In this document: in pieces, positions 1 through 64,000 of the stretch
Numbering within the stretch: the stretch's first letter is position 1
Layout: the number at the start of each line of letters is the position of its first letter
Assembly: GCF_034313965.1 (NCBI RefSeq)
Contig: NZ_JAVIWQ010000002.1
Span: 1,364,001-1,428,000 of the forward strand
DNA length: 64,000 nucleotides
Reading direction: 5' to 3'
Source of the DNA: Herbaspirillum sp. RTI4
GTDB taxonomy: Bacteria > Pseudomonadota > Gammaproteobacteria > Burkholderiales > Burkholderiaceae_D
Notes under the pieces: generated by a model
Told to the model about the DNA's origin: nothing
The model's input: only the letters and a program-made list of their open reading frames with translations
Database searches by the model: none
Program-made: the position numbers and the translations under genes

Positions 1-320
1 ATGGCCGAAATGAAGGGGTCAAGGACCAAAGGCAGGTCAGGGTAGTCGGAGACGATTTCTGCGATGGCAGAAACATTTTCGATGCTGGCGACAGCCCCCA
101 CTTTGAATGCCGCGACGGGCATGTCTTCCAGCACGACGCGCGCCTGATCGGCGACCCATTCGACATCGATGACCTGGATGTCTTCAATCCGCGCGGTATC
201 GCCTATCAGCAGAGCCGTGACGACGGATAAGCCGTGACAACCCATCGCGGAAAACGTCGCCAGGTCGGCCTGGATACCGATGGCGCCGACCGGATCAGCC
301 GGGCCAAAAGTTAAAATCAT
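1..320 (-). CDS. thiD: ThiD-like hydroxymethylpyrimidine/phosphomethylpyrimidine kinase, 3' part outside window
   Basis: Read leftward, the start at 320 gives a protein beginning MILTFGPADPVGAIGIQADL, followed by GCHGLSVVTALLIGD and later VLDPFISA. This matches the N-terminal half of the ThiD family, which phosphorylates hydroxymethylpyrimidine and its phosphate for thiamine synthesis in the cytoplasm. The usual AGSDSSGGAGIQAD signature is degenerate here (GPADPVGAIGIQAD), as I recall for a betaproteobacterial subtype found beside rubredoxin. An in-frame GTG at 341 is an alternative start. About 106 codons are visible and the gene runs off the left edge, so the C-terminal catalytic region cannot be checked. 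It is divergent from the rubredoxin gene. Confidence 0.75.
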   Translation of the reverse strand, partial: MILTFGPADPVGAIGIQADLATFSAMGCHGLSVVTALLIGDTARIEDIQVIDVEWVADQARVVLEDMPVAAFKVGAVASIENVSAIAEIVSDYPDLPLVLDPFISA

Positions 321-496
321 CTGAGAAGTTTCGTTTTGCACAGTAGGTTAGTTTAAGATATCTGGTTTTCTATTTTACTAGAACTGATTTCAACCACCCG
401 AGAGATGTGATCTTGGTGGGCCTGTTACTTCAATGCAACTGAGGGGCAGGCTCTTGCAAGTGGCCGTTGACCGTTAGATTTAAAGGATCGTGCTCC

Positions 497-682
497 GTGA
501 GTAATACCCAAACCGAATATAAAACCTGGATGTGCCTGATTTGCGGCTGGATCTACGATGAAGAAGCCGGCTTACCGGAAGAGGGCATCGCTGCCGGAAC
601 ACGGTGGGAAGATGTGCCCATCAACTGGACTTGTCCTGAATGCGGGGCGCGCAAAGAAGATTTTGAAATGATCGCATTCTGA
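497..682 (+). CDS. rubA: Rubredoxin
   Basis: This is a 61-residue small iron protein carrying one Fe(Cys)4 centre, a cytoplasmic one-electron carrier. Cysteines at residues 13, 16, 46 and 49 form the two CxxCG-type knuckles (CLICG and CPECG), and the conserved aromatic and acidic core (WIYDEEAG, W37, W44) is present. The GTG start at 497 is chosen because AAAGGA lies nine bases upstream; a TTG at 467 would add ten unlikely residues. It is divergent from the ThiD-like kinase, a neighbourhood common in Burkholderiales. The electron partner cannot be told from the window. Confidence 0.93.
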   Translation: MSNTQTEYKTWMCLICGWIYDEEAGLPEEGIAAGTRWEDVPINWTCPECGARKEDFEMIAF

Positions 683-702
683 TCAATAGTAATCAAAGCA
701 GC

Positions 703-722
703 AATTCAGCAAAATTCAGCAA
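703..722. repeat. Two-copy 10-bp tandem repeat
   Basis: Two head-to-tail copies of AATTCAGCAA lie 20 bp after the rubredoxin stop. This is the smallest of the gene-boundary arrays noted in this window. Confidence 0.6.
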
Positions 723-738
723 CTAAGTTGGAAATCCT

Positions 739-776
739 CAACGGGATGGGAGTGGCACTGCCGCCCCATCCCGTTG
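739..776. terminator. Hairpin between convergent genes
   Basis: CAACGGGATGGG (739-750) pairs perfectly with CCCATCCCGTTG (765-776) around a 14-nt loop. It sits between the convergent rubredoxin and sulfurtransferase genes, where a bidirectional terminator is expected. Neither side has a convincing T-run, so termination is inferred from position and stem strength only. Confidence 0.5.
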
Positions 777-808
777 ATTCATTCAGGCCTGCGCACTGAT
801 CGAATCAC

Positions 809-1672
809 TTATGCGCCGGTAGCCACCGGCCGCGCAGGATCGGCGCACCACTCGCTCCATGAACCGCCGTACAGCGCAGCACCATGCAGACCCGCGATTT
901 CCAACGCCAGCAGGTTATGGCACGCCGTTACTCCCGAGCCGCACTGCATGACGCTGTTTTGCGGCGCATTGCCGATCAGCGGCTCAAAATCGGCGCGCAA
1001 TTGAGCGCCCGGTTTGAATCGGCCTTCGGGCAGCAGGTTGTCCTTGAAGAAACGATTGCCGGCACCGGGGATATGGCCTCCCACCGGGTCCATTGTTTCA
1101 TTTTCGCCACGAAACCGATCGGGGGCGCGCGCATCGATAATGATTTGCGAGGGCTGTCCCAGTGACGCCAGTACTTGCTCCGCATTCACCGTACGCGTCA
1201 GGCTGTCGGCAAGCGCTAGATTCCCGGGGTTTTCCGGCAGCAATGGTGGTCCGCTAAGCAAAGGCCCCTCCAGCGCCTGCCACGCCTGCAAGCCGCCGTC
1301 CAGCACGGCCACCTGGGCATGACCAATCCAGCGCAACAGCCACCACAGGCGGGCCGCAAACATGCCGCCGTGGGCGTCATACGCCACCACCTGAGAATCC
1401 GATTGAATACCCAGATTTTGCAGCGTGTTCAACAAGTCGGCAGGTGTCGGCAGCGGATGCCGACCGAGAAAACGCCCATCAGCGGCATGTTTCGGTCCCG
1501 ACAGATCCCTATCCATAGACGCAAAGCGCGCCCCCGGAATATGTCCTGCGGTGAAGGCCAGGAGTCCGGCATCGGCTTGCGCCAGATCATGACGGCAATC
1601 GATCACGACATAGCCCGGTTGCTGGTAATGCTGCAAGAGATTGGAAGCGGAAATCAGTGTGGTGTAAGACAT
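809..1672 (-). CDS. sseA: 3-mercaptopyruvate sulfurtransferase
   Basis: A 287-residue protein with two rhodanese domains. The N-terminal, inactive one includes VIDCRHDL and GHIPGARF; the C-terminal one includes IIDARAPDRFRGE, GHIPGAGNRF and the active loop CGSGVTAC with its catalytic cysteine near residue 244. The CGSGVT loop is the signature of mercaptopyruvate sulfurtransferases; thiosulfate rhodaneses usually have CRKGVT. It moves sulfur from 3-mercaptopyruvate to thiols or cyanide in the cytoplasm. I chose ATG 1672, preceded by AAGGA; an upstream start at 1702 would add ten poorly conserved residues. It is convergent with rubredoxin, with the exporter gene upstream on the same strand. Confidence 0.9.
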   Translation of the reverse strand: MSYTTLISASNLLQHYQQPGYVVIDCRHDLAQADAGLLAFTAGHIPGARFASMDRDLSGPKHAADGRFLGRHPLPTPADLLNTLQNLGIQSDSQVVAYDAHGGMFAARLWWLLRWIGHAQVAVLDGGLQAWQALEGPLLSGPPLLPENPGNLALADSLTRTVNAEQVLASLGQPSQIIIDARAPDRFRGENETMDPVGGHIPGAGNRFFKDNLLPEGRFKPGAQLRADFEPLIGNAPQNSVMQCGSGVTACHNLLALEIAGLHGAALYGGSWSEWCADPARPVATGA

Positions 1673-1758
1673 CGCAAGATCCTTATTGAACAAAGCCAAC
1701 ACAAAATGAAGCAGGGCGCTAAACGAAATGGGCGGACAGTTGAAAAAAGACCTGTTCC

Positions 1759-2673
1759 TTACACTTCGCTGGCGATAGGATCGGCTGCCGGCAGATTTTT
1801 CGATGCGGGCGCAGAGCGCTGATTATAAAACGTCGACATCATGCCGCTGATGAGAATGATGCTGATGCCTAGCCAACCACTCCAACCCAGCACATCGCCC
1901 CAGACCAGAATGCTCCACATGCTGGCAAACACAATCCCGCTGTATTGCAGATTGGCCGTCACCAGCGTATTGCCGAGCCGGTAGGCGCGCGTCATCGCCA
2001 TCTGCGCCACTGTCGCGGTCAGGCCGATGGTCAGCAGCAGCAGAATGCCCTGCGAAGTGTGAGGATGCCAAAAGGGGATTTGGTGGTTGGCGATGCTGCC
2101 GGCTACGCCAGCGAGCAGCCCGGTCAGCGAAAAATAAAACACCACGCGATATTCCGGCTCGCCCAGCAAGCCGAGTTTGCGCACCTGCAAATACACAATG
2201 GCCGACAGCACACCGGAAATCAGCGCAATCAGCGCTCCGCCGAGCTGATCGCCATGAATGGCCGGCCGCAACAGCAGCGCCACACCCACAAAACTGAACA
2301 CGATGGCACCGGCCAGTCGCCATTCAAAACGCTGAACGCCCTTGCGCCAGGCCATGAAGAAGAGAATGCCTGCCATCCAGATTGATGACATGTAATTGAG
2401 TGTGGTGGCCGTAGCGACCGGGAGCATGCGAAAGGACAGGAACCACATCCACAGCGAGGCGACGCCGATACCACCGCGAATCAGGTGATCGCGCGCGAAC
2501 GGGGTGCGCAGGGTGCCGCCCTTGACGCTGATCAGGCACAGAATGAACAGCACCCCGACCAGACCACGGCACAAGACTATTTCAGCGGTCGAATAGTAAT
2601 CGGCGGCCAGTTTGACGGACATGCCCATGATGGAAAAGCAAAATGCGGCGAACAACATCCAGAGCGACTGCAT
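1759..2673 (-). CDS. DMT-superfamily (EamA) membrane transporter
   Basis: A 304-residue, very hydrophobic protein with about ten predicted membrane helices in two five-helix halves, the EamA/RhaT layout. The first helix begins right at the start (LWMLFAAFCFSIMGMSVKLA), and LNYMSSIWMAGILFF and GWLGISIILISGMMSTFYN close the two halves. Relatives export amino acids, metabolites or drugs across the inner membrane, but substrate cannot be predicted from the sequence. It lies 86 bp upstream of the sulfurtransferase on the same strand, so cotranscription is possible. The basic, polar C-terminal tail (NQRSAPASKNL) is likely cytoplasmic. Confidence 0.85.
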   Translation of the reverse strand: MQSLWMLFAAFCFSIMGMSVKLAADYYSTAEIVLCRGLVGVLFILCLISVKGGTLRTPFARDHLIRGGIGVASLWMWFLSFRMLPVATATTLNYMSSIWMAGILFFMAWRKGVQRFEWRLAGAIVFSFVGVALLLRPAIHGDQLGGALIALISGVLSAIVYLQVRKLGLLGEPEYRVVFYFSLTGLLAGVAGSIANHQIPFWHPHTSQGILLLLTIGLTATVAQMAMTRAYRLGNTLVTANLQYSGIVFASMWSILVWGDVLGWSGWLGISIILISGMMSTFYNQRSAPASKNLPAADPIASEV

Positions 2674-2706
2674 AAAAACTCATTTCTATTTCTATAACGC
2701 AGTCTG

Positions 2707-3807
2707 CTACAACGGCATTTGCGTCCGATACCACTCGTGAAAATGCTGCATACCGTCTTCCATCGGCGACTGGTACGGACCCACCTGATTCATACCGCGC
2801 TTGAGCAAGATCTGACGGCCGGCATCCATGCGCAGTGCAATTTCATCGTCCTCGACGCAGGTTTCCATGTAGGCGGCGCGTTCGGCTTCGATCATTTCGC
2901 GTTCAAACAGCGCGATTTCCTCGGGATAGTAAAACTCGACGACGTTCGTGGTTTGCTGTGGGCCATTTGGCCATAGCGTCGACACCACCAGCACATGCGG
3001 ATACCACTCGATCATGATGTTCGGGAACAGTGTCAGCCAGATGGCCCCTTGGGCTGGCGGCACGCCGTTCCCCATTTTCAGCACCTGCTCCTGCCACTTG
3101 CGGTAGACCGGCGATCCAGACTTGGCCAGACCGTGATTGACGCCCACTGTTTGCACACTGTAGTTCTTGCCGAACTCCCAGCGCAGATCGTCGCAGCTGA
3201 CAAAATTGCCTAGTCCGGGATGGAAGGGCTCGACGTGGTAATCCTCCAGATACACCTCAATGAAGGTTTTCCAGTTGTAGTTGCACTCGTGCACTTCGAC
3301 ATGGTCGAACAGATAGCCGGAAAAATCCATTTCCTTGGCCACACCCAGCTTTTCCAGCATCTGGCTGACATTGGTCCCGTTCTTTTCGAACAGGAGGCCG
3401 TTCCAGTTGTGCAGCTCGCCGCCGCCCAGATCCATGCAGGGCGTTTCCCCGAAATGCGGCGCGCCGATCAGCTCGCCTTTCAGGTCGTAGGTCCAGCGGT
3501 GCAGGGGGCAAACAATATTATTGGCATTGCCGCGCCCGTCGAGCATCTTGGCCTGGCGGTGCCGGCAGACGTTCGACATCAGTTGAATGCCTTGTGGATT
3601 ACGCACCAGCATGCGCCCTTCGTTTTCCCATGGCAAAGTCGCATAGTCGCCGACGTTCGGCACCATGAGCTCGTGCCCCGCGTAACGGGGGCCTGGATTA
3701 AATAACTGCTGGATTTCGCGCTGCAATAGCGCTTCGTCAAAATAGACACTGACCGGAAGTTGCGCATCGGAACGCGCAAGACGGGCCAAAGTGGCGAGAT
3801 CGGACAT
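2707..3807 (-). CDS. Rieske-type aromatic ring-hydroxylating oxygenase, alpha subunit
   Basis: A 366-residue oxygenase component. The N-terminal Rieske [2Fe-2S] site is C81-x-H83 and C100-x2-H103. The C-terminal catalytic domain has the mononuclear-iron motif DYHVEPFH (His191 and His196), with acidic residues later (VEDDEIALRMD) that may supply the third ligand. The family inserts dioxygen into aromatic, carnitine/choline-type or steroid substrates and needs a separate reductase, which is not encoded next to it. ATG 3807 is chosen because the Rieske fold begins soon after and GGGGGTAGGG precedes it; a longer frame to 3918 would add 37 unlikely residues. The substrate is unknown. Confidence 0.88.
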   Translation of the reverse strand: MSDLATLARLARSDAQLPVSVYFDEALLQREIQQLFNPGPRYAGHELMVPNVGDYATLPWENEGRMLVRNPQGIQLMSNVCRHRQAKMLDGRGNANNIVCPLHRWTYDLKGELIGAPHFGETPCMDLGGGELHNWNGLLFEKNGTNVSQMLEKLGVAKEMDFSGYLFDHVEVHECNYNWKTFIEVYLEDYHVEPFHPGLGNFVSCDDLRWEFGKNYSVQTVGVNHGLAKSGSPVYRKWQEQVLKMGNGVPPAQGAIWLTLFPNIMIEWYPHVLVVSTLWPNGPQQTTNVVEFYYPEEIALFEREMIEAERAAYMETCVEDDEIALRMDAGRQILLKRGMNQVGPYQSPMEDGMQHFHEWYRTQMPL

Positions 3808-4035
3808 CCCTACCCCCAAATTAATTCGCACCAACCTAAGGAGAAAGAATCCGCAAAAACTTTTCAAATAGATGAAACGAAGATGTCGGACAGAACTGCA
3901 CATTATGCCACAGAACACCGCTTGCCGGGCCGCCTACACCTTCGGCAGAGCGACGCGCTTCGCTTGCTACTGCGGGGAAGGCGGCTTTCGCTTAGAATGC
4001 AGGGTTACGTATTCTAATAAAGCAGCCAGCCGCTT

Positions 4036-4296
4036 ATGCCCAAAACACCTGCCGCCCCTGTTGTTGTCGCCCCGGCAGAGCCGGTCTCTTTCGAAGCAGC
4101 CATGCTCGAACTGGAGCAACTGGTCCAGAAAATGGAAGCCGGAGAGCTGCCGCTTGAAGCCTCGGTCACGGCTTATGGTCGTGGCGCGCAACTGGTCAAA
4201 TTTTGCAGCGGCCAGCTCGAAAAAGTCGAAGGCCAGGTAAAGGTACTCGAAGGAGACCTGCTCAAACCCTTCGCTGTCGACGAGACGGGACGATGA
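4036..4296 (+). CDS. xseB: Exodeoxyribonuclease VII small subunit
   Basis: 86 residues, the usual size for XseB. The core SFEAAMLELEQLVQKMEAGELPLE, followed by a helical stretch and LEKVEGQVKVLE, is typical. XseB binds the large subunit XseA to form the single-strand-specific nuclease that degrades DNA to oligonucleotides in the cytoplasm; XseA is not in the window. The gene opens the xseB-ispA-dxs cluster that is common in proteobacteria, and its stop overlaps the ispA start as ATGA, implying translational coupling. Confidence 0.93.
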   Translation: MPKTPAAPVVVAPAEPVSFEAAMLELEQLVQKMEAGELPLEASVTAYGRGAQLVKFCSGQLEKVEGQVKVLEGDLLKPFAVDETGR

Positions 4297-5228
4297 TCCC
4301 GGTGACGGCAAACGCCGCAAACGCCGCAAACGCCCCATTCGACCAATGGATGCAGCACATCCAGCAGAGCGTCGAACAGACGCTGGATGCGCTGTTGCCG
4401 CCCGCCGATACAGTGCCGACCGTTCTGCATGCGGCCATGCGTTATGCCGCGCTGGGCGGCGGCAAGCGGGTGCGGCCTTTGTTGGTGTATGCCGCCGGCG
4501 ACCTGAGCGATGCCCCGCACGGCTTGCTGGAACGCGCAGCCGCAGCGGTAGAAATGATCCATGTCTACTCACTGGTACACGACGACATGCCCTGCATGGA
4601 CGACGATGCCCTGCGGCGCGGCAAACCGACCGTGCATGTGCAATACGATGAAGCGACTGCCTTGCTGGTTGGCGACGCCCTGCAAGCGCAGGCTTTTGCG
4701 GTGCTGGCTGTGCCTGACGCGGAATTGGCCAGCGACGGTGCAGCGCGACAACTGGCGATGCTCGGCCTGCTGACGCACGCTGCCGGCTCGGGCGGCATGT
4801 GCGGCGGGCAGGCGATCGATCTGGCGAGCGTCGGAGTGAATTTGTCTCTGGCGCAACTGGAACAGATGCACCAGCTCAAGACCGGTGCCTTGCTGCGCGC
4901 CTCGGTTCTGCTCGGCGCATGGAGCGGTGCCAGACCGGATGCCGCCGATATCGCTGCGCTCGAAATTTATGCGCGTGCCATCGGACTGGCATTTCAGGTG
5001 ATCGACGATGTCCTGGATGCCACCGCCGACTCGGCCACCCTCGGCAAGACCGCCGGCAAGGATGCGGCAGACAACAAGCCAACGTACGTATCGTTGCTCG
5101 GCCTGGAAGCATCGGTCGCGCTGGCGCACCGGCTGCGCGACGAAGCGCATGCCGCTCTGGAACAGTTCGGCGCGCGCGCGCGCCGCCTGCGAGAAATCGC
5201 GGATTTGATTGTGCAGCGTAAAGCGTGA
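4293..5228 (+). CDS. ispA: Farnesyl diphosphate synthase (geranyltranstransferase)
   Basis: A 311-residue trans-prenyltransferase that condenses isopentenyl diphosphate with dimethylallyl and geranyl diphosphate to give farnesyl diphosphate. The first aspartate-rich motif is DDMPCMDDD (residues 97-105), the substrate-binding GGGKRVRP lies before it, and the second motif DDVLD is near residue 240. The start at 4293 overlaps the xseB stop. The N terminus contains a (GCAAACGCC)x3 repeat encoding NAANAANA, upstream of the conserved fold. It is followed by dxs, so early and late isoprenoid steps are grouped. Confidence 0.94.
   Translation: MIPVTANAANAANAPFDQWMQHIQQSVEQTLDALLPPADTVPTVLHAAMRYAALGGGKRVRPLLVYAAGDLSDAPHGLLERAAAAVEMIHVYSLVHDDMPCMDDDALRRGKPTVHVQYDEATALLVGDALQAQAFAVLAVPDAELASDGAARQLAMLGLLTHAAGSGGMCGGQAIDLASVGVNLSLAQLEQMHQLKTGALLRASVLLGAWSGARPDAADIAALEIYARAIGLAFQVIDDVLDATADSATLGKTAGKDAADNKPTYVSLLGLEASVALAHRLRDEAHAALEQFGARARRLREIADLIVQRKA
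4308..4334. repeat. Three-copy 9-bp coding repeat at the IspA N terminus
   Basis: Three copies of GCAAACGCC encode alternating Asn and Ala residues before the conserved prenyltransferase fold begins. The copies are identical, suggesting recent slippage. Confidence 0.75.
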
Positions 5229-5277
5229 CAGCCACCCCCGGCGTCACGCCTGCCCTGCGATTTAACGGCCAACAAGC

Positions 5278-7131
5278 ATGCTTAACGATATAAACGACCC
5301 TTCCGAATTGCGCCAGCTCACGCGCGCGCAATTGCCGCAACTGGCGCAGGAGCTGCGTTCCTTTGTGATCGACTCGGTTGCCCGCACCGGCGGCCATCTG
5401 TCGTCCAATCTCGGCACGGTGGAACTGACCATCGCCTTGCACTACGTATTCGATACGCCGAACGACCGCATCATCTGGGACGTCGGCCATCAGACTTATC
5501 CGCACAAGATACTGACCGGTCGTCGCGAACAGATGGGCAGCCTGCGTCAACTCGGCGGCATCTCCGGTTTTCCGCGCCGCGACGAAAGTCCCTACGATAC
5601 CTTCGGCACCGCGCATTCCTCGACCTCGATTTCCGCCGCGCTGGGCATGGCGCTGGCAGCGCGCACCAAGGGCGAAAACCGTCATGCTATCGCCGTCATC
5701 GGTGATGGTTCCATGACCGCCGGCATGGCCTTCGAAGCACTCAATAACGGCGGCGTTCACGACGACATCAACCTGCTGGTCATCCTCAACGACAACGACA
5801 TGTCGATTTCGCCGCCGGTCGGCGCGCTCAACCGCTATCTGGCGCGGCTGATGTCCGGCCAGTTTTACGCCAAGGCGCGGCACGTCGGCAAATCGATGTT
5901 GCCCGGCCCGGTGCTGGAACTGGCGAAGCGGTTGGAAGAGCACGCCAAAGGCATGGTGGTGCCCGCCACCATGTTTGAAGAGTTCGGTTTCAATTACATC
6001 GGCCCGATCGACGGCCATGACCTCGACTCTCTGATCCCGACACTGCAAAACCTGAAGCATCTGAAAGGCCCGCAGTTCCTGCATGTCGTCACCAAAAAAG
6101 GGCAGGGCTACAAACTGGCCGAAGCCGATCCCGTGCTCTACCACGGGCCGGGCAAGTTCAATCCTGCTGTGGGTATCAAACCGGCAGCCGCTTCCAAACC
6201 GACCTATACGCAAGTGTTTGGCGACTGGCTGTGCGACATGGCGGCGCAGGATAGCAAACTGGTCGGCATTACCCCGGCCATGCGCGAAGGCTCCGGCATG
6301 GTGCGCTTCGAACAATTATTTCCCGAGCGTTACTACGATGTCGGCATCGCCGAGCAGCATGCCGTCACCTTCGCCGCCGGCATGGCCTGCGAGGGACTCA
6401 AGCCCGTCGTGGCGATTTATTCGACTTTCCTGCAACGCGCTTACGATCAGCTGATTCACGATGTCGCCCTGCAAAATCTGGACGTCACCTTTGCGCTGGA
6501 CCGCGCCGGACTGGTCGGTGCCGATGGCGCCACCCACGCCGGCAATTACGACATGGCCTATCTGCGCTGCATTCCGAACATGGTGGTGATGGCGGCTTCC
6601 GACGAAAACGAATGCCGGCAAATGCTCACGACCGCCTATCAGTATCCCGGCCCGGCAGCGGTGCGTTATCCGCGCGGCGCAGGCATCGGTGCGGCGGTGG
6701 ATACCACGCTGGAGCCGCTGCCGCTAGGCAAGGGTGAGCTGCGTCGTCAGGGCAAGCGCATTGCGATTCTGGCATTCGGTTCCATGCTGGCGCCGGCACT
6801 GACGGCGGCTGAAAAGCTGGATGCCAGCGTTGCCAACATGCGCTTCGTCAAACCGCTCGATGTGGAACTGCTGCTGCAACTGGCCAGCACGCATGAGGTA
6901 CTGGTCACGGTGGAAGAGGGCGCGATCATGGGCGGTGCCGGGTCAGCCGTCTCCGAGGCGCTGGCCGCTGCGGGTGTCGTCATGCCTATCCTGCATCTGG
7001 GCCTGCCTGACCGCTTTATCGATCATGGCGATGTGGCGATTCTGCTGGCGCAATGTGGTCTCGATGGCGACGGCATCCGTCAATCCATCGAACAGCGTTT
7101 TGGCCGGAGCGCCGGTCAGGCAGCGGCATAA
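5278..7131 (+). CDS. dxs: 1-deoxy-D-xylulose-5-phosphate synthase
   Basis: A 617-residue thiamine-diphosphate enzyme that joins pyruvate and glyceraldehyde 3-phosphate, the first step of the MEP isoprenoid pathway. Visible landmarks are [16 protein letters not shown] near the N terminus, the ThDP motif [16 protein letters not shown], the transketolase-like central domain ([15 protein letters not shown]) and the C-terminal domain ([13 protein letters not shown]). Length is normal. No clear Shine-Dalgarno precedes ATG 5278, but the N terminus fits the family. It lies 49 bp after ispA and is very likely in the same operon. The cobalamin adenosyltransferase downstream is convergent. Confidence 0.95.
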
Positions 7132-7173
7132 ACCTCCGCATAGCGGCTGCATAAGCGCTACATAAACTCCCGC
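7127..7173. repeat. Degenerate 11-bp tandem array overlapping the dxs stop
   Basis: Four related blocks beginning CATA (CATAAACCTCCG, CATAGCGGCTG, CATAAGCGCTA, CATAAACTCCC) follow each other with 11-12 bp spacing. The dxs stop codon is inside the first copy. No gene is seen in the surrounding 136-bp spacer. Confidence 0.6.
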
Positions 7174-7219
7174 TATGCCAATCCGCGCTGCCTCTTGCTT
7201 TTGGGCGCCGCTGATTAAG

Positions 7220-7236
7220 CTAGGGCGTCGCCCTAG
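7220..7236. repeat. Perfect 17-bp palindrome in convergent spacer
   Basis: CTAGGGCG, a central T, then CGCCCTAG, between the convergent dxs and adenosyltransferase genes. The one-base centre argues against an ordinary RNA terminator hairpin; a protein-binding or cruciform site is possible. Confidence 0.5.
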
Positions 7237-7267
7237 TGTGCGACGCAATCGCAGAGGCTCCTCGGCG

Positions 7268-7831
7268 TTAAACGGTCTTTTCTGCCCGGCTTTCGCGCTG
7301 CCACAGCACATCGTTGCCACCGTCATGCCGGTTCAGCACCCGCGCCATCACAAACAACAGATCAGAAAGCCGGTTCAGATACTGCCGTACCGCCGCGCCG
7401 ACGGTTTCCACTTTTCCCAGTGCGACGACGCTGCGTTCGGCGCGTCGGCACACGCAGCGGCAGATATGCGCCAGCGCCGCGCTGCGCGAACCGCCCGGCA
7501 GGATGAATTCCTTTAGCGGCGGCAAGTCGGCATTGCAGGCAAGCAGCAAGGCGTCAAGGCGCGCCACCTGAGCGTCTCCGACCATGGTGTGGCCCGGTAT
7601 GCACAATTCCCCGCCCAGATCGAACAGATCGTGCTGGATTGCCAGCAAGGCCTTATGCAAGTTGTCCGGCAGTGCTTCGCACAACAGCACGCCAATCTGC
7701 GAATTCAATTCATCCACCTCGCCCAGTGCATGCACCCGCAAACTATCTTTGCCGGTGCGGCTGCCATCGCCTAGTCCTGTGCTACCGTCATCCCCGGTAC
7801 GGGTGGCGATAATGGAAAGTCTGGTACTCAT
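7268..7831 (-). CDS. ATP:cob(I)alamin adenosyltransferase, PduO type
   Basis: A 187-residue helical enzyme that transfers the adenosyl group of ATP to cob(I)alamin to make coenzyme B12. The N-terminal ATP-binding stretch TRTGDDGSTGLGDGSR and the later DLFDLGGELCIPG and RSAALAHICRCVCRRAER are family hallmarks; the arginines in the last stretch bind ATP in known structures. The product would serve B12-dependent mutases, none of which lies in the window. It diverges from the flavoprotein gene at 8005, sharing a spacer with a 21-bp palindrome, so both may respond to one regulator. Confidence 0.92.
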   Translation of the reverse strand: MSTRLSIIATRTGDDGSTGLGDGSRTGKDSLRVHALGEVDELNSQIGVLLCEALPDNLHKALLAIQHDLFDLGGELCIPGHTMVGDAQVARLDALLLACNADLPPLKEFILPGGSRSAALAHICRCVCRRAERSVVALGKVETVGAAVRQYLNRLSDLLFVMARVLNRHDGGNDVLWQRESRAEKTV

Positions 7832-7874
7832 TTTTCATCCTTGTACGACGCATTGTGTCGAAAAAATTGTTTCA

Positions 7875-7895
7875 AATACGATAATTTATCGTATT
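7875..7895. promoter_or_regulatory. 21-bp perfect palindrome, probable operator
   Basis: AATACGATAA, centre T, then TTATCGTATT. It lies 44 bp from the adenosyltransferase start and 109 bp before the flavoprotein start, in their divergent spacer. The symmetry and AT-rich core fit a dimeric regulator. The cognate protein is not identifiable; the LysR gene at 9596 is one candidate. Confidence 0.65.
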
Positions 7896-8004
7896 AATGT
7901 GGCAAGCACTTCGAATGCTCGACTGTATTCCTGCAAAGAGTAGAATTCCGGACAACGGACGCCACCTTGATGCGCCGAACCACATTGATCACGGAGTCGA
8001 GCAA

Positions 8005-9414
8005 GTGAACCATATCGCCACAGCACAATCCCTGAAAAAACCCTTACCCGCTACGCTTCAGACTGAACTGAAATCCCTGTTTGGTTTGCGGTTTTCCACC
8101 GCCCACGCCATGCGTGAACATCACGGCCGTGACGAATCTTCCTACGATCCCATGCTGCCCGACGGCGTTGTATTCGCCTGCAGCACAGAGGAAGTGGCGC
8201 TGATTGTCAAACTCTGCGCCCGTGAAGGCGTACCCGTGATTCCCTACGGTACCGGCACTTCGCTGGAAGGGCATATTCTGGCGCTGCAAGGCGGCATCAC
8301 TATCGACCTGTCGCAGATGAATGCGATGGTGGCGGTACATCAGGAAGACCTGACGGCAACGGTACAGGCGGGCGTCACGCGCAAGCAACTGAATCAGGAA
8401 CTCAAGGACACCGGCCTGTTTTTTCCTATCGACCCGGGCGCCGACGCCTCCCTCGGCGGCATGGCGGCCACCCGCGCTTCCGGCACCAATGCAGTGCGCT
8501 ACGGCACCATGCGCGAAAATACGCTGGCGCTGACCGTCGTAACCGCCGATGGCCGCATTATCAAAACCGGTACCCGCGCCAAAAAATCGTCTGCCGGTTA
8601 CGACCTGACCCGGCTTTTCGTCGGTAGTGAAGGCACGCTGGGCATCATCACCGAAGTCACCGTCAAACTCTATCCCCAGCCGGAAGCGATTTCCGCCGCC
8701 ATCTGCTCCTTCGGCAGCATAGGCGCGGCCGTCAACGCGGTGATCGAAACCATACAGATGGGGATTCCCGTAGCGCGTGTCGAATTCCTGGACGCCAACG
8801 GCGTCAAGGCGATCAACGCACATGACAAACTGAACTTGCCGGAACAACCCCTGCTGCTGTTTGAATTCCACGGCAGCGAACATGGCGTGAAAGAGCAGGC
8901 TGAAGCGGTGCAGGCGATCACCACCGAACACGGCGCGCTCGGCTTCGAATGGGCGACCAAACCGGAAGACCGGACACGTCTGTGGACCGCGCGACATAAC
9001 GCTTACTTCGCCCTGCTCAAAGCCCGCCCCGGCGCACGCGCCATCAGCACCGACTGCTGCGTGCCGATTTCACGACTGGCCGAATGCATCCTGGCCACAC
9101 GCGCCGATTGCGAAGATCATAAGCTGATCTACTCAATCATCGGCCACGTCGGCGACGGCAATTTCCACGTCCAGATGCTGATCGACCCCAACGACCACGC
9201 CGAGATTGCCAGTGCTGAAGGCGTCAATTCACGCATGGTCACGCGCGCGCTGGGAATGGACGGCACCTGCACCGGCGAGCATGGCATTGGTTTGCACAAA
9301 ATGGATTTCCTGATTGAAGAACATGGTGAGGATGCTATCGACATCATGCGCACGCTCAAACATGCGCTTGATCCGGGCAACATCATGAATCCGGGCAAGA
9401 TCGTTCGCTGGTAG
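8005..9414 (+). CDS. FAD-linked oxidase, D-lactate dehydrogenase (cytochrome)-like
   Basis: A 469-residue flavoprotein of the GlcD/DLD family. The N-terminal FAD-binding domain has VPVIPYGTGTSLEGH, GGMAATRASGTNAVRYGTMREN and FVGSEGTLGIITEVTVKLYPQPE. The C-terminal cap has HVGDGNFHVQ and the family end motif TGEHGIGLHKMDF followed by LDPGNIMNPGK. Members oxidise D-2-hydroxy acids, commonly D-lactate, passing electrons to cytochrome c or quinone; the exact substrate is not set by the sequence. GTG 8005 is chosen because GGAG lies eight bases upstream; a longer frame to 7897 would run through the palindrome. It resembles the glycolate oxidase subunit at 10882 but stands alone. Confidence 0.85.
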   Translation: MNHIATAQSLKKPLPATLQTELKSLFGLRFSTAHAMREHHGRDESSYDPMLPDGVVFACSTEEVALIVKLCAREGVPVIPYGTGTSLEGHILALQGGITIDLSQMNAMVAVHQEDLTATVQAGVTRKQLNQELKDTGLFFPIDPGADASLGGMAATRASGTNAVRYGTMRENTLALTVVTADGRIIKTGTRAKKSSAGYDLTRLFVGSEGTLGIITEVTVKLYPQPEAISAAICSFGSIGAAVNAVIETIQMGIPVARVEFLDANGVKAINAHDKLNLPEQPLLLFEFHGSEHGVKEQAEAVQAITTEHGALGFEWATKPEDRTRLWTARHNAYFALLKARPGARAISTDCCVPISRLAECILATRADCEDHKLIYSIIGHVGDGNFHVQMLIDPNDHAEIASAEGVNSRMVTRALGMDGTCTGEHGIGLHKMDFLIEEHGEDAIDIMRTLKHALDPGNIMNPGKIVRW

Positions 9415-9431
9415 TCAAGCGGCCCTGGCCG

Positions 9432-9475
9432 TCAACGCACTTTCAACGCACTTTTAACGCACTTTCAACTCACCC
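9432..9475. repeat. Four-copy 11-bp tandem array
   Basis: Four head-to-tail copies close to TCAACGCACTT start 18 bp after the flavoprotein stop. The third and fourth copies carry substitutions. This is non-coding and is one of the 11-bp-period boundary arrays. Confidence 0.85.
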
Positions 9476-9595
9476 ATTAGCAGGACTGACGCAAAAGGCC
9501 GCTGGCCAGGCGCATTGCCACAGGCAGGGCAAGTAGCCCGACAAAGCAACGCAACAAGGTCAGCGGACTTTTGTAAGTCCTGATTAGAAAAAAAT

Positions 9596-10486
9596 ATGGC
9601 AACACGCCTGCCTCCTGTCCATGCCCTGTCTGCTTTCGAAGCCGCAGCGCGCCACAACTCCTTTGCGCTGGCCGCCGAGGAATTGTGCATCACCCCTTCC
9701 GCGCTGTCGCACCGCATCCGACTGCTGGAAGATTTTGTCGGCGAACGATTGTTTCACCGCGACAGCCGCAGCATCTCGCTCTCAGAATTCGGTCGTCGCT
9801 ATCTGGACGTCGTGCGCAGCGCCTTGCGCACATTGACCGAATTCCCGATGCCGCACCGGTATCCGGCGGCTCAGCCCCGCGTCAAGATCATGTTGCCGCC
9901 GACTTTTGCGCGCCACCTGTTCATTCCCTACCTGGCCAGCTTCGCCGGGCGGCACCCGGAAATTGCCGTCGAAATGTATTTATCGGTACCGCTGTACGAC
10001 CTCAGCTTGTCCGAAAGCGATGTCGAAATCCGCTTTGGCGCGGGCAACTACCCCAATCTGGTCACCACCAAGTTATTTGAGGAGCCGGCCTTTGCCGTTG
10101 CCAGCCCGGCCTATCTGGCCACCATCCCTCCTCTAAAAACCCCGGCCGACCTGCAACACGCCACGCTGCTGCGCTCGGCGCTGGAACCTTGGCAGCCCTG
10201 GTTCGACGAAGCCGGACTGCACGACTGGCCCGAACCCTCCACCGGTTTGCGTGTGGATGATCTGGGCTTGTTGCTCGAAGCGATCTGCCACGGCTATGGC
10301 ATCGGCCTGACGCGCCAGCATTTCGCTCAGGACATGCTCGATCAGGGCAAGATCGTCGAACTGTTCGACATCCGCCTGCGCACGCCGCCGCATGCGTATT
10401 ACATCGTCTACGAAAAGCAAGTGCGCGACCGGCCCGAAGTCGATGCCTTCATCACCTGGCTGGAAAGCGTTTTCAAGCATTTGTAA
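9596..10486 (+). CDS. LysR-family regulator, GcvA-like
   Basis: 296 residues. The N-terminal winged helix-turn-helix (LSAFEAAARHNSFALAAEELCITPSALSHRIRLLE) and the LFHRDSRSISLSEFGRRYLDVV hinge are closest in style to GcvA-type LysR proteins. The C-terminal co-inducer domain includes VEIRFGAGNYPNLVTTKLFEE and the family-typical GYGIGLTRQHFAQDML. It lies 181 bp after the flavoprotein gene on the same strand and 395 bp before glcD. Either neighbour, or a remote gene, may be its target. GcvA relatives often control amino-acid or organic-acid metabolism; the inducer is unknown. Confidence 0.85.
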   Translation: MATRLPPVHALSAFEAAARHNSFALAAEELCITPSALSHRIRLLEDFVGERLFHRDSRSISLSEFGRRYLDVVRSALRTLTEFPMPHRYPAAQPRVKIMLPPTFARHLFIPYLASFAGRHPEIAVEMYLSVPLYDLSLSESDVEIRFGAGNYPNLVTTKLFEEPAFAVASPAYLATIPPLKTPADLQHATLLRSALEPWQPWFDEAGLHDWPEPSTGLRVDDLGLLLEAICHGYGIGLTRQHFAQDMLDQGKIVELFDIRLRTPPHAYYIVYEKQVRDRPEVDAFITWLESVFKHL

Positions 10487-10754
10487 AACACGCCACCACA
10501 ACCAGCCTACGCAACGAATCCTGCTCATTTCAACACGCCCTCGCCAATCCGACGTTGAAGCCGGTGCCAGATCGAACAAGCCGTTGTACGGAGAATGAAG
10601 ATTGCTTTTTGGAAATGCGGCCGTCAGCAACTCCGTGTGAATCCTCCCTTGCCGCCCCTCTGCGGCACGCCGCCCGACACTAACTGAAATATTTTCATTT
10701 GATCATGGAATTATATTCAGTGAGACCTAGTTCAAATTTGTCTTGATGTTCCAG

Positions 10755-10870
10755 AATGTCGGTACACTTTAGTCCGGATACCGCGCCAGGCAGTTCAGGC
10801 GCGCGCCACAAGTTGTGGCCGCCACCGTATACCCGATAACAACAAGCCGCCACGATCGGCTACCGACATT
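10755..10870. promoter_or_regulatory. Probable operator region upstream of glcD
   Basis: The 395-bp gap before glcD has no gene. AATGTCGGTA (10755-10764) reappears inverted as TACCGACATT (10861-10870), 96 bp apart and just before the glcD start. Between them is the perfect palindrome CCACAAGTTGTGG (10806-10818). The stretch from about 10690 to 10750 is AT-rich, as expected of a promoter. Paired distant sites plus a central palindrome suggest a looping repressor or two regulators. I cannot assign the proteins; GlcC-type GntR factors control this operon in E. coli, but no such gene is in the window. Confidence 0.5.
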
Positions 10871-10881
10871 TTGGGACACGT

Positions 10882-12384
10882 ATGAATGCACCCCTGACCC
10901 CCACTCAAGCCGCGCCCGCCTTCAGCGCCGCCCGTCAGCGCGAAGTGGTCGCCGCCTTGCGCGCCGTCCTGCCCTCCGGCTGCATCCTGTTCAATGAAGA
11001 AGACACCCGCCCCTACGAATGCGACGGCCTGGCGGCCTACCGCCAGCTGCCGATGGTGGTGGTCCTGCCGGAAAACGAAGCCCAGGTCGTCGCCACGCTG
11101 CAAGCCTGTTGCGCGCTGAAAGTGCAGATCGTGCCGCGTGGCGCTGGCACCGGTCTCTCTGGCGGGGCAATGCCGATTGCCGACGGTGTCGTGCTATCGA
11201 CTGCCAGACTCAATAAAGTGGTCCGGCTCGACCCCTGCGCCCGCAGCGCCGTAGTGCAACCGGGTGTGCGCAATCTGGCCATTTCCGAAGCCGCGGCCCC
11301 CCACGGGCTGTATTACGCACCGGACCCCTCGTCGCAGATCGCCTGCAGCATCGGCGGCAACGTCGCCGAAAATTCCGGTGGCGTGCATTGCCTCAAATAT
11401 GGCCTGACGGTGCATAACGTGCTGCGTGTGCGCGTCGTGACCATCGAAGGCGATGTGATCGAACTGGGCAGCGGGGCGCTGGATTCCCCCGGCCTCGACT
11501 TGCTGGCGGTCTTTATCGGCTCGGAAGGCATGTTGGGCGTCGTTACCGAAGTGACGGTCAAACTGATTCCCAAGCCGCAAACGGCGCGCGTCATCATGGC
11601 TTCGTTCGACGACGTGGTCAAAGGCGGCAATGCCGTCGCCAATGTGATTGCCGCAGGCATTATCCCGGCCGGACTGGAAATGATGGACAAGACCAGCTCG
11701 CGCATGGTGGAGCCCTTCGTCAAAGCCGGATACGACATCGACGCCGCTGCCATTCTGCTGTGCGAATCGGATGGCACAGTGGAGGAGGTCGAAGAAGAAA
11801 TCGGCCGCATGAGCGAGGTGTTGAGCGCCAGTGGCGCGACCGCCATTTCGGTGTCGCAGTCGGAAGCGGAACGGCTGCGGTTCTGGTCGGGCCGCAAAAA
11901 CGCCTTTCCCGCCGCCGGCCGCATCTCTCCCGACTACTACTGCATGGATGGCACTATCCCGCGCAAACGACTGGCGCAGGTGCTGCTGGGCATTGCCGAT
12001 ATGGAAATCAAACACGGCCTGCGCTGCGCCAACGTATTCCACGCCGGCGACGGCAACCTGCACCCGCTGATTCTGTTCGATGCCAACCAGCCCGGTGAAT
12101 TTCACCGCGCCGAAGCGTTCGGCGCAGAAATCCTCGAGCTGTGCGTGGCCGTCGGCGGCACCATCACCGGCGAACACGGAGTCGGCATCGAAAAAATCAA
12201 TTCGATGTGCGTCCAGTTTTCGCCCGCCGAACGGGAAGCGTTTTTCGCCGTCAAGCGGGCGTTTGACACCCCGTTTCTGCTCAACCCCGACAAGGCCATT
12301 CCCACTCTGCACCGCTGCGCCGAATACGGAAAAATGCACGTGCAGCATGGCGCCCTGAAATTTCCCGACTTGCCACGTTTTTAA
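10882..12384 (+). CDS. glcD: Glycolate oxidase, FAD-binding subunit GlcD
   Basis: A 500-residue subunit of the membrane-associated GlcDEF complex that oxidises glycolate to glyoxylate and passes electrons to the respiratory chain. The FAD domain shows VQIVPRGAGTGLSGGAMP and GGNVAENSGGVHCLKYGLT; the cap shows the metal/substrate motif HAGDGNLHPLI and ITGEHGVGIEKI near the C terminus. Length is normal. It is followed after 14 bp by glcE, so the three subunits form an operon. The promoter side has inverted repeats that probably bind a regulator. Confidence 0.95.
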   Translation: MNAPLTPTQAAPAFSAARQREVVAALRAVLPSGCILFNEEDTRPYECDGLAAYRQLPMVVVLPENEAQVVATLQACCALKVQIVPRGAGTGLSGGAMPIADGVVLSTARLNKVVRLDPCARSAVVQPGVRNLAISEAAAPHGLYYAPDPSSQIACSIGGNVAENSGGVHCLKYGLTVHNVLRVRVVTIEGDVIELGSGALDSPGLDLLAVFIGSEGMLGVVTEVTVKLIPKPQTARVIMASFDDVVKGGNAVANVIAAGIIPAGLEMMDKTSSRMVEPFVKAGYDIDAAAILLCESDGTVEEVEEEIGRMSEVLSASGATAISVSQSEAERLRFWSGRKNAFPAAGRISPDYYCMDGTIPRKRLAQVLLGIADMEIKHGLRCANVFHAGDGNLHPLILFDANQPGEFHRAEAFGAEILELCVAVGGTITGEHGVGIEKINSMCVQFSPAEREAFFAVKRAFDTPFLLNPDKAIPTLHRCAEYGKMHVQHGALKFPDLPRF

Positions 12385-12398
12385 AGAAAAGTAGTGCG

Positions 12399-13511
12399 AT
12401 GAATAACAATAATCTGGATGGGACACAGGAGTTCAAGGCGCGTATTGCGGCTGCGAACGCTGCAATGGGTACAACAACGAGCAACACACCACAAGGCCCC
12501 GGCTTGCGCTTGCGCGGCGGCGGCACCAAGGATTGGTACGGCCAGACGGTGCAGGGCGAATTGCTCGACACCCGCATCCATAGCGGCATTGTGGAATACG
12601 ACCCGACCGAACTGGTCATCACCGCCCGCTGCGGCACACCGCTGTCTGAAATCGACGCTGCGCTGGCGGCCAACCGGCAAATGCTGGCGTTCGAACCACC
12701 GCGTTTCGGCGGTCACGCCACGGTCGGCGGCATGGTCGCGACCGGACTCTCCGGCCCGGGTCGCGCCGCTTACGGTGCCGTGCGCGATTTCGTGCTGGGC
12801 GCAGTGTTAATGGACGGTCAGGGCGAAGTGCTGCACTTCGGCGGACAGGTCATGAAAAACGTCGCCGGCTACGATGTCTCGCGCCTGCTCACCGGTTCAA
12901 TGGGAACGCTGGGACTGCTGCTCGACCTGTCGCTGAAAGTCTTGCCGCTGCCGGTTGCCAGCAGCACCCGTGCCTTCGAAGTGGATCAGACGCAAGCGCT
13001 GCACTGGCTCAACGAATGGGCCGGACAGCCGCTGCCGATAACCGCCAGCGCCTGGATCAACGGCGTCCTCAGCATACGACTGGAAGGCGCACGCGCCGCC
13101 GTCGATGCCGCGCAAATCAAACTGGGCGGTGCGGAAGTCGGCAATGCCGACGTCTTCTGGCGCGACCTGCGCGAACAGACGCATGCCTTCTTCGCTGCCG
13201 ATGACAATGCCCCGCTGTGGCGGCTGTCGGTGCCATCGGTCAGCCCCATGCTGGCGCTGCCCGGCACCACCCTGATCGAATGGGGCGGCGCGCTGCGCTG
13301 GCTGCAGGGCGCGACCGATGCCGACGCCGGTGCCATCCGCGCCGCAGCAACGGCCGCCGGAGGCCACGCCACGCTGTACCGTGGCGGCGACAAGAACGCT
13401 GGCGTATTTCAACCGCTGGAGCCGGCCGTCGACCGCATCCATCGCAAACTGAAAGCCTCGTTCGACCCGGCTGGTATTTTCAATCCGGGCCGGATGTATC
13501 GGCACGCGTAG
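12399..13511 (+). CDS. glcE: Glycolate oxidase subunit GlcE
   Basis: 370 residues with a shortened FAD-binding fold. Visible blocks are RLRGGGTKDWYG, a VEYDPTELVITARCGTPLSEID strand-loop, FGGHATVGGMVATGLSGP and FGGQVMKNVAGYDVSRLLTGSMGTLG, then a C-terminal FDPAGIFNPGRMY. This is the FAD-containing second subunit of glycolate oxidase. It lies between glcD and glcF in the standard order. The first 20-30 residues are low in conservation and the start could lie slightly downstream. Confidence 0.93.
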   Translation: MNNNNLDGTQEFKARIAAANAAMGTTTSNTPQGPGLRLRGGGTKDWYGQTVQGELLDTRIHSGIVEYDPTELVITARCGTPLSEIDAALAANRQMLAFEPPRFGGHATVGGMVATGLSGPGRAAYGAVRDFVLGAVLMDGQGEVLHFGGQVMKNVAGYDVSRLLTGSMGTLGLLLDLSLKVLPLPVASSTRAFEVDQTQALHWLNEWAGQPLPITASAWINGVLSIRLEGARAAVDAAQIKLGGAEVGNADVFWRDLREQTHAFFAADDNAPLWRLSVPSVSPMLALPGTTLIEWGGALRWLQGATDADAGAIRAAATAAGGHATLYRGGDKNAGVFQPLEPAVDRIHRKLKASFDPAGIFNPGRMYRHA

Positions 13512-13518
13512 TTGTCCG

Positions 13519-13557
13519 GCTTAGTTATCCAGCTTAGTTATCAAACTTAGTTACTCG
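13519..13557. repeat. Three-copy 13-bp tandem array between glcE and glcF
   Basis: Three copies close to GCTTAGTTATCCA lie directly after the glcE stop and before glcF. Each contains TTAGTTA. Being inside an operon, the array would be transcribed. Confidence 0.8.
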
Positions 13558-13624
13558 CCCCAATGGCCGCGCCTGAGTGCCCGGTTTCATCGCCACCCTT
13601 TGCGTTTCACAGAATCGAGCCACC

Positions 13625-14881
13625 ATGCAAACCAATCTCGCTGACTTTATCCGCGACACTTCCGAAGGCCAGGAGGCCGAAGCCATTCTGCGCAGTTGCG
13701 TGCATTGCGGCTTTTGCACCGCGACTTGCCCGACCTATCAATTGCTGGGCGACGAACTGGACGGCCCGCGTGGGCGCATCTATCTCATCAAGCAAGTGCT
13801 GGAAGGCAAAGCCGCTACCGCCAAGACACAAAGCCATCTCGACCGCTGCTTGACTTGCCGCAATTGCGAAACCACCTGTCCGTCCGGCGTGGAATACGGT
13901 CGCCTGATCGACATCGGCCGCAAAGTGGTCGAAGACCAGGTGCCGCGTCCGCTGGGACAACGTCTCGCCCGCAGCGCGCTGCGGCAACTGTTGCCGCGCA
14001 AATGGCTGTTTACTCCCGCCATGAAAGCCGGACAAATGCTGCGTCCGCTGCTGCCGCAAAAATTGAAAAACAAAGTGCCGCTGCCGCAAGCCTACGGCGT
14101 CTGGCCGACGCGCCAGCATGCCCGTCGCATGCTGCTGCTCGACGGCTGTGTGCAGCCCGGCATGTCGCCGAATATCAACTACGCCACCGCCCGCGTGTTC
14201 GATGCGCTGGAAGTGCAATTGCTGATCGCACCGAAAGCCGGCTGCTGCGGCGCGATTCGCTATCACTTGAACGACCAGGACGGCGGGTTGGACGATATGC
14301 GGCGCAATATCGATGCCTGGTGGCCCTATATTGAAGGGGGCGAAGGGGCGGGAGGATTGCCGGTCGAAGCCATCGTCATGAATGCCTCGGGTTGCGGTTC
14401 CACAGTCAAGGAATACGGCCATCTGCTCAGTCACGATCCGGCCTATGCCGACAAAGCAGCGCGCGTGTCGGCACTGACGCGCGACATCAGCGAAATTTTG
14501 CCCGAATTCGAAGCGCAATTGCAGCAGCGTCTGAAGGGAAAAATCGGCGGACGCGTGGCCTATCACCCCCCTTGCACCTTGCAGCATGGACAACAAATTC
14601 GCGGCAAAGTCGAAGGCTTGCTGCGCAGCGTCGGCGTCGATGTGCAGTTATGCGCCGACAGCCATTTGTGCTGCGGTTCGGCGGGGACGTATTCGGTGTT
14701 GCAGCCGGTGCTGTCGTATCAGCTGCGCGACAACAAGCTGAAAAACCTCGAAGCGACCTCACCGGACGCGATTGTGTCCGGCAACATCGGCTGCCTCGCG
14801 CATTTGCAGTCGGGGACGGATACGCCGGTCAAACACTGGGTTGAAATGGTGGATGCGGCCTTGCAATCGGCCTCCGTTTAA
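13625..14881 (+). CDS. glcF: Glycolate oxidase iron-sulfur subunit GlcF
   Basis: 418 residues. Two ferredoxin-like [4Fe-4S] motifs lie near the N terminus (CVHCGFCTATCP and CLTCRNCETTCP). Two CCG domains follow (KAGCCGAIRYH and SHLCCGSAGTYS), which bind a further cluster or haem-like electron acceptor site in related subunits. It carries electrons from GlcD/GlcE to quinone at the inner membrane. ATG 13625 fits the family N terminus MQTNLADFIRDT; a frame extending to 13577 adds 16 unlikely residues. It ends the glc operon; the toxin-antitoxin pair begins 89 bp later. Confidence 0.95.
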   Translation: MQTNLADFIRDTSEGQEAEAILRSCVHCGFCTATCPTYQLLGDELDGPRGRIYLIKQVLEGKAATAKTQSHLDRCLTCRNCETTCPSGVEYGRLIDIGRKVVEDQVPRPLGQRLARSALRQLLPRKWLFTPAMKAGQMLRPLLPQKLKNKVPLPQAYGVWPTRQHARRMLLLDGCVQPGMSPNINYATARVFDALEVQLLIAPKAGCCGAIRYHLNDQDGGLDDMRRNIDAWWPYIEGGEGAGGLPVEAIVMNASGCGSTVKEYGHLLSHDPAYADKAARVSALTRDISEILPEFEAQLQQRLKGKIGGRVAYHPPCTLQHGQQIRGKVEGLLRSVGVDVQLCADSHLCCGSAGTYSVLQPVLSYQLRDNKLKNLEATSPDAIVSGNIGCLAHLQSGTDTPVKHWVEMVDAALQSASV

Positions 14882-14933
14882 TCCTTTTCAGACGATATTT
14901 TGCAGCGGCATGAGACTTTACAAGAGTTTTCCG

Positions 14934-14957
14934 TGTAGCTACAATGTATCTACATTG
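14934..14957. promoter_or_regulatory. Probable autoregulatory operator of the MazEF pair
   Basis: Two adjacent palindromes, TGTAGCTACA (14934-14943) and AATGTA-TC-TACATT (14943-14956), overlap a likely promoter just before the antitoxin start. MazE-type antitoxins bind such repeats to repress their own operon. AGGAGG at 14958 provides a strong ribosome site. Confidence 0.6.
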
Positions 14958-14970
14958 AGGAGGTGGTCAA

Positions 14971-15222
14971 ATGGAATTGTCAATTCAGAAATGGGGCAAC
15001 AGCGCGGCCGTTCGCTTGCCTACCGAGTTGCTGAGCCAGCTTAAAGTGGTTTTGGGCGACAAGCTAACGGTGGATGTGCGTGCCGATGGCGTGATGCTCA
15101 AAGCAAAACGGCCTTCTTACGTACTGGCAGACCTGATTGCGCAATGCGATCCGAGCGCCGCAGCGCCTGCTGATCTGGACGCATGGCACCACACCACTCC
15201 CGTCGGGCGTGAAGCATGGTGA
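14971..15222 (+). CDS. MazE/PemI-type antitoxin (AbrB-fold)
   Basis: 83 residues. The N terminus MELSIQKWGNSAAVRLP is the swapped-hairpin AbrB/MazE DNA-binding motif, and the C terminus (ADLDAWHHTTPVGREAW) is the flexible acidic-aromatic tail that wraps the toxin. It neutralises the toxin encoded immediately downstream and is expected to repress the operon. The start follows a very strong GAGGAGGTGG site. The stop overlaps the toxin start by seven bases, so translation is coupled. Confidence 0.92.
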   Translation: MELSIQKWGNSAAVRLPTELLSQLKVVLGDKLTVDVRADGVMLKAKRPSYVLADLIAQCDPSAAAPADLDAWHHTTPVGREAW

Positions 15223-15566
15223 GACGGATCAAATATGAGCGGGGCGATATTGTGATCGTGAGCCTCAATCCCACCCAGGGACGCGAATTGCAAGGCGATC
15301 AGCGTCCCGGTCTGATTTTATCTCCGGCATCGTTCAATGCATTGGGTGTTGCGATGGTGGCACCGATCACGCAAGGCGGGGATTTCGCCCGCTTCGCTGG
15401 ATTTGCCGTTCCCCTGAACGGCTCGGGAAGCAAAACGCAAGGCGTCGCATTGCTTAATCAGGTGCGCATGCTCGATCTTGAAGCGAGAGGCGCAAAGAAA
15501 ATCGAAACCGTTCCCGGTTTTGTGATCGAAGATGCGCTTGCCCGTTTGCAGGCAATCCTGGAATGA
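15216..15566 (+). CDS. MazF/PemK-type mRNA endonuclease toxin
   Basis: 116 residues, normal for MazF/ChpB. The family core is visible: YERGDIVIVSLNPTQGRELQGDQRPGLILSPASFN, VAPITQGG and QGVALLNQVRMLDLEARGAKKIE, with the conserved arginine and threonine of the active cleft in place. It is therefore probably active. MazF toxins cut single-stranded RNA at short sequences; specificity cannot be read from the sequence. It is cotranscribed with the antitoxin. The pair sits between the glc operon and the catabolic island. Confidence 0.92.
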   Translation: MVRRIKYERGDIVIVSLNPTQGRELQGDQRPGLILSPASFNALGVAMVAPITQGGDFARFAGFAVPLNGSGSKTQGVALLNQVRMLDLEARGAKKIETVPGFVIEDALARLQAILE

Positions 15567-15587
15567 GCTGAGCAGGGTCAACAGGCC

Positions 15588-16001
15588 CTAAGCCGCCTTC
15601 GGAATCCACTCCTGCACCGTCAGTTCAATCGTAATGAACGACAAATTACTGCCGCGCACGAATCGTCCGGCGTGGATTTTTCCATCGATATCGGCCACCA
15701 CGCCTTGTAACTGATTGGCGTGTGGCTGGCTGTCGTCGCCGAAGCCGATCTCGCCGAAGACATTCAGAATCTCCACTCCGGGGCCGACAATTTCGGTTGT
15801 GCGCCAGCCGTCGGCGGTGCGGTATTCGAGGTGGGCGTCGATCAGACTGCCGAGCGCGCCGCGCACGATGGCGGTGCGCATGCCGTGTTCGCGGCACAGC
15901 GCTTCCACGCTTTCGGTCAGATCCTGGTTCGGTTTCAGGCGCGCCATGACCAGCTTGCCCAGCGTGCCTTCTTGTACTTCTACATCAGCGAAAATCGTCA
16001 T
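15588..16001 (-). CDS. PPC (DUF296)-domain protein, shorter partner
   Basis: 137 residues made almost entirely of one PPC (plants and prokaryotes conserved, DUF296) domain: MARLKPNQDLTESVEALCRE, a REHGMRTAIVRGALGSLIDAHLEYR strand-turn, VEILNVFGEIG, then QLQGVVADIDGKIHAGRFVRG. Family members form trimers; the plant ones are AT-hook partners, while the bacterial function is not established. The usual HxH...GGH histidine pattern is degraded here (HANQLQ...HAG). Its start overlaps the stop of the larger PPC gene as ATGA, and that gene overlaps the acyl-CoA ligase in the same way. An enzyme or binding role in the same pathway is inferred. Confidence 0.75.
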   Translation of the reverse strand: MTIFADVEVQEGTLGKLVMARLKPNQDLTESVEALCREHGMRTAIVRGALGSLIDAHLEYRTADGWRTTEIVGPGVEILNVFGEIGFGDDSQPHANQLQGVVADIDGKIHAGRFVRGSNLSFITIELTVQEWIPKAA

Positions 16002-16564
16002 TGGGGTTCCATGGGTGTCGGATGCAATAGACTGAAAAGCGTCTCTTCGTCGCGGGTAACGACAAAGGCGCTGCGGGAAAATAAACATAAACGAATGATG
16101 AGCGGATCGTCGCCCACGATCACGTCGTCGAGCAGCAGATGGCCGCCATGCACTACACCGTCGCTGTTGATGAATCCGGCGTGGCAATGCAGCAGGATTT
16201 TCCCTTCCTCGTTCTGGCCGATGGTGATGCCGCCGGTGACAAAGGTGATCTGGCCTTGCAGTGCAAAGGCGGTGCCGTAATCGTAGGGACGGTGCGGAAT
16301 GTCGATATCTTCGATGCGGTGATACTTCAGCGAACCGGCGCTGCCGCCGACGAAACGGCCGACGCCGCCGCGCTGTCCGTAGCGGGCCAGCACCTCGCAC
16401 AGCGCCGGGCCGACCGCAGTACCGGTGGGCAGACTCATGCGCAATTCTTCCGCCGGATCGGCTTCCAGATCGAGCAGACGCGGCGAGCTGGGCTGACCGG
16501 CATGAATAAATTTACGCACACTGACGAAGCCGGGCGTGTGTAGCGGAGCAGGGGAGTCGCTCAT
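15998..16564 (-). CDS. PPC (DUF296)-domain protein, longer partner
   Basis: 188 residues. An N-terminal extension of about 55 residues (SDSPAPLHTPGFVSVRKFIHAGQ onward) precedes a PPC/DUF296 domain with FVGGSAGSLKYHRIED, VTGGITIGQNEEGKILLHCHAGF and GVVHGGHLLLDDVIVGDDPLII. Unlike its partner it keeps the HCH and GGH histidines typical of bacterial members, so it may bind metal. Both its start and stop overlap neighbours as ATGA, giving a tight ligase-PPC-PPC operon. A heteromeric PPC complex is plausible but inferred. An upstream in-frame extension to 16672 would lie inside the ligase gene and is not favoured. Confidence 0.75.
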   Translation of the reverse strand: MSDSPAPLHTPGFVSVRKFIHAGQPSSPRLLDLEADPAEELRMSLPTGTAVGPALCEVLARYGQRGGVGRFVGGSAGSLKYHRIEDIDIPHRPYDYGTAFALQGQITFVTGGITIGQNEEGKILLHCHAGFINSDGVVHGGHLLLDDVIVGDDPLIIRLCLFSRSAFVVTRDEETLFSLLHPTPMEPQ

Positions 16565-18141
16565 AAACGGTAGTCTCCCTGTTCTTCGAGCAAAGCCTTG
16601 ATTTGTTTTTTGACGATTTTGCCGTAACCGGATTTGGGCATGTTGTCCCAGAAGATAAAACGGCGCGGGCATTTGTATTTGGCGACGCGCTCAGCCAGAT
16701 GCTCCAACAGTACTGCTGCATCGGCTGGCATGCCGCTTTTGGTGACGATGACTGCCAGCCCGCTCTCACCCCACTTGGGATCAGGCACGCCCAGCACCGC
16801 CACTTCCGACACCGATGGATGCAATAACAGGGCTTCTTCGATTTCGCGCGGATAGACATTCGAGCCGCCGGAAATATACATATCGGAAGAGCGTCCCGTG
16901 ATGTACAGGAAGCCTTGCGCATCGACGTGACCGAGGTCGCCGGTATGGAACCAGCCGCCTTTGAAGGCCTTGGTATTGGCGTCGGGATTGTCGTGATAGC
17001 CAAGAAAAACAGCCGGGCCGCGCACGCAGATTTCACCGGTTTCATGTGGTGCCAGCCGCACGCCGCTATTGTCGAGAATGGCGATTTCCATGCCGGTGCG
17101 CGGGATGCCGCAAGTGCCTACGCGGGCTTCGGGGTGCTGGTCGTCGGCGTGGTGCATTTCGGGTGGCAGCCAGGTGATATTGCCGGTCACTTCGCCCAGG
17201 CCGTAATACTGCACCAGCACCTTGCCCAGCTTGTTGATGGCGTGGCGCTGATCGGCGCGGTACATGGGCGCGCCGGCGTAAATGACGTGTTTCAGCGAGC
17301 TGTGATCGTAACGATCGACGCTGGCGTCTTCGGTCAGTATCTTGACGATGGTCGGTACAGTAAACATGTTGTCGATGCGATGCGTCTGCACCAGTTGCCA
17401 CGCTTCTTCCGGGATCAGGCGCTCACTCGACAGCAGCACGCTGGCTGCGCCGCGTGCGGTGTTGACGACGGCGTGAATGCCCGCGCCATGCGACAGCGGT
17501 GCGACGACCAGCGAGCGTGATCGATGGCTCAACCCGGGCAGTAAATCGGCCAGATGATTGGTGACCACAAACGCCATCTGGCCGTGGGTCAGCATGCCGG
17601 CTTTGGGATGGCCGGTGGTGCCGGAGGTATAAAAAAACCAGAGCGGATCGTCGTACTCGACTTCGGTTTCAGGGAAGGCGGGGCCGCTGTCGGCGTGAGC
17701 GGCGAGTTGCTCGTAATCGAGTTCGCCGGTGCGCGGATTGCGCAAGGCCACGACATGGCTCAGCGCTGGCGAGACGGCTTTTACGGCATCGACGTAGGGC
17801 GCAAAGCCCTCGTCATAAATCATGACGGAAGCCGCGCTGGACTGACCCAGATACGCCGCTTCCGGCGCAGTGATACGGACATTGGTCGGCACCCAGATCG
17901 CCCCCAGCTTGAAGGCAACCCAGGCGCTCTCGAAAATTTGCAGGTTGTTGCGCGAATGGACCAGGATGCGGTCGCCTTTGCCGACGCCGATTTTCTGCAA
18001 GGCATGGGCAACGGCATCGACACGGCGGTTGATCTGCGACCAGGTAGTGACGACGGGGCCGACAATCAGCCCCGGTTCGTCGGGAAAGCGGCGCGCCACA
18101 TCGGACAGCATGCGGCCTAAATTCATTACATTTTTTAACAT
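16561..18141 (-). CDS. Acyl-CoA ligase, AMP-forming
   Basis: A 526-residue adenylate-forming enzyme. The phosphate loop is YTSGTTGHPKAG, followed by the adenine-binding YYGLGEVTG, the hinge region TGDLGHVDAQGFLYITGRSSDMYISGGSNVYPREIE and the C-terminal catalytic-lysine motif SGYGKIVKKQ. It activates a carboxylic acid to its acyl-AMP and then its CoA thioester. The subfamily looks like fatty-acid, phenylpropanoid or cyclic-acid ligases; the substrate is unknown. It is translationally coupled to two PPC proteins downstream. A 1.08-kb repeat array separates it from the thiolase on the same strand, so one transcript may span both. Confidence 0.9.
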   Translation of the reverse strand: MLKNVMNLGRMLSDVARRFPDEPGLIVGPVVTTWSQINRRVDAVAHALQKIGVGKGDRILVHSRNNLQIFESAWVAFKLGAIWVPTNVRITAPEAAYLGQSSAASVMIYDEGFAPYVDAVKAVSPALSHVVALRNPRTGELDYEQLAAHADSGPAFPETEVEYDDPLWFFYTSGTTGHPKAGMLTHGQMAFVVTNHLADLLPGLSHRSRSLVVAPLSHGAGIHAVVNTARGAASVLLSSERLIPEEAWQLVQTHRIDNMFTVPTIVKILTEDASVDRYDHSSLKHVIYAGAPMYRADQRHAINKLGKVLVQYYGLGEVTGNITWLPPEMHHADDQHPEARVGTCGIPRTGMEIAILDNSGVRLAPHETGEICVRGPAVFLGYHDNPDANTKAFKGGWFHTGDLGHVDAQGFLYITGRSSDMYISGGSNVYPREIEEALLLHPSVSEVAVLGVPDPKWGESGLAVIVTKSGMPADAAVLLEHLAERVAKYKCPRRFIFWDNMPKSGYGKIVKKQIKALLEEQGDYRL

Positions 18142-18185
18142 TGTCTCGCTCAGTTTTTTATTGTTTAAAGATTCGACCGGCTTAC

Positions 18186-18205
18186 CGCCGGATCCTTCGA
18201 TACGG
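18186..18205. repeat. Inverted 20-bp copy of the array motif
   Basis: CGCCGGATCCTTCGATACGG is the exact reverse complement of a segment in the direct array (18371-18390). It marks the left edge of the repeat block in opposite orientation. Confidence 0.85.
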
Positions 18206-18215
18206 GATTGAATCC

Positions 18216-19185
18216 CTGCTCAGGAGGAACGGTAGGGAGGGTGATAAGGAAAATCACCTGCGTACTAACACGCCTTTCCCGTTCGACTGCCTGAATAAAA
18301 ACATTCCTTCCCGTTCGTTTGCCTAAATATAAACATCCCTTCCCGTTCGTCCTGAGTAGGCGCAAATGCGCCGTATCGAAGGATCCGGCGACACGCCGGT
18401 CTGGCCGGGATTGCATCCCTGCTCAGGAGGAACGGTAGGGAGAGTGATAAGGAAAATCACCTGCGTACTAACACGCCTTTCCCGTTCGACTGCCTGAATA
18501 AAAACATTCCTTCCCGTTCGTTTTCCTAAATAAAAACATCCATTCCCGTTCGTCCTGAGTAGGCGCGAATGCGCCGTATCGAAGGATCCGGCGGCACGCC
18601 GGTCTGGCCGGGATTGCATCCCTGCTCAGGAGGAACGGTAGGGAGGGTGATAAGGAAAATCACCTGCGTAATAACACTCCCTTCCTGTTCGATTGCCTGA
18701 ATAAAAACATCCCTTCCCGTTCGTTTGCCTAAATATAAACATCCCTTCCCGTTCGTCCTGAGTAGGCGCGAATGCGCCGTATCGAAGGATCCGGCGACAC
18801 GCCGGTCTGGCCGGGATTGCATCCCTGCTCAGGAGGAACGGTAGGGAGAGTGATAAGGAAAACCACCTGCGTACTAACACTCCTTTCCCGTTCGACTGCC
18901 TGAATAAAAACATCCCTTCCCGTTCGTCCTGAGTAGGCGCGAATGCGCCGTATCGAAGGATCCGGCGACACGCCGGTCTGGCCGGGATTGCATCCCTGCT
19001 CAGGAGGAACGGTAGGGAGGGTGATAAGGAAAATCACCTGCGTAATAACACGCCGTTCCTGTTCGATTGCCTGAATAAAAACATCCCTTTCCGTTCGTTT
19101 GCCTAAATAAAAACATCCATTCCCGTTCGTCCTGAGTAGGCGCGAATGCGCCGTATCGAAGGATCCGGCGGCACGCCGGTCTGGC
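18216..19185. repeat. Nested tandem array: five 203-bp units with 32-bp sub-repeats
   Basis: Units anchored on CTGCTCAGGAGGAACGGTAG begin at 18216, 18419, 18622, 18825 and 18996. The first three are exactly 203 bp; the fourth is 171 bp, one 32-bp sub-repeat shorter; the last breaks off near 19185. Within unit 1, CCGTTCG blocks are spaced 32 bp apart (18280, 18312, 18344). Each unit also has two hairpins, GGCGC-GAAT-GCGCC and CCGGCG-ACA-CGCCGG (loop GCA in units 2 and 5). The array lies between the thiolase and acyl-CoA ligase genes. The motif CGTTCGTCCTGAG...TATCGAAGG resembles dispersed proteobacterial intergenic repeats, but tandem amplification in 203-bp units is unusual. No gene is supported here. 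Confidence 0.93.
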
Positions 19186-19224
19186 GCAGGCATCCACACC
19201 GTCAAACTAAAACGGCGCTCATGC

Positions 19225-20403
19225 TCATGCCACCCGCTGCAAAATACTCACGTAATTGGCCACCGCTGCGCCGCCCATGTTGAATACGCCCACCTTGTCG
19301 GCATGGGGGATTTGCATCTCTTGCGCATCGTGGCAGGCTTGCATCGCCGCCATGACGTGCATCGATACCCCCGTAGCACCGATAGGATGTCCCTTCGATT
19401 TCAGTCCACCGGAAGGATTGACCGGCAAGCGGCCGTCTTTGGCGGTGACGCCGTCGAGAATGGCGCGCGCGCCCTGGCCCGGTTCGGCCAGCCCCATGGC
19501 TTCGTATTCCAGCAATTCAGCGATGGTGAAGCAATCGTGGGTTTCGACCAGCGACAGATCGTTCAGGGTGATGCCGGCTTGCGACAGCGCCTGTTTCCAG
19601 GCCAGTGCGCCGCCTTCAAAGCGGGTCGGATCGCGTTTGCTCAGCGGCAGGAAATCGTTGACGTGAACGGCAGCGCGGAACTGCACGGCGCGGGTCATGC
19701 CTTTGGCGACATCGGCCGAACTGATGATCATGGCGGCAGCGCCGTCGGAAATCAGCGAGCAGTCGGTGCGCTTGAGCGGGCCGGCGACGAAGGGATTTTT
19801 CTCGGAGGGCGTGCGGCAAAAGTCGAAACCGAAATCCTTGCGCATGTGGGCGTAGGGATTGGACATGCCGTTCTTGTGGTTCTTGGCGGCGATGGCGGCC
19901 AGCGCATCGGACTGGTCGCCGTAGCGATCGAAATACGCTTGGGCGATGGTGCCGAAGACGCCCGCGAAGCCGCCGGGGATACCGGCTTCTTCTTTGGCGT
20001 AAGAGCATTTGAGCAGCACGTCGCCGACGGCAGCGGTGGACAGTTCGGTCATTTTTTCAAAGCCGATGACGAGTGCGTGTCGCGATTGACCGGCGCGGAT
20101 CGAATTGAGCGCGGAATGAATCGCAGCCGAGCCGGTGGCGCAGGCGTTTTCCACCCGTACTGCCGGCAGGAAGCGCAGTTGCGGCAGGGTATTGAAGATC
20201 AGCGAGGAGGGGAAGTCCTGATACAGGAAGCCGCCGTTGAAATTGCCGATGTGGATGGAGCCGATGTCTTCCGGCGACAGACCCGCGTGGGCAATGGCGG
20301 CGGCGGCGACTTCGCCGATCAGCGCTTCAGGGTCAATGCCATCCAGTTTGCCAAAGCGTGAATGGTTCCAGCCGGTAATGCAGGGGGAGGCGGAGGTGCT
20401 CAT
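19225..20403 (-). CDS. Thiolase-family protein, SCP-x/acetyl-CoA acetyltransferase-like
   Basis: 392 residues of the SCP2-type thiolase subgroup. The nucleophile motif is VENACATGSAAIHSA, the HDCF motif is VETHDCFTIAELLEYEAMGL, and the C-terminal GGLKSKGHPIGATGVS carries the catalytic histidine. The final classic CxG cysteine is replaced by NMGGAAV, which is usual in this subgroup. It would cleave a 3-ketoacyl-CoA, or act in condensation. ATG 20403 follows AAGGAACT; a longer frame to 20637 has no family match. A strong sigma-54 promoter motif precedes it. It is divergent from the TRAP transporter and upstream of the acyl-CoA ligase on the same strand. Confidence 0.9.
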   Translation of the reverse strand: MSTSASPCITGWNHSRFGKLDGIDPEALIGEVAAAAIAHAGLSPEDIGSIHIGNFNGGFLYQDFPSSLIFNTLPQLRFLPAVRVENACATGSAAIHSALNSIRAGQSRHALVIGFEKMTELSTAAVGDVLLKCSYAKEEAGIPGGFAGVFGTIAQAYFDRYGDQSDALAAIAAKNHKNGMSNPYAHMRKDFGFDFCRTPSEKNPFVAGPLKRTDCSLISDGAAAMIISSADVAKGMTRAVQFRAAVHVNDFLPLSKRDPTRFEGGALAWKQALSQAGITLNDLSLVETHDCFTIAELLEYEAMGLAEPGQGARAILDGVTAKDGRLPVNPSGGLKSKGHPIGATGVSMHVMAAMQACHDAQEMQIPHADKVGVFNMGGAAVANYVSILQRVA

Positions 20404-20449
20404 GAGTTCCTTGAACGAAAGAGTGAGGAAATAATAATAGAGGGCGTAA

Positions 20450-20465
20450 TGCAAAAACGGTGCCA
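20450..20465 (-). promoter_or_regulatory. Sigma-54 (-24/-12) promoter for the leftward thiolase arm
   Basis: Read leftward the sequence is TGGCACCGTTTTTGCA. GG and GC are 12 bases apart and it matches the TGGCAC-N5-TTGCW consensus almost perfectly. The predicted transcript start is near 20439, about 36 bp before the thiolase start codon. Confidence 0.75.
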
Positions 20466-20540
20466 CGCCGGGTTGTAGATCTTGTTTGTTGCCGATCTTT
20501 GATTCTGCTTCTGAGGATAGCAGCGCGCAGCCCTTATTTT

Positions 20541-20644
20541 TGTCGCGTCGCAGCATGCAAGGGCAGCGACAGGTGTCGCATTTGCGACAGTTGTCACCTC
20601 GAAATAAACACATTGTCGCTATGCGGCAGGCATGCAAATGTCGC
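20541..20644. promoter_or_regulatory. Cluster of TGTCGC/GCGACA half-sites, probable enhancer
   Basis: TGTCGC occurs at 20541, 20574, 20614 and 20639, and GCGACA at 20566 and 20584. The centre reads GCGACA-GG-TGTCGC-ATTT-GCGACA (20566-20589), two overlapping palindromes. It lies about 140 bp upstream of the leftward and 165 bp upstream of the rightward sigma-54 start, normal enhancer distances. The bound protein is inferred to be the activator at 26659. Confidence 0.65.
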
Positions 20645-20722
20645 TTTCAGTATGCGATACTCAGCCGCTCGTATAGAACAAATACGATAACCGGACGAAG
20701 AGCCGGGACTGGGTATGCAGCA

Positions 20723-20738
20723 TGGCATTCAAATTGCT
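20723..20738 (+). promoter_or_regulatory. Sigma-54 (-24/-12) promoter for the rightward TRAP arm
   Basis: TGGCATTCAAATTGCT keeps GG and GC 12 bases apart and differs from consensus mainly at the sixth base. The predicted start is near 20749, 75 bp before the TRAP binding-protein gene. Confidence 0.7.
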
Positions 20739-20823
20739 CTGTATCAAACCAAACAGTATCAAGCAGGCTGCGGCGTGATGCCGGAGGATTGCCAACACTA
20801 AAAACAAAGAGGAGACAAATCAG

Positions 20824-21861
20824 ATGGGTACTATTCGTAATGTTTCGCGTCGTCATTTCCTGAAAACCGCTTCTGCCGCCACTGCGGTGGTCACTGCCGG
20901 TTCCTACGCGTCGTCTGCTTTTGCGGAGACGGCCGAGTTCACGCTGAAGTACGCCAACAATTTGCCGCTGACGCATCCGATGAATATGCGCGCCAAGGAA
21001 ATGGCGGCCAAGATCGCTACCGAATCCAAGGGACGCATCGATTTTCAGGTCTACCCTAATGGCCAGTTGGGTACCGATACCGATACCCTGTCGCAGATTC
21101 GCGCCGGCGCAGTCGATTTCTTCACGCTGTCACCATTGATTCTCGGCACGCTGGTGCCCGCTGCGCAAATCAGCGGTATCGGCTTCGCCTTCAAGGATTA
21201 CAACCAGGTATGGGCCGCGCTGGACGGCGATCTGGGTGCGCATGTGCGCAAGCAAATTGTCGCCAGCTCGACCCTGTTTGCGTTTGAAAAAATCTGGGAC
21301 AGCGGCTATCGCCAAATGACCAACAGCACCCGGCCGATCACCAAGCCGGAGGATTTGAAGGGCATGAAACTGCGTGTGCCGCCAAGCCCGCTGTGGACTT
21401 CGATGTTCCGCGCCTTCGATGCCGCACCGACCAGCATCAACTTCGCCGAAGTGTATTCCGCGCTGCAAACCAAGATTGTCGAAGGACAGGAAAATCCGCT
21501 GGCAGTGATCTATACCGCCAAGCTCTACGAAGTGCAAAAGTATTGCGCCATCACCAACCATATGTGGGATGGCTTCTGGTTCCTCGGCAACAAGAAATCG
21601 TTTGAAAAACTGCCGAAAGACCTGCAAGAGATCGTTACCCGCAACATCAACGAAGCGGGCCTCAAGCAGCGCGTCGATGTCAAAGCGCTCAACGATTCTC
21701 TCGTAGCCGAAATGAAAACCAAGGGCATGGCGTTTAACAATGCCGATCCTGATGCGTTCCGCGCCAAGCTGCGCAGCGCGGGTTTCTATGCCGAATGGAA
21801 TAAAAAATTCGGTGCTGAAGCCTGGGCGATTCTGGAGAAATACACCGGAAAGCTGGCGTAA
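20824..21861 (+). CDS. TRAP transporter substrate-binding protein (DctP family)
   Basis: A 345-residue periplasmic protein. The N terminus has a twin-arginine-like signal (VSRRHFLKTASAATAVVTAG...SSAFA) with cleavage expected after AFA near residue 34. The mature part shows the DctP fold: FTLKYANNLPLTHPMNMRAKEMA, VYPNGQLGTDTDTLSQIRAGAVDF, and the conserved arginine stretch KGMKLRVPPSPLWTSMFRAF that contacts a substrate carboxylate. It captures an organic acid for the membrane subunits encoded next. AGAGGAG precedes the start. The stop codon is immediately followed by the next gene's ATG. A sigma-54 motif lies upstream. Confidence 0.93.
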   Translation: MGTIRNVSRRHFLKTASAATAVVTAGSYASSAFAETAEFTLKYANNLPLTHPMNMRAKEMAAKIATESKGRIDFQVYPNGQLGTDTDTLSQIRAGAVDFFTLSPLILGTLVPAAQISGIGFAFKDYNQVWAALDGDLGAHVRKQIVASSTLFAFEKIWDSGYRQMTNSTRPITKPEDLKGMKLRVPPSPLWTSMFRAFDAAPTSINFAEVYSALQTKIVEGQENPLAVIYTAKLYEVQKYCAITNHMWDGFWFLGNKKSFEKLPKDLQEIVTRNINEAGLKQRVDVKALNDSLVAEMKTKGMAFNNADPDAFRAKLRSAGFYAEWNKKFGAEAWAILEKYTGKLA

Positions 21862-23748
21862 ATGGAGGCGGTCGCTACTTTGTCTCCGGGGCTTCCTCAC
21901 CACCCGGCGGCGCGACTGCTGGCGACCGTCAACCGCGGCGCCATGCACGCCGTCGGTGCGGTGGCCGCCACCTTGCTGGTGGTCGAAACTTTCGTGCTGC
22001 TGCTGGGTGTCATTTATCGGTATGCGCTGCACGATCCGCTGATCTGGTCGGATGAACTGGCTTCCACGCTGTTCATCTGGCTATCGATGCTGGGTGCGGT
22101 GCTGGCGCTGGATCGCGGCGAGCATATGCGTCTGACCGCCGTGGTCAACAAGCTGTCGGAAAAATGGCGCGTCTGGCTGGAAACGGTGGCGGCGCTGGTG
22201 GTCTGCATTTTTGTGCTGATGATTATTCATCCGGCGGTCAATCATGCCGTCGATCAGATGGACATCACGACCCCGGCGCTGGAAATTCCCGATGGCTTGC
22301 GGACTGCCGCTTTGCCTATCGGCGCGGTGTTGATGCTGCTGGCAGCGCTGGCCCGCATGGCAGTGCGTTCCAGCTGGCAGCAAGTCGCTTCTGCGCTGGT
22401 CTTCGTCGGCCTTATCTGCGGCGTGCTGTGGCTGGGTCGTCCGGCCTTGCTGGCGATGGGCAATTACAACCTGATTATCTTTTTTGTGGTGCTGATCGGC
22501 GCGTGCGTCGCGGGCGGCATTCCGATTGCGTTTGCTTTCGGTACCGCCACCATGGCCTATCTGACGCTGGCCACCGGTGCGCCGCTGATGATTGTGGTCA
22601 GTCGTATGGATGAGGGCATGTCCAGTCTGATTCTGTTGTCGGTGCCGCTGTTCGTGCTGCTCGGCTCGCTGCTGGAAATCAGCGGACTGGCGCGTACGCT
22701 GATCGATTTCATGGCAGCGTTGCTGGGCCATGTGCGCGGCGGTTTGCAATATGTGCTGCTGGGTGCGATGTTTCTGGTGTCGGGGATTTCCGGCTCGAAG
22801 GCGGCGGACATGGCGGCGATTGCGCCAGCGCTGTTTCCTGAAATGAAAAAGCGCGGCGCGAAACCGGAAGAACTGGTGGCCTTGCTTTCCTCCTCCGGCG
22901 CGATGACCGAAACCATTCCCCCTAGTCTGGTGCTCATTACGATTGGCGCGGTGTGCAGCGTATCGATTTCTGCCCTGTTCGTCGGCGGCTTGATGCCGGC
23001 GGTGATCGCCACAGCGGCCATCGGCGTGGTGTGCTGGTTCCGGGCGCGTCGCGAACCGTTGACTGGCATTCCCCGCGCCCCTCTGGCGGTAGTCGGCAAA
23101 ACCTTGCTGGTGGCTTTGCCGGCGCTGGCGCTGCCCTTGCTGATCCGGGTCGCCGTGATCGAAGGGGTGGCAACGGCGACTGAAGTGGCGACTATCGGCG
23201 TGGCCTACACCGTCGCCGTCGGTTTGATCATGCACGTCTTCATGCGGCATCTGGATTTCAAGCGTTTGTATCCGATGCTGGTGGAATCGGCAGCGCTGTC
23301 GGGCGCGATTCTGCTCATTATCGGACTGGCGACTTCCATGGCGTGGGCGCTGACGCAGTCGGGATTTTCGGCGCGACTGGTGGCGCTGATGCAGAACGTG
23401 CCGGGCGGCGGTACGGGATTCTTGCTCATCTCGATTGTGATTTTCATCGTGCTGGGCAGCATTCTGGAAGGCATTCCCGCCATTGTCCTGTTCGGACCGC
23501 TGCTGTTTCCGGTAGCGCGTTCGCTGGGTATCCATGACGTGCATTACGCCATGGTGGTGATTCTGTCGATGGGCATAGGCTTGTTCGCGCCACCGTTCGG
23601 CGTCGGTTTCTATGCCGCTTGCGCGATCGGCAAAGTCTCGCCCGACCGGGTGTTCAACCGGGTATGGGGTTATCTGACGGCCTTGCTGATTGCCTTGTTA
23701 GTCGTCGCAGCGGTGCCGTGGATTTCAATCGGCTTCCTTGAAAAATAA
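21862..23748 (+). CDS. TRAP transporter fused small and large permease (DctQM)
   Basis: 628 residues joining both TRAP membrane subunits. Residues ~1-190 are DctQ-like with four helices and the motif DELASTLFIWLSMLGAVLALDRGEHMRL. Residues ~200-628 are DctM-like, with FGTATMAYLTLATGAP, SGSKAADMAAIAPALFPEMKKRG, the conserved SSGAMTETIPPSLVLI and GIGLFAPPFGVGFYAACAIG. Together they use a sodium gradient to import the ligand delivered by the binding protein. Translation starts on the base after the previous stop. Fusion of the two subunits is common in such systems. The ligand is probably the carboxylate metabolised by the neighbouring enzymes (inference). Confidence 0.93.
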   Translation: MEAVATLSPGLPHHPAARLLATVNRGAMHAVGAVAATLLVVETFVLLLGVIYRYALHDPLIWSDELASTLFIWLSMLGAVLALDRGEHMRLTAVVNKLSEKWRVWLETVAALVVCIFVLMIIHPAVNHAVDQMDITTPALEIPDGLRTAALPIGAVLMLLAALARMAVRSSWQQVASALVFVGLICGVLWLGRPALLAMGNYNLIIFFVVLIGACVAGGIPIAFAFGTATMAYLTLATGAPLMIVVSRMDEGMSSLILLSVPLFVLLGSLLEISGLARTLIDFMAALLGHVRGGLQYVLLGAMFLVSGISGSKAADMAAIAPALFPEMKKRGAKPEELVALLSSSGAMTETIPPSLVLITIGAVCSVSISALFVGGLMPAVIATAAIGVVCWFRARREPLTGIPRAPLAVVGKTLLVALPALALPLLIRVAVIEGVATATEVATIGVAYTVAVGLIMHVFMRHLDFKRLYPMLVESAALSGAILLIIGLATSMAWALTQSGFSARLVALMQNVPGGGTGFLLISIVIFIVLGSILEGIPAIVLFGPLLFPVARSLGIHDVHYAMVVILSMGIGLFAPPFGVGFYAACAIGKVSPDRVFNRVWGYLTALLIALLVVAAVPWISIGFLEK

Positions 23749-23758
23749 ATAGCCTGCC

Positions 23759-23786
23759 ATGGCGGCCCCGGTCTGCGGGCCGCCAT
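23759..23786 (+). other. Stem-loop between the TRAP and SDR genes
   Basis: ATGGCGGCCC (23759-23768) pairs perfectly with GGGCCGCCAT (23777-23786) around an 8-nt loop. There is no T-run, so it is more likely an mRNA processing or stability hairpin within the operon than a terminator. Confidence 0.55.
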
Positions 23787-23806
23787 CCCTTCCTCTCGGA
23801 GAAAAC

Positions 23807-24577
23807 ATGCAAGAAAACGATAACGGCACCCGTGTGGCGCTTGTGACAGGCGCCGCCACGGGCATTGGTGCTGCGATTGCTCAACGGCTGGCGCAGGACG
23901 GTCATCGGGTGCTGGTGGCCGATATTGATCTGGCCGCAGCACAGGCAACCAGTACCGCTATTAATGTGGCCGGCGGGCAGAGCGCGGCGCTGGTGATGGA
24001 TGTCGGTGACCCGGCTTCGATTGCGGCGGCTTTTGCCCTGATCGACAAGGAATACGGCCGCTGCGACGTGCTGGTCAATAACGCCGGGGTAGCCAAGATT
24101 TGCAGCTTCCTTGATTTCCCGCTCGATAACTGGCAACGCACGATGAATATCAATGTCACCGGGCCTCTGCTGTGCGGCCAGCACGCGGCGCGGATGATGC
24201 TGCGCCGCAAGTGGGGACGTATCGTGAATATTTCCTCGATTTCCGGTTTGCGTGCCGGTGCCGGACGCACCGCTTACGGTACCTCCAAAGCGGCCGTGAT
24301 CGGCCTGACGAAGCAGATGGCAATTGAGCTGGCGGAACACGGCATTACGGTCAACAGCGTGGCACCGGGGCCGATTGATACGCAGATGACGCTGACTTTG
24401 CATACCGCCGAGATGCGCGAAGGTTTTAACCGGCAGGTGCCGATGAAGCGCTACGGCACGCCCGATGAAATTGCGGCAGCGGTGGGGTTTCTGGTGTCGC
24501 CGGCGGCCTCGTATGTGACCGGGCATGTGATGCCGGTCGATGGTGGTTTTATTGCCGCCGGATTGCTCGATAGCTGA
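23807..24577 (+). CDS. Short-chain dehydrogenase/reductase 1
   Basis: A 256-residue classical SDR. The Rossmann motif is VTGAATGIGAAIA (TGxxxGxG), followed by NNAGV, and the catalytic Ser-Tyr-Lys set appears as NISSISG and AYGTSKAAV. The C terminus AAGLLDS follows the conserved PVDGGF. Such enzymes use NAD(P)H to interconvert alcohols and ketones; here it may oxidise a hydroxyacyl intermediate. ATG 23807 has GGAG upstream; a frame extending to 23759 would include the stem-loop. It follows the transporter by 58 bp and precedes a second SDR by 34 bp, so all are likely one operon. Confidence 0.9.
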   Translation: MQENDNGTRVALVTGAATGIGAAIAQRLAQDGHRVLVADIDLAAAQATSTAINVAGGQSAALVMDVGDPASIAAAFALIDKEYGRCDVLVNNAGVAKICSFLDFPLDNWQRTMNINVTGPLLCGQHAARMMLRRKWGRIVNISSISGLRAGAGRTAYGTSKAAVIGLTKQMAIELAEHGITVNSVAPGPIDTQMTLTLHTAEMREGFNRQVPMKRYGTPDEIAAAVGFLVSPAASYVTGHVMPVDGGFIAAGLLDS

Positions 24578-24611
24578 ATGTCCCTTTCCCTTTTCAGAAA
24601 CAGGAGACCGC

Positions 24612-25439
24612 ATGCAAAATAAAAATACCCAACCACACCTTCCCCAACGCAGCATGGAAGGCAAGGTGGTGCTGGTAACGGGCGCTGGCTCCGTCGGCCC
24701 CGGCTGGGGCAACGGCAAGGCGGCGGCGACCTTGTATGCGCGCGCAGGAGCGCGCATTCTGGCAGTTGATCGCAGCTTGCCGGCGGCGCAAGAGACCTGC
24801 GACCTGATACGCGCAGAAGGCGGCGTCTGCGAAGTGTTTGCGGCCGATGTCGCGGATAACGCGCAAGTGAGGGCGATGACGCAGGCGGCGCTCGATTTTT
24901 TCGGCCGCATCGATGTGCTGCATAACAATGTCGGGATTGCCGAAGTGGGTGGCCCGGTCGAGGCCAGCGAAGAAAGCTGGAACCGGGTAGTGGCGGTCAA
25001 CCAGACCAGCCTGTTCCTGACCTGCAAGCATGTGCTGCCGGTGATGGTGGCGCAGAAGGGCGGGGCGATCGTCAATATTTCCTCGATTGCAGCCATTCGC
25101 TGGATCGGCTTTCCGTATGTGGCTTACAGCGCGACCAAGGCGGCCATGCTGGCATTCACCAAGAACATCGCCATGCAGTACGCGCCGCTGGGCATACGCG
25201 CCAATTGCATTCTGCCGGGACTGATGGATACGCCGATGATCCGTGAGCCGCTCAAGGCTTCGTACGGCGGCGATATCGATGAAATGCGCCGTCAGCGCGA
25301 TACCCAATGTCCTATGGGTTACATGGGAGACGCCTGGGATGTCGCACATGCGGCGCTGTTTCTGGCCTCCGATGCGGCGCGTTACATCACGGGCGTGGAT
25401 CTGCCGGTGGATGGGGGGCTGAGTCTGCGCTGTGTTTGA
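24612..25439 (+). CDS. Short-chain dehydrogenase/reductase 2
   Basis: A 275-residue SDR with an extended nucleotide loop, VTGAGSVGPGWGNGKAAA, longer than the usual TGxxxGxG. The rest is canonical: NNVGIAEVGGPVE, the catalytic serine in NISSIAAIRW, and Tyr-Lys in AYSATKAAM, ending PVDGGLSL. It differs clearly from the first SDR, so the two probably act on different intermediates or stereoisomers. CAGGAG precedes ATG 24612. It ends the rightward operon; the LysR gene follows on the opposite strand. Confidence 0.9.
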   Translation: MQNKNTQPHLPQRSMEGKVVLVTGAGSVGPGWGNGKAAATLYARAGARILAVDRSLPAAQETCDLIRAEGGVCEVFAADVADNAQVRAMTQAALDFFGRIDVLHNNVGIAEVGGPVEASEESWNRVVAVNQTSLFLTCKHVLPVMVAQKGGAIVNISSIAAIRWIGFPYVAYSATKAAMLAFTKNIAMQYAPLGIRANCILPGLMDTPMIREPLKASYGGDIDEMRRQRDTQCPMGYMGDAWDVAHAALFLASDAARYITGVDLPVDGGLSLRCV

Positions 25440-25440
25440 C

Positions 25441-25498
25441 AGTGGCAATGGCAGTGGCAGTGAATAGGGACAGGGAACAGGGGGCAGGGACAGGCCGC
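25441..25498. repeat. Degenerate 6-7-bp repeats after SDR 2
   Basis: AGTGGC-type repeats are followed by several AGGGAC/AGGGAAC-type repeats, starting right after the SDR stop and ending before the LysR stop. This is a less regular boundary array. Confidence 0.5.
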
Positions 25499-25503
25499 AG
25501 TGC

Positions 25504-26415
25504 TTAAGCGACTGCCTGCGCCGTTGCCTGCATCTGCCGCCACACTTCCGTGGCGGTATCGGCAAAAGTGTGAATGCAGGGATTACGGTTGTCCCGGTGC
25601 CACAGCACAGCGATGCTCACCATCGGCGGCGCAGCCAGAGGGACGAAGACGGTGCTGTCGAGATGCATCGCGCGCATGGAGTTCGGCACCAGCGCCACAC
25701 CCAGCCCTTCGCCCACCAGATTGACGATGGTTTGTTGCAGATTGGTTTCCAGTTGTATGCGGGGGCGGAAGCCGTGCGCCAGACAATAATGGATGATCTT
25801 GTCGTGTTCGACCGGGGCGATGAGGCGCGGAAAAATAATAAAAGATTCCTGCGCCAGATCGCTGGCGTGGAGCAGTTCGCGCTGCGCCAGCCGGTGATCG
25901 TGCGGCAGCACTGCCACCAGCGGTTCTGAAAAAATTGTGCGGCTTTCCAGCGCGCTGCAATCTTCCGGGCGGTACATCAGCGCGACATCGGTATGGCCGT
26001 CCAGCACATCGGTCGCCAGCAAATTCGGGACGTATTCGGTCAGCCGCATGTCGACGTCGGGGTAGGCGGCCGAATAATGGCGGGTCACGGCAGGCAGAAT
26101 GTTATAGGCGCTGGACATCATGAAGCCCACCAGCAGCGAGCCATTCCTGCCGGCACTGGCCGACACCGCATTGCGCCGGGCGCGTTCCAGTGCGGTAAAC
26201 ACCTCTGTCGTATCGCGATAAAAATGCTCACCCGCCGCCGTGAGCCGGACGTTGCGTTTGCTGCGGTCGAATAGCTGCACCCCGAGTTCCCGTTCCAGCG
26301 CGGCGATCTGGCGCGTCAGCGGCGGTTGCGAAATGTGCAGCAGAACGGCGGCTTTGCCGAAGTGCAGGGTTTCGGCAACGGTGCGGAAGTAGCTCAGGTG
26401 GCGCAGTTCTATCAT
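25504..26415 (-). CDS. LysR-family regulator, BenM/CatR-like
   Basis: 303 residues. The N-terminal helix-turn-helix ELRHLSYFRTVAETLHFGKAA, with ISQPPLTRQIAALE, matches the BenM/CatM/CatR group, which controls aromatic-acid degradation in response to muconate-type inducers. The effector domain includes GFMMSSAYNILPAVTRHY and IFPRLIAPVEHDKIIHYC. It is convergent with the SDR operon and divergent from the sigma-54 activator gene. The shared spacer contains an ATAC-N7-GTAT site, the recognition pattern of exactly this LysR group, suggesting autoregulation and control of the activator. Confidence 0.88.
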   Translation of the reverse strand: MIELRHLSYFRTVAETLHFGKAAVLLHISQPPLTRQIAALERELGVQLFDRSKRNVRLTAAGEHFYRDTTEVFTALERARRNAVSASAGRNGSLLVGFMMSSAYNILPAVTRHYSAAYPDVDMRLTEYVPNLLATDVLDGHTDVALMYRPEDCSALESRTIFSEPLVAVLPHDHRLAQRELLHASDLAQESFIIFPRLIAPVEHDKIIHYCLAHGFRPRIQLETNLQQTIVNLVGEGLGVALVPNSMRAMHLDSTVFVPLAAPPMVSIAVLWHRDNRNPCIHTFADTATEVWRQMQATAQAVA

Positions 26416-26506
26416 CGGGGAAACATTCTTAATAAAGTAACAGCGAAGGTAAAAGCGAGGCTGAAAACGGGTAAAAGCGGCCGCGACGGGGAGGGGATTC
26501 TTCTAC

Positions 26507-26525
26507 TCATACCTTAAAGGTATGA
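26507..26525. promoter_or_regulatory. LysR-type operator (ATAC-N7-GTAT)
   Basis: TCATACCTT, centre A, AAGGTATGA form a perfect 19-bp palindrome containing ATAC-N7-GTAT (26509-26523). It lies 92 bp upstream of the LysR gene and 134 bp upstream of the activator gene. Confidence 0.7.
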
Positions 26526-26658
26526 AAAGTGTCACTATATTGTATTGGAAGTTATCAGTGAAGCTGGCTATTCTTAAAACACAGAGGCGGGACCACCTGC
26601 CCTGACGTCCTGGTCACAAGCCATGCAGACGTCCCGATTGCCCTTCACAGGAGACACC

Positions 26659-27876
26659 ATGCCGACATCCCCGGTAGCTTTCACCTTTGCCGCGCCCGCT
26701 GCTTCTTCTTTTTCTTCTTCTTCGCTGCCTCCCGCTCATCAACCCCCCCATCGTTCCGCTTCGCGTTACCGTCCCTTGGATACCCTGTGCGGAGGCGATC
26801 CGACCATGCACACGCTGATCGAGCGCGGCAAGCGCCTGATCGATCACGGCATTCCGATATTGCTGCTCGGCGAGACCGGCACCGGCAAGGAATATTTGTC
26901 GCGCGCCTTGCATGCCTATAGCGCACGACGCGACGCCGGCTGGGTCGCGGTCAATTGCGCATCGATTCCCGAAAGTCTGGCCGAGAGTGAGCTGTTCGGT
27001 TACAGCAAGGGCGCGTTTTCCGGCGCTTTGCCCGGCGGCATGAAAGGCAAGGTGCAACAGGCCGATGGCGGTACGCTGTTCCTCGATGAAATCGGCGATA
27101 TGCCCTTCAGTTTGCAGACCCGTTTTTTGCGCGTGCTGTCGGAACGCGAAGTCATTCCGCTGGGCGCGGCGCAGCCGGTGAGTGTCGATCTTCAACTGAT
27201 TTGCGCCACGCATCAGGATTTGCATGTGCTGGTGGCGCAGGGGCGCTTCCGTCAGGATTTGTATTACCGCATTGCGGGCGGCATTTTGCGCTTGCCGGCT
27301 TTGCGCGAGCGAGCCGATGCGCGCAGTCTGATCATGCAGATGATTGCCGATGAACTCGGATTGCCAAGGCCGGATGAGGACATGATTTCCGCCTCGGCTT
27401 TGCAGCGTTTGCTGCGGTGCAGCTGGCCCGGTAATTTGCGGCAGCTGCATGCCGTAGTGCGCTATTGCTGCGCCGTCATGAACGGGGCGCAGATCGAGTC
27501 GGAGGATTTGCCGGAAGAATTAATGCCGAACGAATTAAGGCTGAATGAATTAAGGGCGAATGAATTAAGGCTGAATGAATTAAGGCCGAATGACTTAATG
27601 CCGAATGACTTAATGCCCAATAGTCAGACCGATACCGCCGCTGGCTTGCCACCCATGATGGCGCTGGTAGAGCCGCAGCCTTTGCGTGCAGAGGGAGCTT
27701 TGGGTGTCGAGCGCAGTCGGGTCATTGATGCGCTGGTCGGCAGTCGCTGGAATATTTCGGCGGCATCGCGCCAGCTGGGGATGTGCCGCGCTTCGCTGTA
27801 TCGCAAACTGCGTCAGCTGGATATTCCGCATGTGCGCGATCAGTCCGGGCTGGTGCCGGCTTACGCCATGCCGTAA
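26659..27876 (+). CDS. Sigma-54-dependent activator, AcoR-like, without a sensory domain
   Basis: A 405-residue enhancer-binding protein. After only ~50 Ser/Pro-rich residues comes LDTLCGGDPTM, as in the AcoR family, then the AAA+ domain: Walker A GETGTGKE, the sigma-54 contact loop GAFSGA, Walker B GTLFLDEIGDMP and arginine finger FRQDLYYRI. The C terminus is a Fis helix-turn-helix (SRWNISAASRQLGMCRASLYRKL). AcoR proteins are normally ~650 residues with N-terminal GAF/PAS sensing; that part is absent, as in PspF. A linker near residues 285-320 consists of repeated N(E/D)L(R/M)x pentapeptides. It is the likely activator of the divergent sigma-54 promoters at 20.4-20.7 kb. GGAG precedes ATG 26659. 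Confidence 0.88.
   Translation: MPTSPVAFTFAAPAASSFSSSSLPPAHQPPHRSASRYRPLDTLCGGDPTMHTLIERGKRLIDHGIPILLLGETGTGKEYLSRALHAYSARRDAGWVAVNCASIPESLAESELFGYSKGAFSGALPGGMKGKVQQADGGTLFLDEIGDMPFSLQTRFLRVLSEREVIPLGAAQPVSVDLQLICATHQDLHVLVAQGRFRQDLYYRIAGGILRLPALRERADARSLIMQMIADELGLPRPDEDMISASALQRLLRCSWPGNLRQLHAVVRYCCAVMNGAQIESEDLPEELMPNELRLNELRANELRLNELRPNDLMPNDLMPNSQTDTAAGLPPMMALVEPQPLRAEGALGVERSRVIDALVGSRWNISAASRQLGMCRASLYRKLRQLDIPHVRDQSGLVPAYAMP
27520..27617 (+). repeat. 15-bp coding minisatellite in the activator linker
   Basis: About six to seven in-frame copies of a 15-bp unit like AATGAATTAAGGCTG encode NELRL, NELRA, NELRL, NELRP, NDLMP, NDLMP. It joins the AAA+ domain to the Fis DNA-binding domain. 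It is much more AT-rich than the flanking coding sequence. Confidence 0.9.
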
Positions 27877-27913
27877 ATCCTGAGTTTGTTTCAGCACTTG
27901 CTTCCTGAGTGAC

Positions 27914-27957
27914 GCATCGTTTCTGGCCTATGGTTTTTATTGGCGCGGAAACGATGC
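27914..27957. repeat. Inverted repeat between convergent genes
   Basis: GCATCGTTTC (27914-27923) pairs with GAAACGATGC (27948-27957) around 24 nt. It lies between the activator and phosphatase stops, a terminator position, but no T-run follows. Confidence 0.45.
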
Positions 27958-27993
27958 ACCCGCCTCTGTGGCGGCATCCCTCTTGGTTTACTC

Positions 27994-29352
27994 TTATTCC
28001 TTGAACAGCGGCGTGCCACGTTCCATCGCCAAATCGGCGAGCGCATCGAGCTGGGCGTTGGTTTCCACCATGTGCGGGCTACGGCTGTGGCGCATGTCGC
28101 TCACAATTTCCTGCACGCTGCTGCATTCGGATTTCAACAGTTCCAGCATGCCGATCAGCATCCCGGTGCGGCCTGCGCCGGCACGGCAATGGATGACCGG
28201 GAGCAGTTTTTTATCGTCCAGTAAGGCGTCTGGATCGCCTACTTCATAATCGGCCCGGCTGCGCCATATCGCCCGGTTGACGCGACAGGCCAGCTCGTGC
28301 AGCGTATTCGGTTTCAGCACGCCTTTGTCGGGCCAGTGCGGAACATGCAGCACCGGAACCCGTATCGCGCAACGACCGTCTTCCAGCAAGAGTGTGTAGG
28401 AGGTAAGTCGCAGGTCTCTGGCGTCGATGCCGTCGTTTTTGCAAGAGGTGGCCGTCATCGTCGCCGTCACTTTCACCTCCCCATATTGCCCGGAGCGGCG
28501 GAAATAATCGGGCAGGCTGTGCGCATCTATTTCCATGTCGCTGGCCAGAACCACCAGCACCGGGGTGCGGTTGCTGAGCAAGGTGGAAAACCAGGCGGCC
28601 AGATACTCTTTTTTAGGGTACTGGCTGGCGATAGCCACGTTGATGCCCTTGATTTTGACGATGTTGGCGGCCAGTCTGGTGCCGTCGGGAGCGACGACCT
28701 GGCTTGCTCTGGCGGTTGAGATATCGGGATAGCGCGCGGCGGCGACGTCATTGAGGAACTCCATGCCGGCGCTTTCTGGTCCTGTTTTTCCTTCCATCAG
28801 ATGGGACAGCTCGCCTCTCGTCTCGGAGGTTCCCAATACCCATTGGAGCGCCGTTTTTTTTCGACTTGCATCGGTGGTGACGAAGATAGGAAACTTCAGG
28901 AAGGTGGGCCGCTGATTGGCACGTCGGCGTGACGGGACACCGGGCGTGGCGACTAAAGGCGGCGGCGGAGATTGCAGGCTGGTTTTTCTGACAGGCGAGG
29001 TTTCGCCCGGCGCAGGATGGATGTCGGCGACGACGATAGTCGTAGATTGTCGGGAAGGGCCTGCGGCTTCATCGTGAGCGCTCGATGTCTGCGCGCTGGA
29101 CAATAAAGCCGAGAGGCGCATTTTGCCAGCAGGATGTGCTTGTGCCGATACCTGTGTGGCGTCGAGATTGCCGATACGGGCGGTGTTTTTTTTAACGCCG
29201 ATGAAATAAGGCCCTATTTTCCCGTAGCCGAAAGGAGGGCGGGTGCCGGAGCAAACGCGCCGGGGGCGGTCTTTCTGGCAGGTGCCGAAAAGAAAAATGT
29301 CATTGCTATTTTGTCTGATCGACGGGGATTTTGAATCGGCATAGATACGCAT
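27994..29352 (-). CDS. YopH-like protein tyrosine phosphatase, candidate type III effector
   Basis: 452 residues. The C-terminal ~250 are a tyrosine phosphatase domain: WPD loop at residues 340-342 (HWPDKG), P-loop HCRAGAGRTG with nucleophile Cys389 and Arg395, then a Q-loop-like MRHSRSPHMVETNAQLD. From the P-loop to the end it closely follows Yersinia YopH as I know it (QLD-x-L...LA...G-x-PL). The N-terminal ~200 residues are Ser/Pro/Arg-rich and of unknown fold, like a secretion and chaperone-binding region. No Sec signal is visible. ATG 29352 has GGAG upstream. No type III apparatus or obvious chaperone is nearby. It lies downstream of pilT on the same strand. Catalysis looks intact; secretion is inferred. 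Confidence 0.82.
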   Translation of the reverse strand: MRIYADSKSPSIRQNSNDIFLFGTCQKDRPRRVCSGTRPPFGYGKIGPYFIGVKKNTARIGNLDATQVSAQAHPAGKMRLSALLSSAQTSSAHDEAAGPSRQSTTIVVADIHPAPGETSPVRKTSLQSPPPPLVATPGVPSRRRANQRPTFLKFPIFVTTDASRKKTALQWVLGTSETRGELSHLMEGKTGPESAGMEFLNDVAAARYPDISTARASQVVAPDGTRLAANIVKIKGINVAIASQYPKKEYLAAWFSTLLSNRTPVLVVLASDMEIDAHSLPDYFRRSGQYGEVKVTATMTATSCKNDGIDARDLRLTSYTLLLEDGRCAIRVPVLHVPHWPDKGVLKPNTLHELACRVNRAIWRSRADYEVGDPDALLDDKKLLPVIHCRAGAGRTGMLIGMLELLKSECSSVQEIVSDMRHSRSPHMVETNAQLDALADLAMERGTPLFKE

Positions 29353-29441
29353 GAAATTTCTCCATAAGAGCTTGATGACATCCCTTATCAATGGGTAATG
29401 GATGCCGGCTTAATTAATTGGATTGATGTTGTTGACAGACC

Positions 29442-30485
29442 TTAGGAAGGGAAATTTTCCGGCTGTCGTGCAATGCTGCGCGCGCTGGCTGCCGTGATCG
29501 TTTGCCGTTTGACCAGCACGGACAGGGCGTGATCCAGCGTTTGCATTCCTGCTGCTGTGCCGGTTTGCATGGCGGAATACAATTGCGGCACCTTGCCTTC
29601 GCGGATCAGGTTGCGGATGGCGGGAGTACCCAGCATGATTTCGTGTGCGGCGATCCGGCTGTCGCCGTTGCGGTGGACCACCAGATGCTGGGCAATGACG
29701 GCCTGCAGCGATTCAGACAGCATGGCGCGCACCATTTCTTTTTCGCTGGCGGGAAAGACATCGACGATGCGGTCGATGCTCTTGGGGGCCGACGAGGTGT
29801 GCAGCGTGCCGAGGACCAGATGGCCGGTTTCCGCCGCCGTCAGCGCCAGACGAATGGTTTCAGGGTCGCGCAGCTCGCCGACCAGTATCACGTCGGGATC
29901 TTCACGCAAGGCAGCGCGCAGAGCGGCGGCAAACGAACGTGTATGCGCACCGACTTCACGCTGGCTGATCAGGCTTTTTTGCGGCGTGTGCAGAAATTCG
30001 ATCGGGTCTTCGATGGAGATGATGTGTGCCGGCGCATGTTGGTTGATATGGTTGACCATGGCCGCCAGCGTGGTCGATTTGCCGCAACCGGTTGGCCCGG
30101 TCACCAATACCAGGCCACGCGGAAGCAGTGCCAGCTCGGCCAACAGCGGCGGTAACGCCAGCTCGGCCAGACTGGCGACGGTGGCGGGAATGGCGCGCAT
30201 GACAGCGGCTGCACCGCGCTGCTGCACGAAGGCGTTGATCCGAAAACGATGGCCGCTCGCCAGTGCGTGAGAAAAATCGCAATCACCGTCGGCGGTATAG
30301 CTTGCGCGCTGCGCGTCGGTCATGAGCAGGCGAAGCATTTCCAGCACCTGCGGCGGCGTCAGCGGCGGTAATTCAGTGGCGTGCATCTGCCCGTGTATGC
30401 GTAGCAGCGGCGGCAGACCGGCCGACAGATGCAGGTCGGAAGCGTGTTTCTGAAGAGAAAAGGCAAGCAGTTCGAAAATGTCCAT
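29442..30485 (-). CDS. pilT: Type IV pilus retraction ATPase PilT
   Basis: A 347-residue secretion-superfamily ATPase. The N-terminal domain starts MDIFELLAFSLQKHASDLHLSAG. The core has Walker A GPTGCGKSTTLA, the Asp box IISIEDPIEFLH, the Walker B-type LVGELRDPETIRLAL and His box GHLVLGTLHTSSA. The C-terminal AIRNLIREGK motif is needed for retraction in characterised PilT. It powers pilus disassembly for twitching and DNA uptake at the inner membrane. It is divergent from yggS, the same arrangement as in many proteobacteria. The phosphatase gene follows 89 bp downstream. Confidence 0.93.
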   Translation of the reverse strand: MDIFELLAFSLQKHASDLHLSAGLPPLLRIHGQMHATELPPLTPPQVLEMLRLLMTDAQRASYTADGDCDFSHALASGHRFRINAFVQQRGAAAVMRAIPATVASLAELALPPLLAELALLPRGLVLVTGPTGCGKSTTLAAMVNHINQHAPAHIISIEDPIEFLHTPQKSLISQREVGAHTRSFAAALRAALREDPDVILVGELRDPETIRLALTAAETGHLVLGTLHTSSAPKSIDRIVDVFPASEKEMVRAMLSESLQAVIAQHLVVHRNGDSRIAAHEIMLGTPAIRNLIREGKVPQLYSAMQTGTAAGMQTLDHALSVLVKRQTITAASARSIARQPENFPS

Positions 30486-30543
30486 TTATAATCCCGGCAC
30501 GCAAAGGGGTTTGAGGAGGGTGAAAGCCCGGTAAAACCGGGGC

Positions 30544-30609
30544 GGGGTGAATATCGGGTAAAGAGCGGGTCAAGGTCGGGTAAAAATCGGATAAAGGGCG
30601 GATAAGCAC
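30544..30609. repeat. Six-copy 11-bp array between pilT and yggS
   Basis: CGGGTAAAG-like units begin every 11 bp at 30555, 30566, 30577, 30588 and 30599, with a poorer copy at 30544. It lies in the divergent promoter spacer of pilT and yggS. Confidence 0.8.
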
Positions 30610-30705
30610 CGGATTGAAGCCCTCTGCACTGATGTCACGTCCGGATGTTCTGCTGCAGGCTGGCACTTGCCACTGATGTTGGAAAGTTGTTAAAAAGAAA
30701 TAATT

Positions 30706-31425
30706 ATGTCTTTGATCTCTCAAAACTTGCAAGCCATTCACCAGCGCATTGAGCGGGCTGTGACAGCGGCGGGCCGCGCGCCGGGTTCGGTGCAGTTGCT
30801 GGCCGTTTCCAAGACCTTTGACGCTGCCGCCGTCGCTGACGCCGTAGCGCAAGGGCAAACGGCGTTTGGTGAAAATTACGTGCAGGAAACGCTGGATAAA
30901 ATCGCGACACTGGCCGCCAGCGGAGCGCCTGCGCTGGAATGGCATTTCATCGGCCCGCTTCAGAGCAACAAGACGCGTCAGATTGCCGAGCATGTGGACT
31001 GGGTGCATTCGGTGGAGCGCCTGAAAATCGCGCAGCGCCTGTCGGATCAGCGGCCGCCGCAGTTGCCGCCCTTGAATATCTGCCTGCAAGTCAACATCAG
31101 CGGGGAAGCCAGTAAAAGCGGTACCACTGTGCAGGACATGCCTGCGCTGGCGGCGGCGGTCGCTGCGTTGCCTCGGCTGCGATTGCGCGGTCTGATGGCG
31201 ATTCCCGCGCCCGGTGCCGACGTGCAGCAGCAGCGCGCCGCGTTTGCGCAAGTCCGGGTATTGTTTGAAAATTTGCGCGCGCAGGGATTGGCGCTGGACA
31301 CTTTATCGATGGGCATGTCGGACGATCTGGAAGCCGCTATTGCAGAAGGTGCCACTATCGTCCGTATCGGCAGCGCTATTTTCGGCGCACGCACTTATCC
31401 ATCTCCTACAAAGGAATCGACATGA
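30706..31425 (+). CDS. yggS: Pyridoxal-phosphate homeostasis protein YggS
   Basis: 239 residues of the YggS/PROSC family, a single-domain PLP-binding TIM barrel without known catalytic activity that buffers PLP and influences amino-acid pools. Motifs are LLAVSKTF (PLP lysine in the first strand), FGENYVQE, WHFIGPLQSNKTR and the C-terminal LSMGMSDDLEAAIAEGATIVRIGSAIFG. It overlaps proC as ATGA, and the pilT-yggS-proC arrangement is widely conserved. Function in this strain is inferred from the family. Confidence 0.94.
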   Translation: MSLISQNLQAIHQRIERAVTAAGRAPGSVQLLAVSKTFDAAAVADAVAQGQTAFGENYVQETLDKIATLAASGAPALEWHFIGPLQSNKTRQIAEHVDWVHSVERLKIAQRLSDQRPPQLPPLNICLQVNISGEASKSGTTVQDMPALAAAVAALPRLRLRGLMAIPAPGADVQQQRAAFAQVRVLFENLRAQGLALDTLSMGMSDDLEAAIAEGATIVRIGSAIFGARTYPSPTKEST

Positions 31426-32237
31426 AAATTTGTTTTATTGGCGGCGGCAATATGGCGACCGCGCTTATCGGCGGTCTGGCCGACAAAGTCACTCCCGGTT
31501 CGGATATTCATGTCATCGACCCTAATCCCGCCGCACTGGAGAGCTTGCACACGCGCTTCCATGTCAGCACTGCCGGGCAGATCGATCATGCCGTAGCGGC
31601 CAGCGATGTCATCGTGCTGGCGGTGAAACCGCAGCAGATGCGCGAAGTGGCGGCGGCCTTGCAGCCGCATTTGCAAGCGTCGCAGCTGGTGCTGTCGATT
31701 GCTGCCGGCATTCGCGCCGGCGACCTGTCGCGCTGGCTCAATGCGCATGCCGCCGTCGTGCGGGCCATGCCCAATACGCCGGCCTTGATCGGCAAGGGGA
31801 TTACCGGACTGGTGGCAACTGCCGGAGTCTCGGCAGAGCAGCGCGCCGATGCTGATCGCATCTTGCGTGCGGTCGGCACCACGGTTTGGCTCGATGACGA
31901 AGCGCTGATCGATCCGGTGACGGCGGTCTCAGGCAGCGGACCGGCCTATGTGTTTTATTTTATCGAGGCGATGCAGCAGGCCGCGCAGGAACTTGGTCTT
32001 TCCGCCGAGCAGGGAATCGCGCTGGCCAAGGCGACGTTTACCGGTGCCGCTGAACTGGCGGCGCAATCGTCGGAGCCGGTCGCGCTGTTGCGTGAGCGTG
32101 TGACATCGAAGGGTGGCACTACTTATGCGGCACTGATGAGCATGGAAGAAAGCGGCGTTAAGTCGGCCATTATTGCTGCCGTGAAAGCCGCTGCGCAGCG
32201 CGGTCAACAGCTGGGTGAGGAGTTCGGGCGCGACTGA
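31422..32237 (+). CDS. proC: Pyrroline-5-carboxylate reductase
   Basis: A 271-residue NAD(P)H enzyme that makes L-proline in its last step. The N-terminal nucleotide-binding GGGNMATALIGGL, VLAVKPQQM, MPNTPALIGKGITG, and the C-terminal signature TAVSGSGPAYVFYFIEA with VTSKGGTTYAAL are diagnostic. The start overlaps the yggS stop. The end of the gene runs into a 12-bp tandem repeat (LGEEFGRD then stop). Length is normal. Confidence 0.95.
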   Translation: MKICFIGGGNMATALIGGLADKVTPGSDIHVIDPNPAALESLHTRFHVSTAGQIDHAVAASDVIVLAVKPQQMREVAAALQPHLQASQLVLSIAAGIRAGDLSRWLNAHAAVVRAMPNTPALIGKGITGLVATAGVSAEQRADADRILRAVGTTVWLDDEALIDPVTAVSGSGPAYVFYFIEAMQQAAQELGLSAEQGIALAKATFTGAAELAAQSSEPVALLRERVTSKGGTTYAALMSMEESGVKSAIIAAVKAAAQRGQQLGEEFGRD

Positions 32238-32285
32238 CCGACCGACTGACCGACCGACTGACACTACACCCCGCCCCGCCCCGCC
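32231..32285. repeat. 12-bp and 5-bp tandem repeats at the proC stop
   Basis: CGACTGACCGAC is repeated nearly three times starting inside the last proC codons, followed by about four CCCCG repeats (32269 on). The proC stop lies in the first copy. Confidence 0.8.
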
Positions 32286-32305
32286 CGCTCCCCGATGGCA
32301 AGAAA

Positions 32306-32344
32306 ATGATCCGCGCCCGTATTGGCGACTCGGGCGCGGATCAT
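32306..32344. repeat. Perfect 14-bp stem hairpin between proC and pyrF
   Basis: ATGATCCGCGCCCG (32306-32319) pairs perfectly with CGGGCGCGGATCAT (32331-32344) around an 11-nt loop. Read leftward it is followed by TTTTCTT, but no leftward gene ends here; read rightward there is no immediate T-run. It could be a proC terminator, an attenuator-like element for pyrF or a binding site. Confidence 0.65.
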
Positions 32345-32379
32345 GAAACAACTGCCTGCTGTTTTTTCGAAAGCTTATC

Positions 32380-33201
32380 GTGAACTTTACATCCAAACTC
32401 GCCGCCGCCTGGGCCGACAACAACTCACTGCTCTGCGTCGGACTCGATCCCGACATCAATCGTCTGCCGCCGCATCTGAAAGGTCGGCCGGAGGCGATTT
32501 ATGAATTTTGCACGGCGATTGTCGATGCCACTGCCGATTTGGCCTGCGCGTTCAAACCGCAGATTGCCTATTTCGCCGCGCTGCGGGCGGAAGATCAGCT
32601 GGAAGCGATCTGCGATTACATCCGCACTCATCATCCGCAGGTGCCTATCGTGCTCGATTCCAAGCGCGGCGATATCGGCGCGACAGCCGAGCAATACGCG
32701 CGTGAAGCCTTCGAGCGCTATAACGCACATGCGGTCACGCTCAGTCCTTACATGGGTTATGACTCGGTTTCGCCTTATCTGGAATGGCCGGATCGCGGCG
32801 CGATTATTTTGTGCCGCACCTCGAATCCAGGTGGATCGGATCTGCAATTTTTGCAAGTCGATGGTCAGCCGCTGTATCAGCGCGTGGCGCAACTGGTGGC
32901 GGATAAATGGAACCGGAACGGGCAATGCTGTCTGGTGGTCGGCGCGACCTTCCCCGATGAACTGGCGCAAGTGCGGCGACTGGTGGGCGATATGCCCTTG
33001 CTGGTGCCGGGTATTGGCGCTCAGGGCGGCGATGTGGCAGCGACAGTAGCGGCAGGGCGTACCGCTGCGGGGACGGGAATGATGATCAGCTCATCGCGGG
33101 CGATTTTATTTCCGGCGCTGCAGGACAGCGAGGACTTTGCTGCGGCGTCGCGTCGCGTTGCAATGGCGACGCGTGATGCCATCAATGCCTGTCGTGGCTA
33201 G
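32380..33201 (+). CDS. pyrF: Orotidine 5'-phosphate decarboxylase, type 2
   Basis: A 273-residue decarboxylase that converts OMP to UMP, the last pyrimidine step. The family catalytic block is [17 protein letters not shown], containing the Lys-Asp charge relay. The long type 2 form with [16 protein letters not shown] at the N terminus, and [10 protein letters not shown] and [10 protein letters not shown] at the C terminus, is typical of beta-proteobacteria and mycobacteria. The start is GTG with only a weak ribosome site. A strong hairpin lies 36 bp upstream. Confidence 0.93.
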
Positions 33202-33291
33202 GCGGGGCGTCCTGAATGGATGCACGCCCCCGTGTTTTGAGCGGTGTGCTTTCTATCAATCATTGTGCAAATCAATTACAGCGCAGACAAA

Positions 33292-33582
33292 TTACAGCGC
33301 CTCATTGCCCAGCGTCGTGCGCAATTGTCTGGTCACGATGTCCCAGGCTTGGCTGTCGTAATCCGTCATGTTGCGGGCAATCTTGTGCGCCAGTTCGAAC
33401 ATTCGCATGCCTGTCTCTGCGCAGAGAAGCGAATCGGGATTTAATCCCAGCGCGGAGTAGAGAATGTCAGCCTGTCCGTTTTTCTTCGTATGCAGATCGA
33501 GGTAAGCTTCCATCGCGGCACGGGCGCTACGGTCGGCGTTAATGTCGAGGACGTAACGTCCCTTGCCCAGATTGATATACAT
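33292..33582 (-). CDS. Small protein of unknown function
   Basis: 96 residues starting MYINLGKGRYVLDINADRSAR. ATG 33582 has GGAG eight bases upstream, and the composition looks like real coding sequence. It is mostly predicted helix (AAMEAYLDLHTKK, MRMFELAHKIARNM, AWDIVTRQLRTTL) with two cysteine-free ends and no signal or membrane segment. I do not recognise a family. It is convergent with pyrF and lies downstream of the type I secretion genes on the same strand, separated by 365 bp. An in-frame extension to 33636 is possible. Confidence 0.55.
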   Translation of the reverse strand: MYINLGKGRYVLDINADRSARAAMEAYLDLHTKKNGQADILYSALGLNPDSLLCAETGMRMFELAHKIARNMTDYDSQAWDIVTRQLRTTLGNEAL

Positions 33583-33947
33583 GTACGGACTCCGTTTGCG
33601 TGTTGTTATGTTTGCTTGGGAAACAGGCCGGGGCAAGGCTGACGAAGCGCGTCACACAACATCTTGCGGACTGTCTTTTGTTCACTACATCCGGTTATTT
33701 TTTCTGCCCGTCAACCCGTCTGACTTTACTCATCAATGCGATAGAACTTAACTCGGATTTGATGATGCCAATCTTCCGAACCCTGAGATATTGGATAATT
33801 CTGTTAAACGGTTCGGAGTTATCTGAATTGCACAGAGGTGTTTATTGACGTTTAAACGCGTTGATCACTACCATGCTGACACCGTTGCTTTGGCTTTCCT
33901 CTGCGCAATATCTCCCTTCGTTTTCAACGCATGACAGCGCTTAAAAA
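33583..33947. other. Spacer without a recognisable gene
   Basis: 365 bp between the small protein start and the HlyD-like gene end. It is relatively AT-rich and probably holds the small gene's promoter. TCCGAACC (33775-33782) and GGTTCGGA (33810-33817) form an inverted repeat with a 27-nt loop that could terminate the secretion operon. Confidence 0.5.
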
Positions 33948-35270
33948 TCATCGTTCGCGGAAGGCTTCGCGTGCCTTGAAGATGGGTTTAAGCAAATACG
34001 AAATGACGCTTTTTTCACCTGTGCGGATTTCTACCGTTGTCGTCATGCCGGGGAGGATGGGTAACTCTTTACCTGCCGCTTTGAGCGCGGCCATATCGGT
34101 GCGCACGAATACCCGGTAATACGTGTCGCTTTGTTGCAGTCCGGGTGTCGGTCGTTCTTCGCGCAAGGTATCGGGACTGATGTGCTCGATGCGCCCTTTT
34201 AATCCTCCATAGATCGCGTAATCGTAGGCGGATATTTTCACCGTCGCGTTCTGACCCGGCCGCAGGAAGGCCACATCGGAAGGGCGGATTTTGGCCTCTA
34301 CCAGGAGCTGGTCTTCCAGCGGCACAATTTCCATGATGTCCTCGCCTTGCTTGATGACTCCACCTATGGTGGTCACGCGCACATTTTTGACGGTGCCGCG
34401 CACCGGCGCAAGAATCGTGGTGCGTTGCATGGTGTCTTTCAAGGCCACCACGCTGTGCTGCAACTGCGACAGTTCCTGTTCCAGCCGGGTCAGATCGGCG
34501 CTGGCTTCGGCGCGAAATTTATTGTGACGTTCTACCAGTTGCAAACGCATTTCATTGGCTTGCCGTCGCATGCGCAACAGCTCCACTTCAGAGAGCAGAC
34601 CGCGTTTGGCCAGCGGCTCCGCCAGTGCGATTTCTTTTTCGGCCAGATCGAGGCTGGTCTGCATCACTGCCGCGCCTTCTTGCAAGCTGCGCTTACGGGC
34701 TTCGAATACTTCGCTCTGTTCACGCACGATGTCCGGCATCGTCAGCACGTCCGCCGGAAAGATCAGCGGCAAGCGGTAAGCTTCAGCGCGGGCGCGGGTA
34801 ATCGAGCCTTTGATTCCCATGACTTTGGCCAGACTCTCCGCGTAGCTGGCCCCGGCGCGGGTTGGATCTATTTTTAGCAAGACCTGGCCGCGCTGGACGA
34901 TGTCGCCTTCGTGTACGCGCATTTCTTCGAGGATGCCGCCTTCCAGACTTTGAATGATTTGTTCCCGGCTGGCGGGAATCACTTTCCCCTGTCCTTGCGT
35001 GATTTCCTCTACCCGCGCCATTGAGGCCCAGACAAGGGCGATTGTCAGCACCGCCAGCATCAGATAAAGCACTGCCATCGAACCGGGCGTGGATTGGGTG
35101 AGCAGAGAGGCGCGCACATCTTCCATGAAGGCCATTTCTTCACGGCGCAGGACGCCATGATGGTCATGGATTTGCGGGGAGTTTTTATCACGGAGGGGCG
35201 ATGTGGTGGCGTCGTGTGCGGGATTAGTGGAGTCGTTAGTGGCATCGTTAGGGTGTTGCGCGTTCGTCAT
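33948..35270 (-). CDS. Type I secretion membrane-fusion protein (HlyD/LapC family)
   Basis: A 440-residue periplasmic adaptor. A cytoplasmic N-terminal ~75 residues precede one membrane helix (MAVLYLMLAVLTIALVWASMA). The lipoyl/barrel-sandwich halves follow (EEITQGQGKVIPASREQIIQSLEGGILEEMRVHEGDIV and TILAPVRGTVKNVRV) around a long coiled-coil hairpin, and the C-terminal domain ends with LPILPGMTTTVEIRTGEKSV. It links the ABC transporter encoded 16 bp upstream to an outer-membrane TolC protein, not present here. ATG 35270 has AAAGGA upstream. The N terminus holds a 12-bp repeat encoding DATN/DSTN-type blocks. Confidence 0.92.
   Translation of the reverse strand: MTNAQHPNDATNDSTNPAHDATTSPLRDKNSPQIHDHHGVLRREEMAFMEDVRASLLTQSTPGSMAVLYLMLAVLTIALVWASMARVEEITQGQGKVIPASREQIIQSLEGGILEEMRVHEGDIVQRGQVLLKIDPTRAGASYAESLAKVMGIKGSITRARAEAYRLPLIFPADVLTMPDIVREQSEVFEARKRSLQEGAAVMQTSLDLAEKEIALAEPLAKRGLLSEVELLRMRRQANEMRLQLVERHNKFRAEASADLTRLEQELSQLQHSVVALKDTMQRTTILAPVRGTVKNVRVTTIGGVIKQGEDIMEIVPLEDQLLVEAKIRPSDVAFLRPGQNATVKISAYDYAIYGGLKGRIEHISPDTLREERPTPGLQQSDTYYRVFVRTDMAALKAAGKELPILPGMTTTVEIRTGEKSVISYLLKPIFKAREAFRER
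35223..35258. repeat. 12-bp coding repeat at the HlyD-like N terminus
   Basis: Three copies close to GTTAGTGGCATC (forward strand) encode four-residue blocks such as DATN and DSTN at the start of the adaptor protein. It lies at the gene edge, before the conserved domains. Confidence 0.7.
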
Positions 35271-35286
35271 GTGATTGTCCTTTCGC

Positions 35287-37512
35287 TCAGGCGGCGACCC
35301 GGCCATGTCGTGTTGCATCGGCCTGCGCTGCTGCTTTTTCGGCATTGTTGCGCAGGGTGCGCAAGACTTCTTCCTTGGGCCCATCGGCAACGATCTTGCC
35401 CTCATCAAGGACCAGGATGCGATCGGCCACATCCAGCAGCGACATGCGATGCGTGACCAGCACCAGACTTTGCTCCGGTCCCAGCGAAGCGCTCAGATGC
35501 TGCATGAAGATGGCTTCCGTTTGCGCATCCATGGAACTGGTCGGCTCATCCATGAGTAAAATTTTCGGATTGGCCAGCAGACAGCGCGCCAGTCCGACTA
35601 ACTGCCGCTGCCCGCCGGATAAGCCTTCGCCCATTTCGCCGATGATGCGTGCGTAGCCATGCGGATGGGAGGCGGCAATGCGATCAACACCGGTCATGCG
35701 CGCTACGCGCAGCACATCATCGACGCTGGCATCGGGGCGGCCCAGCATGATGTTCTCGCTCAGGCGGCCGTAAAACAGTCGGGTTTCCTGACCGACGAAA
35801 CCAACATGCGCGCGCCAGTCGGCCGGATCGATTTGCGCCGCGTCAATGCCATCCATGAAAAGCTGACCGCCGACGGGTTGATATAGCCGCGCCAAAATCC
35901 TCAGCAAGGAGGATTTGCCGCTACCGATACGGCCCAGTATGGCCACCCGTTCGCCGGGCATGATGTGCAGATTGATCTTGTCCAATACCGGCGTCGGTGT
36001 TTGCCCCGGCGCGGCGGGGTAATGAAATTGCAGCTCTTTGAGCAACAGATTGCCGGCCAGCGTCGGCGCACCGAGGAAGGATTTTTCCGGCGGACGTTCG
36101 ACCGGCATGGCCATCAGTTTATTGAGCGACTGCAAGGCGGCTTTGGCTTGCTGGAAGCGCACTGCCAGCCCCACCAGTTGCGCCAGCGGGCCTACCGCCC
36201 GGCCGGACAACAAGACAGTGCCTATCAGCGCGCCCATGGTCATCGAACCGGCACCGATCAGATACACGCCCCATACCACCATGATCACGGTATTAAATTG
36301 CTGTACCAGCGTGACGAAATTGGTGGCGAGACCCGACAGCAGGCGCGATTTCATCGCGGTAGCCGACATCAGGGCGCTATAGCGTTCCCAGCGTTTTTGC
36401 ATATAGCCTTCGCCGCTACTGGCCTTGAGAGTTTCTAATCCCTCAATCGCCTCGATCAGCACGCCCTGCTTGAGTGAGCCTTCGCGCAGGTTTTCGCGCA
36501 TGGTGCGCGCCAGCGGCCATTGAATCAGTGCGCTGACCAGAATGATGAGCGGAATCGATCCCAGCGGCACCCAGGCTAGCGGCCCGCCGATAAAATAAAT
36601 TACTCCGATGAACAGCAATACGAAGGGCAGATCGGTGAGTGCCGCCAGCGTGGCAGAAGTAGCGAAATCGCGCACCGATTCAAATTCACGCAATTGATTG
36701 GCAAACGAGCCGGAGGAGGCCGGTTTGCATTCCATGCGAATGGCCATGGCTTGCCGGAACAGGCGCGCGCCAAGAATCAGATCGGCTTTTTTGCCAGCGA
36801 TATCGAGCAGCGTGGCGCGCACATGGCGTGCGGCGAATTCCATCAGCATGGCCAGTCCGACGCCGATGGCCAGCGACCAGAGTGTCACGTAGGCCTGATT
36901 GGGCACGACGCGGTCATACACGTTCATGGTGAAAAATGTACTGGCCAGCGCGAGGATATTGACCAGCACCGCAGCCGCAGCAGCGCTCAGGTAATAGCGG
37001 CGATAACGCCATAAGGTGCTCCACAGCCAGTGTCCCGGGGCCTCAGGCATGGCTTCACCGGCGCGACGATCTGGCGCGAGGATTTTTTTGACCAGGATGA
37101 GATATCCGCTGTGCATCTCTTGCATGGCAGTCGCATCAATGGACGTGGTGCCGCCGGTTTCCGTCAGCATGATTTGATATTGCAGATGGTCACCAGTACC
37201 GGTGCGCGACAGCAGCAGGAAAGCACCGCCATCTTTGCGTAACAGCAGCGCCGGCAGCAAGGCTGAAAACAGGTGTGCGGGATGGCGCTGCACCAGTCCC
37301 GCAGACAGGCCTGCGCGTTTGAATGCCTCCATCGCGAGACTGGGAGTAAAGCTGCGTGCCTGCGCCATGCCGGAGCGCAGAGCATGTTCGCTTTGCGGCA
37401 TGTCGTGATACGCGCATAACCAGGCGACGCTGGCGAGCAAACTATCATTGTTGAGTCGGGGGGGAACTTGAGATGCCGTGGTGGCAGTCGAGGCGAGGTG
37501 AGTGGTCGTCAT
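35287..37512 (-). CDS. Type I secretion ABC transporter (LapB/HlyB-like)
   Basis: 741 residues: an N-terminal C39-like domain (~30-150) that lacks the catalytic cysteine, so it is a docking rather than protease domain; a six-helix transmembrane region (~180-450); and a nucleotide-binding domain with Walker A GRIGSGKSS, signature LSGGQRQLVGLARCLLA and Walker B KILLMDEPTSSMD. This is the layout of LapB and HlyB, which export large adhesins or RTX proteins. Gene order LapB then LapC is conserved. The exported substrate and TolC are outside the window. No clear ribosome site is visible at 37512, and the start could be slightly downstream. Confidence 0.93.
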   Translation of the reverse strand: MTTTHLASTATTASQVPPRLNNDSLLASVAWLCAYHDMPQSEHALRSGMAQARSFTPSLAMEAFKRAGLSAGLVQRHPAHLFSALLPALLLRKDGGAFLLLSRTGTGDHLQYQIMLTETGGTTSIDATAMQEMHSGYLILVKKILAPDRRAGEAMPEAPGHWLWSTLWRYRRYYLSAAAAAVLVNILALASTFFTMNVYDRVVPNQAYVTLWSLAIGVGLAMLMEFAARHVRATLLDIAGKKADLILGARLFRQAMAIRMECKPASSGSFANQLREFESVRDFATSATLAALTDLPFVLLFIGVIYFIGGPLAWVPLGSIPLIILVSALIQWPLARTMRENLREGSLKQGVLIEAIEGLETLKASSGEGYMQKRWERYSALMSATAMKSRLLSGLATNFVTLVQQFNTVIMVVWGVYLIGAGSMTMGALIGTVLLSGRAVGPLAQLVGLAVRFQQAKAALQSLNKLMAMPVERPPEKSFLGAPTLAGNLLLKELQFHYPAAPGQTPTPVLDKINLHIMPGERVAILGRIGSGKSSLLRILARLYQPVGGQLFMDGIDAAQIDPADWRAHVGFVGQETRLFYGRLSENIMLGRPDASVDDVLRVARMTGVDRIAASHPHGYARIIGEMGEGLSGGQRQLVGLARCLLANPKILLMDEPTSSMDAQTEAIFMQHLSASLGPEQSLVLVTHRMSLLDVADRILVLDEGKIVADGPKEEVLRTLRNNAEKAAAQADATRHGRVAA

Positions 37513-37580
37513 GTCGTGAATTCAGGAGAAGGGGAGAGATTCTGTCGCAGAGCTAATGCGGCCGTTGATCTTTGCAGGGG

Positions 37581-37669
37581 GCTGATAGGGGGTCTGAAAG
37601 GGGGTTAATAGGGAGTTAATCGGGAGTTAATAGGGGGTTGAAAGAGGGTTGATAGGGAGTTGATAGATG
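37581..37669. repeat. Eight-copy 11-bp array upstream of the ABC transporter
   Basis: GTTAATAGGGA-like units recur exactly every 11 bp from 37604 (37604, 37615, 37626, 37637, 37648, 37659), with two more copies at 37581 and 37592. The array is 70 bp before the transporter start, in its promoter region. Confidence 0.85.
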
Positions 37670-37825
37670 GAGGATGTAGAGCTGTCGCAGTTCCATTGAG
37701 CGACGCTATGATCGGGGAATGCCGCTTCCGCAGCCATCGGAGGGGAACGAGATGAGGCTAGGATTTATTTCGGGAACAGAGGGGAGGCCTTCCCTGGGGC
37801 GGCGCAGCGATAGGGTGCCAATGTG

Positions 37826-37864
37826 AAAAATCCCGCAAACAGAAAATGGATGCGGGATTTTTTT
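37826..37864. terminator. Bidirectional rho-independent terminator
   Basis: TCCCGCA (37831-37837) pairs with TGCGGGA (37851-37857), flanked by AAAAA on the left and TTTTTTT on the right. Leftward it would end the response-regulator transcript before the secretion operon. Confidence 0.85.
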
Positions 37865-37951
37865 CGGCGGAGGGGGCGTCCGTCGGGATTTTTTGCGGCT
37901 TACTCCGACTTACTCCGAATTATTGATGAGAGATGGTCTGACTATTCAGCG

Positions 37952-38026
37952 CGGATGAGTGACCGTATCAATGAAAATATGAGTGAACATATCAGTGAAC
38001 TTACCAGTGAATGTATCAGTGGAGAT
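37952..38026. repeat. Six-copy 12-bp array after the response regulator
   Basis: Units such as CGTATCAATGAA, CATATCAGTGAA, CTTACCAGTGAA and TGTATCAGTGGA follow one another exactly every 12 bp. The array ends at the base before the response-regulator stop. The rest of the 514-bp gap between 37512 and 38027 holds the 11-bp array and terminator and no supported gene. Confidence 0.85.
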
Positions 38027-38737
38027 TCAGTCGTTGCTATCTTCCTGCCTGAGCAGCTTGAAGGCAGCCACCAGTTCGACATCGTTTTTTGCCCCCAGCT
38101 TTTTCATGGCGGATTGTTTTTGTGTGCTGATGGTTTTCAGACTGCGGGTCGTCATTTGCGCTATTTCTGTGAGGGTCATGCCGCCGGCGAACAGCCTGAC
38201 GACATCCATTTCCCGCAATGACAATCTGGCAATGGTCGCTTCGCCGCTGGCGTTACTCGATATCGAAAGAAAATATTCGACCATCGCTTGCGAGGTCTGC
38301 GGATCGATATAGCGCTGACCTTGCATGACATCGCGGACAATTTTTGGCAGTTCGGTAAAGTCACCGCTGCGCTTGCTGAGAAAACCGGTCACGCCCAGTC
38401 GCACCACATGATCGACCAGCATCATGTCGTCATGCGATGTCAGCAAGATAATTTTCATATCGGGATAACGCAGCCGGATACGCTTGATCATCGGTAAGCC
38501 ATCCGGTTGATCTCTGCCACCGAAGGAATAGTCAGAAACCAGAATATCGTATTCGGACTGTTGTAATGCCTCCATTAATTCGGAAACAGTTTGCGCCGCT
38601 GCCAGGACATCAATGTCAGGTTGCGTTTCCAGCGCTTTGCTAATGCCGAGCAGTACGACTTGATGGTCATCAGCGACCAGTACTCGGATATTTTTTTGCG
38701 CGCCTGTTTGCGCATCGGCGTGTTTACCGTCCGGCAT
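38027..38737 (-). CDS. RcsB-like LuxR-family response regulator
   Basis: 236 residues from ATG 38737. The receiver domain begins IRVLVADDHQVVLLGISKALE with the phospho-acceptor Asp in ILVSDYSFGG. The C-terminal LuxR helix-turn-helix is SLREMDVVRLFAGGMTLTEIAQMTTRSLKTISTQKQSAMKKLGAKND, which closely resembles enterobacterial RcsB (SIKTISSQKKSAMMKLG). A TTG at 38824 could extend it by 29 residues. RcsB controls capsule, motility and biofilm; no RcsC/RcsD-like phosphorelay is in the window. It lies between secretion and chemoreceptor genes, which may include its targets (inference). Confidence 0.85.
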   Translation of the reverse strand: MPDGKHADAQTGAQKNIRVLVADDHQVVLLGISKALETQPDIDVLAAAQTVSELMEALQQSEYDILVSDYSFGGRDQPDGLPMIKRIRLRYPDMKIILLTSHDDMMLVDHVVRLGVTGFLSKRSGDFTELPKIVRDVMQGQRYIDPQTSQAMVEYFLSISSNASGEATIARLSLREMDVVRLFAGGMTLTEIAQMTTRSLKTISTQKQSAMKKLGAKNDVELVAAFKLLRQEDSND

Positions 38738-39025
38738 GATGATGGCTTTATGGATGAGTGGGTTGGCATAGACCCGAGGCGGTGGCTGCGTCAGTTTCGC
38801 GCAGTGCGTGTCGTATAAATTCAATTATTATTTCAATATAGTATCAAGCTTAGAGAGTGCTTACTATACGAATAGTGCTGCAGTTGTCATTGTTGCCACG
38901 CTTTGCTTTTCGTATGTTTTGTAGGCAGATACTGGCAATGACAGGGGATTGCCGGTAGCCAATCGACATGAGTGACTACCGTCACTGTACAGAAAACCGG
39001 TTGGCAGAAAGCAGACAGGGTCTGG

Positions 39026-40735
39026 TCAAAATTCTTCCCATTTGCTCTTGTCTTCGCCGTCGGCCGGCACCGATCCGGGTTGTGACGTAAGCCTGCTTGT
39101 TTTCGTGTGGTGCAGTGCCGGCTGAGGTGGAGTGATATTGGTGGCGGCTCGCATCGGCGGAACTCCCGGATTCGGGCGCTGGTCGCCTTCGATTTTGAAG
39201 ACCCCGACGACACGCGACAAGTTGGTCGCCTGATCTTGCAGCGATTGCGCGGCGGCAGCGGCCTGTTCTACCAGTGCAGCATTTTGTTGCGTGGCTTCAT
39301 CCATCTGCGCGACGGCGTGATTGACCTGTTCGATGCCGTCGCTTTGTTCGCCGCTGGCAGAGCTGATTTCGGCGACGATGTTCGATACCTGCTTGACGCT
39401 GTTGACTACTTCGTTCATGGTCGCGCCCGCTTGTTCTACCAGTTTGCTGCCTGCGCCGACCGTTTCAACGGAGGCATCAATCAAGGCTTTGATTTCCTTG
39501 GCGGCAGCGGCGCTGCGTTGCGCCAGACTACGCACTTCGCTGGCAACCACCGCAAAACCGCGCCCCTGTTCGCCGGCGCGTGCGGCTTCTACTGCGGCAT
39601 TCAGGGCCAGGATATTTGTCTGGAAAGCGATGCCATCGATGACGCTGATGATATCGACAATTTTACGAGAAGAGGCATTGATGGCGCTCATGGTATCGAC
39701 CACCTGCGTGACCACATGCCCCCCCTGAACGGCTACTGCCGAGGCCGAGACTGCCAATTGATTTGCCTTTCGTGCATTGTCGGCATTCTGTTTCACGGTG
39801 GAGGTCAACTCTTCCATCGACGAGGCGGTTTTTTCGAGAGAACCGGCTTGTTGTTCCGTGCGTCTGGAAAGGTCGAGGTTGCCGGTGGCAATTTCCGCTG
39901 AGGCAGTGGCGATGGTATCGGTACCGACGCGCACTTCGGAAACAATTTTCAGCAGGCTATCGTTCATCGTCCCCAGGGCTTGCATCAGCAGTCCGGTTTC
40001 ATCTTTGGCTTGCTTGGCTTCGACATGGCTGGTCAGGTCGCCGTCAGCGACGCGTTGCGCTACTTGCAGGGCCAGCGTCAACGGACGTGAGACAGTGCCC
40101 GCCAGCCACAGTGCCAGCCACATGCCGGCTGCGACAGTGGTAATGAGCGTGACGATAATCCACACCATGGAATCGTTATAGGTAAGGTCTGCCATGTCGG
40201 ATGCTTTTTCGCTACCGCTGATATTGATGGCGACTAGCTTGTCTAACTGGTCTGTCATGGCACGGTACAGGCTGGTCGATTTGCCGTGGATGAGCGTCTC
40301 GGCTTCCGCTTTCTTTCCAGCATGCAGCAGGGCAATGAGCAATTTCCCTTCCCCAATATAGGCGTTGTAATTATTGAGAAACTCCGGGTAGATCGCTTTT
40401 TCTTCCGGCTCGGAAATCAGCTTGGCATAGGTGGCATTGAGTTTTTCAAAGATGGCGATCTGATCGTTCATCCGCTTTTCGATGTCGGCATGATCGTTTT
40501 CTGTCTCTCCCAGCACATCGTATAACTCATTGATACGGATGCGCGACAGCGTCGCCTTCATTTGCGCCGTGGTATTGATACTGGGTAACCAGTTGTGGGC
40601 AATTTCCTCAAAAACGTTATACAGCTTGGTTACTTCGAGGATGGAGAACAGACCCAGTGCAATCGTCAGTATCAGCAGCCAGATAAAAGATAAAACCAGT
40701 TTTTTGGCGAGCTTCAAATTGTAAAACCAGCGCAT
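39026..40735 (-). CDS. Methyl-accepting chemotaxis protein 1
   Basis: 569 residues. One N-terminal membrane helix ([20 protein letters not shown]), a periplasmic four-helix-bundle domain (~30-190), a second helix ([22 protein letters not shown]), a HAMP domain (~212-265) and a long signalling coiled coil with the invariant hairpin tip [30 protein letters not shown]. The C terminus ends SKWEEF, a CheR/CheB-docking pentapeptide of the NWETF type. The ligand is unknown. AGGGGA precedes the start. It is the first of three tandem paralogues and is most similar to the third. Confidence 0.93.
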
Positions 40736-40850
40736 GAAATTCCCCTGTTGAATGATTAAGAACTCGTTGATGAGGCCGCACTGCAGCCCGGGTTACGTAC
40801 TACAGCGCTCTCCGGTCGGAAGAGAGGCCGATGTACGATTAAAGTTATTC

Positions 40851-42701
40851 TTAATCAGCTTTCTCATCGGCGGTTGCCCCCGTGGGTTTTCTGTTGTCAG
40901 CAATAGCCATAGGCTTAACTGAGACAGCAGGCTGTTTTTTTTCTGAGTGATGTGGCGCTGAATGTGGCGCTGAATGTGACGATCGGACATCAACCGCTTT
41001 CCGTGTCGTGGGCGCTTGGAATGTTGGTTGCTGGCCCGGATCGATTTTGAAGACGCCGATGATATGTGCCAGGTTAGTTGCCTGATCCTGCAAGGATTGC
41101 GCGGCGGTGGCGGCCTGTCCGACCAAGGTGGAATTTTGCTGTGTCGCTTCATCCATCTGCGTGATCGCCCGATTGACCTGTTCGATGCCATCGCTTTGTT
41201 CGCCGCTGGCAGCGCTGATTTCGGCGACGATGTCGGATACCTGCTTGACGCTGTTGACGACTTCGTCCATCGTCGCGCCCGCCTGTTCCACCAGTTTGCT
41301 GCCGGCGCCGACGGTTTCCACCGAGGAGTCAATCAGCGCTTTGATTTCCTTGGCAGCCGCCGCGCTGCGTTGCGCCAGGCTACGCACTTCGCTGGCGACC
41401 ACGGCGAAACCACGGCCTTGCTCGCCGGCGCGCGCGGCTTCTACCGCGGCGTTCAAGGCCAGAATATTGGTCTGGAAAGCGATACCGTCAATCACGCTGA
41501 TGATGTCGACGATTTTGCGGGACGAGGCATTGATGGCATTCATGGTGTCGACCACTTGCGTTACTACATGCCCGCCCTGAATTGCGACGGATGAGGCCGA
41601 GGCCGCCAATTGATTGGCCTGGCGGGCGTTGTCCGCATTTTGTTTCACCGTACCGGTTAACTCTTCCATGGAGGCAACCGTTTCTTCCAGTGAGCTGGCC
41701 TGCGCTTCCGTGCGCGATGACAAATCCAGATTGCCCGAGGCAATATCAGAGGACGCGGCGGTAATCGTCGCGACGCTTTGGCGCACATTGCCAACCACTT
41801 TGGATAAGCCGTCGCTAATGCCATTCATGGCCTGCATTAAGCGTCCGATTTCATCGTCCCGTTTTGCTCTTAGATGAAAGCTCAGATCTCCCCCTGCTAA
41901 TTTCTCGGCCCCGATAACGGCGCTTTCCAGGCCTTCCCGAATCAATTTGAAAATTAAATAGAGGGCTGCAGATGCTGCAATGAAGGCGAAAATCAGCGCG
42001 ACGATCATGATCGTGTTGGCTTGCCGGCCTCTTGCTTCCGCCTCTTGAATGGTGTGGGAGGTGCGCTGATCCAGCAGAATAAGAAATTCATTCAGCGGCT
42101 TCATGATTTTGGCTTTGCTGAGGTGGTAAGTTTTGTCGTGTGTCAGTTTTCTTGCCGCCTCCAGATCTGGCTGGCCTTGTTTGGTGAAGCCTCCTTTTCC
42201 ATCTTCGTATAAGCCCTTGACGGCGTTCATGGCAATCGTTTCTGCGCGGACAAGATCATCCGAGTTTCCTTGTGCTTCTTTCAGTTTGGCAAATTCCTGA
42301 TCGGTGAATCCGGCCTTTTTCATCAGGCTTTCAAGCGATGCGGTGTCGCCGTCGGGCGTGGGTTTGTCGATGCCTGCGGCAACAAAATCCCAGTAGATGC
42401 GCTCGTAGTTCTGAGGCCGGGGTTTTTTTCCGTTGCGTATATCGAGGATGGTGAAGTATTGGGTTTCGTAAGAGGGGTCTGCTGTTACGACGTAGGTGCG
42501 TGCGAGGCGCGTCAAATCATCCGAGCTCTGACGTAATTCCTGCGCTAACAAAAAAGATTGATAACGAGAATCGTTGGCGGCATTAATTTCAGACTGACTT
42601 TTCTTGACCTGATCGGAAGCTTCGTAAGTCAGTAATGACAGAAAAGCCATGAAGGACAGCAAATAAATGAGTATTTTCCCCAGCGTAAGATGACTTTTCA
42701 T
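40851..42701 (-). CDS. Methyl-accepting chemotaxis protein 2
   Basis: 616 residues. The signalling half is nearly identical to the flanking receptors, including the same hairpin tip, but the N-terminal ~210 residues are different: a helix ([20 protein letters not shown]) followed by a large extracellular region ([31 protein letters not shown]) typical of four-helix sensors with a long insertion. A second helix is [22 protein letters not shown]. The C terminus lacks the WEEF pentapeptide and ends in ADEKAD, so methylation would rely on neighbouring receptors. A 12-bp repeat encodes HSAP blocks near the C terminus. Confidence 0.92.
40952..40978. repeat. 12-bp coding repeat in the receptor 2 tail
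   Basis: Two identical copies of GTGGCGCTGAAT (forward strand) plus a partial third encode HSAPHSAPH beyond the conserved signalling domain. Confidence 0.75.
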
Positions 42702-43300
42702 TTTTACATCCTCATTTCTTCATGGTCTGATTAGTGAAAACGCGACTGCCGGAGTTGTACGGTGCTGGTTTTATGGCTTCATTTACATGGTCATTCGTCG
42801 TGCGAATTTGTACGTGGATAAGAAAAAGCACATCAATCGTTGTCGCTATGGAATACGCGCGCATGAAGCGCCGACAGATCCGATACGGCGCTGGAAAAAA
42901 TCAGTTTTAAAAATGAATATTAAAAAATCAGTGGATGGCGCTCTTTAATCAGATTTTTAATCGTGCCAGGCAGTGAGATTGAATATGTCAGTTATTTATT
43001 TTTAATTACCTGAAAGTAATATTTAAGATATTTTTTTATTGCGAGAAAATTAATAATTAAAAAGAGAATAACCGTAAAAACGCAGCACTGCAAAACTAGT
43101 ATTTTGGCAAGCTTTCATAGGGGAAATTCAGTCATTTTTATTGCGGGAATATATATTCAGCGGAGAACTGAGTATTGCGCTGGCACCGTATGAAACGGGC
43201 AGAGTGTGCGGAGGGAGGGGGGATGCGCTGCGATCTGTTTTGATCAGATCGCAGCGGCTTCAGATGACTGCATGTCGTGCGCAGGATTTATTTTTGGTAT
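42702..43300. other. AT-rich spacer between receptors 2 and 3
   Basis: 599 bp with no supported gene. The part from about 42880 to 43150 is strongly AT-rich and probably contains the promoter for receptor 2. GCTGCGATCTG (43227-43237) and CAGATCGCAGC (43245-43255) form a perfect 11-bp hairpin just past the receptor 3 stop, a possible terminator lacking a T-run. Confidence 0.55.
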
Positions 43301-45043
43301 TTAAAATTCTTCCCAATTACCTTTGTCGTCACCTGCGGGAACAGGTGATTTTTTGGCGCTGGAAATTGCAACTGGCTTGGTTGAAGGTGTCGTTGTTTTT
43401 TTTGCCGTCGCTTGCAGAGCCGGCTGCCGCTGCGGCGTTATATTTGCAGCGACAGATGATGCCGGGGGAGCGACGTATTTCTGATGCATGCCGGAATCGA
43501 TTTTGAAGACGCTGACGATGCGCGACAGATTAGTGGCCTGATCTTCCAGTGATTGTGCGGCGGCGGCGGCCTCTTCGACCAGTGCGGCATTTTGCTGAGT
43601 CGCTTCATCCATGAGGGTGATTGCCTGATTGACCTGTCCTATCCCCTCGCTTTGCTCTCTGCTGGCAGCGCTGATTTCAGCGACGATGCCCGATACTCGT
43701 TTGACGCTATCGACGACTTCGCTCATGGTCGCACCTGCCTGTTCGACCAGTTTGCTGCCGGAGTCGACGGTTTCTACGGAGGCATCGATCAGTGCTTTGA
43801 TTTCTTTTGCGGCAGCCGCGCTGCGTTGCGCCAGGCTGCGCACTTCGCTGGCCACTACCGCGAAGCCACGGCCTTGTTCACCCGCGCGTGCAGCTTCCAC
43901 GGCCGCGTTCAGCGCCAAAATGTTGGTCTGGAAGGCAATGCCGTCAATGACGCTGATGATGTCGACGATTTTGCGGGAGGACGCGTTGATGGCGTTCATG
44001 GTGTCAACCACCTGACTGACGACTTGTCCGCCTTGTACCGCTACCGTCGAAGCGGAAGATGCCAACTGGTTTGCCTGATTTGCATTGTCAGCGTTTTGTT
44101 TGACCGTGGCGTTCAGCTCTTCCATCGAAGAAGCTGTTTCTTCGATCGCGCCGGCTTGTTGTTCGGTACGGCTAGACAGATCCAGATTGCCGCTGGCGAT
44201 TTGTGCTGAAGCCGTGGCGATGGTGTCGGTTCCAGTACGGACTTCAGTGACGATTTTAAAAAGGTTGTCGTTCATGGTGCGCAGGGCGAGCATCAGTTGT
44301 CCGGTTTCATCGCGCGCTTGGTTTGCATCCACACGACTGTTCAGATCGCCTTCGGCGACACGCTGTGCAATGCCGAGCGCCAGCACCAGCGGTTTCGAGA
44401 CGATGCGCGCCATCCACATCGCCATTAGCAAACCGACAGCGATAGTGATGACGATGGCGGCGATAATCCAGGAGAATGAGCTCTGATAAGTGGAAACGGC
44501 CATAGCAGTGGACTTGTCGCTCCCACCAACACTCGCAGCGACCAGCTTATCTAATTCGACGGTGAGTTCGCGGTAAAGTGTCGTCGATTTTCCTTGGATC
44601 TGAATCATCGCGTCCTCTTTTTTCCCTGCTTTTAGCAGCGCGAGGAGCGCTTTGTTTTCTGCAAGATAGGCATTGTAGTTGTTAAGAAAAGCAGGGTAGA
44701 TCGCTTTTTCTTCTGGCTCTGAAATCAGGTTGGCGAAGGTGTTGTTGAACTGTTCGAGCTTGCTAATTTGCTCGTTCATCCGTTTTTCACTATCCCTGAA
44801 TTCTGTTTCAGTGCTGGCGATAACAAGGTAGAGCTCATTGATGCGCATGCGAGACAATGCTGTTTTTATTTGTTCTGTGGTGTTGATTCTGGGGAGCCAG
44901 TTTTCGGCAATTTCGGTGAAATTGCCAAACAAGTTTCTCAATTCAACGATGGAGAATAGGCCGAGTGCAGTTGTAAGTGCCAGAATAGAAATTGAAGATA
45001 AAAGTAGCTTCCTGGCAATTTTTAAATTATAGAACCATCGCAT
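43301..45043 (-). CDS. Methyl-accepting chemotaxis protein 3
   Basis: 580 residues, closely paralogous to receptor 1 over its whole length (same start MRWFYNLK, same four-helix sensor landmarks [13 protein letters not shown] and [21 protein letters not shown]). Membrane helices are [20 protein letters not shown] and [25 protein letters not shown] and signalling domains follow. It ends GNWEEF, again a CheR-docking tail. Differences in the sensor domain suggest a different ligand from receptor 1. AAGGAAA precedes the start. The duplication order is probably 1/3 from a common parent, with receptor 2 a domain-swapped relative (inference). Confidence 0.93.
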
Positions 45044-45337
45044 CAGATTTCCTTTTATTAGATTAAAGTTGTGCTGCTCTGCGAGAAGATTATGTCTGAA
45101 TGCGGGGTGTCTTTAATGATATTTTTAAAAATAATTACAGGGAATCCAACACAATTCAAAGTGATATAGATTTAATTAATTTTGCCAGAGGGTTTTGAAT
45201 ATAAAAGAAGAGTAAACCGGCCGATATTATCCAGTCAGGTTGACTGCCAGACGATATGGTAAGTCCGACGGTATTCACTATTTATTAAATAAAAAAATAT
45301 TCCGTCGGATCGATTGAGTTGAACTTGCCTGAAATAC
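45044..45337. other. AT-rich spacer before receptor 3
   Basis: 294 bp, AT-rich, between the LpxO-like gene end and the receptor 3 start. It probably contains the receptor promoter. No gene or strong hairpin is seen. Confidence 0.5.
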
Positions 45338-46237
45338 TTACAAATAAATAATCAATAGAGCTGCGCCTAGTATCAGGCCGTATTTGAGGATGTGATAAAC
45401 CCGGCGATTCCAGTTTTTCAGGCGGCGACGATATTGTCCTGCGAGCCAGACGAAACGGAACAGCTTGTTGATGCGGCCGGTCTGGTCGCCGGTTTCGTTG
45501 GGTGAGCTGGCGGCGGTCATGAGGGTCTTGCCTATCCAGCGATTGACTGCCTGAGCCCATTCATAGCGCAGCGGCCGTTCCACATCGCAGAACAGGATGA
45601 TGCGGTTGGTATCGCCGCCGTTGTGCGCCCAATGGATATAGGTTTCATCAAAGATAACGCTCTTGCCATCGCGCCAGCTATAACGCTCACCATCGACTTC
45701 GATGAAGCATTTGTCGTCGTTGGGCGTGACTAATCCAAGGTGGTAACGCAAGGAACCGGCGAACGGATCGCGGTGCCGGTTGAGGGTGCCGCCCGGTGCG
45801 AGTTCGGCGAACATGGCGGCTTTGACGGAGGGAATGCGCTTGAGCAGGGCGACGGTTTGCGGGCAGTATTGTTCGGCCGAGGGATGGCTGGCGTCATACC
45901 ATTTCAGATAGAAGCGCTTCCAGCCGGCTTTGAAGAAGGAATTGAAACCGGCATCGTCATTCTTTTCTGCCGCTTTGATTTTGGAAATCGATTGCAGGTT
46001 AAGTGCTTCGGCGCGGATGATTTCCCAATTTTCATCGAGCAGATGCAAACCGTCGAAACTGGTGGCAGGAGGGAAGGGCTGAGCCGGTACGCGTGAAAAT
46101 GCATACATGAACAGATTGATCGGCGAGATGATCGAGGAGTGGTCGAAAAACTGCCGCAGGAACGGAAGCCTGACTTTGCCTCGGAAATGCACGTACAAAA
46201 TAGAAAACAGGTAAATGGCGACGACGATCCACTTCAT
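45338..46237 (-). CDS. lpxO: LpxO-like lipid A hydroxylase (aspartyl/asparaginyl beta-hydroxylase family)
   Basis: A 299-residue Fe(II)/2-oxoglutarate dioxygenase with a hydrophobic N-terminal helix (WIVVAIYLFSILYVHF) and a C-terminal helix (YGLILGAALLIIYL), as in inner-membrane LpxO. Iron ligands are in GGTLNRHRDPF and the later HWAHNGG, with RIILFCDVERP following. LpxO 2-hydroxylates a lipid A acyl chain, altering outer-membrane properties and innate recognition. The substrate assignment rests on overall resemblance. It is followed by the receptor cluster on the same strand. Confidence 0.88.
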   Translation of the reverse strand: MKWIVVAIYLFSILYVHFRGKVRLPFLRQFFDHSSIISPINLFMYAFSRVPAQPFPPATSFDGLHLLDENWEIIRAEALNLQSISKIKAAEKNDDAGFNSFFKAGWKRFYLKWYDASHPSAEQYCPQTVALLKRIPSVKAAMFAELAPGGTLNRHRDPFAGSLRYHLGLVTPNDDKCFIEVDGERYSWRDGKSVIFDETYIHWAHNGGDTNRIILFCDVERPLRYEWAQAVNRWIGKTLMTAASSPNETGDQTGRINKLFRFVWLAGQYRRRLKNWNRRVYHILKYGLILGAALLIIYL

Positions 46238-46493
46238 GGTCTGGTCCCTGGTAAAGGTTGCCGTGGGAGACGGCGAGTGATTGGAATGAGGAGCCCTCTG
46301 ATGACGCTGCTGTGCGCTGCACTCTCAGGGCTGAACGGAATGCATTTTGCTCACCTGCGGGGGTATTGCTTGCGGTGACGGCGTGCCGTTCGCTACGCTT
46401 GTTCTGAGACGCCTGCGTTGGATCGCGCCCGTCTGGCTAAGGCGGTAAAGGGCAGCAGATCCCTTGCTGCCCCGCCAGACGATCCGGCAAATC

Positions 46494-47765
46494 TTACACC
46501 ATGCCGTGGAAGGCAAAATTCACTTCTGGCTGGCGGCCGTCAATGATATCGGCAATGGCGCGACCGGAACCGCAGCCCATGGTCCAGCCCAGCGTGCCAT
46601 GCCCCGTATTGAGAAACAGGTTGCCGTAGCGACTTTTGCCAACGTAGGGGATGTTGCTTGGCGTCAGCGGGCGCAGTCCGGTCCAATATTGCGGGGCGTC
46701 ATAGTCGCAGGCGTTGGGGAACAGTTCCCGTGTGCGGCGCGTGATGGCTTCGCAACGGGTCTGGTTGAGTTCCCGCGTGTAGCCGTTGAGTTCGCAGGTG
46801 CCGGCGACGCGCAGACGGTCACCCAGACGCGAAATGACGAGTTTGTAGCCATCGTCGGTCAGCGACACAGACGGCGCTGTCGTAGGGTCGGTGACCTGAT
46901 AAGTCGCCGAATAACCTTTGCCCGGATAAATCATCAGGTCGATTCCCAGCGGTTTCAGTAATGGTGTCGAGAAACTGCCGAGGGCGACCACGAAAGCATC
47001 GGCGTGCAGCGTCTGGTGCCGGCCTTGCTCGTCGATGACTTCGACTGCGGTGACTTTGGCTGCCGCGCCGCTGCCGACGGTCAGCAGTCGCGTGATGTTG
47101 GTATTAAAGCGGAATTCGACGCCGGCTTCGGCGCATTTGCGGGCCAGTCCGGTAGTGAACTGGTAGATGTCGCCGGACTCGTCGTTGTCGGTGAAATCGC
47201 CGCCGACTATCCGTCCGCGCATGGTTTCCAGCGCGGGTTCCAGTTCCAGCACTTTATCGGCGCTGATGGTTTCACGCGGGCATCCCAGTTCGCGCATCAG
47301 TTGGGCGGCCGGTTGCGCTTCTTCGAATTCTTTTTGATCGGTATAGAAATGCAGGATGCCGCGCGTCAGGCAATCGTATTCGATGCCGGTGTCGGCGCGC
47401 AGCCCTTGCAGTGTCTGGCGGCTGTATTCAGCCAGTGCCACGATCTGACGAATATTGTGCGCGGTACGCGCCGGGGTGCATTCCCGCAGGAAGTGCAGCG
47501 CCCATTTCCATTGCAGCCATTCGGGACGGAAGCGGTACAGCAGCGGCGCGTCTTCCTGTCCCAGCCATTTGAGGACTTTGAGCGGGGCGCTGGGATTGGC
47601 CCACGGTTCGGCATGCGATACCGAAATCTGGCAACCGTTGGCAAAGCTGGTTTCCTGCGCGGCGCCGGGTTGGCGATCAATGACAATCACTTCGTGTCCG
47701 GCCTGCCGCAAAAACCAGGCCGAGGCGGTACCGATGATGCCGGCGCCCAATACGATGACTTTCAT
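46494..47765 (-). CDS. dadA: D-amino acid dehydrogenase, small subunit
   Basis: A 423-residue FAD enzyme that oxidatively deaminates D-amino acids, chiefly D-alanine, feeding electrons to the respiratory chain at the inner membrane. The N terminus MKVIVLGAGIIGTASAWFL is the dinucleotide-binding GxGxxG motif, followed by VIDRQPGAAQETSFANG. The C-terminal FAD contact TGHGTLGWTMGCGSGRAIADII is characteristic. GGAG precedes the start. A five-copy 11-bp array lies upstream. No alanine racemase (dadX) is adjacent. Confidence 0.93.
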   Translation of the reverse strand: MKVIVLGAGIIGTASAWFLRQAGHEVIVIDRQPGAAQETSFANGCQISVSHAEPWANPSAPLKVLKWLGQEDAPLLYRFRPEWLQWKWALHFLRECTPARTAHNIRQIVALAEYSRQTLQGLRADTGIEYDCLTRGILHFYTDQKEFEEAQPAAQLMRELGCPRETISADKVLELEPALETMRGRIVGGDFTDNDESGDIYQFTTGLARKCAEAGVEFRFNTNITRLLTVGSGAAAKVTAVEVIDEQGRHQTLHADAFVVALGSFSTPLLKPLGIDLMIYPGKGYSATYQVTDPTTAPSVSLTDDGYKLVISRLGDRLRVAGTCELNGYTRELNQTRCEAITRRTRELFPNACDYDAPQYWTGLRPLTPSNIPYVGKSRYGNLFLNTGHGTLGWTMGCGSGRAIADIIDGRQPEVNFAFHGMV

Positions 47766-47792
47766 TTGATTCTCCAGTGGTGGTGCTTCTGT

Positions 47793-47847
47793 TTCAGGGG
47801 TAATTCAGGGGTTATTCAGGGGTTATTCAGGTCCAATTCAGGGAGAC
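47793..47847. repeat. Five-copy 11-bp array between the coiled-coil gene and dadA
   Basis: TTCAGGGGTTA-like units begin at 47793, 47804, 47815, 47826 and 47837. The stop of the upstream gene is inside the last copy. The array fills almost the whole 72-bp spacer before dadA. Confidence 0.9.
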
Positions 47848-48239
47848 TCGGGAGCGGGAGGCTGTGAGTGTCCGTTCCTGGCCATTTCTTGCGCCACCGC
47901 GAGCAGAACGGTTTCTTCCAGCGCCTGCTCCAGGTTTTTCTTGATTTGCTGTTTCAGATGCTGCCCCAGCACAGCGAGGGCGGCATCGAGCTGCTCTTCC
48001 AGTTTTTGTTCTATGACGCTGTCGAGCTGGGCGAGCAACGACTGCAAGACGTTTTCCGTCATTTCCTGTTGCAGTTGCTGCCGGTCGACCGGGGCAGGGG
48101 GCGCAAGAGCGACAGGTGTGTAGGCGGGGGCAACTGATGGCATCGGAGGCGAAGTCACGGCGGCTGGCGTTGCGGCGGTGTCAGTGATCCCGATGACTTC
48201 GGTCAGCAGCGGAATGCTGGCGTCAAATGAGGTGCTCAT
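47838..48239 (-). CDS. Conserved coiled-coil protein downstream of holC
   Basis: 133 residues. A Pro/Ala-rich N-terminal half (TPAAVTSPPMPSVAPAYTPVAL) precedes a helical, charged segment (~55-120: LLAQLDSVIEQKLEEQLDAALAVLGQHLKQQIKKNLEQALEE) likely to form a coiled coil. I do not recognise a named family, though similar small genes sit beside holC in related beta-proteobacteria as I recall. Its start overlaps the holC stop as ATGA, so the two are translationally coupled. The terminal codons fall in the 11-bp tandem array. Confidence 0.7.
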   Translation of the reverse strand: MSTSFDASIPLLTEVIGITDTAATPAAVTSPPMPSVAPAYTPVALAPPAPVDRQQLQQEMTENVLQSLLAQLDSVIEQKLEEQLDAALAVLGQHLKQQIKKNLEQALEETVLLAVAQEMARNGHSQPPAPESP

Positions 48240-48658
48240 GCCGCCGCCACGATATGCGTGAGCGGATAGCCGCGTTCTTTGTAGAAGCGGTAGCGATCGC
48301 GGCCGGCGGCTTTGTCGTTTTCGTCACTGGCGACGATTTCAAACAGCCGCTCGAAGCGCGCAAAATGCTGTGGCGTAGCGGTCGTCAGATTGATCAGAAT
48401 TTGATGGTGAGGCAGTTCCTGCTGATCGTCGTCGGTCAGCAGGATGGGGGTGTGCGCGGCCAGCGGATCGGTGGCCGCGACGTGCGGGAGGAAATCCGCT
48501 TCGGAAAACGTCCAGAGGGCCTTATCCAGCGCCGCCATTTGCGCCTGACCGCTCGTCAGCACCACGACCTGGCATTGCGCCTGACGCGCTTTGCGCACCA
48601 GACGGCAGGCATAGTGGAGCTTGTCGGGAATGTTGCTGTGGAAGTCGATGCGCGTCAT
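48236..48658 (-). CDS. holC: DNA polymerase III chi subunit
   Basis: 140 residues. The N terminus RIDFHSNIPDKLHYACRLVRKA and the later FLPHVAATDPLAAHTPILLTDD match HolC, which links the clamp loader to single-strand-binding protein at the replication fork. GGAG precedes ATG 48658. It lies 20 bp after the oligopeptidase A gene on the same strand. Confidence 0.92.
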   Translation of the reverse strand: MTRIDFHSNIPDKLHYACRLVRKARQAQCQVVVLTSGQAQMAALDKALWTFSEADFLPHVAATDPLAAHTPILLTDDDQQELPHHQILINLTTATPQHFARFERLFEIVASDENDKAAGRDRYRFYKERGYPLTHIVAAA

Positions 48659-48678
48659 GGGCGTCTCCGGAGCGGGCT

Positions 48679-50784
48679 TCAGGCGGCCATGCCGCTGTGG
48701 CGCAGCAGGGCGGTAATGCTCGGTTCGCGGCCGCGAAACGCTTTGAACGATTCCAGCGCAGGACGCGATCCACCGACGGCTAAAATTTCGCGCTGGAAGC
48801 GTTGGCCGGTTTCCTGCGAAACGATATTGCCGTTGCTGACGCCGGCTTCTTCAAAGGCGGCATAGGCATCGGCCGACAGCACTTCGGCCCACTTGTAGCT
48901 GTAATAACCGGCGGCGTAACCGCCGGTGAAAATATGTTCGAAGGAATGCTGGAAGCGATTGAATGCAGGCGGCTGGAGTACCGCGAATTGGGCGCGCACG
49001 GTATCCAGTACTTTCTCGATGGCGCCGTCGTCGTTGGGGAGGGCGTTGTGAATGTGCATGTCGAACAGGGAAAATTCGACTTGTCGCAGCATGCCCAGAC
49101 CGGATTGGAAATTCTTGGCGGCGGTCATTTTGTCGAACAGGTCGCGTGGTAACGGCAGGCCCTTATCCGCATGGGCGCTCAGTTCTTGCAGCACGGCCCA
49201 CTCCCAGCAGAAATTTTCCATGAATTGCGAAGGCAATTCCACGGCATCCCATTCGACGCCGGAAATGCCGGAGACATCCATTTCATCGACCTGGGTCAGC
49301 ATGTGGTGCAGACCGTGGCCGAATTCATGGAACAGGGTGATGACTTCGTCGTGGGTAAACAGCGCGGCTTTCTGGACGCCGTCTACCGTTGCCGGTGCGG
49401 TGAAGTTACAGGTCAGGTAAGCGACCGGGGTTTGGATTTTTTCCCCGATAACGTGGCGCGAGCGTGCGCCGTCCATCCAGGCACCGCCGCGCTTGCCGCT
49501 GCGCGCATACAGATCCAGATAGAACTGGCCTATCAGTTTGCCGTCGCGTTCGATGCGGTAAAAACGGATATCGGGATGCCAGACCGGGGCGCTGTCAGGG
49601 CCGATGCTGACGCCGAATAACTGCTGTACCAGATGAAACAAGCCGGCAAGCACTTTCGGTTCCGGGAAGTACTGTTTCACTTCCTGTTCCGAAAACGCAT
49701 AGCGTTGTTCGCGCAGTTTTTCCGAAGCGTAGGCGATGTCCCAGGCTTCCAGCGTTTCCAGTGCCAGTTGTTCGCGGGCGAAGGTGCGCAGTTCGCTCAG
49801 GTCTTGCTCAGCGAATGGGCGGGCGCGGTGGCCCAGGTCTTCCAGGAAAGCGACCACTTCTTGCGGCGACTTGGCCATCTTTGTCACTAGCGATAGTTCG
49901 GCGTAGTTGGCGTAGCCGAGCAATTGCGCTTCTTCTTCGCTCAGGCGCAGGATGTCGCGCATGTTCTGACTGTTGTCCCATTCCGGTTTGGCACCCAGGT
50001 CGGAGGCCTTGGTGGTGTTGGCGCGGTAAATGGTTTCGCGCAATGCCCGGTTGTCGGCGTATTGCAGCAGCGGGAAATAAGAAGGGAAATGCAGCGTGAA
50101 TTTGAAACCGCTCAGTCCGTCTTTTTGTGCCGCTGCCTGTGCAGCTTGTTTGGCATCTTCGGGCAGGCCGGCCAGTTCGCTTTCGTCGGCGACCAGCAGG
50201 CTGTAGTCGCTGATGGCGTCGAGCACATTTTCGGAAAAGCGCGTGGTCAGTGCGGCGTGTTGCTCCTGAATGGCGGCGAAACGCTCTTTTTGCGCCTCGG
50301 GCAGTTCGGCACCGCTGAGACGGAAACCGAGCACGGCGTTGTCGATCACGCGGCGGCGGGCCGGACTCATGGCGACATAGTCGGCACTGGTGTGCAGCGC
50401 TTTGTATTTCTGGAACAGGCCCTGGTTGAGACCGACCGAGGTGGAGAACTCTACCAGCCGCGGCTCGTTTTCATTGTAGGCAGCGCGCAATTCCGGTGTA
50501 TCGGCAACCGCATTCAGATGGTTGAGCACGCCCCACGCCCGTCCCAGTTTTTCCATGGTGCTACCGAGCGGCTCGACGAAATTGTCCCAGCTCACCGTGC
50601 TGGTCGGCGCTTCCAGTTCAGCGATGACGGCGGCGCTTTGCTTGAGCAGCAGATCGAGCGCAGGCGTGACGTGCTGCGGTTCGATGAGGTCAAAGCGGGT
50701 CAGGCCGGAGAAATCGAGCAGGGGATTGCTGGCGGTGTCGGGCGTCGTGTCGAGAGTCGTGTTGCTAGTCGTATCGGTAGCCAT
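48679..50784 (-). CDS. prlC: Oligopeptidase A (M3 zinc metallopeptidase)
   Basis: 701 residues, the usual size for PrlC. The zinc motif HEFGHGLHHM (HExxH) lies near residue 480, with a downstream glutamate ligand in the SGVEWDAVELPSQFMENF stretch. It degrades short peptides, including signal peptide fragments, in the cytoplasm. The first ~20 residues consist of four-residue T-rich blocks (TDTT SNTT LDTT PDTA) encoded by a 12-bp tandem repeat before the conserved start of the fold (NPLLDFSGLTRFD). An internal start is therefore possible. Confidence 0.94.
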   Translation of the reverse strand: MATDTTSNTTLDTTPDTASNPLLDFSGLTRFDLIEPQHVTPALDLLLKQSAAVIAELEAPTSTVSWDNFVEPLGSTMEKLGRAWGVLNHLNAVADTPELRAAYNENEPRLVEFSTSVGLNQGLFQKYKALHTSADYVAMSPARRRVIDNAVLGFRLSGAELPEAQKERFAAIQEQHAALTTRFSENVLDAISDYSLLVADESELAGLPEDAKQAAQAAAQKDGLSGFKFTLHFPSYFPLLQYADNRALRETIYRANTTKASDLGAKPEWDNSQNMRDILRLSEEEAQLLGYANYAELSLVTKMAKSPQEVVAFLEDLGHRARPFAEQDLSELRTFAREQLALETLEAWDIAYASEKLREQRYAFSEQEVKQYFPEPKVLAGLFHLVQQLFGVSIGPDSAPVWHPDIRFYRIERDGKLIGQFYLDLYARSGKRGGAWMDGARSRHVIGEKIQTPVAYLTCNFTAPATVDGVQKAALFTHDEVITLFHEFGHGLHHMLTQVDEMDVSGISGVEWDAVELPSQFMENFCWEWAVLQELSAHADKGLPLPRDLFDKMTAAKNFQSGLGMLRQVEFSLFDMHIHNALPNDDGAIEKVLDTVRAQFAVLQPPAFNRFQHSFEHIFTGGYAAGYYSYKWAEVLSADAYAAFEEAGVSNGNIVSQETGQRFQREILAVGGSRPALESFKAFRGREPSITALLRHSGMAA
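50732..50779. repeat. 12-bp coding repeat at the PrlC N terminus
   Basis: Units such as GTCGTGTCGAGA, GTCGTGTTGCTA and GTCGTATCGGTA (forward strand) are 12 bp apart and encode the TDTT/SNTT/LDTT/PDTA blocks. It lies immediately inside the start codon. Confidence 0.85.
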
Positions 50785-50799
50785 GTTCAGGGAACTTTC

Positions 50800-51651
50800 T
50801 TAAAGTAAGGTGCGTTCTGCCGCTTCAATAGTATTGACCAGCAGCATGGTGATCGTCATCGGGCCGACGCCGCCGGGGACGGGGGTGATGTAGCCGGCTA
50901 CTTCCTTGACGTTGGCAAAGTCGACATCGCCGCACAATTTGCCGGCGTCGTCGCGGTTCATGCCGACGTCGATGACGACGGCGCCCGGTTTGACCATGTC
51001 GGCGGTGACGATGTTACGTTTGCCGGTGGCGACGACCAGAATATCGGCCATGCGCGTATGCAGACCCAGGTCCCGGGTCTTGGAATTACAGATGGTGACG
51101 GTGGCCCCTGCTTGCAATAGCAGCATCGCTTGCGGCTTGCCGACGATGTTGGACGCGCCGACGATAACGGCGTTGGCACCGCGTACCGGACAAGCAATCG
51201 ATTCCAGCATTTTCATGACGCCATAGGGCGTGCAGGGACGGAACAGCGGCTGTCCGGTCATCAGCAATCCGGCATTGTTGACGTGGAAGCCGTCGACATC
51301 TTTTTCTGCGGCGATTGCTTCGATGACTTTGTGCGCGTCGATGTGCGGCGGCAGCGGCAATTGCACCAGGATGCCGTGGATGGCCGGATCGGCATTGAGC
51401 GCGGCGATGCGGGCCAGCAGGTCGGCTTCGGACAGGTCGGCGGCGTATTTTTCCAGGATCGAATGCAAGCCATTGTCGACGCAGGCTTTGACCTTGTTGC
51501 GCACGTAGACTTGCGACGCCGGGCTTTCACCGACCAGGATGACGGCCAGTCCGGGCTGGCATCCTCGTGCGGTGAGTGCGGCGGCGCGCAGGGCGACATC
51601 GGTACGCAGTTGCTGGGAGAGAAGATTGCCGTCGATTAATTGGGCTGACAT
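50800..51651 (-). CDS. folD: Methylenetetrahydrofolate dehydrogenase/cyclohydrolase
   Basis: A 283-residue bifunctional folate enzyme that interconverts methylene-, methenyl- and formyl-tetrahydrofolate. Motifs are [13 protein letters not shown] with the catalytic lysine, [35 protein letters not shown] for NADP, and the C-terminal [16 protein letters not shown]. Length is normal. It lies upstream of prlC on the same strand and is divergent from gshA. Confidence 0.95.
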
Positions 51652-51786
51652 GGGCGGGTCGCATAAGAAAGGGGTAACCCCGGATTATACGTTGCAAGGC
51701 AGCATCTGGTCGGTGGCCGCCGTGGCTGCCGACGCAAAGCCGGATTTTCGGTTATTCTCGGTCACTCGATTTCCAAAGGATGACCC

Positions 51787-53373
51787 GTGACCGATCTGCT
51801 GAACCATCGCCTTGCCTTGTTTGCCCAGCCCCAACAGAGGGCATTGCTGGCGCACGGCTTGCGCGGTATTGAACGCGAGACGCTGCGGGTGACTGATGCT
51901 GGGGAACTGGCCGCTACGCCGCATCCTGTCGCGCTCGGTTCGGCTCTGATGCACCAGCAGATCACGACCGATTACTCTGAATCCTTGCTCGAATTCATTA
52001 CTCCTCCGGTAGCGGATATCGCACAGGCGCTGGAGCGGCTGGACCAGATTCACCGCTATGCCTACTCCCACCTGGGCGACGAGTTGCTGTGGAATCAGTC
52101 CATGCCCTGCCATTTGCCGCCAGAAGCGGATATTCCGCTGGCCTGGTTTGGCAATTCGCATATCGGCATGCTCAAGCATGTCTACCGGCGCGGTCTGGCG
52201 CTGCGCTATGGCAAGACCATGCAGTGCATCGCAGGAATTCACTACAATTTCTCGTTCGATGAGCGGGTATGGGAGATTTTGCGGCAGGAAGAAGGTTCTG
52301 CCTTGTCGGCCAAGGATTTTCAATCGGAAAGCTATATCGCGCTGATTCGCAATTTCCGGCGCTACAGCTGGCTGCTGATGTATCTGTTCGGCGCGTCGCC
52401 GGCGGTATCGGCCAACTTCCTGCGCGGTCAGACGCATCAGCTGGAACAGCTCGACGACGATACCCTGTTCCTGCCCTATGCCACCAGCCTGCGCATGAGC
52501 GATCTCGGCTACCGCAATAGCGCGCAAGCCGGGCTGACGCCGCACTACAACACGCTGGAAAGCTACATCAGCAGTCTGGCCAAGGCGGTGAGCCAGCCCT
52601 ATCCGGCCTATGAAGCGATCGGTACCGAGCGCGACGGGGAATGGCTGCAGATCAACACCAATGTGTTGCAGATCGAGAACGAATACTATTCGACGATACG
52701 ACCCAAGCGCGTGATCAATAGCGGCGAGCGGCCGATTCAGGCGCTGTCGGCGCGCGGTGTGCAATATGTGGAAGTGCGCTGCATGGATATCGATCCTTTC
52801 GATCCGCTCGGCATCAGTCTCCAGACTACGCGTTTTCTGAATGTGTTCCTGCACTTCCTCGCCTTCGTCGAGAGCCCGCTGACGTCGGAAGCGGAAGGGG
52901 ATGAAAACAAGGAAAATTTCAACCGCACGGTCAAGGAAGGCCGCCGTCCGGGTTTGGCTCTTCAGCGGCGCGGCCAGCCGGTCGGCTTGCAGGCCTGGGG
53001 TCTGGAAATGCTCGATGCCATGCAGCCGGTGGCGCAATTGCTCGATGCAGAGCATGGCGGCGATGAACATAGTCAAGCGCTGGAAGTACAGCGCGCCAAG
53101 CTCCTGAATGTCGAACTGACGCCGTCGGCGCGCATGTTGTCGCTGCTGCGGGAAGAGAAAAAATCTTTTATCGATCTGGCCTTGCAGCAAAACAGAGCCG
53201 ATGCGGCCTATTTCCGCGCCCGGCCCCTGAGCGCTGAGCAAATCGCCGAATTCGATGCGCTGGCCGCCACTTCGCTGGAGGAGCAAGCCCAGATCGAGGC
53301 CACCCAGACCGGGGATTTCGGTACGTTTGTGGCCGCTTATCGCGCCAGTACGCTGGGTAATTTCAGCATCTAA
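51787..53373 (+). CDS. gshA: Glutamate-cysteine ligase
   Basis: A 528-residue enzyme of the E. coli GshA class that forms gamma-glutamylcysteine, the first and regulated step of glutathione synthesis. Landmarks are [35 protein letters not shown] and [17 protein letters not shown]. The GTG start at 51787 has AAAGGA seven bases upstream. It is divergent from folD with a short spacer. gshB is not in the window. Confidence 0.95.
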
Positions 53374-53437
53374 ATAGGCGTCTACATCCGCGTGTAGAGA
53401 TGCTGGCGCTCACTTGCTTCACACGGCAGGGTGCAGT

Positions 53438-54340
53438 TTACTGGACTAAGAGTGCCGCATGCTGTTGCTGAATCATTTCTTGCAGGGCCAATGACGCTTT
53501 GGTTTTATAGCGCGCCTTGTGCCGCAACAGATAAAACGAGCGCGGCGGCAGGTCAATGTTGATGCGGCAAAGTAAGCCCACTTGCAGATGCGAGGCGACC
53601 ACCAGTTCCGATACCACTGTCGCAAACGGCCCGGACATGACGGCCGTACGTACTGCTTCGTTTGAGGGTAAGGTCAGGGCGATTTGCAGCCCGCTTGCGT
53701 CAACGCCGATGTCCTTGAGCAGTTCCTCAAACGCGGAGCGGGTGCCGGAACCCTGTTCCCGCATGATCCATTGACCGCTCAATAAATCCGCCGCAGTGCG
53801 TGGCTTACCGTTTGCCCATGGATGTCCGGGCGCGACTACGGCAACGATGTGGTCTTGGCCTACCGTTTCCGTGATTAATTCCGGTTCGTCTATTTCTCCT
53901 TCAATGAAGCCCAGGTCGGCCGCGCCGTCAGTCACTGCCTGCGCCACTTGCTGCGTATTGCCGATGGTCAGGCTGAGTGCTATCTGCGGATATCTTTGAT
54001 GGAAATCTACCAGCAGGGAAGGCAGCCAGTAGCTGGCAATGGTCTGGCTCGCCTGGATGCTCAGCGAGCCGCTTCTGAGTCCGCTCAATTCCGATAACAC
54101 CAGTTCTGCCGTACGTGCGCTGGCGAGTGTGGCGCGTGCTTCGGTCAGGAAAATCCGACCCGCCTCACTGATTTCGATACGTCGGCCTACCCGGTTGAAC
54201 AGCGGTGTGCTGTAGCGGCTTTCCAATACGCGAATCGAGGAGCTGACCGCCGAAGGGGTCAGCGCCAGAGCGCTCGCTGCTTGGGTCAGATGCCCGCGTT
54301 CGGCCACTTCGACAAAGATGCGCAATTGTTCCAGAGTCAT
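53438..54340 (-). CDS. LysR-family regulator, YeiE/CysB-like
   Basis: 300 residues from ATG 54340 (TLEQLRIFVEVAERGHLTQAASAL). The helix-turn-helix LTPSAVSSSIRVLESRYSTPLF and the effector domain (LGFIEGEIDEPELITETVGQDHIVAVVAPGHPW) resemble YeiE and related regulators of sulfur or anion metabolism. A longer frame to 54421 would enter the divergent gene's promoter. It diverges from a YeiH-like transporter gene, the same pairing as yeiE-yeiH in E. coli, so it probably controls that gene. Confidence 0.87.
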   Translation of the reverse strand: MTLEQLRIFVEVAERGHLTQAASALALTPSAVSSSIRVLESRYSTPLFNRVGRRIEISEAGRIFLTEARATLASARTAELVLSELSGLRSGSLSIQASQTIASYWLPSLLVDFHQRYPQIALSLTIGNTQQVAQAVTDGAADLGFIEGEIDEPELITETVGQDHIVAVVAPGHPWANGKPRTAADLLSGQWIMREQGSGTRSAFEELLKDIGVDASGLQIALTLPSNEAVRTAVMSGPFATVVSELVVASHLQVGLLCRINIDLPPRSFYLLRHKARYKTKASLALQEMIQQQHAALLVQ

Positions 54341-54445
54341 TCTATTGTTCGATTCTTCTTTATAAAATGTTAGAAACTGTAAGATAGACCGAACGATATG
54401 TCCAGCCGATAATCGCCTCATTGCATAAGGATATGAGGCGATGGT

Positions 54446-55462
54446 GTGAATACGAACGGAATGTCTGGTGTGAGGAAACTGCTCCCTGGCTTAGCGTTGT
54501 GCGGACTGGTCACCGCAGTCGCTTTTGCGCTGGAAGCGCTGGAGCGGCATCTGTTCGGGCGTGCCTGGCTGGAAAGTCTGGTGCTGGCGATTCTGCTCGG
54601 TAGTCTTGTCCGCAGTTTTTTTCCGGTCCATGGGCGTTTCGATGCTGGTATTGGTTTCTGCGCCAAGGTGGTGCTGGAGATCGCAGTGGTGTTGCTGGGC
54701 ATCTCGGTGAGTGCCGGTTCGATTTTGGAAAAGGGTCCGGCGCTGATCGGAGGTATTGCGGCTGTAGTGGTGCTTGCCATCCTGGGCAGTTATTGCATCG
54801 GACGACTGGCGGGTTTGCCTCGCAAAATGGCGATATTGATTGCCTGCGGCAATTCTATCTGCGGCAATTCGGCGATTGCGGCAGTGGCAACGGTGATTGA
54901 CGCCGGGAGTAAGGATATTGCCGCCTCCATCGCTTTTACCGCCGTGCTTGGGGTGCTGGTGGTGCTGGCGCTGCCCTTGCTGATTCCTTTTTTTACGCTA
55001 TCGAATGCGCAGTATGGTGTGTTTGCCGGACTGACAGTCTACGCAGTGCCGCAGGTGCTGGCGGCGACGGCGGCGGTTTCGCTGACCAGCGGCAGTATCG
55101 GTACGCTGGTAAAGCTGGTGCGCGTTCTGATGCTGGGGCCGGTTGTACTGCTATTGTCTTTGTCTGGCAGCAGGAAAAACGGTCAGAGGCCTGCTTTGTT
55201 GCAGATGGTGCCGTGGTTTATTGTTGGATTTTTGACGCTCATGGCCTTGCGCTCTTTTGGTCTTGTACCTGAGCTGGCAATTAAACCTGCCGCGATGTTG
55301 ACTAGTTTCTTGACCATCATGTCGATGGCTGCGCTTGGCTTGGGTGTTGATGTCCGTACGGTATGGAAGGCTGGCGCCAGAGTGACGGCAGTGGCAGTGC
55401 TTTCTTTTCTGCTGCTGGCTGCGATGAGCCTGAGTCTGATCAAACTGCTTGGTATTGCCTGA
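54446..55462 (+). CDS. YeiH/YadS-family (UPF0324) putative anion exporter
   Basis: A 338-residue integral membrane protein with about ten helices. Family landmarks are LESLVLAILLGSLVRSFF, FCAKVVLEIAVVLLGISVS, the conserved ACGNSICGNSAIAAVATVI and GLTVYAVPQVLAA. The family is suggested to export sulfate or related anions; this is not well established. GTG 54446 has GAGG eight bases upstream, and ATG 54461 is a possible alternative. It is divergent from its presumed LysR regulator and is followed by a three-copy 12-bp array. Confidence 0.87.
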   Translation: MNTNGMSGVRKLLPGLALCGLVTAVAFALEALERHLFGRAWLESLVLAILLGSLVRSFFPVHGRFDAGIGFCAKVVLEIAVVLLGISVSAGSILEKGPALIGGIAAVVVLAILGSYCIGRLAGLPRKMAILIACGNSICGNSAIAAVATVIDAGSKDIAASIAFTAVLGVLVVLALPLLIPFFTLSNAQYGVFAGLTVYAVPQVLAATAAVSLTSGSIGTLVKLVRVLMLGPVVLLLSLSGSRKNGQRPALLQMVPWFIVGFLTLMALRSFGLVPELAIKPAAMLTSFLTIMSMAALGLGVDVRTVWKAGARVTAVAVLSFLLLAAMSLSLIKLLGIA

Positions 55463-55496
55463 GGTTTGGTGATGTGCGGGTCGCACGCCTGTGGAG

Positions 55497-55532
55497 AGGG
55501 GTAAAAAGAAGGGTAAAAAGAGGGGTAAATAA
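55497..55532. repeat. Three-copy 12-bp array after the YeiH-like gene
   Basis: AGGGGTAAAAAG, AAGGGTAAAAAG and AGGGGTAAATAA follow directly. A further two-copy 12-bp repeat like AAAATGCGTGGG lies near 55614-55638. The spacer holds no gene. Confidence 0.8.
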
Positions 55533-55673
55533 GTCAGATTGCAACGCGCGGTAGAGTGAGCGACGGTCTTTTAATGCTTTTCTGCGCGTAAGAATGGGGG
55601 AAAGTGCTTGTAAAAATGCGTGGGAAAATGCGTGGACAAGTCAGCCATCTGACCGTCCACAGCGATCACTTCA

Positions 55674-55988
55674 TCACTCCATGTAGTCTTGAATTGTCCG
55701 CATGGTTTGCGGCGGGAGTGCATTGAATCTCATTCTGGATTTGAATCCGCCATTACTGAAAATACAGTCCACCACTTTCACTTGCGCAACGATGTCGCGC
55801 AGATTGCCGTTGAGCGATATTTGAAACGCGACTTGTCCTTCGCGACCTTCCTGTATGGAATCAGTGCAATTTAAGCTGATGCCACTCGTACCGATGTCGA
55901 ACGTGTGCGCCATGACGGGGGATGAGCCGCTCATTGTCAACATTGCTTTGACCCGCAAGCTTTTCCGGGTGAATGTTTTCGTTTCCAT
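55674..55988 (-). CDS. PilZ-domain protein
   Basis: 104 residues forming one PilZ domain. The N-terminal RxxxR of RKSLR and the second motif DIGTSGISL are present; the latter deviates from the usual DxSxxG because the serine is glycine, so c-di-GMP binding may be altered. The remaining strands (EGQVAFQISLNGNLRDIVAQVKVVDC, FKSRMRFNAL) fit the beta barrel. Such single-domain proteins act as c-di-GMP receptors in motility or biofilm control. ATG 55988 is preceded by GGGA. It stands alone between the exporter and the pyruvate dehydrogenase operon. Confidence 0.82.
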   Translation of the reverse strand: METKTFTRKSLRVKAMLTMSGSSPVMAHTFDIGTSGISLNCTDSIQEGREGQVAFQISLNGNLRDIVAQVKVVDCIFSNGGFKSRMRFNALPPQTMRTIQDYME

Positions 55989-56716
55989 TTGATTTCCCAA
56001 GTTGCATTGGATGTGGATGCAAAACTGACGATTGCTTCGTCGAAGTCTCTTTTGGTAAAAGAGACGACCTGAAAATTCTTCCGTTGGGAAATATCTCCAG
56101 ACCCATGCTGAGTAATTCTCCAATGGCAGACTGGTGTTACCTAGGTATTACACATCTGCATCTGTTATTTTACAACAATAAATTGTTCCACGTAAATTTC
56201 TTAAAAGTAGTAGATACAGTTTGTGGGTTCATGTACTTGCCTGCGATCAGCAGAAATGAGACTCTGTGACGGCAGTGCGATTTGCTGACATCATTGGAAA
56301 CGCCCTATGGCAGCCGTTCTTTTGAATTTTTGATGGAATTTGCACCGGCTATCTGCATAAAAAAATCCGATTAAAATTTTGCCGTAAATGTTGTTTTTGA
56401 GTAAATTATTTTATTTGTATAAAAAATTCATAGGAAGAAATTCTTGTAAATGCGGCGTTGCAACGTGAACTGCGCAACTTTCAGCATAGGTAAATAAAAT
56501 ATAGATACTCACAAAGCCGCTATTTGCGCCGCTTTGCAGCAATATTTCGCATTATGAAATTCAATATCGCCATTTGAAAATATAAAAAGCCCTGTTAGAA
56601 TCCACCAACTCGACGGCGATAAGACCGTAAAACTATTTTTTTGGCGAAACTACGCCGCTCATCCCGATATATCCGCGCCTTCACGCCGGAACATTTCATT
56701 CCAGAGGAGACAGTCC
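55989..56716. other. AT-rich region upstream of aceE
   Basis: 728 bp without a supported gene. From about 56340 to 56600 it is strongly AT-rich with many A/T tracts, in contrast to the GC-rich operon it precedes, and probably contains the aceE promoter and a long untranslated leader. No clear riboswitch or terminator was recognised. Confidence 0.55.
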
Positions 56717-59413
56717 ATGTCCGCCCAGCTCGACCAAGTTCTGACGCAAGCCGTCAATGATCCTGATGCAATGGAAACGCAAGAGTGGCTCGACGCCCTC
56801 GAAGCAGTGATTGAAGCCGAAGGCCCGGAGCGCGCCCACTATCTGATGGAGCGCATGACCGACCTGGCGCGTCGTCGCGGAGCGGCCATTCCGTTTTCCA
56901 GCAACACCGCCTACGTCAACACCATCCCCGCCGATCAGGGCGAACATTGCCCCGGCAATCTGGAATACGAAGAGCGCCTGCGTTCGTGGATGCGCTGGAA
57001 CGCCATGGCCATGGTAGTCAAGGCCAATCGCGTCGATGGCGACCTGGGAGGCCACCTCGCCAGTTTTGCCTCGCTGGCGAACATGCTGGGCATAGGCTTC
57101 AACCACTTCTGGCACGCACCGACGGCCGAACACGGCGGCGATCTGCTGTATATACAAGGCCACTCCTCGCCCGGCATCTACGCCCGCGCCTTCCTCGAAG
57201 GCCGCCTGACCGAAGAGCAACTGCTGCATTTCCGTCGCGAAGTCGATGGCAAGGGCTTGTCTTCCTACCCGCATCCAAAACTGATGCCGGACTTCTGGCA
57301 ATTCCCGACCGTCTCTATGGGCCTTGGCCCTCTGATGGCGATTTATCAGGCGCGCTTCCTCAAGTACCTGCACGCACGCGGCATTGCCGACACCGCCGCC
57401 CGTAAAGTCTGGGCTTTCTGCGGCGACGGCGAAATGGACGAACCGGAATCGATGGGCGCCATCGGCATGGCCGGCCGTGAAAAGCTGGACAACCTCGTGA
57501 TCGTCGTCAACTGCAACCTGCAACGTCTCGACGGCCCAGTGCGCGGCAACGGCAAGATCATCCAGGAACTGGAATCGGATTTCCGCGGTGCCGGCTGGAA
57601 CGTGGTCAAAGTGATCTGGGGCAGCGGCTGGGACGAATTGCTGGCCAAGGACAAAGAAGGCATCCTGCAACGCGTCATGATGGAAACCGTCGATGGCGAA
57701 TACCAGAATTACAAAGCCAAGGACGGCGCATTCGTGCGCAAGAACTTCTTCGGCAAGCATCCTAAACTGCTGGAAATGGTCAGCAAAATGTCGGATGACG
57801 ACATCTGGCGTCTGACCCGAGGCGGTCACGATCCGCACAAAATTTATGCCGCCTTCAAGGTCGCGCAGGAACACAAGGGGCAGCCTACCGTTCTGCTGGT
57901 CAAAAGCATCAAGGGCTACGGCCTCGGCAAATCGGGCGAAGCCCGCAACACCGCGCACAACACCAAGAAGCTCGACGACGAAGCGATCAAGGCCATGCGC
58001 GACCGCTTCCAGTTGCCGATCGCCGACGAGCAGTTGGCCGACATCCCGTTCTTCAAGCCGTCCGACGACACCCCGGAAATGCAATACCTGCACGAGCGCC
58101 GCAAAGCCCTCGGCGGTTATCTGCCACAACGCCGTCAGCAAGCCGACGAAGTCTTGCCGGTGCCAGAACTGTCCGCTTTTCAGGCCATGCTGGAACCGAC
58201 CGCAGAGGGACGTGAAATCTCCACCACCGCTGCTTATGCGCGGGTCTTGACCGCACTGCTGCGCGACCCCATCCTCGGCCCGCGCGTCGTGCCTATCATG
58301 GTGGATGAATCGCGTACCTTTGGTATGGAAGGACTGTTCCGTCAGATCGGTATTTTCAGCCAGGTCGGACAGTTGTACGAGCCGGTCGATAAAGATCAGG
58401 TGATGTACTACCGCGAAGACAAAGCCGGTCAGATTTTGCAGGAAGGTATCAATGAAGCGGGCGGCATGAGTTCGTGGATCGCAGCGGCGACTTCGTACTC
58501 CAGCAACAACCGCATCATGATCCCGTTCTATACCTACTACTCGATGTTCGGCCTGCAACGCATCGGCGATCTGGCCTGGGCTGCCGGCGACATGCGTGCC
58601 CGCGGTTTCATGATTGGCGGCACCGCCGGTCGCACCACCTTGAACGGCGAAGGCTTGCAGCATGAAGACGGTCACAGCCATGTGCTGGCCTCGACCATCC
58701 CCAACTGCGTGCCTTACGATCCAACCTTCGCGCATGAAGTGGCCGTGATTCTGCATGACGGTCTGCGTCGCATGATCGGCAATCAGGAAGACGTGTTCTA
58801 TTACATCACCCTGATGAATGAAAACTACAGCCATCCCGGTCTGAAAACAGGTCAGGAAGAAGGCATCCTGAAGGGCTTGTATCTGCTCAACGCCGGTGGC
58901 AAGAAAAACAAACTGCGCGTGCAATTGATGGGCTCCGGCACCATCCTGCGCGAAGTCATCGCCGCCGCCGATCTGCTGCGCGACGACTGGAAAGTGGACG
59001 CCGATGTCTGGTCCGCACCCTCGTTCACGCTGCTGGCGCGCGACGGTCAGGACGTTGAACGCTGGAACATGCTGCATCCGGCCGGTCAATCGCGCACGGC
59101 ATATTTCACCGAGTGCATAGAAAAAACCGAAGGCCCTATCGTGGTTTCGACCGATTACATGCGCACCTTTGCCGAGCAGGTCCGTGCTTTCGTACCGAAA
59201 AATCGCAGCTACAAGGTATTGGGTACCGATGGTTTCGGCCGCTCCGACACCCGCGCCAAGTTGCGTGAATTCTTCGAAGTCAATCGCTACTATGTGACGG
59301 TGGCCGCGCTGAAATCCCTGGCTGACGAAGGCAAGATTGCCGCATCGGTGGTGGCGGACGCCATCGCCAAATACGGCATCGATCCTGAAAAGCCGAATCC
59401 GGTCACCCAGTAA
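56717..59413 (+). CDS. aceE: Pyruvate dehydrogenase E1 component, homodimeric
   Basis: 898 residues, the homodimeric E1 typical of gamma- and beta-proteobacteria. The thiamine-diphosphate motif is FCGDGEMDEPES...VVNCNLQRLDGPVRGNGK (GDG...NCN). YAHN-type landmarks such as SLANMLGIGFNHFW and the C-terminal LGTDGFGRSDTRAKLREFFEV are as expected. It decarboxylates pyruvate and acetylates the E2 lipoyl groups in the cytoplasmic complex. AGAGGAGA precedes ATG 56717. The operon continues with aceF and lpdA. A PdhR-type regulator is not visible. Confidence 0.96.
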   Translation: MSAQLDQVLTQAVNDPDAMETQEWLDALEAVIEAEGPERAHYLMERMTDLARRRGAAIPFSSNTAYVNTIPADQGEHCPGNLEYEERLRSWMRWNAMAMVVKANRVDGDLGGHLASFASLANMLGIGFNHFWHAPTAEHGGDLLYIQGHSSPGIYARAFLEGRLTEEQLLHFRREVDGKGLSSYPHPKLMPDFWQFPTVSMGLGPLMAIYQARFLKYLHARGIADTAARKVWAFCGDGEMDEPESMGAIGMAGREKLDNLVIVVNCNLQRLDGPVRGNGKIIQELESDFRGAGWNVVKVIWGSGWDELLAKDKEGILQRVMMETVDGEYQNYKAKDGAFVRKNFFGKHPKLLEMVSKMSDDDIWRLTRGGHDPHKIYAAFKVAQEHKGQPTVLLVKSIKGYGLGKSGEARNTAHNTKKLDDEAIKAMRDRFQLPIADEQLADIPFFKPSDDTPEMQYLHERRKALGGYLPQRRQQADEVLPVPELSAFQAMLEPTAEGREISTTAAYARVLTALLRDPILGPRVVPIMVDESRTFGMEGLFRQIGIFSQVGQLYEPVDKDQVMYYREDKAGQILQEGINEAGGMSSWIAAATSYSSNNRIMIPFYTYYSMFGLQRIGDLAWAAGDMRARGFMIGGTAGRTTLNGEGLQHEDGHSHVLASTIPNCVPYDPTFAHEVAVILHDGLRRMIGNQEDVFYYITLMNENYSHPGLKTGQEEGILKGLYLLNAGGKKNKLRVQLMGSGTILREVIAAADLLRDDWKVDADVWSAPSFTLLARDGQDVERWNMLHPAGQSRTAYFTECIEKTEGPIVVSTDYMRTFAEQVRAFVPKNRSYKVLGTDGFGRSDTRAKLREFFEVNRYYVTVAALKSLADEGKIAASVVADAIAKYGIDPEKPNPVTQ

Positions 59414-59460
59414 ACCATTCGCCCCCACAGTCGTTCGAACGAATAATCGGAGTGCAAGAG

Positions 59461-61152
59461 ATGAGTCAAATCGAAGTCAAGGTGCCGGACATCGGCGATT
59501 TCAAGGAAGTCGAAGTGATTGAAGTGCTGGTCAAGGTCGGCGACACCATCAAGGCCGACCAGTCGGTACTGACGGTGGAATCGGACAAAGCCAGTATGGA
59601 AATCCCCGCCACTCACGGCGGACTGATCAAGGAAGTAAAGATCAAGGTCGGCGATAAAGTGGCCGAAGGCACGCTGATTCTGATCGTGGAAGCAGAGGCA
59701 GCCGCTGCATCAGCAGCACCGGCCCCTGCCGCAGCGGCCGCAGCGGCCGCTGTAGCACCGGCAGCAGCGACAGCATCGGTTCCTGCTCCGGCAGCACCCG
59801 CTCCAGCACCGGTAGCTGCTGCCGCCCCTGCCGCCAGTGGCTCGGTAGACATCTTCGTTCCCGATATCGGCGACTTTGCCGAAGTCGAAATTATCGAGTT
59901 GATGGTCAAGGTGGGCGATAAAGTCGCCGTCGATCAATCGCTGCTGACGGTCGAGTCGGACAAGGCCAGCATGGAAATTCCTTCCAGCCACGCCGGTGTC
60001 ATCAAGGAACTCAAAGTCAAAGTGGGTGACAAGGTCGCCAAGGGTTCGCCGCTGGCGACGCTGGAAGTCAGTGGCGGTAGTGCCGCTCCGGCGGTTGCCG
60101 CCGCAGTTGCAGCACCGGCTGCGGCAGCCTCAGTGACTGCACCGGTGGCGGCGTCCGCACCGGCACCAGCAGCACCAGTACCAGCCGCCGCCAGTACTGC
60201 GCCAGCAGCGCCGGTCTCCGGTGCCAAAGCACATGCCTCACCTTCGGTGCGCAAATTTGCGCGTGAACTCGGCGTCGATCTGAGTCGCGTTCCCGGCACC
60301 GGTATCAAGGGACGCATCGTTCACGAAGATATTCAGAAATTCGTCAAGGCAGCGCTGGCCGGCGGTAGTTCCAGCGCGAGTGCAGCAGCAGCGCCTTCCG
60401 GTGGCGGTCTCGGCTTATTGGCATGGCCATCGCTGGACTTCAGCAAATTCGGCGAAACCGAACTGCAGCCGCTGTCGCGCATCCAGAAACTGAGCGGGCC
60501 GAATCTGCACCGCAACTGGGTCATGATTCCGCACGTCACGCAATTCGACGAAGCCGATGTCACCGAACTGGAAGACTTCCGCAAGACCTCCAACGACGCC
60601 TACGCCAAAGCCAAGTCGCCGGTCAAGCTGACCATGCTGGCGTTCGTCATCAAGGCCAGCGTGGCAGCGCTCAAGAAATTCCCGGCGTTCAATGCCTCGC
60701 TCGACGCCAACGGCGAAAACCTGATCCTCAAGCGTTACTACAACATCGGCTTCGCCGCCGAAACGCCGAATGGCCTGATGGTGCCGGTGATCAAGAATGT
60801 CGATAAGAAGAGCCTGTCCGAGATCGCGCAGGAAATGACCGATCTGTCCGCCCAAGCGCGTGACGGCAAACTGAAAAGCGCCGACATGCAAGGGGCCGGT
60901 TTCACGATCTCTTCGCTGGGCGGCATTGGCGGCACGGCCTTCACGCCTATCATCAATGCGCCCGAAGTGGCCATCCTTGGCTTGTCCCGAACCGCCATGA
61001 AGCCGGTATGGGACGGCAAGCAATTTGTGCCGCGCCTGTTGTTGCCGATGTCGCTGTCGTATGACCATCGGGTCGTGGACGGTGCCATGGGCGCACGCTT
61101 CTCGACCTACCTGGCCGATGTGCTGGGCGACTTGCGCAAATCCATGTTGTAA
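59461..61152 (+). CDS. aceF: Pyruvate dehydrogenase E2, dihydrolipoamide acetyltransferase
   Basis: 563 residues: two lipoyl domains (residues ~1-77 and ~127-200), each with the lipoylation site [11 protein letters not shown] (first Lys43), joined by Ala/Pro-rich linkers; a peripheral-subunit-binding domain (SPSVRKFARELGVDLSRVPGTG, ~263-285); and the catalytic core ending in LSYDHRVVDGAMGARF with the active histidine. It transfers the acetyl group to CoA. ATG 59461 has GGAG eight bases upstream; an in-frame GTG at 59452 is less likely. The two lipoyl domains and that of LpdA are close in sequence, suggesting duplication or conversion. Confidence 0.96.
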   Translation: MSQIEVKVPDIGDFKEVEVIEVLVKVGDTIKADQSVLTVESDKASMEIPATHGGLIKEVKIKVGDKVAEGTLILIVEAEAAAASAAPAPAAAAAAAAVAPAAATASVPAPAAPAPAPVAAAAPAASGSVDIFVPDIGDFAEVEIIELMVKVGDKVAVDQSLLTVESDKASMEIPSSHAGVIKELKVKVGDKVAKGSPLATLEVSGGSAAPAVAAAVAAPAAAASVTAPVAASAPAPAAPVPAAASTAPAAPVSGAKAHASPSVRKFARELGVDLSRVPGTGIKGRIVHEDIQKFVKAALAGGSSSASAAAAPSGGGLGLLAWPSLDFSKFGETELQPLSRIQKLSGPNLHRNWVMIPHVTQFDEADVTELEDFRKTSNDAYAKAKSPVKLTMLAFVIKASVAALKKFPAFNASLDANGENLILKRYYNIGFAAETPNGLMVPVIKNVDKKSLSEIAQEMTDLSAQARDGKLKSADMQGAGFTISSLGGIGGTAFTPIINAPEVAILGLSRTAMKPVWDGKQFVPRLLLPMSLSYDHRVVDGAMGARFSTYLADVLGDLRKSML

Positions 61153-61199
61153 GGAAACCGGCGGGCGTTCTGTGTGAGCGCCTGCCGATGGCCGCATTC

Positions 61200-61262
61200 C
61201 GTACACATTAGCCCACACGCATTAAGCCACCGCATCTACCCACCCGCATCAACCCACCGCAT
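61200..61262. repeat. Four-copy 13-14-bp array before lpdA
   Basis: Units built on ACCCACCGCAT recur near 61218, 61231, 61245 and 61258 between aceF and lpdA. The array ends just before the lpdA ribosome site. Confidence 0.65.
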
Positions 61263-61275
61263 GGATGGAGCAAGC

Positions 61276-63069
61276 ATGAGTCTGATCGAAGTCAAAGTCC
61301 CGGATATCGGGGACTTCAAGGAAGTGGAAATCATTGAAGTGATGGTCAAGGTCGGCGACACGATCAAAGTTGACCAATCGCTGATCACGGTCGAGTCCGA
61401 CAAGGCCAGCATGGAAATACCCTCCACACACGCTGGCGTGGTCAAGGAATTGAAAATCAAGGTCGGCGACAAAATCGCTGAAGGTTCGCTGCTGCTGACG
61501 GTGGAAGCGGACGCTGCTGCACATGCACCTGCACCGGCGGCAACTTCTGCTCCTGCTGCTGCTCCTGCCGCTTCAGCACCCGCGCCAGCTGCTGCATCAG
61601 CCCCGGTCGCCGCTGCGCCGGCCGCCGCCAGTTTCTCCGGCACCGCCGATATCGAATGCGACACGCTGGTGCTGGGTGCTGGTCCCGGCGGCTATACCGC
61701 TGCCTTCCGCGCCGCCGACCTCGGTCAAAAAGTGGTGCTGGTGGAGCGTTACGCCTCGCTGGGCGGCGTCTGTCTCAATGTCGGTTGCATCCCTTCCAAG
61801 GCCCTGCTGCACGCGGCCAAGGTGATTACCGAAGCGGAAGAAATGGCGCATTTCGGCGTCAAACTGTCCGCGCCGGAAATCGACGTCGACAAGTTGCGCG
61901 GCTGGAAAGAAAGCATCATCAAGAAGCTGACCGGCGGTCTGACCGGACTGGCCAAGGCGCGCAAGGTGCAAGTCGTGACCGGCAAGGGTGCATTCAGCTC
62001 TGCCAATACGCTGACGGTTGAAACCGCCGACGGCCCGCGTGTGGTGGCGTTCAAGCACGCCATCATCGCCGCCGGTTCCTCGGTCGCCAAAATTCCCGGT
62101 TTCCCGTATGACGACCCGCGCCTGATTGATTCCACCGGCGCGCTGGCGCTGACCCACATTCCCAAGACGCTGCTGGTCATTGGCGGCGGCATCATCGGTC
62201 TGGAAATGGCCTGCGTCTACGATGCCCTCGGCACCAAAGTCACGGTAGTCGAATTTGCTGATGGCCTCATCCCTGCCGCCGATCGCGACGTCGTCAAGCC
62301 GCTGCAAAAACGCATCGAAAAACGCTACGCCGCCATTTACCTGAAAACCAAGGTCACCAAACTGGAAGCCTTGCCGGAAGGTTTGCGCGCCACGTTTGAA
62401 GCGGCGTCGGGCGACTCTGCCGCACCGAAAGAACCGCAACTCTACGACGCCGTACTGGTCGCGGTCGGCCGCCGTCCTAATGGCAATCTGATCGGTGCGG
62501 AGAAAGCCGGTGTGCTGGTCGATGCCCGCGGCTTCATTCCTTCCGATTTGCAGAAGCGTACCAATGTGCCGCACATCTTCGCTATCGGCGATATCTGCTC
62601 CGACCCGATGCTGGCGCACAAGGCCACCAATGAAGCCAAGGTGGCTGCGGAAACCATCGCCGGACACAAGGTGGCGTTCGAGCCGATGACGATCCCTTCG
62701 GTGGCCTACACCGATCCGGAAATCGCCTGGATGGGGCTGACCGAAAACGATGCCAAAGCCAAGGGTATCGCTTACGAAAAAGCCAGCTTCCCTTGGGCCG
62801 CCAGCGGTCGTGCCTTGGCCATGGGCCGTGAAGACGGTCTGACCAAGCTGCTGTATGACCCGCAAACCAAGCGCATTCTGGGCGCGGGCATCGTCGGCGT
62901 GAATGCCGGTGAGTTACTGGCCGAAACCGTATTGGCGCTGGAAATGGGCGCTGACCTGGAAGATTTGGCGCTGACCATCCATGCGCATCCGACCTTGTCG
63001 GAAACGCCGATGTTCGCCGCCGAGATGGCGCTGGGTGTGATTACGGATTTGTATATTCCGAAGAAGTAA
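61276..63069 (+). CDS. lpdA: Dihydrolipoyl dehydrogenase E3 with N-terminal lipoyl domain
   Basis: 597 residues. An extra lipoyl domain (~1-78, site [11 protein letters not shown]) and an Ala/Pro linker precede a full E3: FAD motif [20 protein letters not shown], the redox disulfide [16 protein letters not shown] motif [19 protein letters not shown] and the C-terminal dimer-interface catalytic HAHPTLSE. It reoxidises the E2 lipoyl groups using NAD. E3 proteins with their own lipoyl domain are known in several beta-proteobacteria. ATG 61276 has GGAG upstream; an extension to 61174 would run through the repeat. It ends the operon at a strong terminator. Confidence 0.96.
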
Positions 63070-63107
63070 TCGGGCGATAGGGGGCTTGCTGTCTCTGTTG
63101 CCACAAG

Positions 63108-63149
63108 AAAAAAGCCTGTCACGCAATGATCGCGTGACAGGCTTTTTTT
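63108..63149. terminator. Bidirectional rho-independent terminator after lpdA
   Basis: GCCTGTCACGC (63114-63124) and GCGTGACAGGC (63132-63142) form an 11-bp stem with a 7-nt loop. AAAAAA flanks the left side and TTTTTTT the right, so it serves lpdA and the convergent NlpC/P60 gene. Confidence 0.92.
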
Positions 63150-63161
63150 ATTCGGAGACGC

Positions 63162-63752
63162 TCAATCGAAATAAGCACGCGCCATTTCAAAACGGGCAGA
63201 AAAATACTTGTTATCCATACGATCAATGCGGATTTTGCCATTGGTGGACGGTGCATGCACGAAGCGGCCGCTGCCGATGTAGATGCCGACGTGCGAAAAA
63301 GAACGGTGTTGCGTATTGAAGAACACCAGATCACCGGCGCGCAGATCGCTCTTGTCGATTTCCTTGCCTTGGCGGGCGATGTCGGCGGCGCTGCCGGTGA
63401 CGCGCGCGCCGGTGGCTTCGCGGAAAACATAGGTCACCATGCCGCTGCAATCGAGACCCGCGTCAGGATTTTTTCCGCCGAAGCGGTAACCGATATCGAG
63501 CAGACCCAGCGCATAGATGACGACATCGCTGGCTTTGTCGTTGAAGGCGGCGTTGCGTGATGATGGCGGTGTGTTGGCAGCGCGTGCCGGCGTGGATGCC
63601 TGCGGGGCTTTATTCGTCGGCGTATTCAGCGCTATGCCCCCGCAGCCGCTCAGTAAAAGCGTGGCCATAAAAACTGCCCGCCCTGCCTGTGTGAACAGGG
63701 CAGGGCGGGCGAGGGGCGCAGTCACGCTGGACATGGCCGGGCGATCAGGCAT
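63162..63752 (-). CDS. NlpC/P60-family lipoprotein peptidase
   Basis: 196 residues. The N terminus leads to a lipobox-like LLLSGC, so the protein is probably a membrane-anchored lipoprotein, though the pre-lipobox region is long and only weakly hydrophobic. The C-terminal NlpC/P60 domain has catalytic cysteine in LDCSGMVTYVF, histidine in FSHVGIYIG and a second histidine in FVHAPS. Such enzymes cleave peptidoglycan stem peptides in the envelope. The first start overlaps the aminotransferase stop; ATG 63734 is an alternative. A strong hairpin (63676-63710) lies inside its signal region. Confidence 0.87.
   Translation of the reverse strand: MPDRPAMSSVTAPLARPALFTQAGRAVFMATLLLSGCGGIALNTPTNKAPQASTPARAANTPPSSRNAAFNDKASDVVIYALGLLDIGYRFGGKNPDAGLDCSGMVTYVFREATGARVTGSAADIARQGKEIDKSDLRAGDLVFFNTQHRSFSHVGIYIGSGRFVHAPSTNGKIRIDRMDNKYFSARFEMARAYFD
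63676..63710. other. Stable hairpin inside the lipoprotein signal region
   Basis: GCCCGCCCTGCC (63676-63687) pairs with GGCAGGGCGGGC (63699-63710), with five further pairs across one bulge inside the loop. It lies 42-76 bases after the assumed start, within coding sequence. Confidence 0.65.
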
Positions 63753-64000
63753 CCAGGCTGGAAATAACCGAGGACAGCATGGCGATCATCTGGTCGATTT
63801 CAGCGTGGGTGATGGTGAGCGCCGGCATGAAACGCAGCAGGTCGGGACGCGGCGAGTTGAGCAGCAAACCGACCGGCCCCATATCGCGCGCGGCGTTGAC
63901 GATCTGCGGGCCGATGTCGCGGCCCAGTTCCAGTGCGCGCAGCAAGCCTTCCCCGCGTTCGCCCTTGAGTCCGTGCTTGGCGCAGAGCTTGAGCGAGGCG
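63745..64000 (-). CDS. Class III aminotransferase C terminus (ArgD-like), 5' part outside window
   Basis: The leftward frame from the right edge reads ASLKLCAKHGLKGERGEGLLRALELG, then VGLLLNSPRPDLLRFMPALTITHAEIDQMIAML before the stop at 63745. This is the C-terminal end of the acetylornithine/succinylornithine aminotransferase group. The PLP lysine and most of the enzyme are outside the window, so the arginine or ornithine role is a family-level guess. Its stop overlaps the assumed start of the lipoprotein gene by eight bases, suggesting cotranscription. Confidence 0.75.
   Translation of the reverse strand, partial: ASLKLCAKHGLKGERGEGLLRALELGRDIGPQIVNAARDMGPVGLLLNSPRPDLLRFMPALTITHAEIDQMIAMLSSVISSLDA

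Follow-up and report, generated by a model that had tools for sequence, protein, structure and literature searches.

The window analysed here, a 64,000-nucleotide stretch of the genome of Herbaspirillum sp. RTI4, contains a gene island whose leftward and rightward arms begin with a thiolase-domain gene and dctP, respectively, and diverge from a 420-bp intergenic region. This arrangement raises the question of whether a single activator, bound between two divergent sigma-54 promoters, could switch on both arms, as the first-pass annotation had proposed. The island encodes a thiolase, an acyl-CoA synthetase, two short-chain dehydrogenases, two PCC-domain proteins and a TRAP importer (Table 1), suggesting uptake of an organic acid and its breakdown in the form of a CoA ester. 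The thiolase and acyl-CoA synthetase genes are separated by a tandem array (18203-19185) in which a 203-bp unit, containing 32-bp sub-repeats, is present ~3.6 times; the gap between these two genes in the relatives' loci is only ~30-450 bp. The tandem array may weaken read-through of the leftward operon.

The locus was compared with its counterparts in a family set of 145 genomes, in which dctP was matched at E 1e-60 in 32 genomes and the thiolase gene at E 1e-80 in 15. The two genes lay side by side and divergent in 12 family genomes, the window's included; together with Pandoraea captiosa and three named Herbaspirillum loci, these made up the 16 loci compared. The relatives include G101 (H. 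aquaticum), G059 (Herbaspirillum sp. GW103), G142, G129 and G026 (Herbaspirillum), and G112 and G054 (Glaciimonas).

Both intergenic promoter elements contain the -24 GG and -12 GC at the fixed spacing in a TGGCAC-N5-TTGC context, with TGGCACCGTTTTTGCA matching the consensus at 11 and TGGCATTCAAATTGCT at 10 of the 12 scored positions (GG and GC fixed). The whole 64-kb window contains 11 matches scoring at least 10 on its two strands, and two of them fall inside the 420-bp intergenic region, where 0.07 were expected by density; at least two such matches arose in only 2 of 1000 shuffles of this region. The pair is kept in all 16 divergent thiolase/TRAP-transporter loci (Herbaspirillum, Glaciimonas and Pandoraea), the rightward counterpart in Pandoraea scoring 9 of 12. 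The leftward (20465-20450) and rightward (20723-20738) elements named by the first-pass annotation are thus exact, exceed chance in the window and recur at every locus. An rpoN gene (PF04552 match above cut-off) was found at one place in the genome, and both promoters are predicted to be active.

Table 1. Coordinates of genes and predicted regulatory sites of the island in the window
Feature	Position	Strand	Basis and remarks
PCC-domain protein	15588..16400	-	Pfam; start uncertain; conserved neighbour
PCC-domain protein	15998..16672	-	Pfam match below cut-off; start uncertain; conserved neighbour
Acyl-CoA synthetase, leftward arm	16561..18141	-	Pfam; NCBIfam NF005676 above cut-off
Thiolase-domain protein, first gene of leftward arm	19225..20403	-	Pfam; NCBIfam NF005704 above cut-off; start taken as ATG 20403
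Leftward sigma-54 promoter TGGCACCGTTTTTGCA	20450..20465	-	Exact match; counterpart in 16/16 loci
Half-site TGTCGC	20541..20546	+	Exact match
Operator 1 of putative enhancer AGCGACAGGTGTCGCA	20565..20580	.	1 mismatch to TGCGACANNTGTCGCA
Half-site GCGACA, left half of operator 1	20566..20571	-	Exact match
Half-site TGTCGC, right half of operator 1	20574..20579	+	Exact match
Operator 2 of putative enhancer TGCGACAGTTGTCACC	20583..20598	.	2 mismatches; palindromes allowed up to 3
Half-site GCGACA, left half of operator 2	20584..20589	-	Exact match
Half-site TGTCGC	20614..20619	+	Exact match
Half-site TGTCGC	20639..20644	+	Exact match
Rightward sigma-54 promoter TGGCATTCAAATTGCT	20723..20738	+	Exact match; counterpart in 16/16 loci
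DctP, TRAP solute-binding protein, first gene of rightward arm	20824..21861	+	Pfam; NCBIfam
Fused DctQ-DctM TRAP permease	21862..23748	+	Pfam
Short-chain dehydrogenase 1	23759..24577	+	Pfam; start may be 23804
Short-chain dehydrogenase 2	24540..25439	+	Pfam; start may be 24621
LysR-family regulator, divergent to activator gene; inferred sensor tier	25504..26415	-	Pfam; 11/12 family genomes
LysR-type box TCATACCTTAAAGGTATGA, T-N11-A palindrome	26507..26525	.	Exact in 10 relatives, one copy per genome
Sigma-70-like promoter of activator gene, TTGGAA-18 bp-TATTCT	26545..26574	+	Alignment; predicted
Sigma-54 activator, AAA+ domain with GAFSGA loop, lid, Fis-type HTH	26659..27876	+	Pfam, alignment

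The six TGTCGC/GCGACA half-sites annotated earlier at 20541-20644 were all found in place. They form the sole cluster of at least three half-sites within 110 bp across the 64 kb; a Poisson estimate puts the chance of one arising anywhere in the 64 kb at ~3e-5, and shuffled intergenic sequences (n = 2000) contained at most two half-sites. The earlier description of their centre, GCGACA-GG-TGTCGC-ATTT-GCGACA, was borne out in part: the palindrome GCGACA-GG-TGTCGC stands, and the TGTCGC-ATTT-GCGACA portion is not a unit of its own but the junction of two operators whose centres are 18 bp apart. The exact form TGTCGC-N4-GCGACA occurs once in this genome, at that junction, and was ruled out as the operator because the relatives keep TGCGACA-N2-TGTCGCA instead. 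This 16-bp sequence is the conserved unit of the putative operator. The centres of operators 1 and 2 lie 121 and 139 bp from the leftward -12 GC and 163 and 145 bp from the rightward one, close to the spacing of ~140-165 bp proposed before for both sides.

The exact operator was found at 11 places in the 12 genomes, 10 of them at the thiolase/dctP locus; at the locus it is exact in 10 of the 11 relatives and has one mismatch in the window. G077 has degenerate operators (2-3 mismatches) even though its activator helix does not differ from that of the others. All 16 divergent loci have one or more TGCGACA-N2-TGTCGCA-like palindromes between the promoters, with only one in G112, three spaced 33 and 30 bp in Pandoraea captiosa, and extra direct TGCGACA-like copies at 11-12 bp steps in several Herbaspirillum relatives. 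The rightward -12 GC lies 133-175 bp from the operator in most loci, while on the leftward side the separation ranges between 121 and 434 bp, a pattern that fits an enhancer. When the stretch between operator and rightward promoter was aligned in 16 rows, the operator and the -24/-12 element alone gave runs of invariant columns.

Several further sequence elements were noted. A second exact operator is present in G142 far from the island (G142:C1:1679918-1679933), and the Pandoraea captiosa genome contains one exact copy away from the locus. Most rows of the alignment also keep a block between enhancer and rightward promoter, GAGAATAC, whose form is TTATCGCAGAGAATAC in the genus and TTTAGACGAGAATA in Glaciimonas; it could be the site of a bending protein or a second regulator. 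Between the thiolase gene and the array, TTTACGTTAACGTAAA is present in all seven other Herbaspirillum genomes compared, the G142 copy having one mismatch, and none was seen by eye in the window or in four Glaciimonas-group genomes; it also lies near 1501-1516 in L198 and L199. The sole other copy in G116 and in G026 precedes a MerR-like regulator gene, suggesting an extra input of the LiuR type.

The Fis-type sigma-54 activator that had been assigned to the end of the island has both expected domains: PF00158, the AAA+ sigma-54 interaction domain, is present, and PF02954, the Fis-type HTH domain at the C-terminal end, scored above cut-off in the window protein and in the seven other short activators scanned. 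The loop is intact and reads GAFSGA in all 16 short activators; Thr or Ser is accepted at position 4 of GAFTGA (PMC3162934). Short activators, which are 356-422 aa long as read here, have 50-98 residues before the ATPase motif, whereas 17 other activators have 164-381. Pfam detected no N-terminal signal domain in the window activator or in the other short activators scanned; the same blank was obtained for L122, a full-length comparison activator, and the sensor-less call therefore rests on length and not on Pfam. By this measure the clade appears to leave no room for a sensor, as in class Ic activators. In a tree of 33 rows (16 short and 17 other activators) the short proteins formed one group with support of 100/100, in an analysis for which the program warned that long branches meet. 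A database search in which the best 7999 candidates by shared words were scored gave 225 relatives at E 1e-95; the best 120 of these were 295-450 aa long, although candidates of up to ~709 aa were allowed, and their named holders were mostly Herbaspirillum, Glaciimonas and Pandoraea. As a peculiarity of the window, the activator gene contains seven copies of a 15-bp repeat (27517-27621) that specify an iterated linker (NELRLNELRANELR...), which none of the other 13 activators aligned has.

The first-pass annotation had recommended a search for the composite site in related genomes. This search showed that the promoters, the operator in the form TGCGACA-N2-TGTCGCA and the activator co-occur in 12/12 family genomes with divergent genes, the G077 operators being degenerate. 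The short activator is linked to the island in each of these 12 genomes and at all 11 short-activator loci of the genome collection, two of which are from the same genomes as G101 and G059. Operator matches with at most one mismatch were present in six of the best 80 activator loci, all six with a short activator. The remaining short-activator loci are either without the relevant region (L114, L117) or from Pseudomonas (L119-L121); L114, L117 and L120 do not extend to the promoter region of dctP or of the thiolase-dctP pair. No operator at this threshold was found in L122-L190, which are 69 of the best 80 loci; the 21 of their activators that were measured were all longer (487-735 aa), and no island genes were found at the 18 next-best loci scanned (L122-L139). 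Genes, sites, spacings, their uniqueness and their co-inheritance are read directly from the DNA.

As a control, the regions upstream of 18 distant dctP homologues, from 18 of the 20 family genomes outside the 12, were scanned and contained no operator (best 4-6 mismatches) and no sigma-54 site scoring at least 10, with sites scoring 9 in three of them. The regions upstream of the three thiolase homologues outside the 12 likewise contained no operator and no sigma-54 site scoring at least 10. An activator search across the order gave matches in 2 of 399 genomes at E 1e-90, a figure that, with four candidates scored per genome, is not evidence of absence.

In three Pseudomonas genomes the thiolase gene does not adjoin dctP. 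There, the thiolase gene has its own sigma-54 site, TGGCACCGCTCTTGCT, in all three genomes, together with GGAGACANNTGTCGCT, an operator-like core ~122-142 bp upstream of the -12 element. Both loci that contain the region upstream of the Pseudomonas dctP gene show two operator-like cores there as well as a sigma-54 site; L120 and L121 also have a second, more distant copy of dctP, at which neither was found. Because the unlinked Pseudomonas arms each carry their own copy, these data suggest that the single array of the divergent loci serves both arms. Activator helices and sites correspond as follows: helix GMCRASLYRKLRQL/EL pairs with operator TGCGACANNTGTCGCA, the Pandoraea helix GFCRASLYRKLKQL occurs at a locus with three TGCGACANNTGTCGCA-like sites, and the Pseudomonas helix GICRPSLYRVLRRL pairs with an altered site keeping a GACANNTGTC-like core.

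LysR-type regulators usually recognize a T-N11-A palindrome near position -65 of a divergent promoter. The LysR gene adjoins the activator gene divergently in 11 of the 12 family genomes, and also in Pandoraea and Pseudomonas, and in the window a T-N11-A box is centred at ~-65 of the predicted TTGGAA-18-TATTCT promoter. This box has one mismatch in the window, where its distance from the LysR gene exceeds that in the relatives by ~90 bp, and it is not a clean palindrome in Pandoraea and Pseudomonas. Where found, it is always between the LysR and activator genes, with no match within two mismatches at the structural promoters. In G077 (Glaciimonas), neither a LysR match at E 1e-90 nor the box was found, and the activator adjoins an IclR-family gene; so does a second activator copy in G054 (Glaciimonas), 1.6 Mb away from the first. 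These two IclR-linked activators pair in the tree (100/99) inside the LysR-linked set, implying that LysR is probably the older partner. No operator (best palindrome 3 mismatches) and no sigma-54 site scoring at least 10 were found within 15 kb of the second G054 activator. That cluster (L092, 2232-7186) contains the IclR gene and, by eye, PhyH-like dioxygenase and GntR-like genes, as well as a close homologue of short-chain dehydrogenase 2 that is lacking from the main island of G054. A candidate IclR operator, GGTCCATNTTATGGAC, is exact and occurs once, beside the activator, in G077; as a specific operator in G054 it was rejected, with two mismatches beside the activator and 13 such matches genome-wide.

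Taken together, we consider it likely that the island has its own two-tier circuit, in which an inducer acts through LysR on the sensor-less activator and thence, by way of the shared enhancer, on both sigma-54 operons. LysR, responding to the inducer, would bind its box in front of the divergently oriented activator gene and turn on the sigma-70 promoter of that gene. As the activator has no sensor domain, its amount, and not a ligand, would probably set its activity. Its target would be the TGCGACA-N2-TGTCGCA array in the thiolase-dctP intergenic region, from where looping would allow it to drive open-complex formation at both sigma-54 promoters, so that TRAP uptake and CoA-linked breakdown would be switched on together. 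From these comparisons we infer which protein binds where, whether the promoters are active, the direction in which LysR acts, and the inducer. The comparative evidence supports the earlier proposal, in which one island-end activator bound at a central enhancer would serve two divergent promoters; the sensor-less activator and the LysR box at its promoter indicate that the circuit probably has a second tier beyond that proposal.

Control could instead be exerted on the activity of the activator, with an unlinked protein holding it inactive, as PspA does PspF, and LysR tuning its level. Such partner-protein control exists for some sensor-less activators (PMC4987338), but among the linked genes compared no small partner gene is conserved beside the activator, and what is kept there is a gene for a DNA-binding sensor (LysR or IclR), making this explanation unlikely. 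That the TGTCGC/GCGACA array is the operator of LysR or another factor, with the sigma-54 activator binding elsewhere, seems improbable. The half-sites by themselves name no protein, yet no regulator besides the activator is conserved at all loci, and in Pseudomonas operator and activator helix change together. LysR itself was rejected as the array binder: its box has a different sequence and is located at the activator promoter, and G077, which is without LysR, keeps the half-sites and both sigma-54 sites.

The wide range of distances between operator and leftward promoter (121-434 bp), and the presence in Herbaspirillum relatives of another palindrome nearer that promoter, would fit a locus in which only one promoter is active and the other -24/-12 element is a relic or differently regulated. 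We regard this as very improbable, given that the leftward site is retained in 16/16 loci and that the Pseudomonas thiolase promoter has its own operator-like core ~122-141 bp upstream in 3/3 genomes. Within the two-tier circuit, activator and enhancer might together be a portable output unit that takes its input from whichever regulator controls activator transcription, usually LysR and, in one Glaciimonas, IclR. In G054, the LysR- and IclR-linked activators, with near-identical helices, might then both act in trans on the one enhancer, giving an OR gate; this reading as a whole, module and gate, is put forward tentatively, at somewhat less than an even chance.

Sigma-54 activators usually have their own sensor. 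Sensor-less ones form class Ic, for which PspF, HrpR/HrpS and LafK are named by Francke et al. (2011; PMC3162934), PspF being controlled by its partner PspA (PMC4987338). The island clade resembles them in having AAA+ and Fis-type HTH domains without an N-terminal signal domain; it differs in being nearest, among the proteins compared, to full-length AcoR-type activators, in serving a catabolic island and in being paired with a LysR or IclR gene. Among full-length relatives, AcoR-type regulators of acetoin catabolism come closest (38-52% identical across the AAA+ region at the loci listed), and databases label several clade members 'Acetoin catabolism regulatory protein'. Nevertheless, the short activators lack the long N-terminal ligand-sensing region of AcoR in the strict sense, have GAFSGA in place of GAFTGA and a different HTH sequence, and are not linked to acetoin genes in the loci compared. 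A sigma-54 activator and a one-component regulator also act in series from NtrC to Nac and from XylR to XylS. In those systems the order is reversed, whereas here the one-component regulator would stand upstream and the sigma-54 activator last; Nac is LysR-type and sigma-54 linked (PMC4987338). No description of the circuit, clade, site or cascade was found in the open literature, subscription journals lying mostly outside the search.

From the comparisons above, a clade on the AcoR side seems to have lost its sensor and passed sensing to a separate regulator controlling its synthesis, with essentially one operator per genome for each tier. If true, the island would offer a compact natural test of a sigma-54 activator governed by concentration alone, and would bear on why a cell places a sigma-54 step after a LysR switch. 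It would also show how regulators get exchanged without altering target promoters, and would assign a predicted binding sequence to many proteins whose sole annotation is 'sigma-54-dependent Fis family regulator'.
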